Shown here: positions 1 to 64,000 of the stretch, in pieces | Layout of the letters: each line of letters starts with the position of its first letter | How positions within the stretch are numbered: the first letter of the stretch is position 1 | Assembly: GCA_030430075.1 (NCBI GenBank) | Contig: JAUIGN010000030.1 | Location: 1-64,000, forward strand | Reading direction: 5' to 3' | Length of the DNA: 64,000 nt | From: a bacterium | GTDB lineage: Bacteria; Planctomycetota; Planctomycetia; Pirellulales; Pirellulaceae | Position numbers and translations under genes: made by a program | The notes under the pieces: model-generated | What the model was told of the DNA's origin: nothing | Databases searched by the model: none | What the model saw: only the letters and a program-made list of their open reading frames with translations

Positions 1-168
1 CCCGGTTGCTGACCCGGTTGCTGTCCCGGTTGCTGTCCCGGTTGCTGTCCTGGTTGCTGTCCCGGTTGCTGTCCCGGTTGCTGTCCCGGTTGCTGTCCCG
101 GTTGCTGTCCCGGTTGCTGTCCCGGTTGCTGTCCCGGTTGCTGTTCCGGTTGCTGATCCGATTGTTGT
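1..168 (-). repeat. 12-bp coding minisatellite, 14 units, encoding Gly-Gln-Gln-Pro
   Basis: The plus-strand unit is CCCGGTTGCTGT, repeated head to tail 14 times and continuing past the window edge. Most units are identical. Variants occur at 1-12, 49-60, 145-156 and 157-168. Read on the minus strand it encodes GQQP inside the giant membrane protein. The 12-bp period keeps the frame whatever the copy number, so length variation would be tolerated. Confidence 0.95.
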
Positions 169-3100
169 CCCTGCTGTTGGCTGCCACGGGCGACTTCGTC
201 CCGCAACTCCTCCGTCAGTTCGTTCAGCTCTTGTTGGGCTCGCTGCAAGGCCTCGGTCTCGCTGCCGACGACACGTTCCGCGGCCCGTTCGACTCCTTCT
301 CGCAATTGTCGAATGCCGTTGCCTGCCACCTCCTCGCGTTGCGCCGCGTCGTCGAGCAATCCTCGTTCGAGCGACCGCTCGGCAGCCTGCAGATCGCGTG
401 ACAATTCGGCCTGTTGGGTTTGCCGTAGCGTGTCGTAGAGCTCGTTCGCCAACAGCGGCTCGGTAGCTTCCGCATCGATGACGGTATCCGTCATGCGTTC
501 GAGCAGGTCATTCAGTTGCTCTCGCTGTTGGCCCAGGGCCTCAGCCACCCGTTCCCGTTCGCCATCATCTCGCAGGGAGCTATTGGCCGGTTGCGGATTC
601 TTCAGGCGTTCAATTCGTTCGCTCAAATCCTGTTGCTGATCGTCCAGTGCGCGAGCCTCCTCGCGCAAGTCCCGCATCTCTTCGGCAAAGCGGTCCGCCG
701 ATTGTTTGCGAAAGTCATCTCGCAAGTCTTGCAATTCTCGCTCGGCCCGTGTCCCTGAGGTGATGGCTTGGGAGACCTGTCCTTGCTCCAGCGCTTCCGA
801 CGACTCGCGCATATTCTCGCGTGTTTCTGCCAGTTGTTCGCGGGAGTCGCTCATGCGCTCCTGGTTGTCAGGTTGCTCCATGCGCGACTCAAGTTCTTCC
901 GCGTCCCGGACCAGCTTCTGCTGCTCTTCACGGAGCCGCTTGAGTTGCCGCTCGAGCTCATCACGTTCCTCAACCGTTTCGGCCTGCTCCAGGGCGGACT
1001 GGATCTCTTTGAGGCGGTCATTCAGATCGGCCTGGCGGCGCGCCAATTCGCGGAGCTGGTTCAAGACCTGCTGCGTCTCTTGATTCTGTTGTTCCTGCTG
1101 CGACTGGGCTTCACGCTGCGTCTCATAACGATTCTGCTCGTTGTCGAGCTGAAGCTGCTGTAGCTGCTGCTGGGCTCGCGATTGACTGCTGGAACTCGAC
1201 TGGGAACTGGATTGCTGTTGTGACGAACGCACGACTTTGTGTTCGCGGGCCCGCAATTTGAGCAGCCCCTGGTACGCCAGCCGCTGAGCGGCGAGCGCTG
1301 GTCGGAGCGGGGCAGCATCGCCTGAATCGTGTGCCAAGGTGAGCTGTGTAATCGCTTCGCGCATCTGGTCTTGGACGTCGGCGGCGTGTTTCCGGGACTG
1401 CTCGTCCGTCAGCTCTTCCGCCAGCGTCGCAACCTGTTCGAGTGCCGTCGACTGGGACTGTTCCACCAGGTTGACATCGTTCTCAAACTTCTCCGAGGGC
1501 CGCTCGGCCGACTCACGTCGGACCAGCTTCCAGGTCGCATTGATGATTTGCTTCTGCAGTTCCGCTAGTTTTTCCGCCTGATTCCCGTTCTGGGATTGCT
1601 GCTGCTGCTGTTGTTGCTGTTGGGAATCTTCGCTGGGTTGTTCCCCCTGGCGAAAAATCTCCTCAAAATGCCTGACCTCGGCGAAATACATATCACTGAA
1701 CGTACGCCGCTCGGCGCCGTCGGGCCCGATATCCTCTGCCCAGAAATGATAGGAGAGCAACTCATCCGGCTCGGCCTCGAGCGCTTCAAAGCCGACCGTA
1801 TGGGCAAAGTCCAGGCGCTGTTGCCCGGCCAGCATCTCGGCGAGGACCACGTCGTGAGGTTCATCGCCGGCGATCTCGTAGGTGACGCCGATGGCGTTGA
1901 CACCGTAGTCGTCCCAGACATTCGCCTGCAGATCGAGTTCCTCGAGGGGCGATACCTGGACGTCACGGGCGGGCATGACCAGTTTGAGATCGGGAGGTCG
2001 ATTGGGCAACGCAGTGACCACAATCTCGGGCGGCTGCTTGTTCCGCCGTCCCTGTTCGTCAACCAATTGCAAGGTAAAACGCTGCGACGTTTCCAGCGTC
2101 CAGGTCGCCGCGTAATTCGACGTTTCGCCGGCCGGCTGGCTGTCGTCGGCCGGTTGATGCGTCAGCACAAGCGGCTCACCTTCCCGCGGTACGAGCCGCG
2201 CCTCCCGGACGCGTTTGTTGAGCAGGCAGGTGAGCGTCAGTTCCGAACCGACCACGGCGGAAACGCGACGAACGTCCTGCAATCGTTTCGGTTCACGGGA
2301 CGTGTAATCGGGGTACACCAGCGTTGCATCAGCCCGCACCAGTTGCGGGTATTCAAAGACCGTCACCTGGAACTTTTCGGAGGTCGACGAGCCGAAGGTC
2401 ACGTGATACGACAGGGGGCCGTTCACGTCGGGGATCCGTCCGCCAAATACCGGATCGTCCAGGCTCTTGGACATTGCCGTGGAGGAGATATTGTCCTCGG
2501 CCCGCTCGACGATCAGCGTTGTCTCCGACGGCAAGTTGCCGCCAAAGCGGGCGAGCACCAGCAGGCTGGTCCCCTTTTCGACGTCTGTCGACCCTGGTTC
2601 GATCACGACCTCGCCGGCCGACAGGACCGGTTCGATGTGCTCAACAACCGCCTGTCCGCGATCGACGGACAACGGCTTCGCCATGGTTGCCAGCGCGGTC
2701 AACGCGACCAGCATCATCACCATGCTCGCCAGGCTGGTCGACATGGCCAGGAAGACGCGCCAGGCCGGCGTGGCGGCGATCCAGCCGTTGGCATATGCAT
2801 GTTGCACTGCCTGGTTGATGACCCGTGTCTGCATGAAACCAAACTCGCCGTTGGGCGTTTGAGGCTCCTGGTTAACAGCCGCCAGCAGGCTCGCCCGCAG
2901 GTCCGGGAACGTCTGTTCCACCCGCTGGGCCAGCTTGTGATAATCGCGTGCCGATCGATACGCCAGCCAGCCGCCGACGGTGGCGGCGACGACGGCGCAC
3001 GCAAAAAGGACCTGCGGGGCGTAGGCGAGGTAGACTCCGGACGTCGTATTCAGGAGCAGGCAGAGACCGGCCAACGCGGCCACGCTCAGCCAGACCATCG

Positions 3101-3179
3101 TCCAGGTAACCAGCAGGCGAACCTGTCGAATCCGGCCGGCCACCTTCTCCAGCTGCCGCTGCAATCGGCGTTCAATCAT
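1..3179 (-). CDS. Giant Gln-rich membrane protein of the MoxR/BatA operon (C-terminus beyond window)
   Basis: Partial: the frame is open from the ATG at 3179 to the left edge, at least 1059 residues. The ATG overlaps the stop of the upstream VWA gene (ATGA), so the two are probably translationally coupled. The N-terminus has three likely membrane segments (about residues 23-43, 50-70 and 142-165). Residues about 170-510 look like an extracytoplasmic beta-rich region resembling the DUF4175-type proteins found in this position. A run of nine Gln follows (near 1596-1622). The rest is a long charged, Gln/Glu/Arg-rich coiled-coil-like region, ending in tandem Gly-Gln-Gln-Pro repeats at the window edge. 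Its place after MoxR, DUF58 and BatA genes suggests an envelope or complex-assembly role. The exact function is unknown, and the family assignment rests on context and layout. Confidence 0.85.
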   Translation of the reverse strand, partial: MIERRLQRQLEKVAGRIRQVRLLVTWTMVWLSVAALAGLCLLLNTTSGVYLAYAPQVLFACAVVAATVGGWLAYRSARDYHKLAQRVEQTFPDLRASLLAAVNQEPQTPNGEFGFMQTRVINQAVQHAYANGWIAATPAWRVFLAMSTSLASMVMMLVALTALATMAKPLSVDRGQAVVEHIEPVLSAGEVVIEPGSTDVEKGTSLLVLARFGGNLPSETTLIVERAEDNISSTAMSKSLDDPVFGGRIPDVNGPLSYHVTFGSSTSEKFQVTVFEYPQLVRADATLVYPDYTSREPKRLQDVRRVSAVVGSELTLTCLLNKRVREARLVPREGEPLVLTHQPADDSQPAGETSNYAATWTLETSQRFTLQLVDEQGRRNKQPPEIVVTALPNRPPDLKLVMPARDVQVSPLEELDLQANVWDDYGVNAIGVTYEIAGDEPHDVVLAEMLAGQQRLDFAHTVGFEALEAEPDELLSYHFWAEDIGPDGAERRTFSDMYFAEVRHFEEIFRQGEQPSEDSQQQQQQQQQSQNGNQAEKLAELQKQIINATWKLVRRESAERPSEKFENDVNLVEQSQSTALEQVATLAEELTDEQSRKHAADVQDQMREAITQLTLAHDSGDAAPLRPALAAQRLAYQGLLKLRAREHKVVRSSQQQSSSQSSSSSQSRAQQQLQQLQLDNEQNRYETQREAQSQQEQQNQETQQVLNQLRELARRQADLNDRLKEIQSALEQAETVEERDELERQLKRLREEQQKLVRDAEELESRMEQPDNQERMSDSREQLAETRENMRESSEALEQGQVSQAITSGTRAERELQDLRDDFRKQSADRFAEEMRDLREEARALDDQQQDLSERIERLKNPQPANSSLRDDGERERVAEALGQQREQLNDLLERMTDTVIDAEATEPLLANELYDTLRQTQQAELSRDLQAAERSLERGLLDDAAQREEVAGNGIRQLREGVERAAERVVGSETEALQRAQQELNELTEELRDEVARGSQQQGQQSDQQPEQQPGQQPGQQPGQQPGQQPGQQPGQQPGQQPGQQPGQQPGQQPGQQP

Positions 3180-5278
3180 GATTCCGCGCTCCTCGGTGCC
3201 ACATCGACCTTCGGTTGGCGGCCCGCCAGCCAGGTCTCCAGGATAACGACGCAAATGGCGACGGCGATCAGCCACCGCCAGATCTTCTGGCGATTCTCTA
3301 GTTCCGTGTCACGCAACTGCCGCTCGCGTTCGAGTTCCGCCGACTGGGTTGCCTGCTCGCCCAACTTCAGCCCGTACTGCTCCAGCATGCTCATGTCCAA
3401 TTCGGCCGTGTTGCTTTCGTCCGCATCAAGATTGACGGCGAACCGAAACGGAGCCGTCGAGGTGGAGACTTCATATAAACCGGGAGTGCCGGTGTGCGAA
3501 AACTGCGGCTCATCCGAAGAGAGTGGCAACAGCGTTGTGTCCGGGGTGAGAACACGGGCCGTGCCGCGATCGATGGATGGAGGCAACGTGATCGATCGAT
3601 GGACGGTCAGTGAGGGGGTCTCCCGGCGGCCGCCGCCGGCCTGTTCCATCAAACCGATGATGAGCGGCACGAAGCGGCTGGAGAGCGCCAATTGGCTGTC
3701 GCGGAGCCGCCATCCGCTGGCCAAGACATAGAGCGTCCCGGCCTCGTACGATTGTTCCCAGAGTGCGGGGTAGCCATCGTCAAAACGGGCGACAACCCGC
3801 GTGGAGGCGGCGCCGGCATCCATGGTGAAACGGAAGTGGTTCCAAAAGTGAATGTTGGTGAAGTCGTTGTAATCTGCCGAGGCAAAATCCGCGAAGACCG
3901 GATGGGCGAAATCGATCTCACTCAGCATCACGTAGTCATCCTGGTCGCGGCCCGTTCGCTCCGCCAGCACCTCAAGCGAGGGGTTGAAGCTGGTCAGTTG
4001 CACGGCCGCGTCACGGCTGGTGGGAACGGCCAGGCAGGACCCTCCTGCCGCCAGGAACTGTTTGAGTGCGGCGAGCTGCTCTGCATTGACCGGCTGCGCC
4101 ACGACCACCAGCCGGGGCGGGGGCGATCCAGTCAGGTCGAGCTGCTCCTGGCCGCTCCGTTGGGTCAACGACACGTCGCAATGGGGAATGCCTTGAAGGG
4201 CCGCCTCGAAGAAATAACGCAGCCCCTCCGGATCGCCGGCCGTGTCTTCGCCCACGTAAACGACGTCGATGGCCTGCTTCTCCAACGGCACGGTGAAGAA
4301 GGTGTTGTCGAAGGGATGGTCGTCGCCACGCAAGACGAGCCGATCGCAGGCCTCCGCTGCGGCGGGCCGGGGTACGCGCACCACGCGGCTCTGCCCGGGT
4401 GGTACCGTGACGGTAACCTCCTCGGTGACTTGGGCCGCCGAATCGTCGCTCTGCCAGGCCACGGTGAATTGTTCGGCCGTTGAGTTGGCCGCGTTGAAAA
4501 CGCGAACCCGCGGATCGGCATCGCGTTCCTCCTGAGACTCCAGCAGCCGCAACGTCGCATTCGAGGTCATCTCGGGTGCCACCTGGCGAACCGAGACCAC
4601 AATCTCTGCGGGCCACTCGTACGATTGCAGGGCGGCAATATCGGCGCCAAGCTGCAGGTCGCTGATCAAGACGATCTCCGTCGCGGCTTCGGTCTGGTTG
4701 CGGTCGTTGGCGACATCAATGGCGTCTGCCACGGTGACGAGGGCCGAACCGACATCGGTCCGCCCCCAGCTCGGCGCGAGCGCTTCCAGTTGTTCTTCGA
4801 TCAGGGCCGGCTTGCCGACGCGCGACGTCGTCAGCGATTCGTCGAAATCGACGAGCTGCCGGCACTGGTGATCGAAAGCAAACAGGGCCACATCATCCGC
4901 CGGTTCGAGTGTCTCCAGGACGGACGTGACCCGTTCGCGGGCTTGTCTCCAAAGGTCGGTCCGCCGCATGCTGGCGCTGGTATCCAGCAGGATCGCGATC
5001 CGCCGGCCGCGGACCGAGTCCAGCGAGAGGTTTGCCGCTTCGCGCAGGAAGGGACGCGTAAACGCCAGGGCCAACAACAGCAGGACGAGGCCGCGGAGCA
5101 GCAGCAGGAGCAGGTTGTCGATGCGGCTGCGACGGGTCAGCCGGGGTGGCGACGGCGCCAGGAACATCAGCGAGCTGAATGCATAGCGGCCCCGCGGCGT
5201 CCTCCGGATCAAGTGGAAGATCAGGGGCAAGGCGATCGACGCCGCACCGATGGCGTACAACGGTACCAGGAAGCTCAT
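3176..5278 (-). CDS. BatA-like membrane protein with von Willebrand factor A domain
   Basis: 700 aa. The N-terminus (residues 1-25, MSFLVPLYAIGAASIALPLI) and the segment 55-75 form the two-helix BatA/Aerotolerance N-domain, including the typical IFHLIRRTP. A VWA domain starts near residue 92, with the MIDAS motif D99-T-S101-A-S103. A middle region resembles a CARDB/glutamine-amidotransferase-like fold. A single C-terminal membrane helix lies near residues 665-685. In known systems such proteins work with MoxR AAA+ ATPases, using a metal-dependent VWA site to bind partners. The start overlaps the DUF58 stop (ATGA, 5275-5278) and the stop overlaps the next start, so three genes are coupled. Function in planctomycetes is undetermined. 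Confidence 0.9.
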   Translation of the reverse strand: MSFLVPLYAIGAASIALPLIFHLIRRTPRGRYAFSSLMFLAPSPPRLTRRSRIDNLLLLLLRGLVLLLLALAFTRPFLREAANLSLDSVRGRRIAILLDTSASMRRTDLWRQARERVTSVLETLEPADDVALFAFDHQCRQLVDFDESLTTSRVGKPALIEEQLEALAPSWGRTDVGSALVTVADAIDVANDRNQTEAATEIVLISDLQLGADIAALQSYEWPAEIVVSVRQVAPEMTSNATLRLLESQEERDADPRVRVFNAANSTAEQFTVAWQSDDSAAQVTEEVTVTVPPGQSRVVRVPRPAAAEACDRLVLRGDDHPFDNTFFTVPLEKQAIDVVYVGEDTAGDPEGLRYFFEAALQGIPHCDVSLTQRSGQEQLDLTGSPPPRLVVVAQPVNAEQLAALKQFLAAGGSCLAVPTSRDAAVQLTSFNPSLEVLAERTGRDQDDYVMLSEIDFAHPVFADFASADYNDFTNIHFWNHFRFTMDAGAASTRVVARFDDGYPALWEQSYEAGTLYVLASGWRLRDSQLALSSRFVPLIIGLMEQAGGGRRETPSLTVHRSITLPPSIDRGTARVLTPDTTLLPLSSDEPQFSHTGTPGLYEVSTSTAPFRFAVNLDADESNTAELDMSMLEQYGLKLGEQATQSAELERERQLRDTELENRQKIWRWLIAVAICVVILETWLAGRQPKVDVAPRSAES

Positions 5279-6330
5279 CCATCGCTCCTTGAGGAGGAAC
5301 GTCCTGGCCGCGCCGCCGAACCACCGCTCGCCGCGCCTCCGCTGCGGCCCCGGCGGGAGATCGTCCGACCTCGCCGCATGCGGGCATGGAGCAAGTCAAA
5401 GAGGGCGATCTCCATCGGCTGATCCGTCGTCAGTTCATCGTAGTCGATGCCCAGGTTGCTGCACGCCTGGCGGACACGCAGCCCATGCTGGTGGAAGTTC
5501 TCCAAGTACTGTTCGCGGGCGGCCGCGGGATCGACATACAAGTGCTGCCCGGACTCCAGGTCCTCGAACATGGACGGCGCGTCGAAGTCGAAATGCACTT
5601 CGGCTGGATCCAGGATCCGCAACAGGACGACCTCATGACCGCGCGAACGCAGGTAGCCGAGCTGCGTTTCGAGCGTGTCGATCGGCGCCAGGAGGTCCGA
5701 GATGAGAACAATCAAGCCCCGTTTGGTGACGGTTGACGCAATCTGCTCGATGGGCGGCTCAAGCCGTGTCGCCGTCCCGGTCAGCGTTTTCTCGAGACAC
5801 ATCATGATCCGATGCAGGTGACCCGTGCGAAAGCGGGCCGGAACGTACTCATCAATGCGTTCGTCAAACGTCACCAGCCCCACCGCATCCCGCTGCAGCG
5901 AGAGAAAATAGGCGATCGTCGCCGCGGTGGTCTTGGCATAATCCGCCTTCTGGTAGGTGAGCGACCCGTAGCCCATCGACCGGCTCATGTCCAGCAGCAG
6001 GTAACAGCGGAGGTTGGTTTCGTCTTCAAACCGCTTGATGTAGTACCGATCGGAGCGGGCGAACAGGCGCCAATCGAGATACCGCAAATCGTCACCCGGC
6101 GAGTACTGCCGGTACTCGCTGAACTCGACCGAGAATCCGTGATAGGGACTACGGTGCAATCCGTTCAAGAAACCTTGGACGATGACCTTGGCCCGCAGCT
6201 CCATATTCTTGATGCGCATCAAGGAGCCGGGATCGATGTACCCGGATTGCCGCCCGCTGGGAGCTCGCCTGGTCTCGCGATTTCCCGCCGTCTGGGACGG
6301 GGTTGGGCTGGGGTCGTTGATTGCAGACAT
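5275..6330 (-). CDS. DUF58 domain protein (MoxR-associated, VWA-like)
   Basis: 351 aa. The start chosen is the ATG at 6330, which overlaps the MoxR stop by one base (TGATG). An in-frame extension to 6561 is rejected because it lies wholly inside the MoxR gene. The diagnostic DUF58 signature is present: FSEYRQYSPGDDLRYLDWR at about residues 70-88, followed by RFEDETNL. A VWA-like metal site follows (D114-M-S116-R-S118). No membrane segment is evident, so it is probably cytoplasmic. The C-terminus is Arg/Ser/Gly-rich. It is typically co-transcribed with moxR and batA genes and probably acts as a partner of the ATPase. The substrate is unknown. Confidence 0.93.
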   Translation of the reverse strand: MSAINDPSPTPSQTAGNRETRRAPSGRQSGYIDPGSLMRIKNMELRAKVIVQGFLNGLHRSPYHGFSVEFSEYRQYSPGDDLRYLDWRLFARSDRYYIKRFEDETNLRCYLLLDMSRSMGYGSLTYQKADYAKTTAATIAYFLSLQRDAVGLVTFDERIDEYVPARFRTGHLHRIMMCLEKTLTGTATRLEPPIEQIASTVTKRGLIVLISDLLAPIDTLETQLGYLRSRGHEVVLLRILDPAEVHFDFDAPSMFEDLESGQHLYVDPAAAREQYLENFHQHGLRVRQACSNLGIDYDELTTDQPMEIALFDLLHARMRRGRTISRRGRSGGAASGGSAARPGRSSSRSDG

Positions 6331-7343
6331 CAGTGTCCTGGCACGGCGACATGGTCGATGAGTCGTTCGATGACGGTTTCCACGGCGATCCCTTCCGCCT
6401 CGGCCCGGTAGCCGACCAGGATCCGGTGACGAAACGTGGGTTTGATCAGCGCGTGGATATCGTCCACGGTGACATGCACACGACCTTCCAACAAGGCGCG
6501 CGCTTTGGCGCCCAGTACCAGGAACTGTGCCGCTCGCAAGCCCGCACCCCAGCTCACCCATTCGTTGACGAAATCGGGTGACGCGGCCTGACCGGGCCGG
6601 CTGGCGGCCGCCAATTGGACGGCGTACCGAACCAGTTCGTCCGCAATTGGCACACGACGGACCACGTCATGGAACTTGCGGACGTCGTCTCCGGAAAACA
6701 ATGGTTCGATCGGTTCGGCACGGCGCGACGTGGTCTGGGTGACGACGGCCACCTCGTCATCTTCCGGCAAGTAGTCGACCTGGATGTTGAACATGAAACG
6801 GTCCAACTGGGCTTCCGGCAGAGGGTAGGTCCCTTCCATTTCGATGGGATTCTGCGTGGCCAGCACGAAAAACGGTTCATCCAGCGGGTACCGCACGCCG
6901 GCCGCGGTGACCTGGTGCTCCTGCATGGCTTCCAGCAGTGCGGCCTGGGTCTTGGGCGGTGTGCGGTTGATCTCGTCGGCCAGGATCACGTTGGCGAAGA
7001 TCGGGCCCTTCACAAACTGCATTTTCCGGTGTCCGTCCGGCGATTCCTCGAGGATTTCCGTACCCGTGATGTCGGCCGGCATCAGGTCGGGCGTAAACTG
7101 GATCCGCTGGAAGTTGAGATGAAAGATTTGAGCGACCGAATGCACGAGGAGGGTCTTGGCCAGGCCGGGCGCCCCGGTCAGCAGGCAGTGGCCGCCGGCA
7201 AACAGGGAGATCAACACTTCACTGATGACTTCCCGCTGCCCGATGATGGCCTTGGAGAGCTCCGCATCAATCCGCTCTCGCGCACCCTGTAGTTGCTCGA
7301 CGACCTCTTTCTCGTCGGCAAATGTCTCCACATCAGTTGTCAC
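6330..7343 (-). CDS. MoxR-family AAA+ ATPase
   Basis: 337 aa from a GTG at 7343, which has AGGAG about eight bases upstream. A TTG at 7376 in the same frame lacks such a site. Walker A is GAPGLAKT (residues 57-64). Walker B is VILADE (119-124), followed by INRTPPKTQAALLEAMQE, which is diagnostic of MoxR proteins. A sensor-1 Asn follows in ATQNPIE, and the C-terminal lid domain is present. MoxR ATPases are chaperone-like enzymes that insert cofactors or remodel VWA-containing complexes. Here the clients are likely the adjacent DUF58 and BatA proteins. The gene lies 36 bp after the DUF4159 stop and overlaps the DUF58 start by one base, as expected for one operon. Confidence 0.96.
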   Translation of the reverse strand: MTTDVETFADEKEVVEQLQGARERIDAELSKAIIGQREVISEVLISLFAGGHCLLTGAPGLAKTLLVHSVAQIFHLNFQRIQFTPDLMPADITGTEILEESPDGHRKMQFVKGPIFANVILADEINRTPPKTQAALLEAMQEHQVTAAGVRYPLDEPFFVLATQNPIEMEGTYPLPEAQLDRFMFNIQVDYLPEDDEVAVVTQTTSRRAEPIEPLFSGDDVRKFHDVVRRVPIADELVRYAVQLAAASRPGQAASPDFVNEWVSWGAGLRAAQFLVLGAKARALLEGRVHVTVDDIHALIKPTFRHRILVGYRAEAEGIAVETVIERLIDHVAVPGH

Positions 7344-7379
7344 AAATCTGCTCCTGATTCGGCGCGCGGCCGGCAAGGG

Positions 7380-8204
7380 TCAATGGGTCATGGCGTAGAC
7401 GACGATGTTGATGCCCATCGGGTAGGCATACTTTTCGGAGAATTGCTTGAAGTACCACGGGTCTTCTCCTTCGCGTTCCCAGCCGTCTCCCAGATCGGTA
7501 TTGTGGCAGATGATCGCCATCATGCGGCCGTCGTCATCGTAGACCGCCTTGTAGTGTGCCTCCTGGGCATCGGCACGCTCTGTCCGAAAGCCGCTCTGTG
7601 CGGCACCGATGCTGGGGACCTGGGGTTTGACATCCAGCTTGTAGACGCAGTGGAAGATCTCGTGATCCAGGGGCAATTCGACCGGCTCCTTGTCGGGAAA
7701 GACCCGCTTGAGCTGCGTGTAGAATTGGTACCATTCGTCCTCACCCCAGAAGTCGTCCACCATCATGAATCCGCCGTTTTCGAGGTAGTGGCGGAGGCCG
7801 ACGACCTCTTCCTCCAGCAGGTACATCTGGCCAGGCTCAATGACGTAAATAAACGGGTAGTCAAAAAGCTCCGGGTCCGTCAGGCGAACGATCTTGCCGA
7901 GCGGGTCAACGTCCATCGACGTCAACTGTTGCAGCCGAAACGAGAAATTGAGATCGCTGTCCGGGTAGTCGACCCGCCATTTCCCCCACTCGCCCCGGTC
8001 GTTGTACGACGTGTATTGAACCCGCGCGAAGGTGAATGTGTCCTGCTTGAATTCGCGATCGAGCTCCCAGAGGGGAACGCCGTTGCGGTCGGCCGGGTCG
8101 GTGACGTCAACACTGCGGCGCCGCCACCGTTGTCCCACGCTGATGCCCACCACCGTGACGGTGAGCAAGAGGGTTAAGCACAGCAGGCGGCGGGATCGAA
8201 TCAT
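7380..8204 (-). CDS. DUF4159 domain protein, exported
   Basis: 274 aa from the ATG at 8204 (AAGG about nine bases upstream). A longer in-frame reading to 8372 would run into the preceding gene and lacks signal-peptide character. Residues 1-25 form a signal peptide or anchor (RSRRLLCLTLLLTVTVVGIS). The remainder is the DUF4159 domain, with blocks such as FTFARVQYTS, YPFIYVIEPG, ENGGFMMVDDFWG and YPMGINIVVYAMTH. In this family the fold resembles a class-I glutamine-amidotransferase-like domain, and no enzymatic activity is established. It lies 28 bp after the TPR/peptidase gene and 36 bp before moxR. DUF4159 genes are frequent members of planctomycetal MoxR operons. Confidence 0.9.
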   Translation of the reverse strand: MIRSRRLLCLTLLLTVTVVGISVGQRWRRRSVDVTDPADRNGVPLWELDREFKQDTFTFARVQYTSYNDRGEWGKWRVDYPDSDLNFSFRLQQLTSMDVDPLGKIVRLTDPELFDYPFIYVIEPGQMYLLEEEVVGLRHYLENGGFMMVDDFWGEDEWYQFYTQLKRVFPDKEPVELPLDHEIFHCVYKLDVKPQVPSIGAAQSGFRTERADAQEAHYKAVYDDDGRMMAIICHNTDLGDGWEREGEDPWYFKQFSEKYAYPMGINIVVYAMTH

Positions 8205-8232
8205 GGGGTAGCCTTGGGGATGGCAGGTGGAT

Positions 8233-10908
8233 TCATCGGTTGAGGCGAGGCGTCTGGCTGCTTGGCACGGCATCCGGCTGCTCCTCTCCCAGTTGGCCCG
8301 CGTCAGGGCCGGGAGCGGCGGGAACCTGCTGGCCTGCCGGCGGCATCTCGGTTGCCGCCAGCCGGTCGACAATGGCCAGCAATTGGCGGTGGGCAGCTCG
8401 AAACCGGGGTGCCTCTTCCAGTGCTTGCAGGACTTCGTGTTTGGCGGCCGGCAGTTCTCCGGTGGCGGTCAAGTGCCTGGCCAGGCGGTAGTGAACCTGT
8501 GCCGGATCGATGGGATCGAGTGCCACCAGGGCCCGCAGGGCGGTGATCGCGCGGCCGCGGTCGTCCAGATGTTCCGCGGCCGTCGCAATGACCCGGTGGG
8601 GCGCCGCGAGCAGCGGGTTGATTCCCAGGATCCGGTCCCCCGCGTCCAGCGCGGCTGGCCAGTCTTGCTGTTCCACACAGAGGGTCATCAGGCGCTCCAA
8701 AGCGTCGACATCGTCGTCGGACATACGCGTCAACGTCTCTAACACCGCGCGCTCTTCGTTCGTTTCGCCTAAACCGGCATGGACCTCTGCGAGCAACGCG
8801 TAGGCATTGCCCGGCTCGTGAAACTCCGGATACAGCGCAACCAATTCCGTCAGGATCGTCTTGGCTTCCTCCCACCGTTCCTGTTCCACTAATGCTTGGG
8901 CCAGACGCGACTTGGCGACAAAGTGGCGTGGGTGAGTCTGCAACCAGGCGCGCAACGTTGCCACGTCGACGCCCCGAGGAAGATCCGCCGCCGCCCAATC
9001 GGCCTGCGGAGCCAGCTGGTTGGCACGTTCTGTTGCGAATTCGGCAAACTCACGATCCAACGCCGCCAGCGAACCGGTGTAGCGCGTCAGCGACTCGTTC
9101 AACGACATGCCCACCGCCAGGTCGTCGAGCACCCGGTGCAGGGTCTCGATTCCATGGTTGGCAATCAGAAACTCCACAACCAACGAGGATTCGTAGTAGG
9201 CGAACTGCAAGTGCATCGCCGATTTTGGTTGGAGGAACGCGCCGCTGAGTTGGCTGACCGGCGTCAGCTCGCCGTCCAGGATCATCTGGCGGTAGGTGGG
9301 TGTCATGGTCTGACCCCAGCGGGGATCGGCTTGACGCTCTTCGTAGACGGAGATGCCTTCGCTGAGCCAACGGGGCATCTTGTTGCGCGTCTTCTCCAAG
9401 GTGACTACATGGCAGAACTCATGCCATAACACGGATTCCCAATTCGCTGGCGACGAGCCCCGGGAGGCCGGGCTATTGGCGGTGATGACTCGACCAAAAC
9501 AGACGCCGAGAAATCCGTCACCGCCCGGGAGCCCGAAGGTCCGGATGGCAAAATCAGCCTGCCGCGGGAAGATCTCGACGAGAACCGGCTGATCGATGGT
9601 CACGTCGTATTTCGGACACAGCGTCTCCTTGGCCTTGACCAGCAATCTCAGTGCGCGTTGACCATACAGTTGGGCTTCGAGCGGCTCCATGCGGAGCACA
9701 AATCCGGGGACCTCGAGCGTTTCGAAGCGCGTCAGCTTGTCCTGGAGTGCGACCAAATTGTGGGCCACGACGTGGTAACCGTCCTGACGGTTGACTTCAT
9801 TGGCCAGGCGGAGCCCCTCTTCCTCTTCGCCCAACCGCAAGAGGGCCTGACTCAGCTCAAACTTTGCCGACAGAAAGTCCGGCTGCTTCTTGAGGGCTTG
9901 CCGTTGATAAACGGCCGCTTCAGCAAAGCGGTACTTCTGCGCCAGTTTCTTGCCGATTAAGAAATCGACGTCCGGATTCTCCGGCCAATTCTCCAGGCCA
10001 AGCGAACGCGCAACCTGCTCGCCAACCGAATCACCGTCCAGGTGGGCGAGCACCGCCACGTAGGCCCATGCACGCGGCTCGCGCACCTGGATCGAGAAGA
10101 CTTCGTGCAGAACCCTCCGCGCTTCGTCGTAGCGTTCCGCGTCGATATGATGATCGACCAGCAACAGCAGGCTGTCGACATGCCGCGGGTTGCGCTGAAG
10201 GGCTGCCTGCAGGTGGGAGTTGGCTTTTTCGGAGTCGCTGGAAGCGAAGGCCCGCGCCAGACCGAAGTGAATCTCCGGATCGCTGGTATCCTGCTTTAAC
10301 GCAATGCCGAACTCTTCGGCCGCCAATTGGAAGTCTTGCTTCTCGAGGGCCAACTGCCCGGCGGCAAGATAGACCTCGGTGTAACTTGGGTTCCGTTTCT
10401 TCACCGCGCCATAGACACCGTCCATGATCTTCTTCGGGTCGGCGCCGCGGGAAAGATAGAACCTTCCCAGCGTCACTCGGCTCGCCGGGTCGCTGTAACG
10501 CCAACTGTAGCCATCGGTCAGCACGTCGATCTCGTCCAGCATCGCTTCGGCTTTCGCGGCCTGGCCGTTGTACTTGAGCACCCGGCTTCCCAGCCAGCGG
10601 AGGCGAACACTGGTCCGATAACGCTGCAAGGCGGCTTCCAGCGTGGCCAGCGCTTCGGCATAGCGGCCGGTCGCCATGTCCGCGCGAATCTTCAAGAGAC
10701 GCCACGTCTCGCTGTACTGACCTTCCTCGATCGCCGCTGCCGCGGCCTCGGCGCACTGCGCATATTCGCCCGTTCGAAACAAGGTGGTCGCTTCGCTGAG
10801 ATCGACAGCGGGCAATCGATCCGGAAAGACGGCCAAGACGAGCACGCCCACCGTGATGATCATGGGCCGGCGCAGGGAGAGTCCCAATCGGGGGCGCGTT
10901 GCCGACAT
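8233..10908 (-). CDS. Exported TPR protein with gluzincin (peptidase MA-like) domain
   Basis: 891 aa from the ATG at 10908 (GGAGAGG nine bases upstream, better placed than for the TTG at 10917). A signal peptide or anchor covers about residues 16-33. Tetratricopeptide repeats fill about residues 38-360. A zinc-peptidase domain spans about 390-610, with HEFCH (496-500) and a downstream WLSEGISVYEE in which the Glu near 517 would be the third zinc ligand, the gluzincin arrangement of peptidase-MA proteins. More TPR-like helices run to the C-terminus. It is first in the minus-strand MoxR operon (28 bp before DUF4159). It may be a secreted scaffold or protease. The catalytic residues look intact, but the substrate is unknown. 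Confidence 0.88.
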   Translation of the reverse strand: MSATRPRLGLSLRRPMIITVGVLVLAVFPDRLPAVDLSEATTLFRTGEYAQCAEAAAAAIEEGQYSETWRLLKIRADMATGRYAEALATLEAALQRYRTSVRLRWLGSRVLKYNGQAAKAEAMLDEIDVLTDGYSWRYSDPASRVTLGRFYLSRGADPKKIMDGVYGAVKKRNPSYTEVYLAAGQLALEKQDFQLAAEEFGIALKQDTSDPEIHFGLARAFASSDSEKANSHLQAALQRNPRHVDSLLLLVDHHIDAERYDEARRVLHEVFSIQVREPRAWAYVAVLAHLDGDSVGEQVARSLGLENWPENPDVDFLIGKKLAQKYRFAEAAVYQRQALKKQPDFLSAKFELSQALLRLGEEEEGLRLANEVNRQDGYHVVAHNLVALQDKLTRFETLEVPGFVLRMEPLEAQLYGQRALRLLVKAKETLCPKYDVTIDQPVLVEIFPRQADFAIRTFGLPGGDGFLGVCFGRVITANSPASRGSSPANWESVLWHEFCHVVTLEKTRNKMPRWLSEGISVYEERQADPRWGQTMTPTYRQMILDGELTPVSQLSGAFLQPKSAMHLQFAYYESSLVVEFLIANHGIETLHRVLDDLAVGMSLNESLTRYTGSLAALDREFAEFATERANQLAPQADWAAADLPRGVDVATLRAWLQTHPRHFVAKSRLAQALVEQERWEEAKTILTELVALYPEFHEPGNAYALLAEVHAGLGETNEERAVLETLTRMSDDDVDALERLMTLCVEQQDWPAALDAGDRILGINPLLAAPHRVIATAAEHLDDRGRAITALRALVALDPIDPAQVHYRLARHLTATGELPAAKHEVLQALEEAPRFRAAHRQLLAIVDRLAATEMPPAGQQVPAAPGPDAGQLGEEQPDAVPSSQTPRLNR

Positions 10909-11172
10909 ACCTCTCAACCTCTCCGGGCCTATAAGTTCACATCCCTGCTCCAGGGAAAACGAGGCCGTTTCAGCGTGCCTGGTTTTCGGTCGGCCGGACC
11001 GGAACCTTCATGTACCGGTGCTGCCGGACGAGTTCGCCGCTGCGCCGCATTGTATCCCAGCCGGAGGCAGACGCCAAATTTTGCGCGTCAATCATGTGGG
11101 CCAATTCAGGCCAAAGGCGTGGGTTTCCACGGGATCGAGCACGCCCGGACTCCGTGCCGATGAGCCGCGTTC

Positions 11173-13608
11173 CTACGACAGGAACTCTTCCCGCAGTGCC
11201 GCAGTCAATTCGTCCACGGTGATTACCAGTCGACCTTGCAGCCGTTCGGCGCGTTCGAGCTGGTTGTCCTTGCCGAGTTGCTCGAGGTTTCGGGCAGCGG
11301 AGACCACGCGTGCGGCTCCAAACACAACCGCAGCGCCCTTCAGCCCGTGGGCCGCGATCCGCAGCGCGTCTGCATCTTCGGCGCGCACCGCTTCCTGGAC
11401 TCTGTTCAGCATGCCGGGCAGTTCTGCCAGCAGCAACTCGGCCATCGCCTGGAGCTCGGCGCGGCCGCCGGGGATGCGCCCGGCCGCTTCTTCGAGATCG
11501 AGCACATCGCCTTCCGACTCGGACTCACCAGCCACGTCGGCTGCGGTAGACGCCGGCGGCGAGGAGCCGTTCGTCGCCGCCGGCGCTGCGACCGCCGTGG
11601 ACGGCGTCGACCCCGTCAGGCGTTCGACCGTCTCAAAGAGACTCTTGATGTTGATCGGCTTGGCGATAAAGTCGTCCATGCCGGCGGCCAGGCAGCGATC
11701 GCGATCCTCATCCAAGACCGCGGCCGTCATGGCGATGATGGGAACATGCGTGGTGGAGCCGACTTCCGCTTGCCGGATTTGCCTGGTTGCTTCGTATCCG
11801 TCCATGACCGGCATCTGGATGTCCATCAAGATCACGTCGAACCTGCCGGCCTCGAATAGGGCAATCGCCGCTGCCCCGTCGTTGGCGAACTCTACCCGGT
11901 GTCCCCAGGATGTCAGCATCCCGGAGGCGACCCGTCGATTGACGACACCGTCTTCGACAAGCAAGACACGCAGTTGGCGGGCGGGCGTGAATTCTTGGGG
12001 AACCACCCGGGCCGCCTGATCGCCGTCCGCACCGGCCGGCGCCGCGGTCCGTTTGGCTGGCGAGTGTCCGGGCAGCGAGCCATCATTCCGACTCGGTGAC
12101 GCGGTAGCGCCGATCGAGTCCGCCCCGGCTGCGACGAGCGCGAACCTGGCGGTGAAATGGACCGTTGTGCCCACGCCGGGTTGGCTCTCCAGCCAGATGT
12201 TTCCTTCCAGCATCGACACCAGTTTGCTGGCGATGGAGAGGCCCAGACCCGTGCCGCCGAAGCGGCGTGTGGTCGATGTATCCGCCTGCACGAACTGCTC
12301 GAATACGTTGTCCTGGAGTTCGGGCGGAATGCCGATCCCGGTATCCCGCACGAAGCAGTGGATGGTGACCGTTTCGTCGGTCGAGTCGTCCAGTGAGACG
12401 TCGACTTCGATGCCACCCCGGGCAGTGAACTTGATTGCGTTGCCGACCAGATTGACGATGATCTGCCGCAAGCGGGCAGGATCGCCGGATAGGGTCTCCG
12501 GAACGTCCGGCGCGATCCGCGTGGCCAAGTCGAGGTCCTTGGCTTGGGCTTCCGACGCCAATGCCGCAACGGCCCGGTTGACGGTAGCTCGGAGCGGAAA
12601 GTGAATCGCTTCCAGCCGCAGCTTGCCGGCTTCGATCTTGGAAAAGTCGAGGATGTCGTTGACAAGGTGGAGCAACCAGTCCGCCGACTCACGTACCATG
12701 TCGACGTAGGCCCGCTGCTGGTCATCCAGCTCCGTGCCCGCCAGGAGTGCCGTCATCCCGATGATGCCATTCATTGGAGTGCGAATCTCATGGCTCATGT
12801 TGGCCAGAAAATCGCTCTTCGCGGAATTGGCGGCTTCGGCGGCCTCCTTTGCGCGACGCAATTCCGACTCGGCTTCCTTGCGCACCGTGATGTCGGTGAT
12901 CGAGGCGCGTAGAATATTGCGATCACCGGCGGGTAAACCGAGCAGCCGGACTTCACAAGGAATCTGCTTGCCGCCCGGCTGGCAGTGCGTCCACTCGAAA
13001 ACGACCGCCTCTCCCGTCAGCGCACGTTCGATCTTTTCTCGCGCAGATTCTTCCGACGGGCGACCGTCAGGTTGGGTCGGCGGACTCAGGTCGACCGGAT
13101 GCATCTCCAAGAAGGTCTCGCGGGAAAGATCGAACAATTCGAGCGCATTCGGATTCCCGTCAATGAACGTGCCCGCATCGACATCCAACAGCAAGATAGC
13201 TTCCGTCGCGTGGTCGACGAGCATCTTGAAGCGCTGTTCACTCTCCCGCAGTTCCTCGGCGATCCGCTTCCGCTCGCCGACCGCCACGTCCCGCTCAGCC
13301 TCGGCGGCTTGCAGCGCGACACGCCGGAGTTGGTTCTCCGACCGCAGTCGCCGGACGGCTTGCCCCTCACGATACATCACAAACGCCAACGCCAGCAGGA
13401 ACGCGGCGCCGACCAACGTCACCGGAAGGTTGCTCCAACCGGGCGCTGCGCGGCCCAGAGCAGACCAAAGCAGGCATATCGCCAGCCCAACGAGCAGGAG
13501 CAGACCAAACCACATTGGGCGGTCCAGGAGAACGAGTCTGACTTGGCCCTGAGTTTCCTCGCCACTGCCGGTTGTCGGAGACTCAGGGTCAAGTTGTTGT
13601 GAGTTCAT
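11173..13608 (-). CDS. Hybrid sensor histidine kinase (PAS-HisKA-HATPase-REC-Hpt)
   Basis: 811 aa. Two membrane helices (about residues 32-50 and 61-79) have almost no periplasmic loop, so sensing is probably cytoplasmic or in the membrane. A short coiled coil and a PAS domain (about 122-245) follow. The HisKA domain has [10 protein letters not shown] with phospho-His 273. HATPase_c has the N-box NLVGNAIKF, the G1 box DTGIGI and the G2 box GGTGLGL (451-457). A receiver domain (about 545-665) has phospho-acceptor Asp 596 in [12 protein letters not shown] and Lys 650. A C-terminal Hpt domain has His 754 in AAHGLKGAA. All catalytic residues for a full phosphorelay are present. No dedicated response regulator is adjacent. 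The CBS-domain gene just upstream (end 13743) reads the same way but is 134 bp away. Confidence 0.95.
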
Positions 13609-13742
13609 GCCATCAACCTACCAGGCTGGCCATGACGCATGCCATGTTCGACGGTCTCCCATGAGTTGAGTGTTATCGTATCCCTTTCCGGACAGGGATG
13701 CACGCTTGTCGCCGCAGCCGCGCTGGCACGCGGGCGTCAACA

Positions 13743-14228
13743 TCAATTGGTCGGTTGCGCCGCGCCCTCCGCGACAACGCCCATGATGTCCATCGTGGAG
13801 ATGATGCCGAGCAGCTTTTTGTTGCGATCGATGACGGGCAAGCGATGCACGCGGTTTCGCATCATCATGGCAGCCGCGTCGCAGACCGTCAGCTCCTGGT
13901 CGATGGTCTCTGCGTTGGGCGTCATTTGCTCGGAGACCCGCTCCGAACCCAGTGCTTCGGCCAACTGCTCAATCAGCCACTGGGGCTTCATCTCGCTGGT
14001 TCGACCCAGGTTCTGCAACTCGTCATCCAATTCGTGGGTCAAGTTGATCAGGTCGCTCGTCGAGAGCATGCCAATACAGTGGCCGTGCGAGTCGACGACC
14101 GGGAGCGCCGAAACACGGTTCTCGCAAATGAGGTCCAACGCCTCGTGCAACGTGTCATCCGGATTGATGGCGACCACGTCTTTGCTCATGACGTCCTTGA
14201 CACGAAGTTGGCTGAGTTGTTTAACCAT
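13743..14228 (-). CDS. Two-CBS-domain protein
   Basis: 161 aa with a strong ribosome site (AGGAGG seven bases before the ATG at 14228). The first CBS domain spans about residues 9-60 (VKDVMSKDVVAINPDDTLHEA, then VSALPVVDSHGHCIGMLS). The second spans about 95-155 (RVHRLPVIDRNKKLLGIIST). The pair forms a Bateman module that in other proteins binds AMP, ATP or SAM to regulate a partner. There is no catalytic domain, so it is a stand-alone sensor or regulator, presumably cytoplasmic. It precedes a hybrid kinase gene on the same strand, but a functional link is speculative. Confidence 0.92.
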   Translation of the reverse strand: MVKQLSQLRVKDVMSKDVVAINPDDTLHEALDLICENRVSALPVVDSHGHCIGMLSTSDLINLTHELDDELQNLGRTSEMKPQWLIEQLAEALGSERVSEQMTPNAETIDQELTVCDAAAMMMRNRVHRLPVIDRNKKLLGIISTMDIMGVVAEGAAQPTN

Positions 14229-14770
14229 CGAACGTCCTCCTCAGAATTAACAACGGTGTGCGAGGGGCGGGAAGCCATGGGGGGCCAGATCGCGGCTCAC
14301 CCAGGGCGCCCGCAGGGCACCAGGGAATTCAATCTCCAGTGAAAAGCAAAGTGCGCGCCAAGCCATACGGATTGCGCGAAAAATGAGTTGCCTGCCCCGC
14401 GCTCAGGCCACCCGTCCGCAGCCGCAGCCCCCCTACCGCTTTCCGCCGATCGGCACCCGCCAACCTGGTCAATGCATCAGCCGCGGGGCCTCCCCCCCCC
14501 CCCGATTCCGCTGATGGCTGCGCAAACCGGAGGCGAACACGCTGCGGCGGATCTGCTCGGGGCTGCGGTCGATTCACTGCAAACGACGGCAACTCGTGTC
14601 ATTGCGCGGAATCGTTGCTCGTTCATGAACCGTCTGGGCGAATGGCAGATGCTCGAGATCTGCACAACTGTGCGATTCCGCACGAGGTTGGGGCCCGAGT
14701 GTGCGAAATCCGTCCCTCGCGGCGGCGACCAACGGGCGTGTGAACGTCATCGTGCGCACCGGCGGCGCTG
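14229..14770. other. Gene-free stretch with a 12-C homopolymer
   Basis: Lies between the 3' end of the triheme sugar-dehydrogenase gene and the 5' end of the CBS gene, both on the minus strand. No convincing coding sequence was seen. The only notable element is an uninterrupted run of twelve C at 14492-14503. The CBS promoter should lie near 14229-14330, but no clear consensus was found. Confidence 0.5.
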
Positions 14771-17740
14771 CTACTTGAGTTGGGCGAGAAATGCCAACAG
14801 ATCGGCGACCTCTTGGGCGGTCATGTCGCGGACGAGGAGATCGGGCATCAACGATTTTTGCTGGCGAACGAGCAACTCAATATCCTTGCGGGCCACGGTG
14901 TGTCGCTGATTTCTCGCATCCACCAACACCACGCGGCGCTCGGTTTGTTCGGCGAGCAATCCGGACAGGATCCGTCCGTCCGACGTTTCCAGCAGGTACG
15001 GTACGAAGTTCGGCTCCATGAACTTGGAGGGTTCGAGGATTTGCTCGAGCAGTTGATGGCGCGGGTACTTCTTGCCGATCTGGCTCAAGTCGGGGCCCAG
15101 GTTAACGCCGACGTTGCCGATTCGGTGACAATTCTTACAGGCGGCGGTAGCGTTTTCCAGAAAGACCGCCCTGCCCCGCTCGGCATCCGCCGGGAGCGCC
15201 AACAAGGCGGCCGCATCGATCTGATCGCCCAGGCGTTTGATACGAAGCGACAGGGGCAGATGTCGCTCAAACAGATCCCGAATCTGGCTCGACGCATTCT
15301 GCCGGGTGGCCTCCGCGATTTGGCGGCAGAGCTGAGGCGAGAGGTGGCCGGCGGCGATCTGCGTCGCCAATGCCAGCGCGGCGCGTGTCGAGGAGAGTTG
15401 CTGCATGATCGCGGCTACCTGCTGCGGCCCCGCGGGACCTTGCAGCAATGTCTCAAAGGTCGCAGCGGGATCGGCCACGGTGTCGCCACCGGTCGAATTC
15501 CGCGGCAGTTGGCGAATCCAATCGTGGATCAACTTGACGCCGCGGTCGTCGACGGCGTGCGAACCGAGTCGCGGCATCCGTCCGCCTCCCAGCTTCGCCA
15601 TCCGGTACAGGAGCACCGAACCGGAGGGATCGCCGGGCGCAACGATTCTGGCATCGGAAATCCCGAACGCGCCTTGGGCTGGGCGTTCGTCGAGCAGCCT
15701 GGCATCCGCGAGCGGGACGTCGCGGGAGAGTACGATGGTGGCCACGCCGCCGGCGTTGAACTGGTGGCAATGGGCACAATTGACATGAAAGTAGGACCGG
15801 ACGCGCGCCGCAAGATTTGCCGCCGCGTCATGGGGATCGACCAGCGGTGGTGCCGTCCGCAAGGCGGCCACGTCTGCCGCGAGCAGCCCGTCGTGAACGA
15901 GGTGGTCGAGTTGGTTGACTGTGCCATCCTGATCATCGTGGGGACGATTCAGCTGCGATGCGTGGACTCCCAGCAGCGAAGCGGACTGCACGCCGAAGAT
16001 GGTCGTGCGCGCTTCCACCCAGGGGTTGTGACAGAGGACACATTCCTGGCGCCCGGCAAATCGATAGGGCTGCTCGCGCAGGCCGTCAGGTGAGTTCGGG
16101 TCGCGGATCACCAGCGTCCGACTGGAACCCCGGCTGTCGGCAAGCACGGCATCCGTTTGCGATTCGTTCCAGAGATAGGTGTAGGGTCGCCAACTGCCGG
16201 CTTCGCGGTGCAGCACCTGCGTCTCCAGTCGCTGGGTTTGAAAGCTCGCCTCCGCCGCTTCGCCAATGCGCAACGCGTCCATGCTGATTGTCTTGAGGAC
16301 AACCGAGCCGTCCGGGAAATGCCAGTCGCCATCCTCATCAATCGTGATCTGCCCTTGGCCGGGAACCGCCAGCAAGCGCTCGGCGTGCGTCCCGTCCGCC
16401 CAGGCCGAAACGTTAATCGAATACGGGACGACGCCGGACGCCGGTTGCAAGGGTTGTAGTGAAGTGAACAGCCCGGTCTCGCTCAAGCGGCGCGGAAACG
16501 TCGCGCTGCGATCTTCCTCGGGGTTTTTGGCGAGGCGATAGATCTGGCCCTGGTAGTCCAGCAGATACAGTTCGCCGGCGGTGTCTTCGCCGAAGCCGAC
16601 CAGTTGCAACGAAGTGCGCGCCAGTTCGCCGCGCCAGGCAACCGCATCGCCTTCCAGTCGGGCACCCCAGATGATGCCCGACTGGTAGTCGCCATAGATG
16701 TACACTCCGTGCAGATCAGGCAAACGGCTGCCGCGATAGACGAAGCCGCCCGTGATCGATCCCGCCTCCGAGTGCGGGTGATCCAATGTCGGTGGCAGAA
16801 TCGGGGTCGGCCCTGGTTCCTGCTCCGGACGAACCGACTGCCGGCCCTCGACGATACTCCAGCCATAGTTGCCGCCTCGCTTGACGCGATAAATCATCTC
16901 CCACAGTTCCCAACCGACGTCACCGACCCAGAGGTCGCCGGTCTCCCGATCGAAGCTCATCTTCCAGGGATTGCGAAAGCCGTACGACCAGATCTCCGGC
17001 CGGGCACCCTCTAAATCGGCGAACGGGTTGTCCGGCGGGATTTGGTACGGGCGGTCTTCAGCGGTGTGCGTCACGTCAATGCGGAGGATTGCGGACAGCA
17101 GATTGCTTACGTCCTGGCCGGCATCCAGTCCGTCCGGCGGCGTGGGGGCTGCCGCATCGCCGGTGGAAATATAGAGGTAGCCGTCGGGGCCGAATTTCAA
17201 GCATCCTCCATTGTGTCCGCCCGATCGCCACGTCAACAACACGTGCTCGGAATTCGGATCGACGACCCACGGATCGCCAGTTGCCAACCGGAATCGTGAG
17301 ACGCGGGTTCCCTCATCTTGATTTCGACGCAAGATGTAGCAGATGTACAGGAAACGGTTGTCCGCAAAGTGCGGATCAAACGTCAGTCCGTAGACGGCCT
17401 GCAGGTCGGGATGAACCTGCTTCAGATCGAAGGCCAGTTGGCGCGCGCCCTCCCGTTCATGCAAGTCGAAAGAGAAGATCTGACCACCCTGCTCGGCGAC
17501 AAACATCCGGTCACGGTCGGGCGGCGTGGTCACCACCACGGGGCGATTGAAATGGTGCTGCGGAAAGGCGGGTTCGACCTGATACGGCGGCGGCGGATCC
17601 GGAGAACCTGCCAGCCTGGAGGTTGTCCAACCCACCCGCACCGCGACATCCTCGGCCGCCGGCAAGCCTGCCGCGGCAAGGGAACACGTGCAGATGGATA
17701 ACAGCCGTAGTGTCAATCGGCGAGATGTCGATCCAAACAT
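14771..17740 (-). CDS. Exported sugar-dehydrogenase-like beta-propeller fused to c-type heme domains (three CxxCH)
   Basis: 989 aa from the ATG at 17740 (GAGGTG upstream). An in-frame ATG at 17785 would add 15 residues before the signal peptide. The signal peptide covers about residues 1-28. Residues 50-405 form a six-bladed propeller of the glucose/sorbosone dehydrogenase type, with blocks such as GHNGGCLKFGPDGYLYISTGD and NPWKMSFDRETGDLWVGDVG. Residues 430-750 match the PVC-type region with two c-heme motifs, CVLCH (567-571) and CAHCH (655-659). Then comes a helical segment and a terminal cytochrome c domain with CKNCH (868-872) that resembles TIGR02603. The likely role is periplasmic oxidation of a sugar or alcohol with electron transfer through the hemes. 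The substrate is unknown. It is divergently placed to a DUF1501 gene. Confidence 0.9.
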   Translation of the reverse strand: MFGSTSRRLTLRLLSICTCSLAAAGLPAAEDVAVRVGWTTSRLAGSPDPPPPYQVEPAFPQHHFNRPVVVTTPPDRDRMFVAEQGGQIFSFDLHEREGARQLAFDLKQVHPDLQAVYGLTFDPHFADNRFLYICYILRRNQDEGTRVSRFRLATGDPWVVDPNSEHVLLTWRSGGHNGGCLKFGPDGYLYISTGDAAAPTPPDGLDAGQDVSNLLSAILRIDVTHTAEDRPYQIPPDNPFADLEGARPEIWSYGFRNPWKMSFDRETGDLWVGDVGWELWEMIYRVKRGGNYGWSIVEGRQSVRPEQEPGPTPILPPTLDHPHSEAGSITGGFVYRGSRLPDLHGVYIYGDYQSGIIWGARLEGDAVAWRGELARTSLQLVGFGEDTAGELYLLDYQGQIYRLAKNPEEDRSATFPRRLSETGLFTSLQPLQPASGVVPYSINVSAWADGTHAERLLAVPGQGQITIDEDGDWHFPDGSVVLKTISMDALRIGEAAEASFQTQRLETQVLHREAGSWRPYTYLWNESQTDAVLADSRGSSRTLVIRDPNSPDGLREQPYRFAGRQECVLCHNPWVEARTTIFGVQSASLLGVHASQLNRPHDDQDGTVNQLDHLVHDGLLAADVAALRTAPPLVDPHDAAANLAARVRSYFHVNCAHCHQFNAGGVATIVLSRDVPLADARLLDERPAQGAFGISDARIVAPGDPSGSVLLYRMAKLGGGRMPRLGSHAVDDRGVKLIHDWIRQLPRNSTGGDTVADPAATFETLLQGPAGPQQVAAIMQQLSSTRAALALATQIAAGHLSPQLCRQIAEATRQNASSQIRDLFERHLPLSLRIKRLGDQIDAAALLALPADAERGRAVFLENATAACKNCHRIGNVGVNLGPDLSQIGKKYPRHQLLEQILEPSKFMEPNFVPYLLETSDGRILSGLLAEQTERRVVLVDARNQRHTVARKDIELLVRQQKSLMPDLLVRDMTAQEVADLLAFLAQLK

Positions 17741-17835
17741 TGATGGTTTCACCTCGATCCATGGCTGGGGTTCGCCGGCGTGCAACCGTGGTTCGCTCGA
17801 ACTTCGTCCGGCGACGCCCCCAAGATTCTGGTCCC

Positions 17836-17865
17836 ACTATATTCTGGAAGCCGGTCGCAGCACAA
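17836..17865 (-). promoter_or_regulatory. Candidate sigma70-type promoter for the triheme dehydrogenase
   Basis: On the minus strand, TTGTGC (17865-17860), an 18-bp spacer and TATAGT (17841-17836). It would start transcription about 90 bp upstream of the ATG at 17740. Match to consensus by eye only. Confidence 0.35.
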
Positions 17866-18031
17866 ACGTCGGTCGGGAGGCTTGAGGAATTGCCGTAAAA
17901 TGTTTGCGGGGTCGATCAGCGGATGGTGGCGCCGCGCGGACGCTGATGCAAATTGCCGGGCCTCCAAGCTGCCGGGCCGTATGTCGACATGCAGAGCATG
18001 GTGTTCGGCTTTGCTGCTAACGTCAGGGGGA

Positions 18032-18252
18032 TGGGAGACCTTCGGTCGGCGGTTTCGGCGGGGTCGGAGACCCGCGCCGAGCGGTTGGTTGGAGACCCGC
18101 GCCGAGCAGATGGTCGGAGAGCCGCGCCGAGCGGTTGGTCGGAGGTCCGCGCCGAGCAGATGGGTCGGAGGTCCGCGCCGAGCGGTTGGTTGGAGACCCG
18201 CGCCGAGCAGATGGTCGGAGAGCCGTGTCGAGCAACTCGTTGGAGAGCCGCC
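18032..18252. repeat. 25-bp GC-rich tandem array (site A of a dispersed family)
   Basis: Seven full units of 25-26 bp start at 18066, 18091, 18116, 18141, 18167, 18192 and 18217, and a partial unit starts at 18242. Consensus core is GGAGACCCGCGCCGAGC followed by alternating GGTTGGTT and AGATGGTC tails, giving a roughly 50-bp higher-order period. The leading 53 bp (18032-18084) are identical, in inverted orientation, to 36771-36823. There are no spacers, so it is not a CRISPR array. Confidence 0.9.
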
Positions 18253-18373
18253 TTAAGTTTGCCTCGATTTGCGTTGCTGGAGAGATTCGCAATCCGTATG
18301 ATCAATGTCCGGATTCCGTGTGATTCGTGGCCAGGTTCGGCCCCATTCGCAACTCGATGAGAGCGAGGACACG

Positions 18374-19825
18374 ATGTTGAACATCCAGGGCGCACCGCGG
18401 CGGGTTTGTAGCGGGTTGACTCGCCGCGATCTGCTGCGGGCAGGAGGTGCCGGTCTGTTGGGGACGCATCTCCAGACGCTGCTCGCGGCCGAAGAGGCCG
18501 GGGTTGCGAATCTGTCGCGCGCCAAGTCGGTGATGTTTCTCTTCTTGTTCGGCGGTCCGAGCCAACTTGAGACGTTCGATATGAAACCGGATGCTCCATC
18601 CGGAATCCGGGGGCCCTTTCAACCGATTGCGTCGCGAACACCCGACTTGCGCATTTGCGAGCATCTACCGCGGCTGGCCCAGTTGTCGGATCGGTTCGCG
18701 GTCATTCGCACGCTGAATCACGCCCAGAACGATCACAATGCCTGCCATTACATTCAGACCGGGCACCCGCTGCCGCCCGCCGAGCGAGGAGCGGCGCAAG
18801 TTAACGCGACGGTCAAGGATTGGCCCGCCATGGGGTCGGTTGTCGAGTACCTTGATCGCGGCGGCCCGCTGGCACCGGGGCCGGCCGGCAGCGCTCGCGA
18901 CTTCCCCAGCTATGTCTACTTGCCCAATCCGCTGGGCCATATTCAGGGATATGATCGATCGGGACAGTACGGCGGCTGGCTAGGCCGGCAGTATGATGCC
19001 TTGGCAACGCGGATCCGCAAGCAGAGCAAGACGGACAATCCTTACTTTCGAAATTGCAGCGACGCGGAACTGGATTTTCGTATTCAGGGGTGCGCCTCGT
19101 ACAGTGACTTGACGCTGCAGCGAACCGCCGGCCGCGTCAGCTTGCTCGACCAATTCGACGCCGCGCGGCGTGACTTGGATCGCGACCCCTCGGTCCGTGA
19201 ATACGATCGCCTGCGTGCTCGGGCCGTCGACCTGGTTACGTCGGAGAAAATGCGGCTGGCATTCGACATCCGCCGCGAAAAGCCCGCCTTGCGAGATCGC
19301 TATGGGCGGCACCTGTTCGGTCAGTCGGCCCTGATGGGACGGCGGATGTTGGAGGCGGGTGCTCGGTTCGTGACCGTGCTTTGGGATTGTCCAGACGGTT
19401 ACAGTTGGGACAGCCATCGCCACTCGGACGATGTACGGCAACACTTGCTTCCCGGGTTGGATCAGGCCTTCTCTGCGCTGCTCGCGGATTTGGCCGATCG
19501 GGGCCTGCTGGACGAGACGCTGGTCGTCTGCGTCGGCGAGATGGGGCGGACTCCCAAGCCGGACACGCCCCAATGGGGGCGTGGTCATTGGAGCCACTGC
19601 TTTCCGGCCGTGTTGGCCGGTGCGGGAGTTCGGGGCGGTACGATTTACGGCCGCTCAGACCAGGACGCCGCCTATCCGGCCGATGATCCTGTCAGCCCGG
19701 AAGACCTGGCGGCGACCGTGTTCCAGGCCCTGGGGATTTCCCCGGAGACACGGTTACAAGACGCCCAGGGCCGTCCTGTCTCGGTAGCCGGCGACGGCCG
19801 CCCACTGACCCGTCTGTTCGGCTGA
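18374..19825 (+). CDS. DUF1501 protein (Tat-exported, sulfatase-fold relative)
   Basis: 483 aa from the ATG at 18374 (GAGGA about eight bases upstream). An upstream in-frame ATG at 18305 lies before the Tat signal. A twin-arginine signal, LTRRDLLRAGGAGLLG, covers residues 14-29. The DUF1501 core has LFGGPSQLETFDMKPDAP near residue 60 and VCVGEMGRTPKPDTPQWGRGHW near residue 395, both typical of the family. DUF1501 proteins are exported planctomycete proteins with an alkaline-phosphatase/sulfatase-like fold. They usually occur beside c-type heme proteins, and their reaction is unestablished. Here the partner is the divergent triheme dehydrogenase. A hairpin (19836-19861) follows the stop. Confidence 0.93.
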   Translation: MLNIQGAPRRVCSGLTRRDLLRAGGAGLLGTHLQTLLAAEEAGVANLSRAKSVMFLFLFGGPSQLETFDMKPDAPSGIRGPFQPIASRTPDLRICEHLPRLAQLSDRFAVIRTLNHAQNDHNACHYIQTGHPLPPAERGAAQVNATVKDWPAMGSVVEYLDRGGPLAPGPAGSARDFPSYVYLPNPLGHIQGYDRSGQYGGWLGRQYDALATRIRKQSKTDNPYFRNCSDAELDFRIQGCASYSDLTLQRTAGRVSLLDQFDAARRDLDRDPSVREYDRLRARAVDLVTSEKMRLAFDIRREKPALRDRYGRHLFGQSALMGRRMLEAGARFVTVLWDCPDGYSWDSHRHSDDVRQHLLPGLDQAFSALLADLADRGLLDETLVVCVGEMGRTPKPDTPQWGRGHWSHCFPAVLAGAGVRGGTIYGRSDQDAAYPADDPVSPEDLAATVFQALGISPETRLQDAQGRPVSVAGDGRPLTRLFG

Positions 19826-19835
19826 ACGCGGACCA

Positions 19836-19861
19836 GAGAGCGGCGACGCCACGCCGCTTTC
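19836..19861 (+). terminator. Terminator-like hairpin after DUF1501 gene
   Basis: The stem GAGAGCGGCG / CGCCGCTTTC (one G-T pair) closes a 6-base loop and starts 11 bp after the stop codon. The following bases (TCAACC) lack a long T run, so termination would be weak or factor-assisted. Confidence 0.4.
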
Positions 19862-20329
19862 TCAACCTCCGGCCTGGCTGCGGGCTGCGCGCGACATCCG
19901 CCTGCTCATAACTCGGATGATTCGTGAACCCGCGATGGTCCAATGCAAGCCGCTGTCTCCCAACCGGTTGTGGTGAACTCGGCCCAGTGCGCCGCGGATC
20001 TCAGCCGGAACGCGTTGGCGTCCGGATTGCGCTGCTATCCACACAACCGGGGCTATCGCCCAACGGCTGATCAGTCATCCGCGATCAGGCCGCCCCCAGT
20101 CGACTCTCTCTCGCGATGGCGGCTTCGCAACCCGGCCCGAATGCAGATGTGCGGCCGATCAACAAATCTCTCCTTCGAAAAAAACGCGTGACATTCTCCT
20201 CAAGGTTCATCCCAGAGAGAGAGACGCAGGTCGGCCGGTTGCCGTTCGCCGTGGGCGAGCGCCGCTGGGCGGCCGTCGTTCCCGTCACCGGGCGGGAGTC
20301 ACCGCCAGAGATAACCGAGGAGAGGCACG
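19862..20329. other. Gene-free leader region upstream of the peroxidase gene
   Basis: No coding sequence is supported. It must contain the peroxidase promoter. The only base-composition landmark is an A-rich patch with seven A near 20178-20187. A strong ribosome site (GGAGAGG) lies at the right end just before the ATG at 20330. Confidence 0.4.
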
Positions 20330-22777
20330 ATGTTTCGCAAGCTACAGAATCAAGTACGAGGTCGCCGCCACACCACCACGAACCGACGGCGGCAACCGCG
20401 GCGGACGCTGCAGGTGGAGTCCCTGGAGACACGTAAGCTGCTGGCGGCCGACTTTTTTCGCTTGCAGAACCCGGTCGATTCGGCCGACGTCAACGATGAC
20501 GGCGCGGTCGCCCCCACCGACGTTCTGGCGATCGTCAACGAGATCAATGCGCCTCGCGGTGACCGCGGTGATCGCCCCTTCTATTTCGACGTCAATGGCG
20601 ACGGCACGCTCACGCCGTTCGACGCCTTGATGGTCATGAATCGGATCAATCAACGTTCCGGCGGTCCCGGCAGCGACGGTCGACCTCGGGACGACGGCGG
20701 TCCACGCGAAGCCGATGTCGAACCGGAATTTCGGACCATCGACGGGACCGGGAACAACGTGACGAACCCGGCACAAGGCGCGGCAGAGACGAACCTGATC
20801 CGGTTTGGTTACCCGGCCGTTTATCCCGACGGGCACGGCGATGTGATCGAGACGGAGAGCACGCCCAACGCCCGCGACGTCAGCAACCTGCTGAACGCCC
20901 AGGAAGAGAGCATCGTCAACGACCGCCAATTGACGGATTGGATCGTTCAGTGGGGCCAGTTTCTGACCCACGACATGGATCTGACGGGCAATGGTTTGGC
21001 CGGCAATCTGCTGTCCGGCGGCACAACCGGCGAGTTCCATATTGCCGTCAACGATCCCAGCGACCCGATCGGTCCCGGGGCGATTCCCTTCAATCGATCC
21101 TTTTTCGATCCCGCCACCGGCACACTCGATCTGGTCGATTCGCCTTTCGGCCCCCGTCCCAACTGGCGCGAGCAGGTGAACAGCGTGACGTCCTACATCG
21201 ACGCCTCGCAGGTTTACGGTTCGGATGATAGCCGGGCGGCCGCCCTGCGCACGTTTGAGGGTGGAAAGCTGCGAGTCTCCGCGGACGGTCTCCTTCCCCG
21301 CAACACCGAGGGCCTGCCGAACGATGACCCGTTTCATCTGGGAGCGGACCTGTTCCTGGCGGGGGACATCCGCGCCAACGAGCACGCCGGCCTGACTGCA
21401 GTGCACACCCTGTTCGTCCGTGAGCACAACCGGCTCGCCGAACGGATCGGGCAGCAGGCCCCCGAGCTGAATGATGAGCAGATCTACCAACTTGCTCGAA
21501 AAATCGTAGGTGCAGAGATGCAGGCGATTACCTACAACGAGTTTCTCCCGGCCCTGCTCGGTGACGAGGCGCCCCGTGCCGGCGAGGCACAGTACGATCC
21601 GGAGGTCGATGCTTCGATTACCAACTCCTTTGCGACCGCCATGTTCCGCTACGGGCACAGCATGCAATCCTCGGAACTCCCGTTGGTTGACAACGGGGGC
21701 GATCAAGTCGGCAGCTTGGGCCTCAGCGAAGCCTTCTTCGATCCCACGATTCTGGGAGACCAGCCGGCCAACGTCGACCTGATCGTCAAAGGGCTTGCCA
21801 CCCAGGAAGCCCAGGAAAACGATTTGCACCTGGTCGACGGCGTGCGAAACTTCCTGTTTGGTCCTCCCGGCGCCGGCGGGTTGGATCTGGCGGCACTCGA
21901 CATTCAACGCGGTCGCGACCACGGGCTGCCGGACTTCAATTCTGTGCGCGACTTCTACGGGCTGGAGCGTGTCGAGGATTTTGACGAAATCAGCTCGGAT
22001 CCCGAAGTGCAGGCGGCGCTCGCCCAGCTCTACGGAGACGTCGACAATATTGATGCCTGGATTGGAGGCATCGCGGAAGACCACCTGGACGGATCCAGCG
22101 TGGGCGCGACCGTCAACGCGGTCGTCGCAAATCAGTTCGAGCGACTGCGGGACGGCGATCGATTCTTCTACACCCAAGACCCAGCGTTAAAATCGCGCAT
22201 CGTCCGCAATGTGATCGACCTGAAGTCGATCACCCTGGCCGAGATCATCCGTCAGAATACGGGCGTCACCAACATTCAGAGCAACGTCTTCGTCGCGCCG
22301 AGCGTGTTGCTGCAGGATGCTGGTGAGCGACCCGTCAGCGTGACCGTTGTCGGAGGGGCCGACGAGGTCTCACTGACCGCTGGCCATCACGGCAGGGTCC
22401 TCGACACCCGCTCGACGGAACTGCTATCGCAGATTCGCCTGGAGGGAACCGACGGGCGGCAGACGGACCACTTCGTGCTGGACGCCAGCTTCACGTCGCA
22501 GGGTTTGGACGTGGGGGTCTCCATTGAGGCCGGTGGCGGCGGCCATGACGTGCTGGTGGTCCGAGGCGGCCGCGGTGCGGATTCGATGCTCATCGACGGA
22601 GATCTCCTCACCATCAACGGCACACGCGTCAGCCTGGACGGCGTGGAATTGCTCCAAATCGACCTCGGTGGTGGCGAGGACGAGTTGGAGATTGTCGATG
22701 ACGGCGGATTGGATATTGATCTCGTAGGACCTCCCCGACGAGGTGAAGGTGGTGGGCCAGGTGGCCAGCGTGCGTAA
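20330..22777 (+). CDS. LEPR-XLL / dockerin / animal-type heme peroxidase
   Basis: 815 aa. A basic N-terminus precedes VESLETRKLLA (residues 29-39), the LEPR-XLL-type leader of exported planctomycete proteins. Residues about 46-110 form a dockerin-like pair of calcium loops (DVNDDGAVAPTDVLAIVN and DVNGDGTLTPFDALMVMN). An animal heme peroxidase domain spans about 130-660. It has distal His 214 with Asp 215 (QWGQFLTHDMDLTG), the RE pair in VREHNRLA (Arg 364, Glu 365) and proximal His 443 (FRYGHSMQ), so the active-site residues are present. A C-terminal beta-rich region of about 130 residues follows. It probably acts at the cell surface or is secreted, oxidising halides or phenols with H2O2. The dockerin implies a cohesin-like or matrix partner, none of which is in the window. 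Confidence 0.93.
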   Translation: MFRKLQNQVRGRRHTTTNRRRQPRRTLQVESLETRKLLAADFFRLQNPVDSADVNDDGAVAPTDVLAIVNEINAPRGDRGDRPFYFDVNGDGTLTPFDALMVMNRINQRSGGPGSDGRPRDDGGPREADVEPEFRTIDGTGNNVTNPAQGAAETNLIRFGYPAVYPDGHGDVIETESTPNARDVSNLLNAQEESIVNDRQLTDWIVQWGQFLTHDMDLTGNGLAGNLLSGGTTGEFHIAVNDPSDPIGPGAIPFNRSFFDPATGTLDLVDSPFGPRPNWREQVNSVTSYIDASQVYGSDDSRAAALRTFEGGKLRVSADGLLPRNTEGLPNDDPFHLGADLFLAGDIRANEHAGLTAVHTLFVREHNRLAERIGQQAPELNDEQIYQLARKIVGAEMQAITYNEFLPALLGDEAPRAGEAQYDPEVDASITNSFATAMFRYGHSMQSSELPLVDNGGDQVGSLGLSEAFFDPTILGDQPANVDLIVKGLATQEAQENDLHLVDGVRNFLFGPPGAGGLDLAALDIQRGRDHGLPDFNSVRDFYGLERVEDFDEISSDPEVQAALAQLYGDVDNIDAWIGGIAEDHLDGSSVGATVNAVVANQFERLRDGDRFFYTQDPALKSRIVRNVIDLKSITLAEIIRQNTGVTNIQSNVFVAPSVLLQDAGERPVSVTVVGGADEVSLTAGHHGRVLDTRSTELLSQIRLEGTDGRQTDHFVLDASFTSQGLDVGVSIEAGGGGHDVLVVRGGRGADSMLIDGDLLTINGTRVSLDGVELLQIDLGGGEDELEIVDDGGLDIDLVGPPRRGEGGGPGGQRA

Positions 22778-22980
22778 GGCTGCGATCAACTGGTTGCCAC
22801 GCAAGAACGGCGGCTCCCGATGAAAGGAGGGAATTTGTCTTCGTCCGCTTACCAGCCGGGCCCGTGATCCGGGCCCCGGTTGCGGCTCTGCGGTGCCCGG
22901 TACGGCAGCCGCCCACGGTCGTTAATCTTCCCAACCGTTTTTCCCATTTGGTCTTCCCCGGCGTAACCGCCGATCGGCTC

Positions 22981-23024
22981 GACAACCACCGAACGCCCGT
23001 TTTTCGGCGTTTTCGGTGGTTGTC
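22981..23024. terminator. Strong 13-bp hairpin between peroxidase and ECF sigma genes
   Basis: Arms GACAACCACCGAA (22981-22993) and TTCGGTGGTTGTC (23012-23024) are perfectly complementary. They enclose a further CGCC/GGCG pairing around a T-rich loop. It lies 203 bp after the peroxidase stop and just before the sigma-gene promoter, so it could insulate the two transcription units in either direction. Confidence 0.55.
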
Positions 23025-23036
23025 TTGCGTTTTGGC

Positions 23037-23064
23037 TTGCCAGGTCGACGGTGGCCGGCATAAT
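23037..23064 (+). promoter_or_regulatory. Candidate sigma70-type promoter for ECF sigma/kinase unit
   Basis: TTGCCA (23037-23042), 16-bp spacer, CATAAT (23059-23064); each hexamer matches the sigma70 consensus at five of six positions. It lies about 75 bp before the ATG at 23140 and directly after the hairpin. Confidence 0.5.
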
Positions 23065-23139
23065 TCCGCGCCCCAGGCCGTTCGGCCACATTCATTCTGA
23101 AGATCACGTGGACAAAATTCGCATCGGGAGGTCCGACGT

Positions 23140-23811
23140 ATGCTGAGTGCGGGGAATACGGATACATGTTGCCAGGCCGTCGTGCATTCCGAAACGGCAA
23201 TCCATGCTATCCGGCAAGGGGCGCCGCAGCGCCTGGGCGAGTTGCTGGAGTCGTACCGCAACTATTTGAGGCTGCTGGCGACGACACAGATCGATGAGAA
23301 GTTGCGGGCCCGCATGAGTCCTTCCGACCTGGTCCAGGAAACGATGTTGGGGGCCTACCGGGACTTTGGCCAGTTTCGCGGCCGCAGTGAACGCGAACTA
23401 CTGGCCTGGCTGCGTCAGATCCTGATCAATCGGTTGCATGCCTTTGTGCAGCAGCATGTCCTGGCCGCGAAGCGGGATGTCCGCCGCGAGTGTTCTTTCG
23501 ACCAGATGGAGGCGGCGTTGGCGCGTTCCTCGGCGAACTTGAACGCAGCAACTCTGTTGGCGGACGCCGCGCCCTCACCCGGTTCGGAAGTGATCCGCCG
23601 CGAGAACGCCGTGCTCCTGGCGGACCACCTGGCGGCGATGTCGCCCGCTTACCGGGAAGTGATCGTGCTCCGAAACCTGCAAGGGCTTTCCTTTGATCAG
23701 GTCGCCAAGAAGTTGGGGCGGTCCAGCGGTGCAACGCGGATGTTGTGGCTGCGAGCGATCAAGGAATTACGCGAGTTGATGGAAGCGGGAAGCGAAGCGG
23801 TCGCATCATGA
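23140..23811 (+). CDS. ECF-type RNA polymerase sigma factor
   Basis: 223 aa, with GGGAGG upstream of the ATG. Region 2 lies at about residues 30-100 (MSPSDLVQETMLGAYRDF, then FRGRSERELLAWLRQILINR). Region 4 lies at about 150-212 (MSPAYREVIVLRNLQGLSFD, then VAKKLGRSSGATRMLWLRAI). The linker is longer than in E. coli RpoE, as in planctomycetal ECF groups linked to protein kinases. No anti-sigma factor is nearby. Its stop overlaps the start of a Ser/Thr kinase gene (ATGA at 23808-23811). This suggests that phosphorylation or the kinase scaffold, rather than an anti-sigma, sets its activity. That is inference. Confidence 0.93.
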   Translation: MLSAGNTDTCCQAVVHSETAIHAIRQGAPQRLGELLESYRNYLRLLATTQIDEKLRARMSPSDLVQETMLGAYRDFGQFRGRSERELLAWLRQILINRLHAFVQQHVLAAKRDVRRECSFDQMEAALARSSANLNAATLLADAAPSPGSEVIRRENAVLLADHLAAMSPAYREVIVLRNLQGLSFDQVAKKLGRSSGATRMLWLRAIKELRELMEAGSEAVAS

Positions 23812-26336
23812 GCACCGATTGCCAACTCGACGACTCCCGTTTCGGCACCCTTTCGGTCGCCCAGCAGCAACGGCTTACCGAACTGCTGGATGCCTACTTG
23901 GCGCGTCTCGAACGGGGCGACACCGTGGATCGAGCGGCGCTGATCGAAGCGCATCCCGATCTGGCAGGCCCGCTGCAGGCATGCCTGGAGGGACTCGAGT
24001 TCCTGCAAGATGCTGCGGCCGGCTTTGCGCCCGCGCAGTTTGCTGCCGACGAGGCAACGTTCGGCGTCGATCCAGCAGACACTGTCGGGGCGCTGGGGGA
24101 CGGGATTCCGTTTGACGGGCCGTCGAGCGACGTCAAGCGGGTCGGCGACTTTCGCATCCTCGACGAAATTGGTCGCGGCGGGATGGGCGTCGTCTACCGC
24201 GCCTGGCAGATTTCGCTTGACCGCTGTGTTGCCCTCAAGGTTCTGCCCTTCGCGTCGCTGCTGGACCGCACCCAGATCGCCCGCTTTCGAAATGAAGCCC
24301 AGGCCGCTGCCCGTTTGCATCATCCTCACATCGTGCCGGTGTTTGCTGTCGGTAATGACCGTGGCGTGCATTACTACGCAATGCAGTACATCGACGGCCA
24401 GCCGCTCGACCGGATCATTGACGCCGCGAGACGCGCCGGCCGACGTCCGGCCGGTGGGGCGCCGAGCGATTCGGTGCCGGGAGGCGAATGCCTGACAGGA
24501 CTCGGTTCGACGTACGGCGAGAACCCACAGCAGTATTTTCGCACCGTCGCGAAACTGGTGGTCGAGGCGGCGCTGGCCCTCCATGCGGCCCACGAAGAAG
24601 GGATTGTTCACCGCGATATCAAACCGTCAAACCTGCTGCTCGATGCGGAGGGCAAGTTGTGGGTTGCCGACTTCGGCCTGGCCCGCTGTCGTACCGACTC
24701 GAACCTCACCGGGTCGGGCGACCTGGTCGGCACGATGCGGTACATGAGCCCCGAGCAAGCGCGTGGCAGTTCGGCCATCGTCGACCACCGCACGGACGTC
24801 TATTCACTGGGCGCGACGCTCTACGAATTGTTGACGTTGCGGCAGGCGGTACGCGGTGCCGATCCCGCCGCGATCGTCCGCCGGCTCGACCAGGAGGACC
24901 CGTATCCGCCTCGCCAATGGGATCCCAACATCCCGGTCGACTTGGAGACGATCGTATTCAAGGCGCTTGCCAAATCGCCGGAGGCAAGGTACCCGACGGC
25001 TCGAGCGCTGGCAGATGATCTGCGCCGGTTTCTGCATGGCGAGCCGATTCATGCCCGGCGGCCGTCCGTCTCGGATCGCATCGCCAAGTGGATCGGACGG
25101 CATCGCCGCTCGGTCGCTTGCGCGGCGTTGGCGCTGATCCTGGCCTTGGTCGGATTGTCAGTTGGCGCCGTACTGCTGACGCGACAGACGCAACGCACTT
25201 CGCGGGCACTGGTCGCGGCTCAGGACAATTATCAGCAGTATCGCCGCCAACTCGCCCGCACCACGAACCACTTGGGCATGCTGCAGGAGCGGCAGGGAAA
25301 CCGGCGGGCCGCCGCCGCCGCCTTTCAGGAGGCCGCTCGGCTGCAACGCGAGATCCTCGACGAGCAGCCGGCCGACGAGGAGACGCTCCGCGACCTGGCC
25401 GCGACGCTCAACAACCTGGGGGTTTTCCACAGCGCGACCCGCCCCCAGTGCGCGACGCACGCCTATGACGAATCACTTTCCGTGCTCCGCCGCCTGGTTG
25501 CCTTGACGCCAGAGGACGATTGCGTTCAGGCGGAGCTCGCCCTGGCGCTCAGCAACCTCGGCTCGCACGTGCGGCGGCAGGGAAACCCGGACCGTGCCGT
25601 GGCACTGCTTACCGAGGCTTGCCGGATTCTTACCCAGTTGGCGCCGGCCGAGCCTGCCGCTGCGGACGCTCATTACGATCTGGCCGTTTGTTGTAACAAT
25701 CTGGCGATGGCCGAGTCGGATTTGCAGCGACTCGATGACGCCGCCGAATCCTTCCTTGCGGCGCTACAGGCTGCCGGCACGGCGGCAGCGGAGGCCGGCA
25801 AGCTGGAAGCGAGCCAGCTTAGTGCGGTCGGCGGGATCTATTTCAATCTTGGCTTGATCCGGGCAAAGCAAGAACGCCTCCGCGACGCAGCGACCAGCTT
25901 TTCTCACGCCATTGATTTGCAACAGCGGGCTCACCGTCAAGCGCCCCAGGTGGCCCGGTTTATCCAACTGTTGGACCGCCATTATCTCCAGGGTGCCGCG
26001 GTGATGCAGCAGATCGGCGACGTCCGTCAAGCGGCCGAATGGATTGCGGCTCGGCAGTCCCTCCGGCCCCACGACGCTCGACACCTCTGGTCGGTTGCTA
26101 AACAGTGGACGCAACTGGCCCGGACCGTCCACGAACTCGGAGCCGGCGGAGCGGAACCCCATCGGGAAGCGAGGCTGCACGAAAGCCACGCGATCGCCGC
26201 GCTGCGCGCCGCGATCGAGGCTGGACTGACGCCGACACCAACGATGTTGAAAAGTGATTTGAACGGCTTGGCCGAGGCGACCCATGGCGCGGACGATCTA
26301 CGCGACTGGTTCTCGACAGCCGGCACGCGCTCGTAA
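23808..26336 (+). CDS. Membrane Ser/Thr protein kinase with TPR sensor domain
   Basis: 842 aa. The start chosen overlaps the sigma-factor stop (ATGA), and a longer in-frame start at 23745 is inside the sigma gene. The kinase domain spans about residues 115-410. It has the Gly loop IGRGGMGVVYRA, Lys 144 in VALKVL, catalytic HRDIKPSN (Asp 270), DFG at 288-290 and SPEQARG, all intact. A single membrane helix (about 436-457) follows. The extracytoplasmic part is a set of TPR-like helices (about 460-780). The layout is that of PknB-type Hanks kinases of planctomycetes. It very likely acts with the overlapping ECF sigma factor in one signalling unit, with the TPR region as sensor or partner-binding face. 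Confidence 0.95.
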   Translation: MSTDCQLDDSRFGTLSVAQQQRLTELLDAYLARLERGDTVDRAALIEAHPDLAGPLQACLEGLEFLQDAAAGFAPAQFAADEATFGVDPADTVGALGDGIPFDGPSSDVKRVGDFRILDEIGRGGMGVVYRAWQISLDRCVALKVLPFASLLDRTQIARFRNEAQAAARLHHPHIVPVFAVGNDRGVHYYAMQYIDGQPLDRIIDAARRAGRRPAGGAPSDSVPGGECLTGLGSTYGENPQQYFRTVAKLVVEAALALHAAHEEGIVHRDIKPSNLLLDAEGKLWVADFGLARCRTDSNLTGSGDLVGTMRYMSPEQARGSSAIVDHRTDVYSLGATLYELLTLRQAVRGADPAAIVRRLDQEDPYPPRQWDPNIPVDLETIVFKALAKSPEARYPTARALADDLRRFLHGEPIHARRPSVSDRIAKWIGRHRRSVACAALALILALVGLSVGAVLLTRQTQRTSRALVAAQDNYQQYRRQLARTTNHLGMLQERQGNRRAAAAAFQEAARLQREILDEQPADEETLRDLAATLNNLGVFHSATRPQCATHAYDESLSVLRRLVALTPEDDCVQAELALALSNLGSHVRRQGNPDRAVALLTEACRILTQLAPAEPAAADAHYDLAVCCNNLAMAESDLQRLDDAAESFLAALQAAGTAAAEAGKLEASQLSAVGGIYFNLGLIRAKQERLRDAATSFSHAIDLQQRAHRQAPQVARFIQLLDRHYLQGAAVMQQIGDVRQAAEWIAARQSLRPHDARHLWSVAKQWTQLARTVHELGAGGAEPHREARLHESHAIAALRAAIEAGLTPTPTMLKSDLNGLAEATHGADDLRDWFSTAGTRS

Positions 26337-26373
26337 GGGAGTGTTTCACCGTTTTTGGAGCAAGAGGGCATCG

Positions 26374-28215
26374 ATGAGTCAAGCGCGAAACAGATGGAAC
26401 TGGCGACAACCATGGTCCCGAACCGCGATCGCGCGGCGGCGCGCGAGCCGGCGAAGGCACAGGACCCGTTTGCGGCCCGCTGTCGAATCGCTGGAAACGC
26501 GAGCCCTGTTGACCGCAATCGTGGCGCTGCAGCGCCCTGATTCGGACGCCGCCAGCTCGGCAGGCGCCGAGCAGCGGGCGGCCGAGTTGCGCGGCGACCA
26601 CCGCCACGTCGATCCGCCGCAGGCCGCTTATCCGGGGCACCGAAACCCGGGCGGACACCCGCCGCCGCACAACGGGCGGCCGCCCAGCACGAGCCACGGT
26701 CCCGGGGCGGACCGTCCGGCAGCTCACGGCGACGTCCCGAGGCATCATCGGCCGCAGCCGGAGCGGAATTCGAATCGCCTCCCGCCGCCACCACCGCCGC
26801 CACGTTCGCTCCGAATCCTATCGACCGGCCCTGCAGACAACGGCTCTGCGACGAGGCCTTCGATTGTGCCGGCCGGCACGGACGTCGGCGTACCAGCCGG
26901 CACGCTTGCGGATCGATCCGCCTGGCCGGCCACGGGTCCGCTGGTGACGCTGCCACCACCGTTGACGATGACTTCCGTCGACCCAGTCCGTCTGGTAACG
27001 CCGAATCGTTCGTCGGAGTTTGTTACTCCCGTCACGACGTCGGTGGCGCCGAGTGCCGACCGTTCGACTTCGCTTGTCGAGCATTCATTGTTCACGGCAA
27101 CTCCGTCGCGCGGCACGTCATTCGGCGCTCTGGAGACCACGGGAGCGTCCGCGGAATCCCGATTGGCATCTGCTTCTTTCGTTCCGGCGCCGTCCTTCAT
27201 CCCAAGTTCCCTCTCGGCTGAGGTAGAGCAGTTGCCTCCTGTAACGGCCCTCGATTCGTCTGGCCGTCCGGCGCAGCCGTTTTCCGGCGACGATGCTCCA
27301 GGAGACCGGGTCACCGCGTCGTTGGTTACCGCCATGTCTGCCGGTGCAACCAGTTTGCTCGCACCGTTCGGGATGTTCGGCGGAGAGCCAATGCGCGGTT
27401 TCCTGAAGATGGGCAACCGTGCCGACGTCCATGCGAACCTGATGCCTGATGACGGCGCGATGCGGTCCATGCTTGGGAGTCACCCGCATGACCTCGGTGA
27501 GCGGGGCAAGTGGAACTTCCTGTCCTGGATTGGGGAACGCCGGGACGCAGCGCTGGCGGTGATCGACGCGATATTCGCCGAACACGAACGCGGCTCGGCG
27601 GGCCCGGACCGGGGGCGACTTCGCTGGGGCGAGCGGCACGACCCCGCGATCGTGCCGCCGGGGCGGATGATTGACATCGGGCAATTGATTCAGGCGGGGT
27701 TTGCGGTTCGGTTGAAGTATGCCGATACGACGACGGTCCGAAGCCCATTCGCCGCAGGTGAAGAGCCGGAGCGGTCACCGGAAGCGGAACTGCGGGACGA
27801 AGACTGGGACCGCCAGTCGTATTTGACCCGACTCGAGCTGGCGGACCGGATCCGAGCTGCCGCGGACGGCGACAGCGATGACGAGGACGAGGACGAGTAC
27901 CTGCTGAGCGGGCTGGAAACGGCAGCAAACCAGGAGCTCGAGGTTGTCATGATCGACGCGGCGGACGCTTTAGCCGCAGTGATGATTGAGATGACCCACC
28001 AGAAGGCGCTGCAGCCGGCGAACCGCGCGACCGACGTGCCTGATTCGGTCACTCCGCCAAACCGCGGCGAACCGTACGACGCCCCCGAAATGTGCGTCAA
28101 GGCGACCGACGGCACGGCCCGCTACCAGGCCTTCGACCTGGGGGCAACTGCTCCCTCGACCGAGAGTCGAGTAGGCGCGGCCACCCCTCCGGGTCGGCCT
28201 CAGAAGCGGGGATGA
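26374..28215 (+). CDS. LEPR-XLL leader protein of unknown function
   Basis: 613 aa from the ATG at 26374 (AGAGGG upstream). An in-frame ATG at 26284 lies inside the kinase gene. The strongly basic N-terminus (Arg-rich, residues 11-35) precedes ESLETRALL (38-46), nearly the same motif as in the peroxidase. Residues 60-330 are low-complexity, rich in Pro, Ser, Thr and Ala, with a run of seven Pro. The C-terminal 280 residues are mixed and contain an acidic stretch (DGDSDDEDEDEYL). No domain was recognised. It starts 37 bp after the kinase and is probably co-transcribed, so it may be a surface protein whose production or state the sigma/kinase pair senses. Confidence 0.8.
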   Translation: MSQARNRWNWRQPWSRTAIARRRASRRRHRTRLRPAVESLETRALLTAIVALQRPDSDAASSAGAEQRAAELRGDHRHVDPPQAAYPGHRNPGGHPPPHNGRPPSTSHGPGADRPAAHGDVPRHHRPQPERNSNRLPPPPPPPRSLRILSTGPADNGSATRPSIVPAGTDVGVPAGTLADRSAWPATGPLVTLPPPLTMTSVDPVRLVTPNRSSEFVTPVTTSVAPSADRSTSLVEHSLFTATPSRGTSFGALETTGASAESRLASASFVPAPSFIPSSLSAEVEQLPPVTALDSSGRPAQPFSGDDAPGDRVTASLVTAMSAGATSLLAPFGMFGGEPMRGFLKMGNRADVHANLMPDDGAMRSMLGSHPHDLGERGKWNFLSWIGERRDAALAVIDAIFAEHERGSAGPDRGRLRWGERHDPAIVPPGRMIDIGQLIQAGFAVRLKYADTTTVRSPFAAGEEPERSPEAELRDEDWDRQSYLTRLELADRIRAAADGDSDDEDEDEYLLSGLETAANQELEVVMIDAADALAAVMIEMTHQKALQPANRATDVPDSVTPPNRGEPYDAPEMCVKATDGTARYQAFDLGATAPSTESRVGAATPPGRPQKRG

Positions 28216-28677
28216 GGGTCGAGCGAGAGGCGGACGTCGCCATCGTTGTCTTTCGCTGTGTCCCAGGGGCATTGTAGCGCCGCGCTCGCGGCGCCGGCGG
28301 CGACTCTCGTCGAGGGAACGGTCGGAGGACCATTTCCTGCCACAGCATAGGCGCCTTGACGGCTCGATTTGCGATATCATGGAGGCGTGGTGCGGCGGCC
28401 GGATACCAGGCTGCCCGGCGTCATGCGCCGCATGACCGACGAAGTGGTCGGCTGTTGGCTGCCGCACCTCAACATTCGCCGCCGTTGCCAAACGGTGGTT
28501 CCGGGGTAACTCCGTTTGGCGGCGGTGTTCGCCTTGGCGAAATGGTTGATGATACATTCCCACGGGTTGTTCGCTGGATCGCTGTTCCAATGGTCGCGTG
28601 TTACGTCGTGGCTGACCGGACGCTCCACCGGCCCGAAACCTGTGCAAGCTGATCTCAAATCGCAGGACGAGCTTATC
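28216..28677. other. Intergenic region with two stem-loops upstream of SHD1 gene
   Basis: No gene is supported in these 462 bp. A tight inverted repeat, GCGCCGCG (28277-28284) and CGCGGCGC (28287-28294), lies about 60 bp after the LEPR-XLL stop and may be part of a terminator. A larger stem-loop, GCCAAACGG (28487-28495) with CCGTTTGGC (28512-28520), is extended outward by about five GC pairs with a small bulge. It has a 16-base loop and ends 151 bp before the SHD1 start, so it would be in that gene's leader or upstream region. Confidence 0.45.
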
Positions 28678-30720
28678 ATGTTTTACCGTGGTCGAATCGG
28701 TTCGCTGGTCGGGCTGTTTGTAGCAGGCATCTGTTTCGCCGAAGCGCCCCGTTACCAATGGAAGGACGGACAGGAGTTTGTGTATCAGGTCGAGATTGTG
28801 GCGGACCTGCCTGCCGAAGTTGAAACGATGACGGGGCACGCAGTCTACACGGTCAAATCAGCCGCGGATCCGCTCAAGATTTCCTACCGCGGGGGGCTCG
28901 GCAAAGTGACGAAGCGGAAGCCGGGCGCAGGGTCGTCGCGGCCGTCAGCATTCGGGCCGTTCGGTCCGCGTGGCTTTGCGCCACCGCCGCCGTTCAGTCC
29001 GTTCGCACGGCGCAGCAATCCCTTCCAGGGATTAGAACAGACCACAAACGAAGTTTCCCTGACCGCCCGGGGTGTCATTTTGGCGCTCAAGGGGACGTCG
29101 CACCTGCCCTATTTGCTGGGCAACCTGTCGCTGCTTCCATTCGAGACGCTGCCCGAGTCAGACCAGCAGGCGTGGTCCGTGGAAAGCGGTGTACTGATCA
29201 CCGAACGGAACGACCAATCCAGCGGCCACCCCTTCGATCCGTTTGGCGGCGATCCGTTTTTCGCCGGCCGCTTTGGCCGTGGGAGCCGTCAGCCGGAAAA
29301 GACAACCACCGGCAGCCGCGAAACCCGCTACCGGTTGGTCGAACAAAATGAGAACCTCGCCACCTACGAAAAGACGTTTGTCATGACGTCGCCGGGAGGC
29401 GATGTCCGGTTGAAGGTTGAAGGCAAGGGAACGTGGACATTTCACCGTCAATTGAATGTTCCGGAATCGCTGACTTACCAACAGGACCTGCATATCAAAG
29501 ACGGCAATGTGGCGGTCGTGGTTCCGGTGAAGATCAACTATCGCCGCTTATCGAGCGAAGAGTGGGCCAAAATCGAGCGTGACCGGCTGGCAGCCATCGA
29601 AGAACGCAAAGCGGAGATGGCACGCCAGGCGGCCGAAGCCAAGGCCAAGGCCGACGCGCCGATTGAAGGGGCTGAGCGGACGGCCGTATTGACGTCGCTC
29701 GACATGGGAGAGGACGCCAGGCGGCTGGCGACGTTGAAGATGTTGTCGAGCAAAACGCCGCGTGAGGATGCCGGGCTGGCCGCGGCCATTCGGCCGCACA
29801 TCGACGCCGCGGATGAAGCAACCCGGTCGGCGGCGAAAGCGGCCTTGGCCGCGTTTGCACCGCAATTCAAACGGGTCTACGAACTGAACCGCCGCTATCG
29901 CGATCGCAAGGAGGTCGCAGAGCGCGGTCTGTGGGTCGCCTACGACACGCCCTTGCCGATCGGGCTGATCGTGGCTGCCAACAAGAATCACTACGAACAA
30001 AAATACTACCCGGCGGAGGTCGTGTCGGTGGCCAGTGACGGCCTGGTTAAAGTCAGGTACTTTGGCGGCGGCCGCTGGACGGAAGACCGCTTGCGGGAGG
30101 ACATGTATCTGGCGCCGCCCGACGTCGAGCAACCCAATCTGGATGAGGCGCAGATGGCCGAGTACCTGGCCCACGTTGCCCTCGTCAGGGAGTCGCTGGG
30201 CAAATCACCGGAAGAGGTGACGGCCAATGAAGTGCTCAATCGAGCGTACCGCGACAACAAGGAGCCGCTGCCGAAAACGGGCGCGCCGATTCCCCCCAAA
30301 GTGAAACTGCCCAAGTTCACGGTGCTGGCGGCACGCAAGGAGGATGGCAAGTGGTACCAGTGTCATGTGTCGTCCGAATTGCCCGATGGGCGGGTTGCCG
30401 TCCGGTTCTCCGGCGGGCACTGGGATAGCAAACTTGCCCGCGAGCAGTTGCGTTTTCCGCCGACCGAAGTGAAGCCGCCGAACCTCCCGCCGATCTTGCT
30501 CGCCAGCAAGGGAGCGCCCGGATTCCGTACCTGGACCGACAGCGGCGGCAAGTTTACCGTGATTGCCCGATATGTTTCTTCCGACGGCGAGAGCGTTGTG
30601 ATTCACCGGCAGTCGGACGGCAAAGTTTTCCCCGTTCCGTTGGCTCGATTGAGCGAACCCGATCGTCAGTACGTCGCGGCCATGAATCGGGCAGCCGATG
30701 ACAACCCGTTCGACCCGTAA
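28678..30720 (+). CDS. SHD1-domain exported protein
   Basis: 680 aa from the ATG at 28678 (AGGA upstream). The in-frame extension to 28516 crosses the stem-loop region and has no signal peptide at its front. The signal peptide is about residues 1-21 (GSLVGLFVAGICFA). Residues 25-310 form a beta-rich region of unknown type interrupted by a Gly/Pro/Phe-rich loop. A charged helical linker rich in Glu/Lys/Ala follows (about 300-370). Two tudor/agenet-like modules lie at about 435-480 and 545-595 (VRYFGGGRWTEDRL and VRFSGGHWDSKL). The C-terminus is an SHD1 domain (about 613-672, FRTWTDSGGKFTVIARYVS, then LARLSEPDRQYV). SHD1 domains are greatly expanded in planctomycetes. The molecular role is unknown. 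Confidence 0.88.
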   Translation: MFYRGRIGSLVGLFVAGICFAEAPRYQWKDGQEFVYQVEIVADLPAEVETMTGHAVYTVKSAADPLKISYRGGLGKVTKRKPGAGSSRPSAFGPFGPRGFAPPPPFSPFARRSNPFQGLEQTTNEVSLTARGVILALKGTSHLPYLLGNLSLLPFETLPESDQQAWSVESGVLITERNDQSSGHPFDPFGGDPFFAGRFGRGSRQPEKTTTGSRETRYRLVEQNENLATYEKTFVMTSPGGDVRLKVEGKGTWTFHRQLNVPESLTYQQDLHIKDGNVAVVVPVKINYRRLSSEEWAKIERDRLAAIEERKAEMARQAAEAKAKADAPIEGAERTAVLTSLDMGEDARRLATLKMLSSKTPREDAGLAAAIRPHIDAADEATRSAAKAALAAFAPQFKRVYELNRRYRDRKEVAERGLWVAYDTPLPIGLIVAANKNHYEQKYYPAEVVSVASDGLVKVRYFGGGRWTEDRLREDMYLAPPDVEQPNLDEAQMAEYLAHVALVRESLGKSPEEVTANEVLNRAYRDNKEPLPKTGAPIPPKVKLPKFTVLAARKEDGKWYQCHVSSELPDGRVAVRFSGGHWDSKLAREQLRFPPTEVKPPNLPPILLASKGAPGFRTWTDSGGKFTVIARYVSSDGESVVIHRQSDGKVFPVPLARLSEPDRQYVAAMNRAADDNPFDP

Positions 30721-30794
30721 TCGCTCGGAGTTTCCCACGGCCGGCGAAGTGCCGGTGGCCGGCCTCCACGTCTCAACCCGAAGGTAACGAACCC

Positions 30795-32372
30795 GTGCCC
30801 ACACGTTGCTGCTGTCGTGCCCTGCTGCATTCCGCGACATTCCTCGCGCTCAGTCAACTCGGCCCTCTTGGCGTTACCCTGAGCCGTCCTGCCGTTGCGG
30901 CCGAGGAACCTCGCGTCAATTTGCTCGTCGTCATGACCGACGAACACAACTTTCGGACGTTGGGCTGCTATCGTGAAACGTTGTCGCCGCAGCAGGCCTT
31001 GATGTGGGGACCGGCCGTGGTGGAGACGCCGAACATCGACTGGCTGGCACAGCAGGGCGCGATCTGCACCAGTTTCTATGCCACGACTCCGGTCTGTTCG
31101 CCTTCACGCGCCGCGTTCGTCTCCGGCCGGTACCCGCAGAATACGCCCGTGGTCACTAATAACATCCCGCTGGGTGATGACGTCGTCACCTTTGCCGAGC
31201 TGTTTCGCCGCGCAGGCTATGCCACGGGGTTCGCCGGCAAGTGGCATCTGGACGGCGCCGGGAAACCACAATGGGCGCCGCAACGAAAGTTCGGGTTCGA
31301 GGACAACCGCTTCATGTTCAATCGGGGCCACTGGAAGAAATTCGAGTTGGGTGCGGCTGGACCGCGTGTCGCGGCCCGCAATGCCGCGGGCGCCCCGACG
31401 TACGCGGTCGACGGGGCGGATGAAGCAAGCTTTGCCACGGATTTCCTTACGGATCGCGCGATCGAGTTCATCCGAGCGCACGCCGAGGATCCGTTTTGTT
31501 ACATGCTGAGCCTGCCGGACCCGCATGGTCCCGATACGGTGCGTGCGCCCTACGATACGATGTACGCGGACCAGGTCTATTCTGCGCCGGCATCGGCCGG
31601 CAAACCGAGCGAGGGGCTGCCGAGCTGGGGCCGGAAACAGCGCGGGGCCTTCAACATGGCCAAGTACTACGGGATGGTTCGCTGCATCGACGACAACGTC
31701 GGCAAAATCCTGCAGGCGTTGCGCTCGCAAGACCTGCTGGAGCGGACGGTGATTGTCTTCACCTCGGACCATGGGGACCTGCGCGGCGAGCACTTTCGGC
31801 ACAACAAAGGGGTGCCTTATGAAGGGTCATGCCGTGTCCCCTTCCTGGTTTACTATCCCGGTAAGGTGGCCCCCGGTACGCGGATTGACCAAGCGCTGGG
31901 GAGCGTCGACTTTGTGCCGACGATCTTGAACCTGATGGGTGTCGAGACGGCCGGCAAGGAAGAGGGCCGCGACGCATCGCAACTGTTCACCGGGCGCGGC
32001 GGCGCCTGGGACGATGTGACGATTCTCCGCGGCACCGGAACCGGCCAAGGATGGTTGATGGCGGTGACCGACCGCCACAAGATGGTCGTCTCGCCCCGTG
32101 ATCCGCCCTGGCTGTTCGACTTGGAACGTGATCCGGACGAGATCACAAACTTCTTCGAACACGCAGGCTACCGTGAGATCGTGAAGCAGTTGGGCCGGCG
32201 ATTGCTCGCTTACGGCCGCCAATACAAGGATCCGTATATCCGGGTTCCGCGGATCGAGGCGGACCTGGCATGGTGTGTGAATGGGCAAGGCCCGTATCAA
32301 GGGAGTGCGGACATGCGTCCCGCCGATTCCCGTTCCAGGCCGAAGCGAAGGACCGGGCGAAGCCAGAACTGA
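30795..32372 (+). CDS. Exported sulfatase
   Basis: 525 aa from a GTG. The signal peptide covers about residues 1-36. The N-terminal metal-binding stretch is VVMTDEHNFRTLGCY. The formylglycine site is CSPSR (Cys 101) in TTPVCSPSRAAFVSGRYP, a type-I sulfatase motif that needs a formylglycine-generating enzyme (not seen in the window). A later TSDHGDLRGEH carries the second set of metal ligands. It removes sulfate esters from sugars or polysaccharides in the periplasm. It lies 74 bp after the SHD1 gene on the same strand. The substrate cannot be read from sequence. Confidence 0.94.
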   Translation: MPTRCCCRALLHSATFLALSQLGPLGVTLSRPAVAAEEPRVNLLVVMTDEHNFRTLGCYRETLSPQQALMWGPAVVETPNIDWLAQQGAICTSFYATTPVCSPSRAAFVSGRYPQNTPVVTNNIPLGDDVVTFAELFRRAGYATGFAGKWHLDGAGKPQWAPQRKFGFEDNRFMFNRGHWKKFELGAAGPRVAARNAAGAPTYAVDGADEASFATDFLTDRAIEFIRAHAEDPFCYMLSLPDPHGPDTVRAPYDTMYADQVYSAPASAGKPSEGLPSWGRKQRGAFNMAKYYGMVRCIDDNVGKILQALRSQDLLERTVIVFTSDHGDLRGEHFRHNKGVPYEGSCRVPFLVYYPGKVAPGTRIDQALGSVDFVPTILNLMGVETAGKEEGRDASQLFTGRGGAWDDVTILRGTGTGQGWLMAVTDRHKMVVSPRDPPWLFDLERDPDEITNFFEHAGYREIVKQLGRRLLAYGRQYKDPYIRVPRIEADLAWCVNGQGPYQGSADMRPADSRSRPKRRTGRSQN

Positions 32373-32599
32373 CGCGGCCCGCGCACCCACGTCGCGTTGC
32401 GTTCGCATCGCGTCCGCGAATGGTCCTCCCGTTGCGGCAGTCTTCTCGTTGGTTGCAGTCCCCGCGGCAACCCTTTATGTTGCTACCCAATCAACTTCTG
32501 CCGTTGCTTCGGGGGGACCGGGTGGTAAACCTACCGTCTGACGCCGGTCTCGCAGATGATGCAGGCGGTAACTGCCGACATCGGGTCCAAGGGAATTTC

Positions 32600-32845
32600 A
32601 TGGAAGCACACAATGCCCGCATCGGGTTCATCTTGTTTGCCGTTTACACAGTATTCTACGGCAGCTTCGTCCTCCTCAACGCGCTGGCACCGGCCATGAT
32701 GGAGATCAAACCGGTGGCGGGAATCAACCTGGCCATTCTGTACGGCTTTGGGCTGATCGTCGTGGCCCTCGTCCTCGCGCTGTTGTACGGCGCGATGTGC
32801 AAGACGGAACCGAGTGATTCAGGCGATGCGGAGGGGTCAAAGTGA
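32600..32845 (+). CDS. DUF485 small membrane protein, symporter partner (YjcH-like)
   Basis: 81 aa from the ATG at 32600 (AAGGGA upstream). A longer in-frame reading from 32270 overlaps the sulfatase. Two membrane helices (about residues 8-30 and 40-65) are separated by a short MEIKPVAG turn, the DUF485/YjcH layout. In E. coli, yjcH precedes the acetate permease gene actP. Here too the stop overlaps the start of an ActP-like symporter (GTGA, 32842-32845). It probably assembles with or stabilises the transporter. Confidence 0.92.
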   Translation: MEAHNARIGFILFAVYTVFYGSFVLLNALAPAMMEIKPVAGINLAILYGFGLIVVALVLALLYGAMCKTEPSDSGDAEGSK

Positions 32846-34818
32846 TCTACGAACCCTCCACCGTCGCGGTCGTTGTCTTTTTACTGTTCGTGGCTGTGAC
32901 CCTGGCGCTGAGCTTCTACCTGGGCAGTCGAGCGAAGTCGGCCCAGGGGTACTTTGCGGCCCACGGCGAAATTCCCTGGTTTGTTAACGGCATTGCCTTC
33001 GCGGGCGATTACCTGTCTGCCGCCTCATTCCTGGGGATTTGCGGCATGATCGCCTTCTATGGCTACGACGGATTCCTCTATTCGATCGGCTACCTGGCCG
33101 GCTGGATTGTGGCCCTGTTTGTCGTGGCGGAACCTCTGAAACGGATGGGCAAATTTACCTTTGCCGACGCGTTGGATGCGAAGTTCGGGTCGCCGGGGAT
33201 CAAGCTGGTGGCCGGCGTGAGCACGCTCGCTGTGAGCATCTTCTACCTGATACCGCAGATGGTCGGAGCCGGGGTGTTGATCCAACCGCTGCTCGGCTTT
33301 CCTCACTGGGTCGGTGTCCTGATGGTGGGAGCGACCGTGACGATCATCGTGGTGACGGCGGGGATGGTTTCCACGACGTACGTTCAGTTTCTGAAGGGCT
33401 CGCTGTTGGTCGTGTTCAGTGCGATTCTCACACTCCTGATCTTGATGCGTGGTTTTGAAGTCCAATCGGGAGGGGCCGACGGTCATGAGTTTGCCGGGTT
33501 GGGGCCGTTCGCCGCGGACACGGAGATGGCACAGTGGGACCTGCCCGAGCGCTACACGCGCCCAACGACACTCGACGTCAAACCCAAAGACGGTGTGCCG
33601 AGCCTGGTGGAGTTGGACGATGCCGAGACCGGGCACCCGGTGGTCTTTTCTGTGGACGAGTGGGCGGACGGTAAGCTCATGTTGCTCGAAGCCCAGACGC
33701 TGACCAAGACGGCCGAGGGACAGGTGCTGGTCAATGGTCTCCCCAAGGGGAGCAAGAAGGGCGAGCCGGAACTGCATTCGGTCGGATTCGTCAGCAAGTT
33801 GCCCGACGGCCAGGAGTCCACAGGGCGGCTGGGACTGCTGTCGTTCTTCAGGGTTCTGGGTGAAAGTGAAGTCGTCTTGTGGGGCAGCACCACCGCGAAG
33901 TCGGGCGATGGCTCGTCGACCACCTATTACTATCAGAAGCCGACGTCGGGCAATCGCGTCTTGCGGCCCGGCGAGCATCCGACGTTCAAGGGAATCCGCA
34001 GCGGCAAGTCGCTCGACAAACTCAACTTCCTCTCCCTGATGCTGGCCCTGTTCTGCGGGACCGCATCGCTGCCCCATATCCTGATTCGCTACTACACGGT
34101 TCGGGATGCCGCGGCGGCCCGCAAGAGTACGATCGTGGGAATCGCCAGCATTGGCTTTTTCTATGTGCTGACCTTGTATCTGGGACTGGGGGCGATGACG
34201 AGCGGTGCGCTGGACGTAACCAACAGCAACATGGCGGCACCCTTACTGGCCAAGAGCATCAGTGAATGGTTGTTTGCGATCATTTCGGCGATCGCGTTCA
34301 CCACCGTCCTGGGCACGGTCAGCGGCCTGATTCTGGCATCGAGCGGCGCGGTGACCCATGACCTGTTGACCAGCGTCTTTCAGCTCGACTTGAACGACCA
34401 CGACAAGGTTCGGGTCGCCAAGCTTGCCTCGATCGTGGTGGGCGCCATCGCGATCGTGTTGGGAATTCTCTTCAAGGAGATGAACGTCAGCTACCTGGTC
34501 GGTTGGGCCTTCAGTGTCGCGGCTTCCGCAAACCTGCCGGCCCTGGTGATGCTGTTGTTCTGGAAAGGGGTAACCAAACAAGGAGTGATTGCCGCCGTGG
34601 TCGTTGGCATGACCAGTTCATTGGCCTGGATTCTGTTGAGCGCCGATACGTTCACGAAGGTGTACGGGCTTTCCGCCGAATCGGCCATCGTTCCGTTCAG
34701 TCAACCTGGCGTGGTCACCATTCCGCTCGGATTTCTCACGCTGATCGCCGTCTCTCTGGCTACGGCCGGCAAATCGGCACCGGAACCGGCAGTCGAGGAG
34801 ACATCGCAGGACGAGTAA
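32842..34818 (+). CDS. ActP-like sodium/solute symporter with large extra loop
   Basis: 658 aa from a GTG overlapping the DUF485 stop. It has the solute:sodium symporter fold with about 13 membrane helices. Signature blocks include FAGDYLSAASFLG (residues 53-65), GTASLPHILIRYYTVRD (about 406-422) and the conserved TVLGTVSGLILASSGAVTHDL region. E. coli ActP is about 550 residues. The excess is a hydrophilic loop at about residues 207-390, between two membrane helices and predicted to face outward, against about 35 residues there in ActP. It probably imports acetate or another short monocarboxylate with a cation. The extra loop may bind substrate or a surface partner. Confidence 0.93.
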   Translation: MIYEPSTVAVVVFLLFVAVTLALSFYLGSRAKSAQGYFAAHGEIPWFVNGIAFAGDYLSAASFLGICGMIAFYGYDGFLYSIGYLAGWIVALFVVAEPLKRMGKFTFADALDAKFGSPGIKLVAGVSTLAVSIFYLIPQMVGAGVLIQPLLGFPHWVGVLMVGATVTIIVVTAGMVSTTYVQFLKGSLLVVFSAILTLLILMRGFEVQSGGADGHEFAGLGPFAADTEMAQWDLPERYTRPTTLDVKPKDGVPSLVELDDAETGHPVVFSVDEWADGKLMLLEAQTLTKTAEGQVLVNGLPKGSKKGEPELHSVGFVSKLPDGQESTGRLGLLSFFRVLGESEVVLWGSTTAKSGDGSSTTYYYQKPTSGNRVLRPGEHPTFKGIRSGKSLDKLNFLSLMLALFCGTASLPHILIRYYTVRDAAAARKSTIVGIASIGFFYVLTLYLGLGAMTSGALDVTNSNMAAPLLAKSISEWLFAIISAIAFTTVLGTVSGLILASSGAVTHDLLTSVFQLDLNDHDKVRVAKLASIVVGAIAIVLGILFKEMNVSYLVGWAFSVAASANLPALVMLLFWKGVTKQGVIAAVVVGMTSSLAWILLSADTFTKVYGLSAESAIVPFSQPGVVTIPLGFLTLIAVSLATAGKSAPEPAVEETSQDE

Positions 34819-34876
34819 GGCTGGCGGCGTGCGGGGGTGTGCGCTGCAGCCACGGTGGACCCACCGAACCGCCCGG

Positions 34877-34918
34877 TTGGTGACTTTGGTGAATTCGGTG
34901 ACTTTGGTGACTTCGGTG
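34877..34918. repeat. 9-bp tandem repeat
   Basis: Unit TTGGTGACT with variants TTGGTGAAT and TCGGTGACT, four full copies plus a partial copy, between the symporter stop and the 98-aa gene. The period is a multiple of three but no real gene covers it. Confidence 0.85.
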
Positions 34919-34961
34919 GGGGCGAGCAGACAACCGTCACAGATGGTATCGGGAAGCGTTC

Positions 34962-35258
34962 ATGGAACGGCAAGAGGTTCAAGCGGTCTTCCAGCGATTC
35001 GGTGCTCCGCTGATGAACTTCGTAGCGCTGGGGGCCGACAAAGAGGCGGCACATGATCTTGCACGAAACCTGTGGATGGCGATGATCGCCGGCGAGGAGG
35101 CGGAGAAGCACGTTTTTGCGGCCATGCGCGATTCGAGTAGCGAACTCTATGACGTCTTACACCGTTGTTATACCGAAGAGATGAAGCCGCAGGTTTCCGA
35201 CGCTGTGCTTGCGGCGCTTCGCGAACGATACCGGATGGACGAGCCGCAATCCGAGTGA
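34962..35258 (+). CDS. Small cytoplasmic protein of unknown function (98 aa)
   Basis: 98 aa with GGAAG upstream of the ATG at 34962. Composition is even and mostly helical (Ala, Glu, Met, Arg), with no signal peptide or membrane helix. Codon third positions are GC-rich like the neighbours. Motif-like stretches are FGAPLMNFVALGADKEAAHD and EEMKPQVSDAVLAALRERYR. I do not recognise the family. It sits 143 bp after the symporter gene on the same strand, so it may belong to that unit. Confidence 0.65.
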   Translation: MERQEVQAVFQRFGAPLMNFVALGADKEAAHDLARNLWMAMIAGEEAEKHVFAAMRDSSSELYDVLHRCYTEEMKPQVSDAVLAALRERYRMDEPQSE

Positions 35259-35469
35259 TCCATGTCCGGATAACGAATCAGCGAAACTCGCTGTGTGGCC
35301 ATCGTTTGCAGTAAACTTTCCCGCAGGGCCGGGCATCTTTGCCGGAACATGTTTGCGTCCGGTGCGCTCGGCGATTGACCAAACCGTGGGCTCGTGCCGA
35401 ACGGCTGATGCATGGTCCACGATACGGGCCGCGAAACACAACCGATTCTCTCCACGAAAATGGGATGCC

Positions 35470-36555
35470 ATGACCGACCAACGTGCCAACCGTTCTCGCC
35501 GACAATTCCTGGCGGCCTCGACAGCAGGGCTCGCCGCCGCATCGCACGCGATCGCCCAGGGGGGTGCCACGGAGCCTGCCGCGGCCGCTCAGCCCACTCG
35601 GTCTGGTGGAAAACTGCCCGTCAAGTCGATTTCGTCGGCCAACGGCCTGCGCACGACGAGACGGGCCTACGAAATGATGCTCCGAGGAGCGGATACGTTG
35701 GATGCGAGCGTCGCCGGGGTGACGATCGTGGAAGATGACCCCAGGGACACTTCGGTCGGCTATGGTGGGTTGCCCAATGAACTCGGTGTCGTCCAGCTCG
35801 ACGCCGCAGTGATGCACGGTCCGACTCATCAGGCGGGGTGCGTGGCATCGCTGGAACGGATTCGCAACCCGGCCAAGGTCGCCCAACTGGTTCTCCAACA
35901 GACGGATCACGTGCTGCTGGTGGGGCCGGGCGCCCTCAAGTTCGCCAAAGCACACGGCTTCAAGGAAGAAGACCTCCTCACGGATCGAGCGCGCAAGATC
36001 TGGCTGCGCTGGAAACAGACGATGTCCGATCGGGATGACTGGCTGCCACCGGCCGAGGGGATCGAGGAGAGTGACCCGCAGGCAGCCGCCATCCTTCGTA
36101 ATCGCCCCACGGGCACGATTCACTGCGCCAGCATGAATGCCGAGGGTGACATTTCCTGTGTCACGACGACGAGCGGCCTGGCGTTCAAGATCGATGGGCG
36201 AGTGGGAGACTCTCCCATCATCGGCGCCGGGCTGTACGTGGACAACGAAATCGGCTCCTGCGGCAGTACGGGACGGGGCGAAGCCAACCTGCAGAACCAG
36301 TGCAGTTTTGCCGCTGTCGAACTGATGCGGAGCGGCATGACACCTGTCGAAGCGGGGCTCGAAGTGTTGCGCCGCGTTGCCAAGCACACCGTGCCCCGCC
36401 TCCGCAACGACCAGGGCGAGCCCGATTTCGGCTTGAAGTTCTACCTGCTGCGGAAGGACGGCATGCACGGGGGCGTGTCGATGCGCGGGCCCACCAAGTT
36501 TGCCGTCACCGATGAAAAGGGGACTCGACTGGAGACCTGCACCACCCTCTACTGA
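35470..36555 (+). CDS. N4-(beta-N-acetylglucosaminyl)-L-asparaginase family Ntn hydrolase, Tat-exported
   Basis: 361 aa from the ATG at 35470, placed directly before a twin-arginine signal (SRRQFLAASTAG, residues 9-20). The N-terminal half has DASVAGVTIVEDDPRDTSVGYGGLPN. The autocleavage site is PTGTIHC, with Thr 216 as the expected N-terminal nucleophile of the beta chain. The substrate-binding block is GRVGDSPIIGAGLYVDNEIG (243-262), followed by GSTGRGE. The residue before the Thr is Gly, as in isoaspartyl peptidase-type enzymes, rather than the Asp of human and Flavobacterium enzymes. It would cleave GlcNAc-Asn linkages of glycopeptides in the periplasm. Confidence 0.92.
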   Translation: MTDQRANRSRRQFLAASTAGLAAASHAIAQGGATEPAAAAQPTRSGGKLPVKSISSANGLRTTRRAYEMMLRGADTLDASVAGVTIVEDDPRDTSVGYGGLPNELGVVQLDAAVMHGPTHQAGCVASLERIRNPAKVAQLVLQQTDHVLLVGPGALKFAKAHGFKEEDLLTDRARKIWLRWKQTMSDRDDWLPPAEGIEESDPQAAAILRNRPTGTIHCASMNAEGDISCVTTTSGLAFKIDGRVGDSPIIGAGLYVDNEIGSCGSTGRGEANLQNQCSFAAVELMRSGMTPVEAGLEVLRRVAKHTVPRLRNDQGEPDFGLKFYLLRKDGMHGGVSMRGPTKFAVTDEKGTRLETCTTLY

Positions 36556-37105
36556 GAGCCACCGACCTAACCAATCGCGGCGGCGATCAGACGCGCTTGC
36601 TTGCCACGGGTGTCTGCCGTTTTCACTCGGCGCGAATTCCCGATCACCGCCCGGCGTGAGTTCCCATTCGTCGCTCGGCGCAGGTTCCCTTTCTCCCACT
36701 CGGCGCAGGTTCCCTTTCTCCCACTCGGCGCAGGTTCCCTTCCTCCCGCTCGGCGCAGGTTCCCTTCCTCCCGCTCGGCGCGGGTCTCCGACCCCGCCGA
36801 AACCGCCGACCGAAGGTCTCCCACTTCCCCCGACCGAACGTCTCCCACTTCCCCCAACCGAAGGCTTCCCATTTCCCCCGACCAAAGGTTCCCCAATTCC
36901 ATCGTGTTCGTCGTTCGCTGTACAACGGCGCAGGTACAACAGCGTCGTTCGTGCTCGGCCACGATCCTCGACGAACCATTCGGATAGAACGTCCACCAAC
37001 GCGACAGGCACGCGGGAACCGATTGATGGTGCGTTCCAGCCTGATGTCAGACCGCATTACGTCATGCACGGCATGACCTGTGGGCGGATGGAACGCGGCG
37101 CCGGC
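36556..37105. other. Convergent intergenic region dominated by repeats
   Basis: These 550 bp separate the plus-strand asparaginase gene from the minus-strand SDR gene. About half is the site-B repeat array (36626-36900). No gene or clear terminator hairpin was identified in the rest. Confidence 0.6.
36626..36900. repeat. Composite tandem array (site B of the dispersed family)
   Basis: Degenerate units at 36626-36673 are followed by four 25-bp units (36674-36773, core CTCGGCGCAGGTTCCC). Next comes a 53-bp segment identical, in inverted orientation, to 18032-18084 (here 36771-36823). Four 24-bp units follow (36807-36900, core CGACCGAAGGTCTCCC). So two different unit types flank one shared element. 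No spacers and no coding gene. Confidence 0.9.
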
Positions 37106-37915
37106 CTACGAGTGCATGACTTGCCCACCGTCCACGTTGAGCGTCTGACCGGTGATGTTGTGTGCTTGGGGCGAAGCCAGGAAGACGGCCAGGTGGGCGA
37201 TGTCTTCGACCGTTTGCCAGCGGCCAAGGGGCGTCACTTGCTTGATTTTGGCTGTTGCCCATTCGTCGTATGTCATCTGCCCGGTTGCCGGCTGCCGTGC
37301 CTGCCAGGCACGCCACACACTGTGATTGACTTCGGTCTTGACCATGCCGGGACAGATGGTGTTGACCCGCACGTTGTAGGCGGCCAGATCCTTGGCAGCG
37401 CACTGGGCAAAATTGATAACACCCGCTTTGGCAGCGCTGTAAGGAGGATCCGTTTGTGAACCGATTTGCCCGGCGATCGACGAAAGGAACAGGAGCGTTC
37501 CACGTTCTTGGCGGGTGAAGTGCGGTACCACGGCATGGGCGGCGTTGACGGCGCCCACGAGATTGATCTGCAACACGCGGTCCCAATCACTGGGTTCCAG
37601 ATTCCAGAAAGGGAAGCCGTACTTGCCGGACCCGGCACCGGCGGCGAAGACCAGATGATCGAGTCGCCCGTGTTTGTCGAGCGTGGATTGCACGAGCTGC
37701 CGAACGGCCGGCTCGTCGGTGGCGTCGACCACGGCGCCCGTCGCCTCGGCCGCACGGCCGGTGGTAAGCTCACGCGCGACGTCGACGACGGCCGGATCGA
37801 TGTCTGCCAGGACCACCCGCGCCTGCTCCGCGAGAAAAGCCTCCGCGATTGCTCGCCCAATCCCCTTTGCTGCGCCGACGACGAGCGTCACGTTGTCACT
37901 CAATTGCAGATCCAC
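37106..37915 (-). CDS. Short-chain dehydrogenase/reductase (SDR)
   Basis: 269 aa from a GTG at 37915 (GGAG about eight bases upstream). The in-frame ORF extends further, but upstream sequence lacks SDR character. The nucleotide-binding motif is GAAKGIGRAIAE (TGxxxGxG type), with Asp in VLADID favouring NAD(H). The catalytic set is Asn in LQINLVGAVN, Ser in LFLSSIAGQ and the YSAAK Tyr/Lys pair. The C-terminus has the classical LASPQAHNITGQTLNVDGG. It is probably a cytoplasmic sugar or polyol dehydrogenase at the end of a minus-strand catabolic cluster. The substrate is unknown. Confidence 0.94.
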   Translation of the reverse strand: MDLQLSDNVTLVVGAAKGIGRAIAEAFLAEQARVVLADIDPAVVDVARELTTGRAAEATGAVVDATDEPAVRQLVQSTLDKHGRLDHLVFAAGAGSGKYGFPFWNLEPSDWDRVLQINLVGAVNAAHAVVPHFTRQERGTLLFLSSIAGQIGSQTDPPYSAAKAGVINFAQCAAKDLAAYNVRVNTICPGMVKTEVNHSVWRAWQARQPATGQMTYDEWATAKIKQVTPLGRWQTVEDIAHLAVFLASPQAHNITGQTLNVDGGQVMHS

Positions 37916-38024
37916 ATGGTTGCTCCGCGAGCCAGGTTGTGGGCGAAACGCGGCGGCTCGGCTCTTCCGCCGCCCAGCGCCGGAAGCGACCGACAATTTG
38001 CCGTGGTGACTGGTAACCTGTTCT

Positions 38025-38408
38025 TCAGGCGGCGGCCACACCGACGGCTGTGCAGAGCTCCAGGCAATGGCCATCAGGATCAAAGACATAAATCTGGAAG
38101 GCCCCGTCGGGCCGTGTGCGGCGGGGCAGGTAGTCGACGCCGCGACGAGTGAAATAGGCTTCCCATTCGTCCATGTCGTCAATCATCAGGGCCCAGTGAT
38201 CGCCTCGGCTGCGGGCCCCGGAGACGGGCTCCCGGCGGTCCCCGATCAGGTGCAGTTCCTGGTCGGCGCCAAGCCGAAACCACGCGCCCGGAAAGTCAAA
38301 ATTGGGGCGCGGCATCGGTTCCAACTGCATAATGTCGCCGTAGAACCGGCAACTGGCATCCACATCCGCCACATGCAGGGCAACGTGATTTAATTGAGTC
38401 GTTTTCAT
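38025..38408 (-). CDS. VOC (glyoxalase/dioxygenase) superfamily protein
   Basis: 127 aa, one vicinal-oxygen-chelate unit made of two beta-alpha-beta-beta-beta modules. Likely metal ligands are His 8 (NHVALHV), the His of ELHLIG, the His of GDHWALMI and the Glu of HCLEL. The start ATG at 38408 begins the family-typical MKTTQLNHVALHV. No Shine-Dalgarno site is visible. Instead a GC palindrome lies 12-32 bases upstream (38420-38440). It may be a lyase, isomerase or epimerase of sugar-derived intermediates. The reaction is not predictable. Confidence 0.9.
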   Translation of the reverse strand: MKTTQLNHVALHVADVDASCRFYGDIMQLEPMPRPNFDFPGAWFRLGADQELHLIGDRREPVSGARSRGDHWALMIDDMDEWEAYFTRRGVDYLPRRTRPDGAFQIYVFDPDGHCLELCTAVGVAAA

Positions 38409-38419
38409 GAAGCGAGTGC

Positions 38420-38440
38420 CGCGCGCCGGGCCGGCGCGCG
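38420..38440 (-). promoter_or_regulatory. GC palindrome in the leader of the VOC gene
   Basis: Arms CGCGCGCCGG (38420-38429) and CCGGCGCGCG (38431-38440) around a single G. On the minus-strand transcript it ends 11 bases before the ATG at 38408. It could hide or replace the ribosome site, serve as an operator, or end the cupin transcript. No T run follows on the minus strand. Confidence 0.45.
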
Positions 38441-38484
38441 AGTCTTCCTTTCTGGATCCAACGTTTCTGGAATCAACGGGCCGG

Positions 38485-39234
38485 TTACCCGTAGAGCTTG
38501 TATGCTTCGGCCGCGCGCAGCTTGCGGGCCCGTATTCGACCTCCGCTGAGTTGCTCACCGTGGGGGTCGAGGTAGACACGTCCCGAGCTCTTTCCGGCGA
38601 CGACATTCAGCACGTGGATGTTGAAAATGAAGCCGGTCTCACTGGTCGACTTGAACCAATGAATGTTGTCTTTGTGGTCGGAGACGGTCGAGTACTCGCC
38701 TGCCACGAAGTTGCGGTCAATCGTCGGTTCAATGATGTAGTGTTTGGCTTGATCCTCCAGGCGATCATAGTGCCGGCCGGCAAACTTGCCCTTCAACACC
38801 AGGAACGCGGTCGCCATATTGTTGTGCCCATGCGGGACCACGCTGCGGCCCTGGCGAAGGGCGAATGTCTGGTGCCCGAACACGAGGTCGGTCGGCAGGC
38901 CGTCAACCTGGGGGAATTTCGGCCGCAAGCTCAGTTCGCCGCGGTCGCGCAGCTTCAGATTGGCGGTCAGCTTGTCAAAGTCGATAAACCGCAGCAGGTC
39001 GGCCAGGTCAACCGCGGCAAAGAGCTCTTCGACCTTGCCTTGCCACTGAACCTGGGTCAACTTCTGTCCCTTCATGTCGCGACCGAGTTGGTCGAGCGAC
39101 GTGAGCCACCGGGCGGTGAGCGGTCGAACTTCCGCACCAAACGCGTCGCTCAGAAAAAGCGACTCGAGCATGGAAAAAGTCAACAACGAACCGAGCGTGC
39201 CCTCGTTGAATACGCGACGTGATAGATGATCCAT
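38485..39234 (-). CDS. Cupin-fold protein with exported N-terminus
   Basis: 249 aa from the ATG at 39234 (AGGAGG six bases upstream). The N-terminus (LSRRVFNEGTLGSLLTFSML) is Tat-like. Residues about 130-230 look like a cupin barrel: VVPHGHNNMATAFLVLKGKF and RHYDR supply the His/Glu/His-type ligands, and a second strand set follows in DHKDNIHWF and FIFNIHVLNV. The family is not one I recognise. Its place between a sugar-isomerase-like TIM-barrel gene and a VOC gene suggests a metal-dependent step or binding protein in the same pathway. Confidence 0.8.
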   Translation of the reverse strand: MDHLSRRVFNEGTLGSLLTFSMLESLFLSDAFGAEVRPLTARWLTSLDQLGRDMKGQKLTQVQWQGKVEELFAAVDLADLLRFIDFDKLTANLKLRDRGELSLRPKFPQVDGLPTDLVFGHQTFALRQGRSVVPHGHNNMATAFLVLKGKFAGRHYDRLEDQAKHYIIEPTIDRNFVAGEYSTVSDHKDNIHWFKSTSETGFIFNIHVLNVVAGKSSGRVYLDPHGEQLSGGRIRARKLRAAEAYKLYG

Positions 39235-39392
39235 CGTCCGTCCTCCTGGATGACAACATGCAAACTGCGATCCACGGTTGTACCATGCCGAGCGTGAACA
39301 TACACGTCGTTCCACAGGCGGCTCCGTCGGACGCCCCTCCCGGCGGCTGCCGGCAGGCGATGGCCGCCAGGGCGCGCATGTTGTCGATCGAA

Positions 39393-39527
39393 GGTCCGAG
39401 GTCCTGCCTCGCTCGATGGCTTGTATCAGGTTTCGCTTTGCAAACGAGTCAAGTTTGAGCGACCAACGGGAGCGGACGAACATGCCGCGAGCGTCAGCTC
39501 GCTATTGGTCCGAGGCCCTGCCTCGCT
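39393..39527. repeat. Pair of 21-bp direct repeats with hairpins downstream of TIM-barrel gene
   Basis: GGTCCGAGGTCCTGCCTCGCT (39393-39413) recurs at 39507-39527 with one mismatch. Each copy folds as a short hairpin (CGAGG/CCTCG and CGAGGC/GCCTCG). A third hairpin, GCGAGC-GTCA-GCTCGC (39487-39502), lies between them. The right copy starts exactly at the TAG stop (39528-39526), so the set may act as a terminator or mRNA 3'-end stabiliser. It resembles REP-type palindromes. Confidence 0.75.
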
Positions 39528-40395
39528 AGAGGTCGAGCACGTTGTCCATCCGCGTGGCGATATCCTGCAACCGTTTCCGATCGCCTCCTTTGACTTCCGC
39601 GGTCGCCCAGCCTTGGTAGTCGATCGCGGCCAGTTCGGCCCGAACTCGCTCCCAGTCGACGCTCCCCTCGCCCAGGAGAACATTGAAGCCGGCCCGAAGT
39701 CCCTGATTCGCCTGCAACTCGCGGCTGTACTCCTTGATGTCGAGCTTGCCGATTCGTTTGCCGAGGACCTCCACCCAGTGTTCCGCATAGCCCCAGCGAA
39801 TGTTGTTGCCGACGTCGAAGTAGACACCCACCATGGGGCTGTCCAGTTCGTCGACGAATCTGGCCATGCTGAGCGGCTCGTTCAAGAACGACGCCCAGAC
39901 ATTCTCGATCAGCAGGCGGATGCCCTGCTTTTCCGCATGCGGCACGGCCTTGCGGATCAATTCCTGGCGCTCGGCGTAGTTCTTCAAGTACGACCCCTTG
40001 GCGTTCACCGGAACCACCAAGAGTACTGACGTGGCATCGAGGGCTTTGGCCGCGTCGATGGCGGTCTTGATGTCGGGGTTGGAACTGTTGACCACGCCGT
40101 GGACCTTGACGCCGGTCGCCTGGCTGGCTTTCAGCAACGCATCCCGATGTTTGACGGCATCCGCGGTGCGAGGTTCCACACCGTCGAAGCCGACGTCCTT
40201 GACCAGCTTCAATTTGTCGCTGACCGAGAGGCGTTCGGTAATCATGTGGTACTTAACCGCCTTCTTGATCTTGCCGGTAAACGTGCCGGCGGTCGCCGCC
40301 GCGGCCGGTGTCAGCAGCGCGGCGGCTCCGGTTGCCGTGGCGGCCTGAAGGAAGTTGCGGCGGTCAATGCAGTACGGATCGAGTGTGCTTGGCAT
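39526..40395 (-). CDS. Xylose-isomerase-like TIM-barrel protein (sugar phosphate isomerase/epimerase family), Tat-exported
   Basis: 289 aa. The ATG at 40395 (AGGA nine bases upstream) is preferred over the ATG at 40413. The twin-arginine signal DRRNFLQAATATGAAALL is at about residues 11-28. The TIM barrel has the AP-endonuclease-2-type metal residues in LLIENVWAS (Glu), VGVYFDVGNN (Asp) and KLDIKEYSRE (Asp and Glu). The family contains sugar 3-epimerases and inosose dehydratase-like enzymes, and several exported planctomycete paralogs are known. It would act in the periplasm. It belongs to the minus-strand sugar cluster and its exact substrate is unknown. Confidence 0.92.
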   Translation of the reverse strand: MPSTLDPYCIDRRNFLQAATATGAAALLTPAAAATAGTFTGKIKKAVKYHMITERLSVSDKLKLVKDVGFDGVEPRTADAVKHRDALLKASQATGVKVHGVVNSSNPDIKTAIDAAKALDATSVLLVVPVNAKGSYLKNYAERQELIRKAVPHAEKQGIRLLIENVWASFLNEPLSMARFVDELDSPMVGVYFDVGNNIRWGYAEHWVEVLGKRIGKLDIKEYSRELQANQGLRAGFNVLLGEGSVDWERVRAELAAIDYQGWATAEVKGGDRKRLQDIATRMDNVLDL

Positions 40396-40541
40396 GAGAT
40401 GAGGTCCTGTCATTTGTGAGCCCTGGTCTGGAGCAGGAGCGGCGGTCAGTCACATCCGCCACCTTTTGCCTCCCCGCGTTCCGCCTGGCGGCCCTGCATC
40501 CGGAGAGTAAAAGGCGAGCACCATTGAGCGAGCGGTACCTG

Positions 40542-42134
40542 TCATTCATTCGGCGTCTCGCCGAAGCGGTAAGCGAAGACGTCCGCATCGTGCAGCGTGA
40601 AGCGAACACGAACCGCCTCGCCGGCCAGGCTGCTGAGATCCGATTGGCCTTGCCAGGAGACGACGCGGCTCGTCGTATCACCGAACAGGGGATCGCAGTC
40701 GTCCGCCGTGTAGCCGGCGATCTGCGAACCGTCTGCCTTGAGGATCTCGACGCGCACCGTACCCGCTGCTGACGTCGCAAAGTTCAACTCCAAGTGATCG
40801 CCGGAGAAGCTGAGCGGCTTGGTCAGCAGCGAGCCACCTTTGGCATCGCCGCTGGCGGAAACGAATCCGTCCAGGCGGAGGGTGTAGCGGCGCAAGTGGC
40901 TGCCTTTGCCGGTCCAATAACTTTCTGTTGCATACAGCGACAATTCGTTGGGCGCCCCGGGCGTCCCAGACTGGGTCTCCACCAGGTGCCAGCCGATATA
41001 TTGGTGACCGTAATGCCAGGTGCCCGGCCGTTCCGGACCGGGGCGGAGGAAGGCTTCGTTCCAGCGTTTGAACCTGACTCCATCACGGCTCGCCATCAGC
41101 AGGCCGTCGGTCACGGCGGTCCCGTATCGCTGCGTCGAGGAGGCGCGCAGCTTACGGTGCTCGGCTTCGGGAAGCTGCTTCATTGAGGCCGACCAGCCGC
41201 GGTCGATGTATCGTGCCGGGAAGCCGATCAACACGTGCGGAGCGCGGGAGTACGGCTTGATCTGGTTCGTATAGAGTTGCTCGGGAGGCGAGTCGGCGTA
41301 GGTCAAATCTTGAGGCTTGCTCCAGGTGAGCAGGTCGTCGGACGTTGCCGTGCGGATCGCTCGAATCCCGGCGGGCTTCCAGACCTTGTCGTTGACGACA
41401 CCTGCCGTGAAGATCCGCCAGTAGGCGCGGTACTTGCCAAGTTGAGGGTCCCAGAAGGCCAGGTTCTGCGAATCGAAAGCTCCCAGGCCGCTGAGGATCG
41501 GCTTGTCCGTCATCGGAGACCAGTGGATTCCATCAGGGGATTTGAACGGCAAAAGCCCGTTCGGTTTTGACGACCGGAAGATGGCCTTGTAGCGCGCATC
41601 GGCCGGGGCGTTCGGGTTGTCGTCCTTGAAGACGGCCGGATGACCGGGGTCGGCATGTACCGATGCAAACATGGCCGGCGCGGCAACGATATTGTTTTTC
41701 TTTGAGCCTTCGAATTCATAAAGGTCCAGCTCGGGTTTCTCCCAGTGAATTCCGTCCTTGCTCTCCGCATAGCAACAGAACAGCGGGTGCCGGCCCGTAT
41801 TCAGCTTGCCCTGCTGTGCGTCGAGGTGCCAGGCCTTGTAATACATCCGGTAGATGTCGCCGTCCTGAAAGACGCTGTGGTATCCGCTGCCGGTACCTTC
41901 CCACGGCGCGTCGTGGACAAGCACGACCTCTCGCGGCACGGGATGATGCATTTGCAACCGCACGCCTCCATCAAGGCGATCAATCAGCCCGTCTTCGACA
42001 AACAGTTCGCGGCGGGTGCCGATGTCCGGCGGATCATCCGCACCGACCGCGCTCGGTTGATGGACCGGTATCGCCAGGCCGACGAGCATTGTCAGGAAGG
42101 GGGACCAGCGAAAACGAGGCAGGAGATGGTTCAT
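40542..42134 (-). CDS. Exported five-bladed-propeller glycosidase-like protein (GH32/GH43-type fold)
   Basis: 530 aa with a signal peptide at residues 1-32. The core carries repeated blade motifs typical of the GH32/43/68 fold, such as SVFQDGDIYRMYYKAWH, CYAESKDGIHWEKPEL, FKSPDGIHWSPM and AFWDPQLGKYRAYWRIF. The C-terminal about 100 residues form a beta-sandwich-like region (GGSLLTKPLSFSGDHLELNF). I cannot point to a clear catalytic acid/base pair, so activity is uncertain. Many planctomycete homologs are annotated only as hypothetical. It lies between a sulfatase and the TIM-barrel gene on the same strand, consistent with polysaccharide breakdown. Confidence 0.85.
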   Translation of the reverse strand: MNHLLPRFRWSPFLTMLVGLAIPVHQPSAVGADDPPDIGTRRELFVEDGLIDRLDGGVRLQMHHPVPREVVLVHDAPWEGTGSGYHSVFQDGDIYRMYYKAWHLDAQQGKLNTGRHPLFCCYAESKDGIHWEKPELDLYEFEGSKKNNIVAAPAMFASVHADPGHPAVFKDDNPNAPADARYKAIFRSSKPNGLLPFKSPDGIHWSPMTDKPILSGLGAFDSQNLAFWDPQLGKYRAYWRIFTAGVVNDKVWKPAGIRAIRTATSDDLLTWSKPQDLTYADSPPEQLYTNQIKPYSRAPHVLIGFPARYIDRGWSASMKQLPEAEHRKLRASSTQRYGTAVTDGLLMASRDGVRFKRWNEAFLRPGPERPGTWHYGHQYIGWHLVETQSGTPGAPNELSLYATESYWTGKGSHLRRYTLRLDGFVSASGDAKGGSLLTKPLSFSGDHLELNFATSAAGTVRVEILKADGSQIAGYTADDCDPLFGDTTSRVVSWQGQSDLSSLAGEAVRVRFTLHDADVFAYRFGETPNE

Positions 42135-42420
42135 CAGGAGTACTCGCTGAAAGGAAGTGGTGTTTAGGCGGGCCTGCCGGAAGTGCGGCAGTCAACTTCC
42201 GGTCCTCCCGCTGGTCAAACGGTGCATAACGCCATTGGCTGGCAGCTTGAGGGAGTTCGTCCTCAACAACGTCCCGCACGCGCCGACGGTCATGATACGC
42301 AAGTCGTTCTCGACAGGTTCACCAGCACGCCGCTTTCGCAGGCCGTCACGCGACCTGCTCATAACCGACCGCAGGCGCTGGGGCGTTCGGCCAGCTCGTC
42401 GCACGATCGTTTCCGCCCGA

Positions 42421-43932
42421 CTAGTTGCTGACTCGTCGGCGGTTTTCGAACTTGATCTGGGTAATGCCGGGCGGCGGTCGATTCGCATGGGCGATACGTG
42501 CTCGCAGTTGTCTCGAGAGCCCGTCGATTAGCTCGACCCGGTCCGGGTGCTGCGCGAGGTGGGCGGGATGTGCCAGATTCGTCATCTCCTCAGGATCATC
42601 CTGGTGGTCATACAATTCAGCACCCTCCGCGCCGTCCTTTCCCCATTCGGTGTACCGATACCGGGCCGTGCGAATACTGTAGCCGTTGGCATACTGGGTG
42701 AAGGCGGACGTGCGGGGTTGGGCGGTCGCATCCCGCAGGAGAGGAACGAGGCTGACGCCCGAGAGGTTCTTTGGCTTGGCGAGCTTGCAGAGATCGGCCA
42801 GGGTTGGATAGAAATCAACCATCTCGGCCGGGGTGCCTGTCGTCCAGCCGGCGGCCTGCGACCCCGGCACGGAAATAATGAGCGGGACGCGGGCGGCGTT
42901 TTCGAATAGCGTCGTCTTCTGATAGTGACCGTGCTCGCCCATATGGTAGCCGTGGTCTGACGTGAATACGACGATCGTATTCTTGTCCAACCCGTTCGCC
43001 CGCAGACTGTCAAGGATCCGGCCGACCTGGGCGTCGGCGAATGTGATTGACGCGTAATACGCTTGGATCGCCTGTCGTGCCAGGTGGTCGGCCAGGTTGA
43101 TCTGCTCCTTCTTGCGGTTGATCGATTTCCGCGCCGGAACCGGCAGCGTCTCGAGGTATCCCGAGGGCACCTGCGGGACGACGATCTCCTCACGCGGATA
43201 CAGGTCAAAATACTTGCGGGGCGCGACATAGGGCGTATGTGGCCGGAACAAGCCGACGGCCAGGAAGAAACGGGTTTTGTCCCGTCCATATTTTTCCAAC
43301 AGCCGCGTCGCCTCGGTTGCGGAAATGCCATCGGTCTGTTCTTCGTCGGTCCCATCCGCTGCGAGCCAGCTCAATGTTCCCCCGTAGCGGCCGGGCGTCA
43401 ACGTAAAGACCGAGTCTTCGTCGATGCGATCTCGCCCATACGGATTGATGGTGGCATCCCATGAATAGGGATCGTCGTGGCCGCTCGTGCCGATGTGCAG
43501 CGGCACGTTGTAGTGATAGAGCTTGCCGATTCTGGTTGCAAAGTATCCATTGCGGCGGAACAACTGCGACATCGTTTGTACATTGGGAAGATGTTCGCGA
43601 ATATAGATCGCGTTGCGATGTACGAGGGTCTGGTCGGGATACATCCCGGTCATGAACGACGCGCGACTCGGCCCGCACAGCGGATACTGGCAGTACGCGT
43701 GTTCGAACCGTAGACCCCGGGCGGCGAGTGCGTCGATGTTCGGTGACTGGACCTGCGGATGGCCGTAGCAGCCAAGGTCACAGTTGAGGTCGTCGCAGAT
43801 CAGGAAGAGGACATTCGGCGGTCCGGTCTGATCGCCCTCGTCCGGAGCGGCGTTGGATCGCCGTGCGAAGCACGCTGCCAGCAGCAATGCCAACGCAACG
43901 AAGAGGATCTGGCAGCGAATTCGGTGAATCAT
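42421..43932 (-). CDS. Sulfatase, iduronate-2-sulfatase-like, probable lipoprotein
   Basis: 503 aa. A hydrophobic N-terminus ends in a lipobox-like LLAAC (Cys 21), so it may be lipid-anchored. Metal ligands are in FLICDDLNCDLGCYGHP. The formylglycine site is CGPSR (Cys 86) in CQYPLCGPSRASFMTG, the variant seen in iduronate-2-sulfatase-like (S1_7-type) enzymes. TSDHGYHMGEHG carries later ligands. It is the upstream-most gene of a minus-strand cluster with a propeller glycosidase, a TIM barrel, a cupin, a VOC protein and an SDR, and so it probably desulfates the same polysaccharide they process. It is divergent from another sulfatase. Confidence 0.94.
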   Translation of the reverse strand: MIHRIRCQILFVALALLLAACFARRSNAAPDEGDQTGPPNVLFLICDDLNCDLGCYGHPQVQSPNIDALAARGLRFEHAYCQYPLCGPSRASFMTGMYPDQTLVHRNAIYIREHLPNVQTMSQLFRRNGYFATRIGKLYHYNVPLHIGTSGHDDPYSWDATINPYGRDRIDEDSVFTLTPGRYGGTLSWLAADGTDEEQTDGISATEATRLLEKYGRDKTRFFLAVGLFRPHTPYVAPRKYFDLYPREEIVVPQVPSGYLETLPVPARKSINRKKEQINLADHLARQAIQAYYASITFADAQVGRILDSLRANGLDKNTIVVFTSDHGYHMGEHGHYQKTTLFENAARVPLIISVPGSQAAGWTTGTPAEMVDFYPTLADLCKLAKPKNLSGVSLVPLLRDATAQPRTSAFTQYANGYSIRTARYRYTEWGKDGAEGAELYDHQDDPEEMTNLAHPAHLAQHPDRVELIDGLSRQLRARIAHANRPPPGITQIKFENRRRVSN

Positions 43933-44328
43933 GGATGCGACGGCTCCTGCAAGGCTGATCTCGTTCGGACCTTACCGTATCTTGCCCTGTCGTAAGGTGC
44001 AAGTCGCTGCGCTGCACCGGGTGACCGTTTGACATGCAGTTTTTCGCGAGGCTACGATCTAATCGCGAATCGCATCGGCTGCGTTGTTCGACGGCGAGCG
44101 GCGTTCCGTTCGCGGATTGGGCGTCGCTTGCCGCCGCCCCACTGCCAGCGGCGTTGCGAGCCAGCATCGGCGGCGTGCGTGCGGCTGCCTTTCGATTGCG
44201 GTCAACTTCGCGGCCTGTTGGGGTCGAACAACGGAGCCCGCCCGATGGTCGGCAGGCTTGGACGTCCGGCAACCGGCCACGCCGAGGCGCGGCAACAAAC
44301 AACGAGTCAAGATAAGGAACGGGGAACG
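43933..44328. other. Divergent intergenic region between two sulfatase genes
   Basis: These 396 bp should hold promoters for both the minus-strand iduronate-type sulfatase and the plus-strand sulfatase. A good plus-strand promoter is at 44029-44058. No gene was seen. The 270 bp after the promoter would be an unusually long leader. Confidence 0.5.
44029..44058 (+). promoter_or_regulatory. Candidate sigma70 promoter for the plus-strand sulfatase
   Basis: TTGACA (perfect -35, 44029-44034), 18-bp spacer, TACGAT (44053-44058). The start codon is 270 bp downstream at 44329. Confidence 0.5.
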
Positions 44329-45861
44329 ATGAAAGGTCGCTCGATGAGACATGTTGGATTCGGCCTCGTCTGCGGGCAACTGCTCCTGCTGGCCGCCGGA
44401 GGAGTTTTCGACACGGTGACGACCTCCCAGGCGGCCGAACGCTCCCAGGCGGCCGAGCGGCCCAATATGATTTTCATCCTTTCCGACGACCTGAGTTGGG
44501 GGGATCTTGGTTGTTACGGTCAGGAAGAAATTCTGACACCGCACATTGATCGGCTGGCGGCGGAGGGGATGCGGTTCACCAACGCGTACGCCGGGAACTC
44601 GGTCTGCGCGCCGTCGCGGTCCTGTTTGATGCAGGGGCTGCACCCGGGACACGCCCGGGTTCGCAATAATTCCTATCGCGGATATCGGCATGCGCTGGAA
44701 TTGGCGGACACCACCGTCGCCCGCATGCTGCAGGAGGAAGGTTACCAGACCGGACTGTTCGGCAAGTGGGGGCTTGGATTGAGCAGCCAGCAAGGGGTGC
44801 CGAATGCCATGGGGTTTGATGAGTTTTTCGGGTACCTGAACCAGCGTAAGGCGCACAGCTACTACCCGCCATTTCTCTGGCACAACAAGCAGCGGGTTGC
44901 CTATCCAGCGCACCGCGGCCACGACCACAAGCAGCAGAGCCAATATGATGCGGCCGGGCGGGTGCAGCCGGCTGGAATCCAACGTCCGGCCGATGCGCGA
45001 TACTCGTTCGACGAGATCCACCAGCGATCGCTCGACTTCATCCGGCGCCACCGCGAGGTTCCGTTCTTTCTGTACCTGGCACACACGATTCCCCACGGTC
45101 CGGTGATCGTGCCGGAGCTGGGACCGTACCGTGATAAGGACTGGCCGATCGGCCATAAGGAATGGGCCGGAATGGTTACCCGCCTGGACTCGGCAGTCGG
45201 CGACTTGCTGGGGCTGCTCGATACGCTCGATCTGGACCGGCGGACAATCATCTTTTTCGCCTCGGACAATGGGCATAGCACCCACGGTTACGATCGCGAC
45301 AAGAGCGTGCCATCGATTGGTCAGCACTTCCGGAGTTACGGGCCAACCCGCGGACGGAAAGGTGATAGTCTGGACGGGGCGTTTCGCGTACCGGCGATCG
45401 CGCGCTGGCCGGGGAAGATTCAGGCCGGACAAGTAAGTGATTTGCCCTGGGCCTTCTGGGACGTTCTCCCGACGGCCGCCGAACTAGCCGGTATCCGGTT
45501 CGCGGGGACCACCGACGGGATTTCGATTCTGCCGACGCTGCTGGGCAATTCGGCAGCGCAAGAACGTCACGACTATCTCTATTGGGAATTCAATCAGAAC
45601 CAGGCACTCCGCACGGGCACGTGGTTCGCCCATCGCGTGAACGGCGGCGAGGTGAAGCTCTACGATCTGGAACGTGACCCGCAGCAACGCCAGGACCTGG
45701 CGGCCGATCATCCCCAGTTGGTGGCGCGTGTCCTGGCCTGGATGCAGGAGGCGCATACGCCCAGCGAAGTCTGGCCGAGTCCGGGTGAATCGCCGGCCGA
45801 GTTTCGTCGTCGGTTAGAGTCGTCGGGTGTCCCGCCGCGCCCGGTCAACATTGATGGCTGA
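44329..45861 (+). CDS. Exported sulfatase (arylsulfatase A-like)
   Basis: 510 aa from the ATG at 44329 (GGGGAA upstream). The in-frame frame extends to 44029 but without a signal. The signal peptide is about residues 7-36, followed by a small duplication (SQAAER twice). Metal ligands are in ILSDDLSWGDLGCYG. The formylglycine site is CAPSR (Cys 93) in NSVCAPSRSCLMQG. GKWGLG and FASDNGH carry later active-site residues. The C-terminal subdomain is complete. It is likely periplasmic and acts on sulfated sugars. It is followed at 181 bp by a FAD oxidoreductase on the same strand. Confidence 0.94.
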   Translation: MKGRSMRHVGFGLVCGQLLLLAAGGVFDTVTTSQAAERSQAAERPNMIFILSDDLSWGDLGCYGQEEILTPHIDRLAAEGMRFTNAYAGNSVCAPSRSCLMQGLHPGHARVRNNSYRGYRHALELADTTVARMLQEEGYQTGLFGKWGLGLSSQQGVPNAMGFDEFFGYLNQRKAHSYYPPFLWHNKQRVAYPAHRGHDHKQQSQYDAAGRVQPAGIQRPADARYSFDEIHQRSLDFIRRHREVPFFLYLAHTIPHGPVIVPELGPYRDKDWPIGHKEWAGMVTRLDSAVGDLLGLLDTLDLDRRTIIFFASDNGHSTHGYDRDKSVPSIGQHFRSYGPTRGRKGDSLDGAFRVPAIARWPGKIQAGQVSDLPWAFWDVLPTAAELAGIRFAGTTDGISILPTLLGNSAAQERHDYLYWEFNQNQALRTGTWFAHRVNGGEVKLYDLERDPQQRQDLAADHPQLVARVLAWMQEAHTPSEVWPSPGESPAEFRRRLESSGVPPRPVNIDG

Positions 45862-46042
45862 CCGTCGACCAAGATCTGCGTTGACGTGACGCAAGACGGA
45901 GTCCGACGCCGATCGTGCGAAGCGCGTGGAGCGCGGTGACGACGAGCGGCGCCTGGCGAAATTTCGGAGGCGAAATGTCGGAGACAACGCCAAGCTGTTG
46001 CCAGGCCATCCACAAACAACTCTCGCTGAAGAGGTGCCACCG

Positions 46043-48850
46043 ATGACGCGACCCGCTCGACATCCGCAACAAGGCCCCTGGTTCGTCCTCGCAGCCGCCC
46101 TCCTCCTGGCGGCCCACCCAACCATTGCCCGGGCCGACACGGCTCCTCCACCGTGCGAAGAGATCGAGACCGACCTGCTGATTGTGGGTGGTACGGAGAG
46201 TGGTTGGGCCGCGGCGATTCAGGCAGCCCGACTGGGTGTCGAATCCATTACGATCGTGCACGACGGCACCTGGTTAGGCGGCCAGTATACGGAGCAGGCG
46301 TTGGCCTGCGTCGATGAGAACAAGGGGGTCGGCAAGGTCGGCTGGGGAGTCGATTGGCATCCCATGAAGCGGGCATTTCACCGCAGCGGCCTGTTCAAGG
46401 AACTGATGGATCGCATCGAAGCACACAACGTCCGCAAGTACGGGTCGCCCATGCCGGGACGCCCGTACCACGGTCCATCCACGTTCCGGCCGGTTGAAGC
46501 CGAAGCCGTTTTTCGGGACCTCTTGCAGCCCTACGTCGACTCAGGGCAGGTGCGCCTGTATTGGCAGTACTATCCGGTTGCGGCGTCAACCGAACTGGTG
46601 CACGCCAGCGCGGCGCGTGGTGAGTCGTCCGATTCCGGCCCGATCGCGACGGCGCCCGCATCGCGAATTCGCTTGACGGCGATGACGTTTAAGTCCCTTG
46701 TCCAGGACGCGCAACTGCGCGTGAACGCGGCGCTGACGATCGATGCGTCCGACTGGGGCGAGGCGATCCAGGTCGCCGGCGCTGGCTTCGAGTGCGGGCC
46801 CGATCCACGTTCGCGGTACGGTGAGTCCGAAGCGCCGGAGGATCTTGCCGGGTACCCACCAAATGAGATGAACCCCATTACCTGGGCGATGATCGTCGAG
46901 CAATCCGATGAGGAAACGCCCATCCCGCGGCCCGCGAATTATGACGAGCGAAACTACGCACGAACGACGCGGCTGAGTTTGGAGGCGATGCGCGACTTGG
47001 ATTGGGATCGGCCGGTCCGTCTGGGCAGCATTCCGGCCTGGCCGAAATCAGGCGCCGAGAACGCATCGCCCAGGCAGTTGAGCGTGTTCAACGTGAGACG
47101 GATTGTCGACGGCTACACGAGCCGCGAGGGGCGGACCCTGATCCTGTTGAATTACATGCTAGGCCAGGATTATCCGTTGGAACGCCTGCCGCAGCGAGTG
47201 GTGGATGCCTTGGAAGCGGATGAACCAGGCGCCTCGCGCAAGAATATCGTGACCATGACACGCCGCCAACGGCAGATTGTTTTCGATGATGCCAAACAAC
47301 ATGCGTTGGGCGTTCTGTATCATTTGCAGACGTTCGTCCACGAGCGGGCTGCGGACAAGGCGCACAGCTTTCGGCGCTTTCATTTGAGTTCCGAATTTGG
47401 CACGCCTGATTCCTTGCCGCCCAAGCCGTACATCCGTGAAGCATTGCGACTCAAGGCGATGTACATGATGCGCGAGCAGGACGGCCGCAACACGAACGGT
47501 CCGACCAAGCAGTTCGCCCGTGAGCAATTCGCGCGCATCATGTACCACGACGGTGTCGGGGCCTGGCAGTTCCACTATGATTTCCACCGCACCGGGAGGG
47601 CTTATCTGCGCGGCGATGCTCCTCGCGGGCCCTGGATCGACTTCGAAAAGCCGGGTCGAAACACCCACATTCTCAGTGACAAGTCGGTATTTCCACTCCG
47701 AAGCCTGATCCCACGCGACATGGACGGGTTGCTTGGCGCCCAAAAGAATGTCGGCTACAGCAGTATCGTCAGCGCGGCGATTCGGTTGCATGACCAGTGC
47801 GTCTACCTGGGTCAGGCAGCCGGCGCGACCGCGGCCGTCTGCCTGGCCGAACAGGTCGCTCCTCGAAAGGTCCCCTTCGATCGTGTGCTGTTGGAAAGGG
47901 TGCGGGCCGGCCTTTGTGGCGGTGCCAGGGACGGGCAGCCGATGCTGCTCTGGCCGTTTCGGGACCTGCCCGTCAACGACCCGGCGTTCGTGGCGATCAA
48001 CCGGCTGGCGGCACGCGAGTCCTTCCCGCTGGGACGCCGCGAGGTTGATTTCCAACCCGCGGCACCTGCGACGGACGAATGGCGAATGGAGGTCGTGGCC
48101 CGCTCGCTGGCGACCAAGCGCGTTGACAAAGCACCGTCAGTGCCCACCGGTGCGATGACGCGCGGCGAGTTCGCTCGACAATGGTGGGAACGCTTGGCAG
48201 GAATTCCCGAACGGCCCTTTATGCGGCGGCGGGCCAACGACGCGGATGACGACGGAATTCCGGACGAGGAAGATCCACTCCCCTTGCAGGCCGGCTCCAC
48301 ACCATGGCCGGACGTGGTGGTCCCGGCCGACCAGGATGGGCAACCGGATCCGTTGCCCGAGGCGGAGGTTGCCGACGTCCGCTTGTTCAACTTCGGCGGC
48401 ACCGCGGGGAGTGGCCGGGCCGCTGCCGGTCACCCGGGTGCCGAACTCCTTGTTGATTCCGGGCGGCCATTCGACTCCCAGCGCGGCTTTGGGTGGTCAC
48501 GCGATCTTTCGGGTCAGCGGCGACATCGCCGCCAGCTCGACGGCGATCATCGCGATACATTTTTGTTCACCCGGTCGCACGATACCTGGGAACTGGCCGT
48601 CCCGGACAACTCGCGGTGGGCCGTGACGGTCTGCGTGGGCGACTCGGGGCACCCCCAGTACGGTCAGAACGTGCGCGTCGAGGGGCAAGTGGTTCTTGCC
48701 GATCATGATACCGAGCTGGGGGCATTCGCCGAGCGTACCGTCGTGGTCGCGGTGACCGATGGGCGAATCACGATCAACATCGGAACGCCGGGGGGGACCA
48801 CCAACACGTGTCTCAATTGGGTGCGGGTGCGGCCCCATCGTGACGAATGA
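46043..48850 (+). CDS. Exported FAD-dependent oxidoreductase with C-terminal carbohydrate-binding-like domain
   Basis: 935 aa from the ATG at 46043 (GAGGTG upstream). The signal peptide is about residues 12-31. The FAD_oxidored-type Rossmann fold begins DLLIVGGTESGWAAAIQAARLG (about 44-65), with GTWLGGQYTEQAL next. The family-typical block around RDMDGLLGAQKNVGYSSIVSA lies near residue 560. A short acidic linker (DADDDGIPDEEDPLP) resembles a thrombospondin-type-3 calcium repeat. The last about 150 residues (FNFGGTAGSG, then GTPGGTTNTCLNWVRVRP) form a jelly-roll module often attached to planctomycete carbohydrate enzymes. The substrate could be a sugar or polyol. Position beside sulfatases supports that. 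Confidence 0.88.
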   Translation: MTRPARHPQQGPWFVLAAALLLAAHPTIARADTAPPPCEEIETDLLIVGGTESGWAAAIQAARLGVESITIVHDGTWLGGQYTEQALACVDENKGVGKVGWGVDWHPMKRAFHRSGLFKELMDRIEAHNVRKYGSPMPGRPYHGPSTFRPVEAEAVFRDLLQPYVDSGQVRLYWQYYPVAASTELVHASAARGESSDSGPIATAPASRIRLTAMTFKSLVQDAQLRVNAALTIDASDWGEAIQVAGAGFECGPDPRSRYGESEAPEDLAGYPPNEMNPITWAMIVEQSDEETPIPRPANYDERNYARTTRLSLEAMRDLDWDRPVRLGSIPAWPKSGAENASPRQLSVFNVRRIVDGYTSREGRTLILLNYMLGQDYPLERLPQRVVDALEADEPGASRKNIVTMTRRQRQIVFDDAKQHALGVLYHLQTFVHERAADKAHSFRRFHLSSEFGTPDSLPPKPYIREALRLKAMYMMREQDGRNTNGPTKQFAREQFARIMYHDGVGAWQFHYDFHRTGRAYLRGDAPRGPWIDFEKPGRNTHILSDKSVFPLRSLIPRDMDGLLGAQKNVGYSSIVSAAIRLHDQCVYLGQAAGATAAVCLAEQVAPRKVPFDRVLLERVRAGLCGGARDGQPMLLWPFRDLPVNDPAFVAINRLAARESFPLGRREVDFQPAAPATDEWRMEVVARSLATKRVDKAPSVPTGAMTRGEFARQWWERLAGIPERPFMRRRANDADDDGIPDEEDPLPLQAGSTPWPDVVVPADQDGQPDPLPEAEVADVRLFNFGGTAGSGRAAAGHPGAELLVDSGRPFDSQRGFGWSRDLSGQRRHRRQLDGDHRDTFLFTRSHDTWELAVPDNSRWAVTVCVGDSGHPQYGQNVRVEGQVVLADHDTELGAFAERTVVVAVTDGRITINIGTPGGTTNTCLNWVRVRPHRDE

Positions 48851-49077
48851 TCCTGGGTGACGGTGGCTACCGATGAACCGGGATCGACGTGCATTCGGCA
48901 TTGCATGGTCATGCTGCGCTTGCGCCAATGCGGCCCGTGGTCGTTCACGAACCGGCCGTCAACAACCTCCCGGCCGAGACGTGGTTGATGTGCGTCGCTG
49001 CAGCCGAGATACGCGAGATACTCGGTCCACATTCCCAACCGCCGCAATATGATCGACGCGGACTGGCGTTATTGCGG

Positions 49078-50526
49078 CTACCGATGTTCTCGTGACCGAC
49101 GTTCTGGCGACCCGCAATCCTGGCTGACTGCTTCGGTTTTCAGCGGCACGCGCGTGAGGATGACTTCTTTGCGGGCCCGATGGATCCCCGCGATCACCCC
49201 CGCGTCGTCCCGGTCCCAGGCAATCCCCTGCCCCGCGATGCCGACGGGCAGGGTGTCGACCAGTTCGAGTTCGCCGCCGCCGGCGGGAAACCGCAGGGCG
49301 TACACTTCGGCCCGATCGTGCCCGGTGGCATACAGGAGTCCGTCCGGGCCGAAGGATGCACCGGAATTGCTGTACGGCACGAAGCGGCGAATCACGGCTC
49401 GTGGAAAGGTCCATGACTGCGTCGGCTGCCACTGATCGTTCAACCGGTGGACGGACGTGCGTGAGACGTCTTCGGCCTCGCCGTAGTGGGCCAGACCAAC
49501 CCACCAGTCATCATCATGACGGTCAATCCAGGTCAGGGCGCCGGCAAAACCGACAAGTCGCTGCGTCTGCAGATGCTTGAGCGTTTCCGTGTCGAAGATT
49601 TCCAGCGAATTCTTCAGTGGTTCGTCCGGCCAGTTGGAGTGGGCACAGTAAAGACGGCCGTCATGGACGACGCCGCTGTTGAGGTGCTTGAGGTGCGAGG
49701 CGGCAGGCGCGGACCAACGGGCCACCGATTCGCCCGTCCGCTTGCTGTACTTGCCGACGCCGCGATTCGTGACCGCGTAGACGTGGTCGCCGTCGATCGC
49801 CACGCCCTGGTGTGCTTCGCGGGCGGAGAAACGACGGATTTCGCGCACGGGTTGCCGTGGCGAGTCCTCCAGGCGTTTGATCCGGATATGGCGAAACTCG
49901 ACGCGGCTACCATGGCCCAGGAAGCCGATGTGGCCGCTGGCGCGCTGCAAGCCGGGGTGGGCCGCCACGACTTCCTCGCTGCGGAAATCGTCCAGGTCGA
50001 TATCCAGGATGACCTGACCGTTCAGCGTGACCTTGATCTGTTGTCCCAGGCAGGTGACCTCTTGTGCGTTCCATTCCCCAAGCGGAAGCAAGGCACCACG
50101 TTTGGCCGGCGCGACGCCGTACAGGGAGCCGTGATACTGTGTCGGCTTGAGCTTCCGCGGGTAGCCGATATTGTCCAGGATTTGTAATTCCATTCCCTCG
50201 TAAGCGGGCCGCCGGTCGACCAGCGGGCAGCGGATCGCCAGCCCGTTATTGGCACCTCGGCTCAACCGAAACTCGAATCGCAACGTAAAGTCCGCAAAGA
50301 CCTCTTCAGAAAAAAGAAATCCACCTCCGTCTTGCGGGCAAACCAGGATCCCTTCCTGAACTTGGTACCCGCGCCGATCCGCGCGACGCAGTTGCCAACC
50401 GTCCAGGTTGCGTCCGTTGAAAATTGAAGAAAAACCGGATTCGTCCGCTGCCGTGGTGCGCATCGCGGCTGTGGGTAACCACGCGATCGACGCGATGAGC
50501 AGGATCTTGGTGACGAGGCGATCCAC
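49078..50526 (-). CDS. DUF1080 (3-keto-disaccharide hydrolase-like) fused to a beta-propeller
   Basis: 482 aa from a GTG at 50526 (GGAGG eight bases upstream). The longer in-frame reading to 51243 crosses the next promoter. The signal peptide is about residues 5-27. DUF1080/3-keto-disaccharide-hydrolase domain spans about 32-208 (SIFNGRNLDGWQLRR, then GANNGLAIRCP, then LNGQVILDIDLDDF and GHIGFLGHGSRVEFRHIRIKRL). Residues 215-475 form repeated WD/SMP30-like blades (VAIDGDHVYAVTNRGVGKYS, then GASFGPDGLLYATGHDRAEVY). The fusion could tether a 3-keto-glycoside hydrolase or lectin-like domain to a propeller. It works outside the cytoplasm. It is divergent from a DUF1501 gene. Confidence 0.9.
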   Translation of the reverse strand: MDRLVTKILLIASIAWLPTAAMRTTAADESGFSSIFNGRNLDGWQLRRADRRGYQVQEGILVCPQDGGGFLFSEEVFADFTLRFEFRLSRGANNGLAIRCPLVDRRPAYEGMELQILDNIGYPRKLKPTQYHGSLYGVAPAKRGALLPLGEWNAQEVTCLGQQIKVTLNGQVILDIDLDDFRSEEVVAAHPGLQRASGHIGFLGHGSRVEFRHIRIKRLEDSPRQPVREIRRFSAREAHQGVAIDGDHVYAVTNRGVGKYSKRTGESVARWSAPAASHLKHLNSGVVHDGRLYCAHSNWPDEPLKNSLEIFDTETLKHLQTQRLVGFAGALTWIDRHDDDWWVGLAHYGEAEDVSRTSVHRLNDQWQPTQSWTFPRAVIRRFVPYSNSGASFGPDGLLYATGHDRAEVYALRFPAGGGELELVDTLPVGIAGQGIAWDRDDAGVIAGIHRARKEVILTRVPLKTEAVSQDCGSPERRSREHR

Positions 50527-51037
50527 GTCGTTGTCCTCCGCGAGAAGGTTGGCTTTAGGGAAGTTGGTTAAGGAACGTGCCAGCTTGGCACCAAATCCTG
50601 GTTGAGGCAACCGTCGGACCGTGGGGTGGGCAAGTTCGGGCGAATGACGATCGGCCCGCTCGTTGCGGATGCGTTTGCCGTTGCGAAACCGGCAGAGGCG
50701 GCTGGCACACCGACCGGCTCCGCGTCGCACGTTCATCCGGGTCGGGCCGCCGGCTGTCTTACGATCCCTGGAACGGTCGTCGTGACCTGTAACCAGCCGC
50801 TCAAGCGGCTCGCCAGGCTGCACCTCAGGCCAACGGCGCAGTCCGACCACAAACACGGTGTACGAATCTTGACTCGCCTGGAGAGATGTTGCCGCGGGAA
50901 TATCGATAATCCGGACTGGCGCCGCCTGGCATGATGGGAAGGCACCAATGTTTATTGAATAGATCGACGAACGTTGATACATTGTGGAGGTTGCAATTCG
51001 CTCCATTATGACTGGCAGATCTTCAGGAGAACCCGTT
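50527..51037. other. Divergent intergenic region
   Basis: These 511 bp lie between the minus-strand DUF1080 fusion and the plus-strand DUF1501 gene. No gene was seen. The plus-strand promoter candidate is at 50955-50983. Nothing convincing was found for the minus strand. Confidence 0.5.
50955..50983 (+). promoter_or_regulatory. Candidate sigma70 promoter for the second DUF1501 gene
   Basis: TTGAAT (50955-50960), 17-bp spacer, TACATT (50978-50983), ending 54 bp before the ATG at 51038, with AGGAG just upstream of that start. Confidence 0.5.
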
Positions 51038-52366
51038 ATGCCGCAGTCGATTGGTCCAGGTGCTGTTCGCGTGGGATCGCGACGTTGGTTCTTGGAAACG
51101 AGCCTGGCTGGGCTGGGCGGCGCCTCGGTTGCCCATCTCCTCGGACTGCCCGCCCTGGCGGCGAGGCCATCGGCGGCAAAAAAGTCCGTCATTCTGTTTT
51201 GGCTGTCTGGCGGTCCAAGCCACTTGGATATGTGGGACCCCAAGCCGAATGCGCCACAGGAGATTCGAGGTCCTTATGGCGTGATCCCGACTGCCCTGCC
51301 GGGCGTTCAGTTCTCGGAGCATCTGCCGTTGCAGGCCGGTATTGCGGACAAGTTGACCGTGATTCGTTCGGTTGATTGCAGTGCGAGCAATCATACGCCG
51401 ATTACGATGCAGGCCGGCAACCCGCTGGCTCGGCGCACTAACGACGGCCAGGACGGCGGCGGCTATCCGTCGATGGGGTCGGTCGCCGCCAAATTTCGCG
51501 GTTCCAACGATCCTGACTTGCCGGCGTTTGTCGGCCTAGCCAATTCGTGGAAGTCGGACGTCTGGGAGGCGGGCGACATGGGCAACACGTTCGCGCCGGT
51601 CAAGGGGCACGAACTGGCAGGTAAATTCTCCATGCCGAAGGGTGTCCAGGTGCCTCGACTGCAAGACCGCGACGGACTTCGCCGCGAGTTCGACCGCTTC
51701 GGCCGAGAGCTCGCCGCCGACAGAACCCTTGATCGTACGGATCGCTTCACCCAACAAGCTTACGAGATGGTCCTTTCGGGCAAGGTCCAGCAAGCGTTCA
51801 ACGTCGACGAGGAGTCGGTAGAAACGCGGGCCGCCTACGGTCGCGAGAGCATCGGTGAAAAGGCGCTGCTGGCCCGGCGTCTGGTCGAGGCCGGGACGTC
51901 GTTTGTCTTGGTCAGTGGGGCCTGGGGCTACTTCGATCACCACGGCGACAACGTTCGCTGGGGTGGCATTGAGAAGGGCCTGACCCCCCTCCTGCCACGG
52001 ATTGACCGAACCTTGACCACGCTGATCAACGACCTGGAACAGCGCGGCCTGCTGGACAGCACCCTGGTGATGATGATGGGTGAATTCGGGCGGTCTCCCG
52101 TCATCAACAAAGAAGCAGGCCGTGATCATTGGACCAACGTGATGTCGATGGTCGTCGCCGGTGGCGGATTGCGTCACGGCCAGGTGATTGGTGCCACCGA
52201 TTCCCGGGGCGGCGCGATCGCTGCCCGACCCGTCCGGCCGCAAGATCTCGCGGCGACCACGTTTCGTCACTTGGACATTGACCTCAATGGCCATTGGACG
52301 AACTCGACCGGCCGTCCAATCCCGATCATCACCGAAGGTGGTCTGCCGATTGACGAGTTGTTCTAG
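51038..52366 (+). CDS. DUF1501 protein, Tat-exported (second copy)
   Basis: 442 aa from the ATG at 51038 (AGGAG eight to nine bases upstream; in-frame ATGs at 51008 and 50984 are less well placed). The twin-arginine signal is GSRRWFLETSLAGLGG (about residues 13-28). DUF1501 blocks are FWLSGGPSHLDMWDPKPNAP (about 53-72), AGTSFVLVSGAWGYFDHHGD and MMMGEFGRSPVINKEAGRDHW. The gene is followed by a very large PVC-type heme protein on the same strand, separated by 402 bp that contain a copy of the dispersed repeat. It is a distant paralog of the protein at 18374. Confidence 0.93.
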   Translation: MPQSIGPGAVRVGSRRWFLETSLAGLGGASVAHLLGLPALAARPSAAKKSVILFWLSGGPSHLDMWDPKPNAPQEIRGPYGVIPTALPGVQFSEHLPLQAGIADKLTVIRSVDCSASNHTPITMQAGNPLARRTNDGQDGGGYPSMGSVAAKFRGSNDPDLPAFVGLANSWKSDVWEAGDMGNTFAPVKGHELAGKFSMPKGVQVPRLQDRDGLRREFDRFGRELAADRTLDRTDRFTQQAYEMVLSGKVQQAFNVDEESVETRAAYGRESIGEKALLARRLVEAGTSFVLVSGAWGYFDHHGDNVRWGGIEKGLTPLLPRIDRTLTTLINDLEQRGLLDSTLVMMMGEFGRSPVINKEAGRDHWTNVMSMVVAGGGLRHGQVIGATDSRGGAIAARPVRPQDLAATTFRHLDIDLNGHWTNSTGRPIPIITEGGLPIDELF

Positions 52367-52768
52367 TCGGGCGGCGCCACCTTCCTTACAGCGCACCTTC
52401 CCGGCAGACCGGCACAGGTCGCCGGCGGGGCGGCAGCAGGCAACGAGCGATGGGCATTCCGTAGGTCATGCTGTGCATGACGTCGTGCGGATCGACAACG
52501 GGACAAACGTCCCATCGCGAACTGCCGTCCACCTCTTCGCCCTCCTCTCCCACGCGCTCGGCGCGGGTCTCCGACCCCGCCGCGGTTGCCCTACGTTGCG
52601 TTGCATTGCCCCACCGAGGGGATTACCTTGATGCGCAAGCGGATGTTGTGTGTCCTCTGGTGCATTGCTCTGGTGCATTGCTCTGGCGCATTGGCCGGCA
52701 GGCGGCGGCATCGTCGGCAAGCAGGAATTGCCAAGCGGGTCGAGTGGTTCGAGAACGAGAGGTGCAAG
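52367..52768. other. Intergenic region with repeat site C and a 13-bp triplication
   Basis: These 402 bp precede the giant heme protein. They contain the 28-bp repeat copy (52555-52582) and three copies of CTCTGGTGCATTG (52655-52667, 52668-52680, and 52681-52693 with one change). The giant protein's frame is open across the 13-bp repeats (an ATG lies at 52631). A 13-bp period would shift frame with each copy change, which argues that this stretch is not normally translated. Confidence 0.6.
52555..52582. repeat. 28-bp solitary copy of the dispersed element (site C)
   Basis: CGCTCGGCGCGGGTCTCCGA plus eight further bases; all 28 are identical to 36772-36799 and lie inside the 53-bp segment shared by sites A and B. 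No tandem units adjoin it. Confidence 0.9.
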
Positions 52769-55700
52769 GTGAATCGAGTCAAGGCGGGACGAGACGTGTT
52801 GGTCGCGATTGGGATGTTCGGACTGCTGCTGGCAGTGCGAGCTGCAGCGGATGACTCGTATCATCTGCACGAGTTCGAGCGGATACCGTTGACCGACGTT
52901 TACTATTCGGAAGGAGCCAACGCGGGCGATCTCAACGCGGATGGAATCACCGACGTGGTGCACGGTCCCTATTGGTTTGCCGGTCCGGACTTTACAGCGA
53001 AGCACGAAATCTATCCGGTCAAGGCACAGCCTCGCGAAGCGTATGCCGACAGCTTTTTCTCGTGGGTCTATGACTTTGATCAAGACGGCTGGAATGACGT
53101 CTTGGCCGTCGGCTTCCCCGGCACGCCGGCCTATGTCTACGAGAACCCGGGCCAAGACGGATGGGATTCCCATTGGGAGAAGCATGAAGTCTTCGATTGG
53201 GTTTCCAACGAGTCACCCCATTTTGTCAATATCGTCGGCGATGACCGGCCCGAGCTGGTCTGCACGCGTGACGGCTATTTTGGTTACGCCTCGATCAACG
53301 GGGATCAACCTTGGGCGACCTGGACGTTCCACCCCGTCTCGGCACAAGTGGCCACGAAGCGTTTCGGCCACGGGTTGGGCGTTGGTGATATCGATGGGGA
53401 CGAGCGGCCGGACCTGCTTGTCAAGAACGGCTGGTTTCGGCAACCGGAGACACTGGCCGAGGATTCTCCCTGGGAATTCCACTCGGCAGAATTTGCGCAG
53501 GCCGGCGGGGCGGAGATGTATGCCTACGACGTCGACGGGGATGGCGACCAGGATGTCATTACCAGCTTGAACGCCCACGCCTTTGGGCTCGCCTGGCACG
53601 AACAGGTGCGTGATGGCGATCAGATTCGGTTTCGCCCGCACCTGATCATGGGGAGCAAGCCGGAAGACAACAAGTACGGCGTCGTGTTCTCTGAGCTGCA
53701 TACGGTCACTTTGGCGGACATGGATGGTGACGGTCTCCAGGACATTGTGACGGGGAAGACCTTCTGGTCGCACCATCGACAAAGCCCGATGTGGGATGCG
53801 GGTGCCGTTGTCTATTGGTTCAAGTTGGTGCGCCGGGACGGCGAAGTCGACTGGGTGCCCCATCAGATTGATGGCGAGGCGGGCGTGGGGCGGCAGGTGA
53901 TCGTCACCGATGTCAACAACGACCAGCAGCCCGATGTTGTCGTCGGAGGCATGAAAGGCGCGCATGTGCTTGTCCAGCATCGCAAGGCGGTGGACGAAGC
54001 GGCCTGGCGGGCGAAGCAGCCCGCGCCGCTGGTACCGCTCGCCGAAGGCCTCACCCCCCAGGAGGCCGCTCGCCGGATGTCCGTTCCGGACGGCTTCCGA
54101 GTTCAACTGGCGGCTGGAGAACCGGACGTTCATCAGCCGATCGGTTTCACGATCGATCATCGGGGCCGCCTGTGGGTTGCCGAAGCACACACCTATCCCC
54201 GCCGCGCGCCCGACGGCGAAGGTCGCGACAAGATCACGATCCTGGAGGACACCACAGGCGACGGCCGACTCGATTCACGCAAGGTCTTCATCGACGGACT
54301 CAATCTTGTCAGCGGCATCGAGGTCGGCTTTGGTGGCGTGTGGGTCGGCGCGGCGCCTTACCTGATGTTCATTCCCGATCATGACGGCGATGATCGTCCC
54401 GATGGCGAGCCGGAGATTCTCCTGGACGGCTTTGGCTATCAGGACACGCACGAGACGCTGAATGCCTTCATTTGGGGACCAGACGGTTGGCTGTACGGGT
54501 GCCACGGCGTCTTCACGCATTCGCGCGTCGGCAAGCCGGGAACGCCCGACGCGGACAGAACGCCCCTCAATGCGGGCGTCTGGCGTTACCATCCGCAACG
54601 GCACGAGTTTGAGGTGTTTGCGTTCGGCACCAGCAATCCCTGGGGCGTCGACTTCAATGACACCGGGCAAGCCTTCGTGACCGCTTGCGTGATTCCGCAT
54701 CTTTATCACATGGTCCAAGGGGCCCGTTATCAGCGCCAGGGCGGTCGGCATTTCAATCCCTACGTTTTCGACGACATCAAAACGATCGCCGACCATGCGC
54801 ATTTCGTGGGTGACATCCGCGACCATGCCTGGTGGGGCCATGAACCGACGGTGCCGACCGACACGTCGCGGGCCGGCGGTGGACATGCCCATTGCGGCGC
54901 CATGATCTACCTGGGAAATAACTGGCCGGCGTCGTACCGCAATCGGATCTATTTCAATAACGTGCATGGGAACCGTATCAACTGCGATATCCTGGAAGAG
55001 GCGGGGTCCGGCTACGTCGGTCACCACGGCCAGGATTTTCTCTTCGCCAATGATCGCTGGTTTCGCGGGATCAATTTGAAGTATGGGCCGGACGGGGCCG
55101 TCCACCTGATTGATTGGTACGACAAGAATGCCTGTCATCGCAATAATCCGGAGATTTGGGACCGAAGCACCGGCCGGATTTACAAGGTCTCGTACATTGG
55201 TGGCGATCAGCAGGCGGCAGGAGACGACGGCCAGCCAGCGGCAGCGAAGATTCCTCGCGATCTGACGAAGCTCGATGATGCGGCCTTGGCCGCGCTGCTT
55301 TCGCATCCCAACGAATGGTATGTGCGGATGGCGCGGCGGCTGCTGCAGGCCCGCGGCAGTTCGCCGGCGCTCCGCAGGCAACTCGACGGGATGTTTGCCG
55401 CTGCAGGCACCGTGCCCGCCAAGCTGCGTGTGTTGTGGACGCTGCATGTGACCGGAGGAATCGATGAACGGCGGGCTTTGGAACTGCTGCAAAGTCCGGA
55501 TCCGCTGATTCGTGCCTGGACCATCCAACTGCAATTGGAGGACCGGCAGGCGTCGGATGTGCTGCTCGCCCGCTTGGCCGAACTGGCCGCAGAGGAGCCG
55601 TCTCCCGTGGTCCGTCTCTACCTGGCATCCGCCCTGCAACGGCTTCCGTTGGCGGCGCGCTGGGACATCGCGGAAGCGCTGGTCCGCCATGCGGAGGATG

Positions 55701-57433
55701 CCGAGGACCACAACCTGCCGCTGCTCTACTGGTACGGCGTGGAGCCGCTGGTGGCGGCGGATACGGAGCGGGCCTTACGTTTGGCCGCAGCGGCCCGGAT
55801 TCCGTTGATCGCACGATTCGTGGTGCGCCGCGCTGCCAACGACGGATCCATGCTGAATGGTGTCCTGGCGGCCATCCGGGCGCAGCCGCAAGCACGGCCG
55901 ATGATGTTGGAAGAGATCTTGCGCGCCTTCGAGGGACGCGTCGACATCAAGACGCCCGAAGAATGGTCGGCAACGTATGCCGAGTTGGTTAAGAGCGACA
56001 GCGAAGCGGTTCGTGAGCGGGCTGACCAGATCGCGATCCTGCTGGGCGACAAGCGGATCTTTCCGCGGATGCGCGAGCGGCTTGTCAACCGCGCCGCACC
56101 GATCGACAAGCGGCGTCAAGCATTGGAAATCCTGGTTCGCGGGCGCGACGACCAGGCGGCTGCCTCGCTGCATGCGGTGCTCGCCGATGCTCGCTTGCGG
56201 GGAGCTGCCATTCGAGCGTTGGCCGCCCTGGGTGATCGGCAGACCCCCGAGAAGATCCTGGCCGCCTACTCGGGCTTGACGGAGGCCGAACAACGGGACG
56301 CCATCGCGACGCTTGTGGCGCGCCCCGCGAGTGCCCTGGCATTGCTAGAGGCGGTGCACGACGGCAAGGTGCGGAGGACCGATGTGCACGCCTACCACGT
56401 GCGGCAATTGCAGCGATTTGAGAACGATGACCTGACCGCGCGGCTGGCCGAAGTGTGGGGTGACATTCGCGAAACGTCAGGCGACAAGAAGCAACGGATC
56501 AATTCGCTCAAGGAGGCCCTCACACCACAGCGGCTGGCAGACGCCGACGTGCGCCACGGCCGGCAGCTGTTTACCAAGGTCTGTGCGTCCTGCCATACGC
56601 TGTTTGGCGAAGGTGGGAAGGTGGGCCCGGATATTACCGGATCCAATCGAGCGAACCTGGACTACCTTCTGGAAAATGTTGTCGACCCCAGTGCTGTCTT
56701 GGGCAAGGACTACCGGATGACGGTGATCGCCACGGCCAGCGGGCGCGTGGTTTCCGGGCTGGTGCAGAACGAGTCGGACAGTGCGGTGACACTGCGGACG
56801 ATCAATGACACCGTCGTTGTCGCCAAATCCGAGATTGACGATCGCCAGCTTTCCAGCCAGTCGCTGATGCCAGAACAGCTCCTCGATCCACTCCAGCCGA
56901 CAGAGATTCGCGATCTCGTCGCCTATCTCGGCAGCCCAACCCAGGTTGGCCTCAGCGGCCCCAAGGCACGCCTCGATGGCCAGACCGGTCGCGTGCCTGA
57001 CGGCCTGGAAGGTGAGCAGATGAAAGTTGTCGGAAAGACGGCCGGCACGGTTCGCGGACAGGCGATGGGAGGCTTCACCAAGGATCGTTGGAGTGCCGGC
57101 GAGCAGCTTTGGTGGACCGGCGCGAAGCCCGGCGAGCGGATCGAGTTGGAGATTCCCGTCAAGGAGGCGGGGCGTTTTGAACTGCAAGTTGTTTTTACCA
57201 TGGCCCGTGACTACGGCATCGTGCAGTTGAGCTTGGACGGAGAACGATTGGGTCCGCCCATCGATCTCTACAATGCTCCGGATGTTATTACGACGGGAGT
57301 CCTCACGTTCGGCCAGCACGATCTGGGCCAGGGAGCGCATCGGCTTGGCGTCGAATTGGTCGGTGCCAACCCGCGTGCCCAGAAGTCGTACATGTGCGGT
57401 ATTGATTTTGTGCGATTGGTTCCAGTGCCGTAG
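52769..57433 (+). CDS. Giant PVC-type heme protein: VCBS propeller, membrane-bound-dehydrogenase propeller, HEAT repeats, cytochrome c, C-terminal module
   Basis: 1554 aa from the GTG at 52769 (GAGAGG eight bases upstream), which begins a clean signal peptide (residues 5-27, then AAADDS). An in-frame ATG at 52631 is an alternative that adds 46 residues across a 13-bp repeat. Residues 40-410 are VCBS/FG-GAP-like blades with Asp-rich loops (DLNADGITDVVHG, DVDGDGDQDVIT, DMDGDGLQDIVTG). Residues about 425-830 match TIGR02604 (RGRLWVAEAHTYPRRAPDG). HEAT-like helices cover about 850-1230. A TIGR02603 heme domain has CASCH (1272-1276) and later KDYRMTVIATASGRVVSGLV. The last about 150 residues form a jelly-roll (LQVVFTMARDYGIVQLSLDG). 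It is probably an exported sugar or alcohol dehydrogenase with c-heme electron transfer. Confidence 0.9.
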   Translation: MNRVKAGRDVLVAIGMFGLLLAVRAAADDSYHLHEFERIPLTDVYYSEGANAGDLNADGITDVVHGPYWFAGPDFTAKHEIYPVKAQPREAYADSFFSWVYDFDQDGWNDVLAVGFPGTPAYVYENPGQDGWDSHWEKHEVFDWVSNESPHFVNIVGDDRPELVCTRDGYFGYASINGDQPWATWTFHPVSAQVATKRFGHGLGVGDIDGDERPDLLVKNGWFRQPETLAEDSPWEFHSAEFAQAGGAEMYAYDVDGDGDQDVITSLNAHAFGLAWHEQVRDGDQIRFRPHLIMGSKPEDNKYGVVFSELHTVTLADMDGDGLQDIVTGKTFWSHHRQSPMWDAGAVVYWFKLVRRDGEVDWVPHQIDGEAGVGRQVIVTDVNNDQQPDVVVGGMKGAHVLVQHRKAVDEAAWRAKQPAPLVPLAEGLTPQEAARRMSVPDGFRVQLAAGEPDVHQPIGFTIDHRGRLWVAEAHTYPRRAPDGEGRDKITILEDTTGDGRLDSRKVFIDGLNLVSGIEVGFGGVWVGAAPYLMFIPDHDGDDRPDGEPEILLDGFGYQDTHETLNAFIWGPDGWLYGCHGVFTHSRVGKPGTPDADRTPLNAGVWRYHPQRHEFEVFAFGTSNPWGVDFNDTGQAFVTACVIPHLYHMVQGARYQRQGGRHFNPYVFDDIKTIADHAHFVGDIRDHAWWGHEPTVPTDTSRAGGGHAHCGAMIYLGNNWPASYRNRIYFNNVHGNRINCDILEEAGSGYVGHHGQDFLFANDRWFRGINLKYGPDGAVHLIDWYDKNACHRNNPEIWDRSTGRIYKVSYIGGDQQAAGDDGQPAAAKIPRDLTKLDDAALAALLSHPNEWYVRMARRLLQARGSSPALRRQLDGMFAAAGTVPAKLRVLWTLHVTGGIDERRALELLQSPDPLIRAWTIQLQLEDRQASDVLLARLAELAAEEPSPVVRLYLASALQRLPLAARWDIAEALVRHAEDAEDHNLPLLYWYGVEPLVAADTERALRLAAAARIPLIARFVVRRAANDGSMLNGVLAAIRAQPQARPMMLEEILRAFEGRVDIKTPEEWSATYAELVKSDSEAVRERADQIAILLGDKRIFPRMRERLVNRAAPIDKRRQALEILVRGRDDQAAASLHAVLADARLRGAAIRALAALGDRQTPEKILAAYSGLTEAEQRDAIATLVARPASALALLEAVHDGKVRRTDVHAYHVRQLQRFENDDLTARLAEVWGDIRETSGDKKQRINSLKEALTPQRLADADVRHGRQLFTKVCASCHTLFGEGGKVGPDITGSNRANLDYLLENVVDPSAVLGKDYRMTVIATASGRVVSGLVQNESDSAVTLRTINDTVVVAKSEIDDRQLSSQSLMPEQLLDPLQPTEIRDLVAYLGSPTQVGLSGPKARLDGQTGRVPDGLEGEQMKVVGKTAGTVRGQAMGGFTKDRWSAGEQLWWTGAKPGERIELEIPVKEAGRFELQVVFTMARDYGIVQLSLDGERLGPPIDLYNAPDVITTGVLTFGQHDLGQGAHRLGVELVGANPRAQKSYMCGIDFVRLVPVP

Positions 57434-57530
57434 TGGCAGGTGCCGCGGTGCGAAGTTGAGCTGTTCGCAACTGGTCGGATCTTGACTGGTCGGATTGCCA
57501 ATCGCAACCCTTTTCGGACGGAGAATTCTG

Positions 57531-58787
57531 ATGGCCCCTCTGGACGACTTTCTGCGTGAGCACGAGCGGCTGACGCGACGATTCTTCCTGCGAGCCGGAC
57601 TCGGGGGGGCTGCGGCGACAGCATGCTGGCCGTTGATCGGAACCAGCGATGACGGGCCGCCGGCCCTGCAGGCCGCCCTGGAAAAACTGGAGTCCTACTT
57701 GACGCGGCAGGACGAGTTTCGCGACGTCTCCCGGGGAAAGCCGATCCCGCATACCTTGTCTGCGGAGGCCAAGCAGGCCGCGGGCCTGACGCGCGACACC
57801 TGGTCGCTCGACGTTGTCTCCGACCCCGACAACCCGGCCGACCTGAAATCTCCCCTCAGCGCAGAGACAGGAAATCCTTTCACGTTTTCCGCGCTCATGG
57901 AACTGGCGAAGAAGCACTCGGTAATCTTCGCCAAGGTGATGACCTGCAACAATATCGGCTGCCCGCTGGGGATGGGGATCTGGGAAGGCGTCCCGCTGCG
58001 GGAACTGGTCTGGTTGGCGCAGCCTCGACGCAACGTGCGCCGTGTTTTCTTCAAAGGCTTTCACAACGACGACCCGAAGCAGGAATTTCGCAGTTCCCTA
58101 CCGATTGGCCGCGTGCTCGAGGATCCCTTCGATCTCCCGCCGGTCATTTTGTGCTACAAGCTGAACGGCGAATGGTTGAGTTCGGAACGTGGCGGGCCCG
58201 TGCGGATCGTCGTTCCGGAATGTTACGGTTTCAAGTCCGTCAAGTGGTTATCTCGATTGACCCTGACGAATCTCTGGCATGCGAACGACACGTACGCGAA
58301 CGGCAACAACGACATCGATAGCTGGCTCAAGACGTTTGCCGCCACGTTGTCTGTTCCCCCTGCCCCGAAGCCGGGCGAACCGATCGTCGTGACCGGCTAT
58401 GCCCAGGTGGGGATTTCCGGGCTCCGTCGAGTCCAGGTGTGGGTGCAGCCGGAGGATGCCGAGTGGCCTCGCGACGATCGCTACTTCCAAAAGGCCCCCT
58501 GGCAGGATGCGGAGATCCTCAGCCCGCCGCAGGTCTGGGGTGGATCGGAGAGCGGCGCCCTGCCTGGCCGCCCAATCGGCTTTAACGAAGACGGCCGGCC
58601 GGAGCGATGGCCGCTGCGATTGGCGAAAATGCATTGGGCCGCAGTGCTACCGGGACTGGCCGCCGGTGAATACACGTTCCGTTGCCGTACGATTGATGGG
58701 AACGGCAAGGCCCAGCCCCTTCCCCGGCCCTTCGACAAGTCCGGTAGAAACTCGATTGAGCAGGTTTCGTTGATCGTGGAAGCTTAG
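57531..58787 (+). CDS. Sulfite-oxidase-like molybdopterin oxidoreductase, Tat-exported
   Basis: 418 aa from the ATG at 57531 (GGAG upstream). A twin-arginine signal, TRRFFLRAGLGGAAATA, is at residues 15-31, as needed for folded molybdenum-cofactor enzymes. The cofactor-binding core has VMTCNNIGCPLGMGIWEGVP, where Cys 139 is the candidate Mo ligand in the position of the CAGN Cys in sulfite oxidases. The substrate-pocket blocks are KLNGEWLSSERGGPVRIVVP and GFKSVKWLSRLTL. A C-terminal dimerisation beta-sandwich (GYAQVGISGLRRVQVWVQPE) is present. It starts 97 bp after the giant heme protein on the same strand, so that protein's cytochrome c may be its electron acceptor, as in SorAB. Inference only. 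Confidence 0.88.
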   Translation: MAPLDDFLREHERLTRRFFLRAGLGGAAATACWPLIGTSDDGPPALQAALEKLESYLTRQDEFRDVSRGKPIPHTLSAEAKQAAGLTRDTWSLDVVSDPDNPADLKSPLSAETGNPFTFSALMELAKKHSVIFAKVMTCNNIGCPLGMGIWEGVPLRELVWLAQPRRNVRRVFFKGFHNDDPKQEFRSSLPIGRVLEDPFDLPPVILCYKLNGEWLSSERGGPVRIVVPECYGFKSVKWLSRLTLTNLWHANDTYANGNNDIDSWLKTFAATLSVPPAPKPGEPIVVTGYAQVGISGLRRVQVWVQPEDAEWPRDDRYFQKAPWQDAEILSPPQVWGGSESGALPGRPIGFNEDGRPERWPLRLAKMHWAAVLPGLAAGEYTFRCRTIDGNGKAQPLPRPFDKSGRNSIEQVSLIVEA

Positions 58788-58930
58788 CAGGCGGGCATCG
58801 ACGACTTCCAGCGAATCGTCGCCGTGGGCGGCAATCGCGGCAGATAGCGAGGGGAAGTTTTTCTCGAGTCGTCCCCTGGCGGGTCGTCCAATCCGCCGTT
58901 GGGGAGGCGTTGTAAGACGGGGGGCGGGGC

Positions 58931-60746
58931 ATGAGCTACTGTACGGAGATTGATCTTCGAATTATCGGGCCGACCGAGCTGCAGACGCGGTCCCAGACGA
59001 TTCGCGAAGGGGGATACCGTACGTGTCGGCCGTTCGCCCGGGACGGGAATCGAGGTGCCTTGGGACCGCCGCATTTCACGCGAACAGGCCGACCTCTATT
59101 TCGACGGAGACCAACTGCACGTTACCTGCCTGGACCATGCAAGGAACCCGATTCTCTGCGGGAGGCGGGCCTTCCGCGAGGTCTCGCTGAATGTCGGGCA
59201 GGAGTTTCGGATCGGCGAAACGCGGTTTTCGCTGCGCGAATCCGAGGCATCGACACGCGACTCGATCAACCAGCAGTTCGAGGAAGCAACCCCCGCCGAG
59301 CTGGTGGAAGATGCGTATTCCGCTCAGGACCTTCTCCGCGTCGGGATGAGCCATACGGTGCGGCAGGCGGAGATCCTGGCGGCGATTCCACAACGGATGG
59401 TGGACGCCGCGACGGACGACCAATTCGCCCGCCAGCTTCTCCCGGGTTTGCTTGACGGCATCCCCGCGGCGGACGGCGCGGTGATCGCGCGTTTTGATGA
59501 CTCCTGGCTAAAGCCGTCCGCCGGTCCCGACGTCTTGACTCGGCCAGAGATGATCCAGGTCTTGACCCGGGCAGGATTTCGCGGTCAATTTCGCCCCAGC
59601 CGCCGACTGATTCTGCAGGCGCTTCGCGAAGGGCGGAGCTGCCTGCACCGATGGGGCAGCGGGGAACGTGGAGGGCGGTTTACCGTCAGTGAGGGCCTGG
59701 GGTGGGCCTGCTGTGTGCCCCTGCGGGGGGAAGCGTGTCGCGGCTGGTGCCTGTACGTGGCGGGGCGACTGAGCTCGGTTGTGGCGACCGACGACGGGAT
59801 TCGGGGCGACCTGCGATTTGCCGAAATGCTGGCCCAGTTCCTGGCCGCAACGCGACAGGTCAGGCTGGCGGCCGGCCGCTCGGCACAATGGCGAACGCGG
59901 GTCTCTCTCTCGGCCGCGTCGTCGCCGAACTTGCCGTCGGACCCGGAACGCTCCGAGGCTCTACAGGCCGACATGGCGAACCTGTATTGCGAAGTCGCTG
60001 GCGGCATGCAGCCGACCGGTTCAACGTTGGGCATGCAGCCCGTGCTGGACGTCCAGCACGATACGCTCAACATGATCGCAGGCGGGATTCTCGACCGCGA
60101 GGGGACCATCGTCGAGGCCGGTGCGGATGTCGCCATGGCGGTCTGGGGGTGGCCACTTCGCCAGCCGGATGGGCCCTTGCCGGCCTGCCGAGCGGCATTG
60201 GACATTTCACGGAGCTTCGTCGCCAGGCAAGCAGATGCCGCCGCACCGGGGAGTGGCGGCAGTGTAAATATCGGGATTGCGTTTGGTCCCACGACCGCTC
60301 GGTTCATCGGACCGCCGAGCCTGATGAAGGTTGCGACCCAAGGGATTGCAGTCGATCGAGCCGTCGTGTTGGCGACTTGCGCCCGCACGTTTGGTACCGG
60401 AATCTGTTTGGATGACGTTGCCGCCGGATGGGCCCAACTCCGGCTGAAGTCGAGCCTCGGCCGCATTCGCCGCCTGGCTCGAGTGCACTCTGATACCGGC
60501 GCGACGCCGTTTGAAGTCTTCGCGCTGCTGCCACCCCCGGCGGAAACTCCTGCGCTAACGGACAGCATGCTCGGCGAGTACGACGCAGCGCTGACCGCGG
60601 TGATTGACGGCGAGTGGGACGAGGCACGGGAGCGGCTCGCACGACTCCCGGTCACCGACCTGCCAACAAAGTTTCTGCAAGCGCGGATGGCAGAGGCCAA
60701 CCAGCAACCCCCAGCGGATTGGGATGGCAGCTTTCGCGTGCCATAG
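58931..60746 (+). CDS. FHA-GAF-cyclase-like protein with apparent frameshift near residue 26
   Basis: Two frames are needed. The frame from the ATG at 58931 gives MSYCTEIDLRIIGPTELQTR and reaches the five-G run at 59009-59013. The frame that begins as GDTVRVGRSPGTGIEVPWD continues from there to 60746. Removing one G fuses them into a typical FHA domain (about residues 5-95, including GR and ISREQA). Without it, a TTG at 58950 gives an atypical N-terminus of 598 aa. A GAF-like region (about 130-310) follows, then a class-III nucleotide-cyclase-like domain (about 340-540) in which the first metal Asp appears as Glu (LYCEVAGG) and the usual Asn/Arg pair is lost (VDRAVVLA). It is probably a binding, not catalytic, domain. 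Confidence 0.8.
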
Positions 60747-60815
60747 CGGCGGTCCCGGGGCGCAAGCCAGGCCGTCGCACCGCACCGTTGTTCGTTCGTG
60801 AATCGTCTGTGGGGG

Positions 60816-62033
60816 TTAATAGCCCACCGACACTCCAAAGATCAACGAGTGGGCTTCAATTTCGTGACTCAACGTGTCGGTCGGGTTAAATGGCGGGGAT
60901 GGAAGCGGTCCGGTCAGGCTGTTGGGGACGAGGAAGACATACGACATGGACAGATCAACGTTCTCGGACAGGTGATACGAAGCGCCGACGGCAATGTTCT
61001 GCTCCTGGATGAGTGGCGTTGCCAGGTTCGTGATCGCGTCGGCCGCGGAGATCGGGTTCTGATTGAAGTTATAGCCGAAGCGGATGTCCCAGCATTCATT
61101 GACGGTGTACTGAGCACCGACGGCGGCGGCAAACACATTGCTCCATCCCAACTCACTGAAGCCATCCGTGTTGTTGTAGTCGAAGTAGCGCACGTCGACG
61201 GCGAACAGCCAGTTCTCCTTGCCCCGGTAGGCGGCGCCGAGTGACAGGATCATGGGCAGATCAAACTTGGCCGTCGTGACCCCGGACGGCGTGAAGAAGC
61301 GAAAGTCTTCAAACCACTGCGGGCTTTTGATCGTGAATCCGAGGCTCAAGTCGCACGTCGGCAAGTAATAGATTCCGGCCTGCACACCGCCACCCCAGTG
61401 CATGCGATTTCCCGTACCGGGCGTTGGTGCGGGGGTGATGACGGAGGGACCCAGGGGGTTGAGCATCAGCCGGGCGGCGGTGATCGTGGGCGCGATTCCC
61501 ACCGCCAGGCGGTCACTGAGGGCATACGAGACGGTCGGTGCGATCTGGAAAATCTCCGCGTCGGCAAAGAGCGGACCGGTATCGGGAATGCTCCCGTTGA
61601 GCAGCAGATTGTTGGCATCATAGGGCATGTTGTTGCGAAACCCCCCGATGCCGTACATGCCGAACCCGACCGTCATCGGCGTGCCTTCCAAATGGTGCAC
61701 CCAGCCGACCGAAGGAATGATTGAGACCCCCGGTTCGCCGCTCGTTTTGGCATCAATGCCACCGACTGACGAGGACAGGTCGATATCGGCAAGCAGCATT
61801 TCAGCTCCGAAAGCGATCTCGGACTGCGGCAATGCGCTGATCGAGGCCGGGTTCCAGTTGAGCGCCCCGATCGAATCGAGCGGCGCGGCCGTTCCGGCGC
61901 CCGCCATTGAACGGTTCACCGGCCCGACGCCGGTCACGAGAATTCCCTGCCCGTTGACCTGGGTGGTTGCCATCGCGATCAGCGCGACCGTCAGGGTAAA
62001 CGTGATCCGGCTGCTCATCAAACGCGTGCTCAT
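60816..62033 (-). CDS. FadL/OMPP1-type outer-membrane transport protein
   Basis: 405 aa from the ATG at 62033. The in-frame reading continues to 62105, and an ATG at 62018 is also possible. The signal peptide covers about residues 1-28. The N-terminal plug-like NPASISALPQSEIAFGAEML and the GFGMYGIGGFRNNMP region match FadL-type proteins. Amphipathic beta strands run to the C-terminal aromatic residue (SLIFGVSVGY, ending in Tyr, a beta-barrel signal). It should form an outer-membrane channel for hydrophobic compounds. Its supposed partner enzymes are not adjacent. Convergent with the FHA gene (69 bp apart). Confidence 0.93.
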   Translation of the reverse strand: MSTRLMSSRITFTLTVALIAMATTQVNGQGILVTGVGPVNRSMAGAGTAAPLDSIGALNWNPASISALPQSEIAFGAEMLLADIDLSSSVGGIDAKTSGEPGVSIIPSVGWVHHLEGTPMTVGFGMYGIGGFRNNMPYDANNLLLNGSIPDTGPLFADAEIFQIAPTVSYALSDRLAVGIAPTITAARLMLNPLGPSVITPAPTPGTGNRMHWGGGVQAGIYYLPTCDLSLGFTIKSPQWFEDFRFFTPSGVTTAKFDLPMILSLGAAYRGKENWLFAVDVRYFDYNNTDGFSELGWSNVFAAAVGAQYTVNECWDIRFGYNFNQNPISAADAITNLATPLIQEQNIAVGASYHLSENVDLSMSYVFLVPNSLTGPLPSPPFNPTDTLSHEIEAHSLIFGVSVGY

Positions 62034-62247
62034 CGTGATTCTCGCGTGACAGGGAACGGGTTGCCGGCTCCGCCGTCCGGCGAAGCATGTGGACGCGACT
62101 GGCAAAGGTCGGTCTTCTGCGTATCGTCACCATGATCGCAGGGGCCGCACCGATTCGCCGCGCGGACCGCCTGTGTTGGCTTGAGCAGTCGACCGCCCTG
62201 CCGGGATTCTGACGGGCAGCGAAGAAACGCCGGCCGGGATGCACGGC

Positions 62248-64000
62248 TTATGACGTCTGCCGCGTTCGCATCCGTTCCTGATGGGTCGGCCACCAGGCCT
62301 GAAGTTCGGCCAGGCAATGGTCATAGCCGATCAGCTCAGCCTTGGTCACGTCCTTGAAGTTGCTGATCGAGATGTGATCGACGGGGGGCAGGAGATAGCG
62401 GTCGGCAATCTCCTGGTCAATCAGCCGCTGACGACCGAAAACACTGCCCAACTCGCTGGCGCGGTGCATGATGGCAATGATGTTCGGCAGGGCGACTTTG
62501 GGGAGGAACGGGTTGAACTTGCGCCACAAGAGCCACCATCCGGACGGGCTCTGAACGTCGGGCATTTCGACCTTCAAGTCCTGCGGCGGTACGACATCAA
62601 TGGCAATCACGGTGGCTTGATCCAGTCGTTCTCGCATCACATCCATCGGCAGATTGTTCAGCAGACATCCATCGAAGAGCAGGTTCTCCTGGTGAACTAC
62701 CGGCGACGAGAGACCCGGCAGGGAACCGCTGGCGCGAACCGACCACCACAGCGGCCCGGCTTCGTGCACCACGATCTCTGCTTCCGTGAGATTGCTGGAG
62801 ACGCAAAAGTAGGGAACCCACAGATCCTCGATCTGCGTTTCGCGACCGAACCAGCTCTGCAGCCGACGATCAAACCGATTGCCGCGCGCGATGGAGACGA
62901 CCGGTGGCGTGATGTCGTACAGGGCGCCGTGCAACTGCGATTCGATCTGCGCGATCGTGGCGTTGAATTCATCAGCGTCGTACGCGTAGGCCGCCGAGAC
63001 CAGGCTGCCCATGCTCACGCCGCCGATCATATCGATCGGAATACCCAGCTCGCGCATGGCACGGATGCACCCCACGTGGGCGAAGCCCCGCGCGCCGCCG
63101 CCGCTGAGCACCAGCCCGACTTCGCGGCCGGCGAGATAGCGGGCCAGTCGCTGGAAGTCGTCATGTCGAGTACGGCGGATGTGGAAGTGCCGATTGCGAC
63201 CGCCGCGGGCAAGCAGGTCATGCGTGAGTTTCAACTCCTGGAGCCAGCGGATCGTCCCTTGGGGTCGGCGGTTGTCGTCGTGAAGCAGGACCAGCGCTTG
63301 GCGCCGTTCCGTATGCTTGGCCTCCTGCCGCTGCACTTCTCGGACGACTTCCGTGATCCCCGGAGGTGCCGACGCATCCACCACAAACATGATCTCGTCG
63401 GCGTTGCTGATACAACGGTTCGTCCAATTGGTGGCCGAGGGGTCCGCCAGCAGCAGAATCACGGCGTACCGCTTCTCCTGCTCGCTCAACCAGGAACGCA
63501 GTCGAAGGTCGTCCGGACGTCGCTCGGGGGCCTGCGAGATCCCCGGGGCGCCAAGCCGCCGATCGACCTCGTCGCTGCTCAAGAGGAGGACGGCCGCCGA
63601 GTCTTCGGAACGGTCGCCCCCTTCGGTTTGCAAGGCATCGTGGAGTTTCCGCGCGAAGGCGTCCAGACAAACGTCCTCGCTGGCCGGCGCAAGCAAGACG
63701 TTCGAACTAAGCGTCTTGACACGCTGCAAACGGCTGGCCCGCTGGAAACGGGTAATCAACAGTTGGGTCATGCGCCGCATCAACTCGGGGTACCGCCGGG
63801 TCAGTTCCTCGAATTCAGCCCGCGGGCACTCCAGCAGCTCGGAGTCACGCGAGGCGATGATTGTGGCGGACCGTGGCTGTGCGGTGACGACGCCCATCTC
63901 CCCGACCGATTCGCCCTGGGACATTTCCGTGGCCACACGCGTCTGGCCGTGTTTGTCCTTGACCTGCACGTGCATGCGGCCGCTGATGATGATGTAGAAG
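62248..64000 (-). CDS. cNMP-binding/patatin-like phospholipase (NTE family), N-terminus beyond window
   Basis: At least 584 residues. The start lies past the right edge, since the frame is open through 64000 (reading FYIIISGRMHVQV, within a cyclic-nucleotide-binding fold). The cNMP-binding domain continues through GESVGEMGVVTAQPRSATI. A linker follows with a Rossmann-like region (about 130-290 of the visible part). The patatin domain has the oxyanion motif GGGARGFAHVG, the nucleophile elbow GVSMG (Ser), and FDGCLLNNLP, which gives the catalytic Asp of the Ser/Asp dyad. It resembles NTE/RssA-type lysophospholipases controlled by a nucleotide-binding domain, probably at the inner membrane. Confidence 0.93.
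   Translation of the reverse strand, partial: FYIIISGRMHVQVKDKHGQTRVATEMSQGESVGEMGVVTAQPRSATIIASRDSELLECPRAEFEELTRRYPELMRRMTQLLITRFQRASRLQRVKTLSSNVLLAPASEDVCLDAFARKLHDALQTEGGDRSEDSAAVLLLSSDEVDRRLGAPGISQAPERRPDDLRLRSWLSEQEKRYAVILLLADPSATNWTNRCISNADEIMFVVDASAPPGITEVVREVQRQEAKHTERRQALVLLHDDNRRPQGTIRWLQELKLTHDLLARGGRNRHFHIRRTRHDDFQRLARYLAGREVGLVLSGGGARGFAHVGCIRAMRELGIPIDMIGGVSMGSLVSAAYAYDADEFNATIAQIESQLHGALYDITPPVVSIARGNRFDRRLQSWFGRETQIEDLWVPYFCVSSNLTEAEIVVHEAGPLWWSVRASGSLPGLSSPVVHQENLLFDGCLLNNLPMDVMRERLDQATVIAIDVVPPQDLKVEMPDVQSPSGWWLLWRKFNPFLPKVALPNIIAIMHRASELGSVFGRQRLIDQEIADRYLLPPVDHISISNFKDVTKAELIGYDHCLAELQAWWPTHQERMRTRQTS

Follow-up and report, generated by a model that had tools for sequence, protein, structure and literature searches.

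A 64,000-nucleotide stretch of a Pirellulaceae genome (hereafter the window) carries the same short sequence at two places in opposite orientation, and the question is what this sequence is and how it came to stand at both. The 53 bp at 18032-18084 (site A) are the exact reverse complement of 36771-36823 (site B), as the first-pass annotation had reported, and the match ends at base 53, with 0 further matching bases on either side. The 25-bp array that this annotation described at 18066-18252, with tails of two kinds in alternation, was likewise confirmed. TRF placed the array of site A at 18062-18251, with a period of 50 (score 280) outscoring one of 25 (score 225) because two kinds of tail alternate, which read GGTTGGTT/GGTTGGTC and AGATGGTC/AGATGGGTC. 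The conserved element at site A is the first ~50 bp only (18033-18082). The neighboring genes are GSDH/cytochrome c and DUF1501 at site A and asparaginase and SDR at site B, and the window also holds a partial third copy. The features are as follows.

18032-18084, plus strand: conserved half-element of site A (REP-like core), GGGAGACCTTCGGTCGG-CGGTTTCGGCGG-GGTCGGAGACCCGCGCCGAGC; exact 53-bp match to site B, profile match over 18033-18082 (E 2.1e-16)
18037-18047, plus strand: small hairpin of site A, GACC-TTC-GGTC; four pairs in all 24 diverse copies with a varying loop, and fold prediction
18055-18080, plus strand: large bulged hairpin of site A, TCGGCGGGGTC-GGA-GACCC(G)CGCCGA; three pairs with compensatory changes
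18066-18252, plus strand: tandem array of site A, seven units of 17 bp (18066-18233) whose 8-9-bp tails alternate, the last unit degenerate; TRF and tail reading
36625-36770, minus strand: right-type array of site B, degenerate units (GGGAACCTGCGCCGAGC, ~25-bp period); TRF and tail reading
36771-36823, minus strand: conserved half-element of site B, identical to that of site A; exact match and profile match
36806-36900, minus strand: left-type array of site B, small-hairpin segment in four degenerate copies, period 24 bp; TRF
52556-52582, minus strand: partial third copy, large hairpin only; 18-mer sharing and profile match (E 8e-5)

A dispersed family with hundreds of copies

The window belongs to contig C33 of the source genome (G000; 9.24 Mb in 101 contigs). 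A genome-wide search found 417 exact copies of the 17-bp unit GGAGACCCGCGCCGAGC and 165 exact copies of the 23-bp core, the latter over many contigs, against 0 for the reversed-pattern control of each, which bears out the dispersed repeat family that had been proposed from the window. Profiles detected 63-72 half-elements in ~1.24 Mb of sampled DNA from this genome, and extrapolation from that sample gives a genome-wide total of roughly 450-500. All copies share ~50 bp, GGAGACC-TTC-GGTC-GG-CGGTTTCGGCGGGGTC-GGA-GACCCGCGCCGAGC, and the flanks beyond are private to each.

The 53-bp identity is the family consensus common to hundreds of copies and not a link between two sites; given so many copies with a conserved core, the identity of sites A and B is therefore no evidence of mutual exchange. 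The first-pass annotation had offered recent copying, gene conversion or strong constraint to account for it. Copying and constraint stand, while a special connection between the two sites falls with the 165 core copies. No description of this family was found in the open-access literature.

Two conserved hairpins

Conserved secondary structure, which the first reading of the window had raised as something to look for, was found, as two hairpins with support from covariation, when 24 diverse copies taken from several genomes of Planctomycetes were aligned. In the small hairpin, GACC-N3/4-GGTC, the stem is invariant and only the loop varies. The large hairpin, CGGCG-GGGTC-NGGA-GACCC-(G)-CGCCG, shows compensatory changes in three pairs of its stem, with a covariation score of 0.122 compared to a shuffled mean of 0.032, and 97.9% of its stem cells are paired, where slid controls reach at most 47%. 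One version of the large stem has GTGC/GCAC ends in place of CGGCG/CGCCG. Fold predictions agree with the two-hairpin model. The canonical GTAG/GTGG hairpin foot is absent from the element, whose feet are mostly GYT and not GTRG, and no Rfam family matched in the window at gathering thresholds.

Inverted pairs and outward arrays

In the congener G048, which is about 75% identical to the source genome in the compared region, the element consists of two inverted half-elements with the inner small hairpins facing each other across a loop of mostly 26-27 bp (13 pairs), often with arrays on the outer side. Inverted pairs are also the common form in other genomes (42 among 122 halves), whereas the source genome has only 5 among 72 halves, most of its copies being a single half with an array extending outward. 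Arrays reach three units or more at 67% of the source-genome copies, as against 33% of those in G048 and 1% of those in other genomes, so that array growth looks specific to the genus of the window within our sample.

The tails measure 4-9 bp at most loci and are near-identical within a locus but different between loci; many terminate in (G)GTC, a sequence belonging to the core. As had been noted at the outset, the arrays have no spacers in the CRISPR sense, and a CRISPR array was rejected as a candidate, there being no unique regular spacers but short tails repeated within each locus. Degeneracy is greater in array units remote from the core, both when the last unit is compared with the second (p 1e-5) and when the penultimate is (2.23 versus 1.29 mismatches, p 0.004); the same polarity measured by within-array rank correlation, with the last units left out, reached only p 0.075. 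We infer that the arrays grow where the core is intact, through tandem duplications that also take in private bases of the flank. Polar arrays of this kind offer a simple model for a hairpin that seeds tandem repeats.

Intergenic copies, empty sites and in-frame copies

Using genes called by a home-made gene caller, we found 63 of 65 sampled copies to be intergenic, the remaining two lying only in ORFs under 200 nt, which agrees with the earlier reading of the sites as non-coding in the source genome. Convergent gaps hold 26% of the copies but 13% of the intergenic bases. No orientation bias relative to neighboring genes was observed (20 versus 21), and a split by replication strand (28 versus 26) gave no skew contrast that could be used.

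The G048 intervals orthologous to sites A and B are shorter (398 versus 770 bp and 113 versus ~568 bp). Neither contains the element, nor do the two contigs that carry them show any match, so the insertions at sites A and B either postdate the split or were lost in G048. The intergenic DNA is too diverged for insertion boundaries or target duplications to be read. Across the order, the element is patchy, present in at least 11 of 247 genomes when 23 candidates per genome are scored; most of the compared genomes are draft assemblies.

In other Planctomycetes, the element was also found in frame inside long ORFs, about ten of them, between recognizable domains. These copies lie, among other places, in a PSCyt2/PSD1 protein (L149), after kinase domains (L208, L145, and L061), in a response regulator/Hpt protein (L226), and after a peptidase M56 (L166). 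At least two frames are used in the coding copies (ARRGSPDPA and ALGAGLLTPP). The insertion in L149, a DUF1553 protein, adds ~38 residues at a linker, where 12 homologues without it are shorter.

These distributions bear on whether the copies are host-serving sites, such as protein-binding sites, terminators or mRNA-end structures, kept by selection and not mobile. Such a role would suit the strongly constrained core and the intergenic position enriched in convergent gaps, but the patchy occurrence across the order, the emptiness of both window sites in the congener, the lack of gene-orientation bias, the insertions inside unrelated proteins and the window without any Rfam match all argue against it, making it very improbable.

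A RAYT gene flanked by the element

Clustering of 461 proteins encoded near copies revealed one recurrent transposase-like gene and no other recurrent transposase. Its product in the source genome is a REP-associated tyrosine transposase (RAYT) of 181 aa (G000:C8:200476-201021), and the gene is flanked by two complete inverted pairs. The protein passes the NCBIfam REP_Tyr_transpos equivalog NF047646 (92.4 bits versus a cut-off of 80), matches the TnpA-REP structure PDB 4er8 (E 6.7e-6), and carries both an HuH motif (MPTHLH) and a Y---NP motif (YLHENP), with H59, H61, Y139, N143, and P144 invariant among three genera. Its subgroup has no Pfam match even at E 1, and PADLOC gave no match either. 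Searches with Pfam Y1_Tnp (PF01797) found other Y1 genes, none of them near the element; the view drawn from these searches, that the element lacks a linked RAYT, was wrong, as the cognate subgroup escapes Pfam. Since Pfam alone misses a RAYT subgroup, other repeats that it leaves as orphans may not be orphans. The first-pass statement that no transposase is adjacent thus holds locally, for the neighbors of sites A and B, but not genome-wide, where complete elements flank the RAYT.

Among the 247 genomes of the order, the element flanks 6/6 loci of the close RAYT subgroup, one of these six genes being broken, compared to 0/24 more distant RAYT loci (Fisher, 1.7e-6). Further genomes gave 2/2 subgroup loci versus 0/4 distant ones, for a total of 8/8 subgroup loci (in 8 genomes) versus 0/28. 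Two of these eight loci have weak flanking matches (L363, E 0.03-0.16; L364, E 0.003-0.005). At L363 (G575:C53), the subgroup RAYT lies amid many hairpin copies with a different stem (GACGCGGTC-TCCC-GACCGCGTC), suggesting that stem sequence and RAYT diverge together.

By genome, the element is present in at least 4 of the 6 that have the RAYT subgroup versus at least 7 of the 241 that do not (p 3e-5, both counts being lower bounds). Several element-rich genomes have no subgroup RAYT, namely G048 (84% complete), G561 (92% complete, at least 18 copies), G009, G103, and G039, so copies are either retained or mobilized in its absence. Draft assemblies, relic copies or the action of other RAYTs are alternative explanations for these cases.

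The same data weigh on the idea of a MITE belonging to an ordinary insertion sequence (DDE or other) and moved by a transposase unrelated to the RAYT. We hold this to be very improbable: the long inverted-pair architecture and the in-frame insertions would be compatible with it as well, but the RAYT is the sole recurrent transposase among the clustered proteins, and every subgroup locus has flanking elements. Ectopic gene conversion or an assembly artefact joining sites A and B only would fit the exactness of the 53-bp identity but is refuted by the exact core copies spread over many contigs, every one with flanks and tails of its own.

A probable variant of the REP/REPIN-RAYT systems

We therefore read the two sites, with a probability of roughly 85%, as non-autonomous elements of the REP/REPIN type that belong to a RAYT system of Planctomycetes, with the RAYT as the presumed mobilizer. 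By its HuH and Y---NP tyrosine motifs, the RAYT would recognize the hairpins on single-stranded DNA and would move or copy the elements into new sites. After insertion, tandem duplication from the intact core may copy the 3' half of the large hairpin with a few private flank bases, which would yield the 23-26-bp arrays, whose distal and older units would decay. The left half would usually be lost in the source genome, and a coding copy would be tolerated, in frame, within flexible linkers.

REP/BIME/REPIN systems with a RAYT (TnpA-REP) include the E. coli group 2 and Pseudomonas group 3 REPtrons (PMC8266576, PMC6006769, PMC3116915). The planctomycete family resembles them in its high-copy, short, intergenic palindromes with a bulged hairpin and inverted pairs, and in its low-copy cognate RAYT gene, which has repeats on its flanks and the HuH and Y---NP motifs. 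It differs by an additional, conserved small hairpin (GACC-N3-GGTC) in each half-element, by the outward tandem arrays, by the in-frame ORF copies in relatives and by a RAYT subgroup outside Pfam. The foot tetranucleotide of REPs is most often GTAG (PMC8266576), although atypical REPs have been reported (PMC6006769). As the planctomycete element lacks a GT[AG]G foot, we class it as a non-canonical variant of the REP/REPIN-RAYT systems.

Class 3 Y1 transposases of Planctomycetes, characterized by CnGA-foot structures and Y----Q (PMC6006769), share with this system the phylum, a Y1 gene flanked by repeats and a possibly high copy number. There are two differences: this RAYT carries the class 2 motif Y---NP, and the foot of the element is not CnGA. 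The source genome also has TIR-bearing RAYT-like genes (PF01797 matches, TIR GGGGTCAGGTCTTGACA), which are Y1 too but are not flanked by the element. Several of these, ~1.1 kb long, ~95% identical and bounded by the inverted repeats (L069-L073; G000:C29, C83, C58), apparently form a separate TIR-type Y1 transposon.

Rickettsia palindromic elements, as summarized in PMC10969869 (citing Ogata 2000, 2002), are palindromes of ~130-150 bp that lie in frame in unrelated proteins. Going by that summary, the planctomycete element is like them in its in-frame presence in unrelated protein-coding genes, and unlike them in that the family is mostly intergenic and RAYT-linked; the likeness meant is one of behavior. 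We know of no established mobilizer for the Rickettsia elements. A broader reading, which we put forward tentatively and at a little under even odds, is that one RAYT-mobilized palindrome family gives rise both to intergenic REPINs and to recurrent in-frame linker peptides across Planctomycetes, with intact cores seeding polar arrays. If true, this would be a mechanistic bridge from REPINs to the Rickettsia palindromic elements. With a presumed enzyme, its substrate, empty and filled sites, and coding insertions all nameable for a single repeat family, the creation of protein-coding palindromes by RAYTs becomes a testable idea.

Other repeats in the window and its genome

Another palindrome family, GTCATGCnnnGCATGAC, is represented 237 times in the genome. 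Its copies often follow a GTAG (GTAGGTCATGC...), as in canonical REPs of the GTAG type. In the window, the family occurs at 52461-52481, 37061-37077 and 28420-28436, the last of which may be due to chance. At G000:C4:370046-370424, the element and this GTAG-type palindrome are joined in a composite unit of ~107 bp that is repeated in tandem. Finally, positions 1-171 of the window hold a 12-bp tandem array of 14 copies that is probably coding, reading on the minus strand as a QQPG repeat in a frame that stays open past the window edge.
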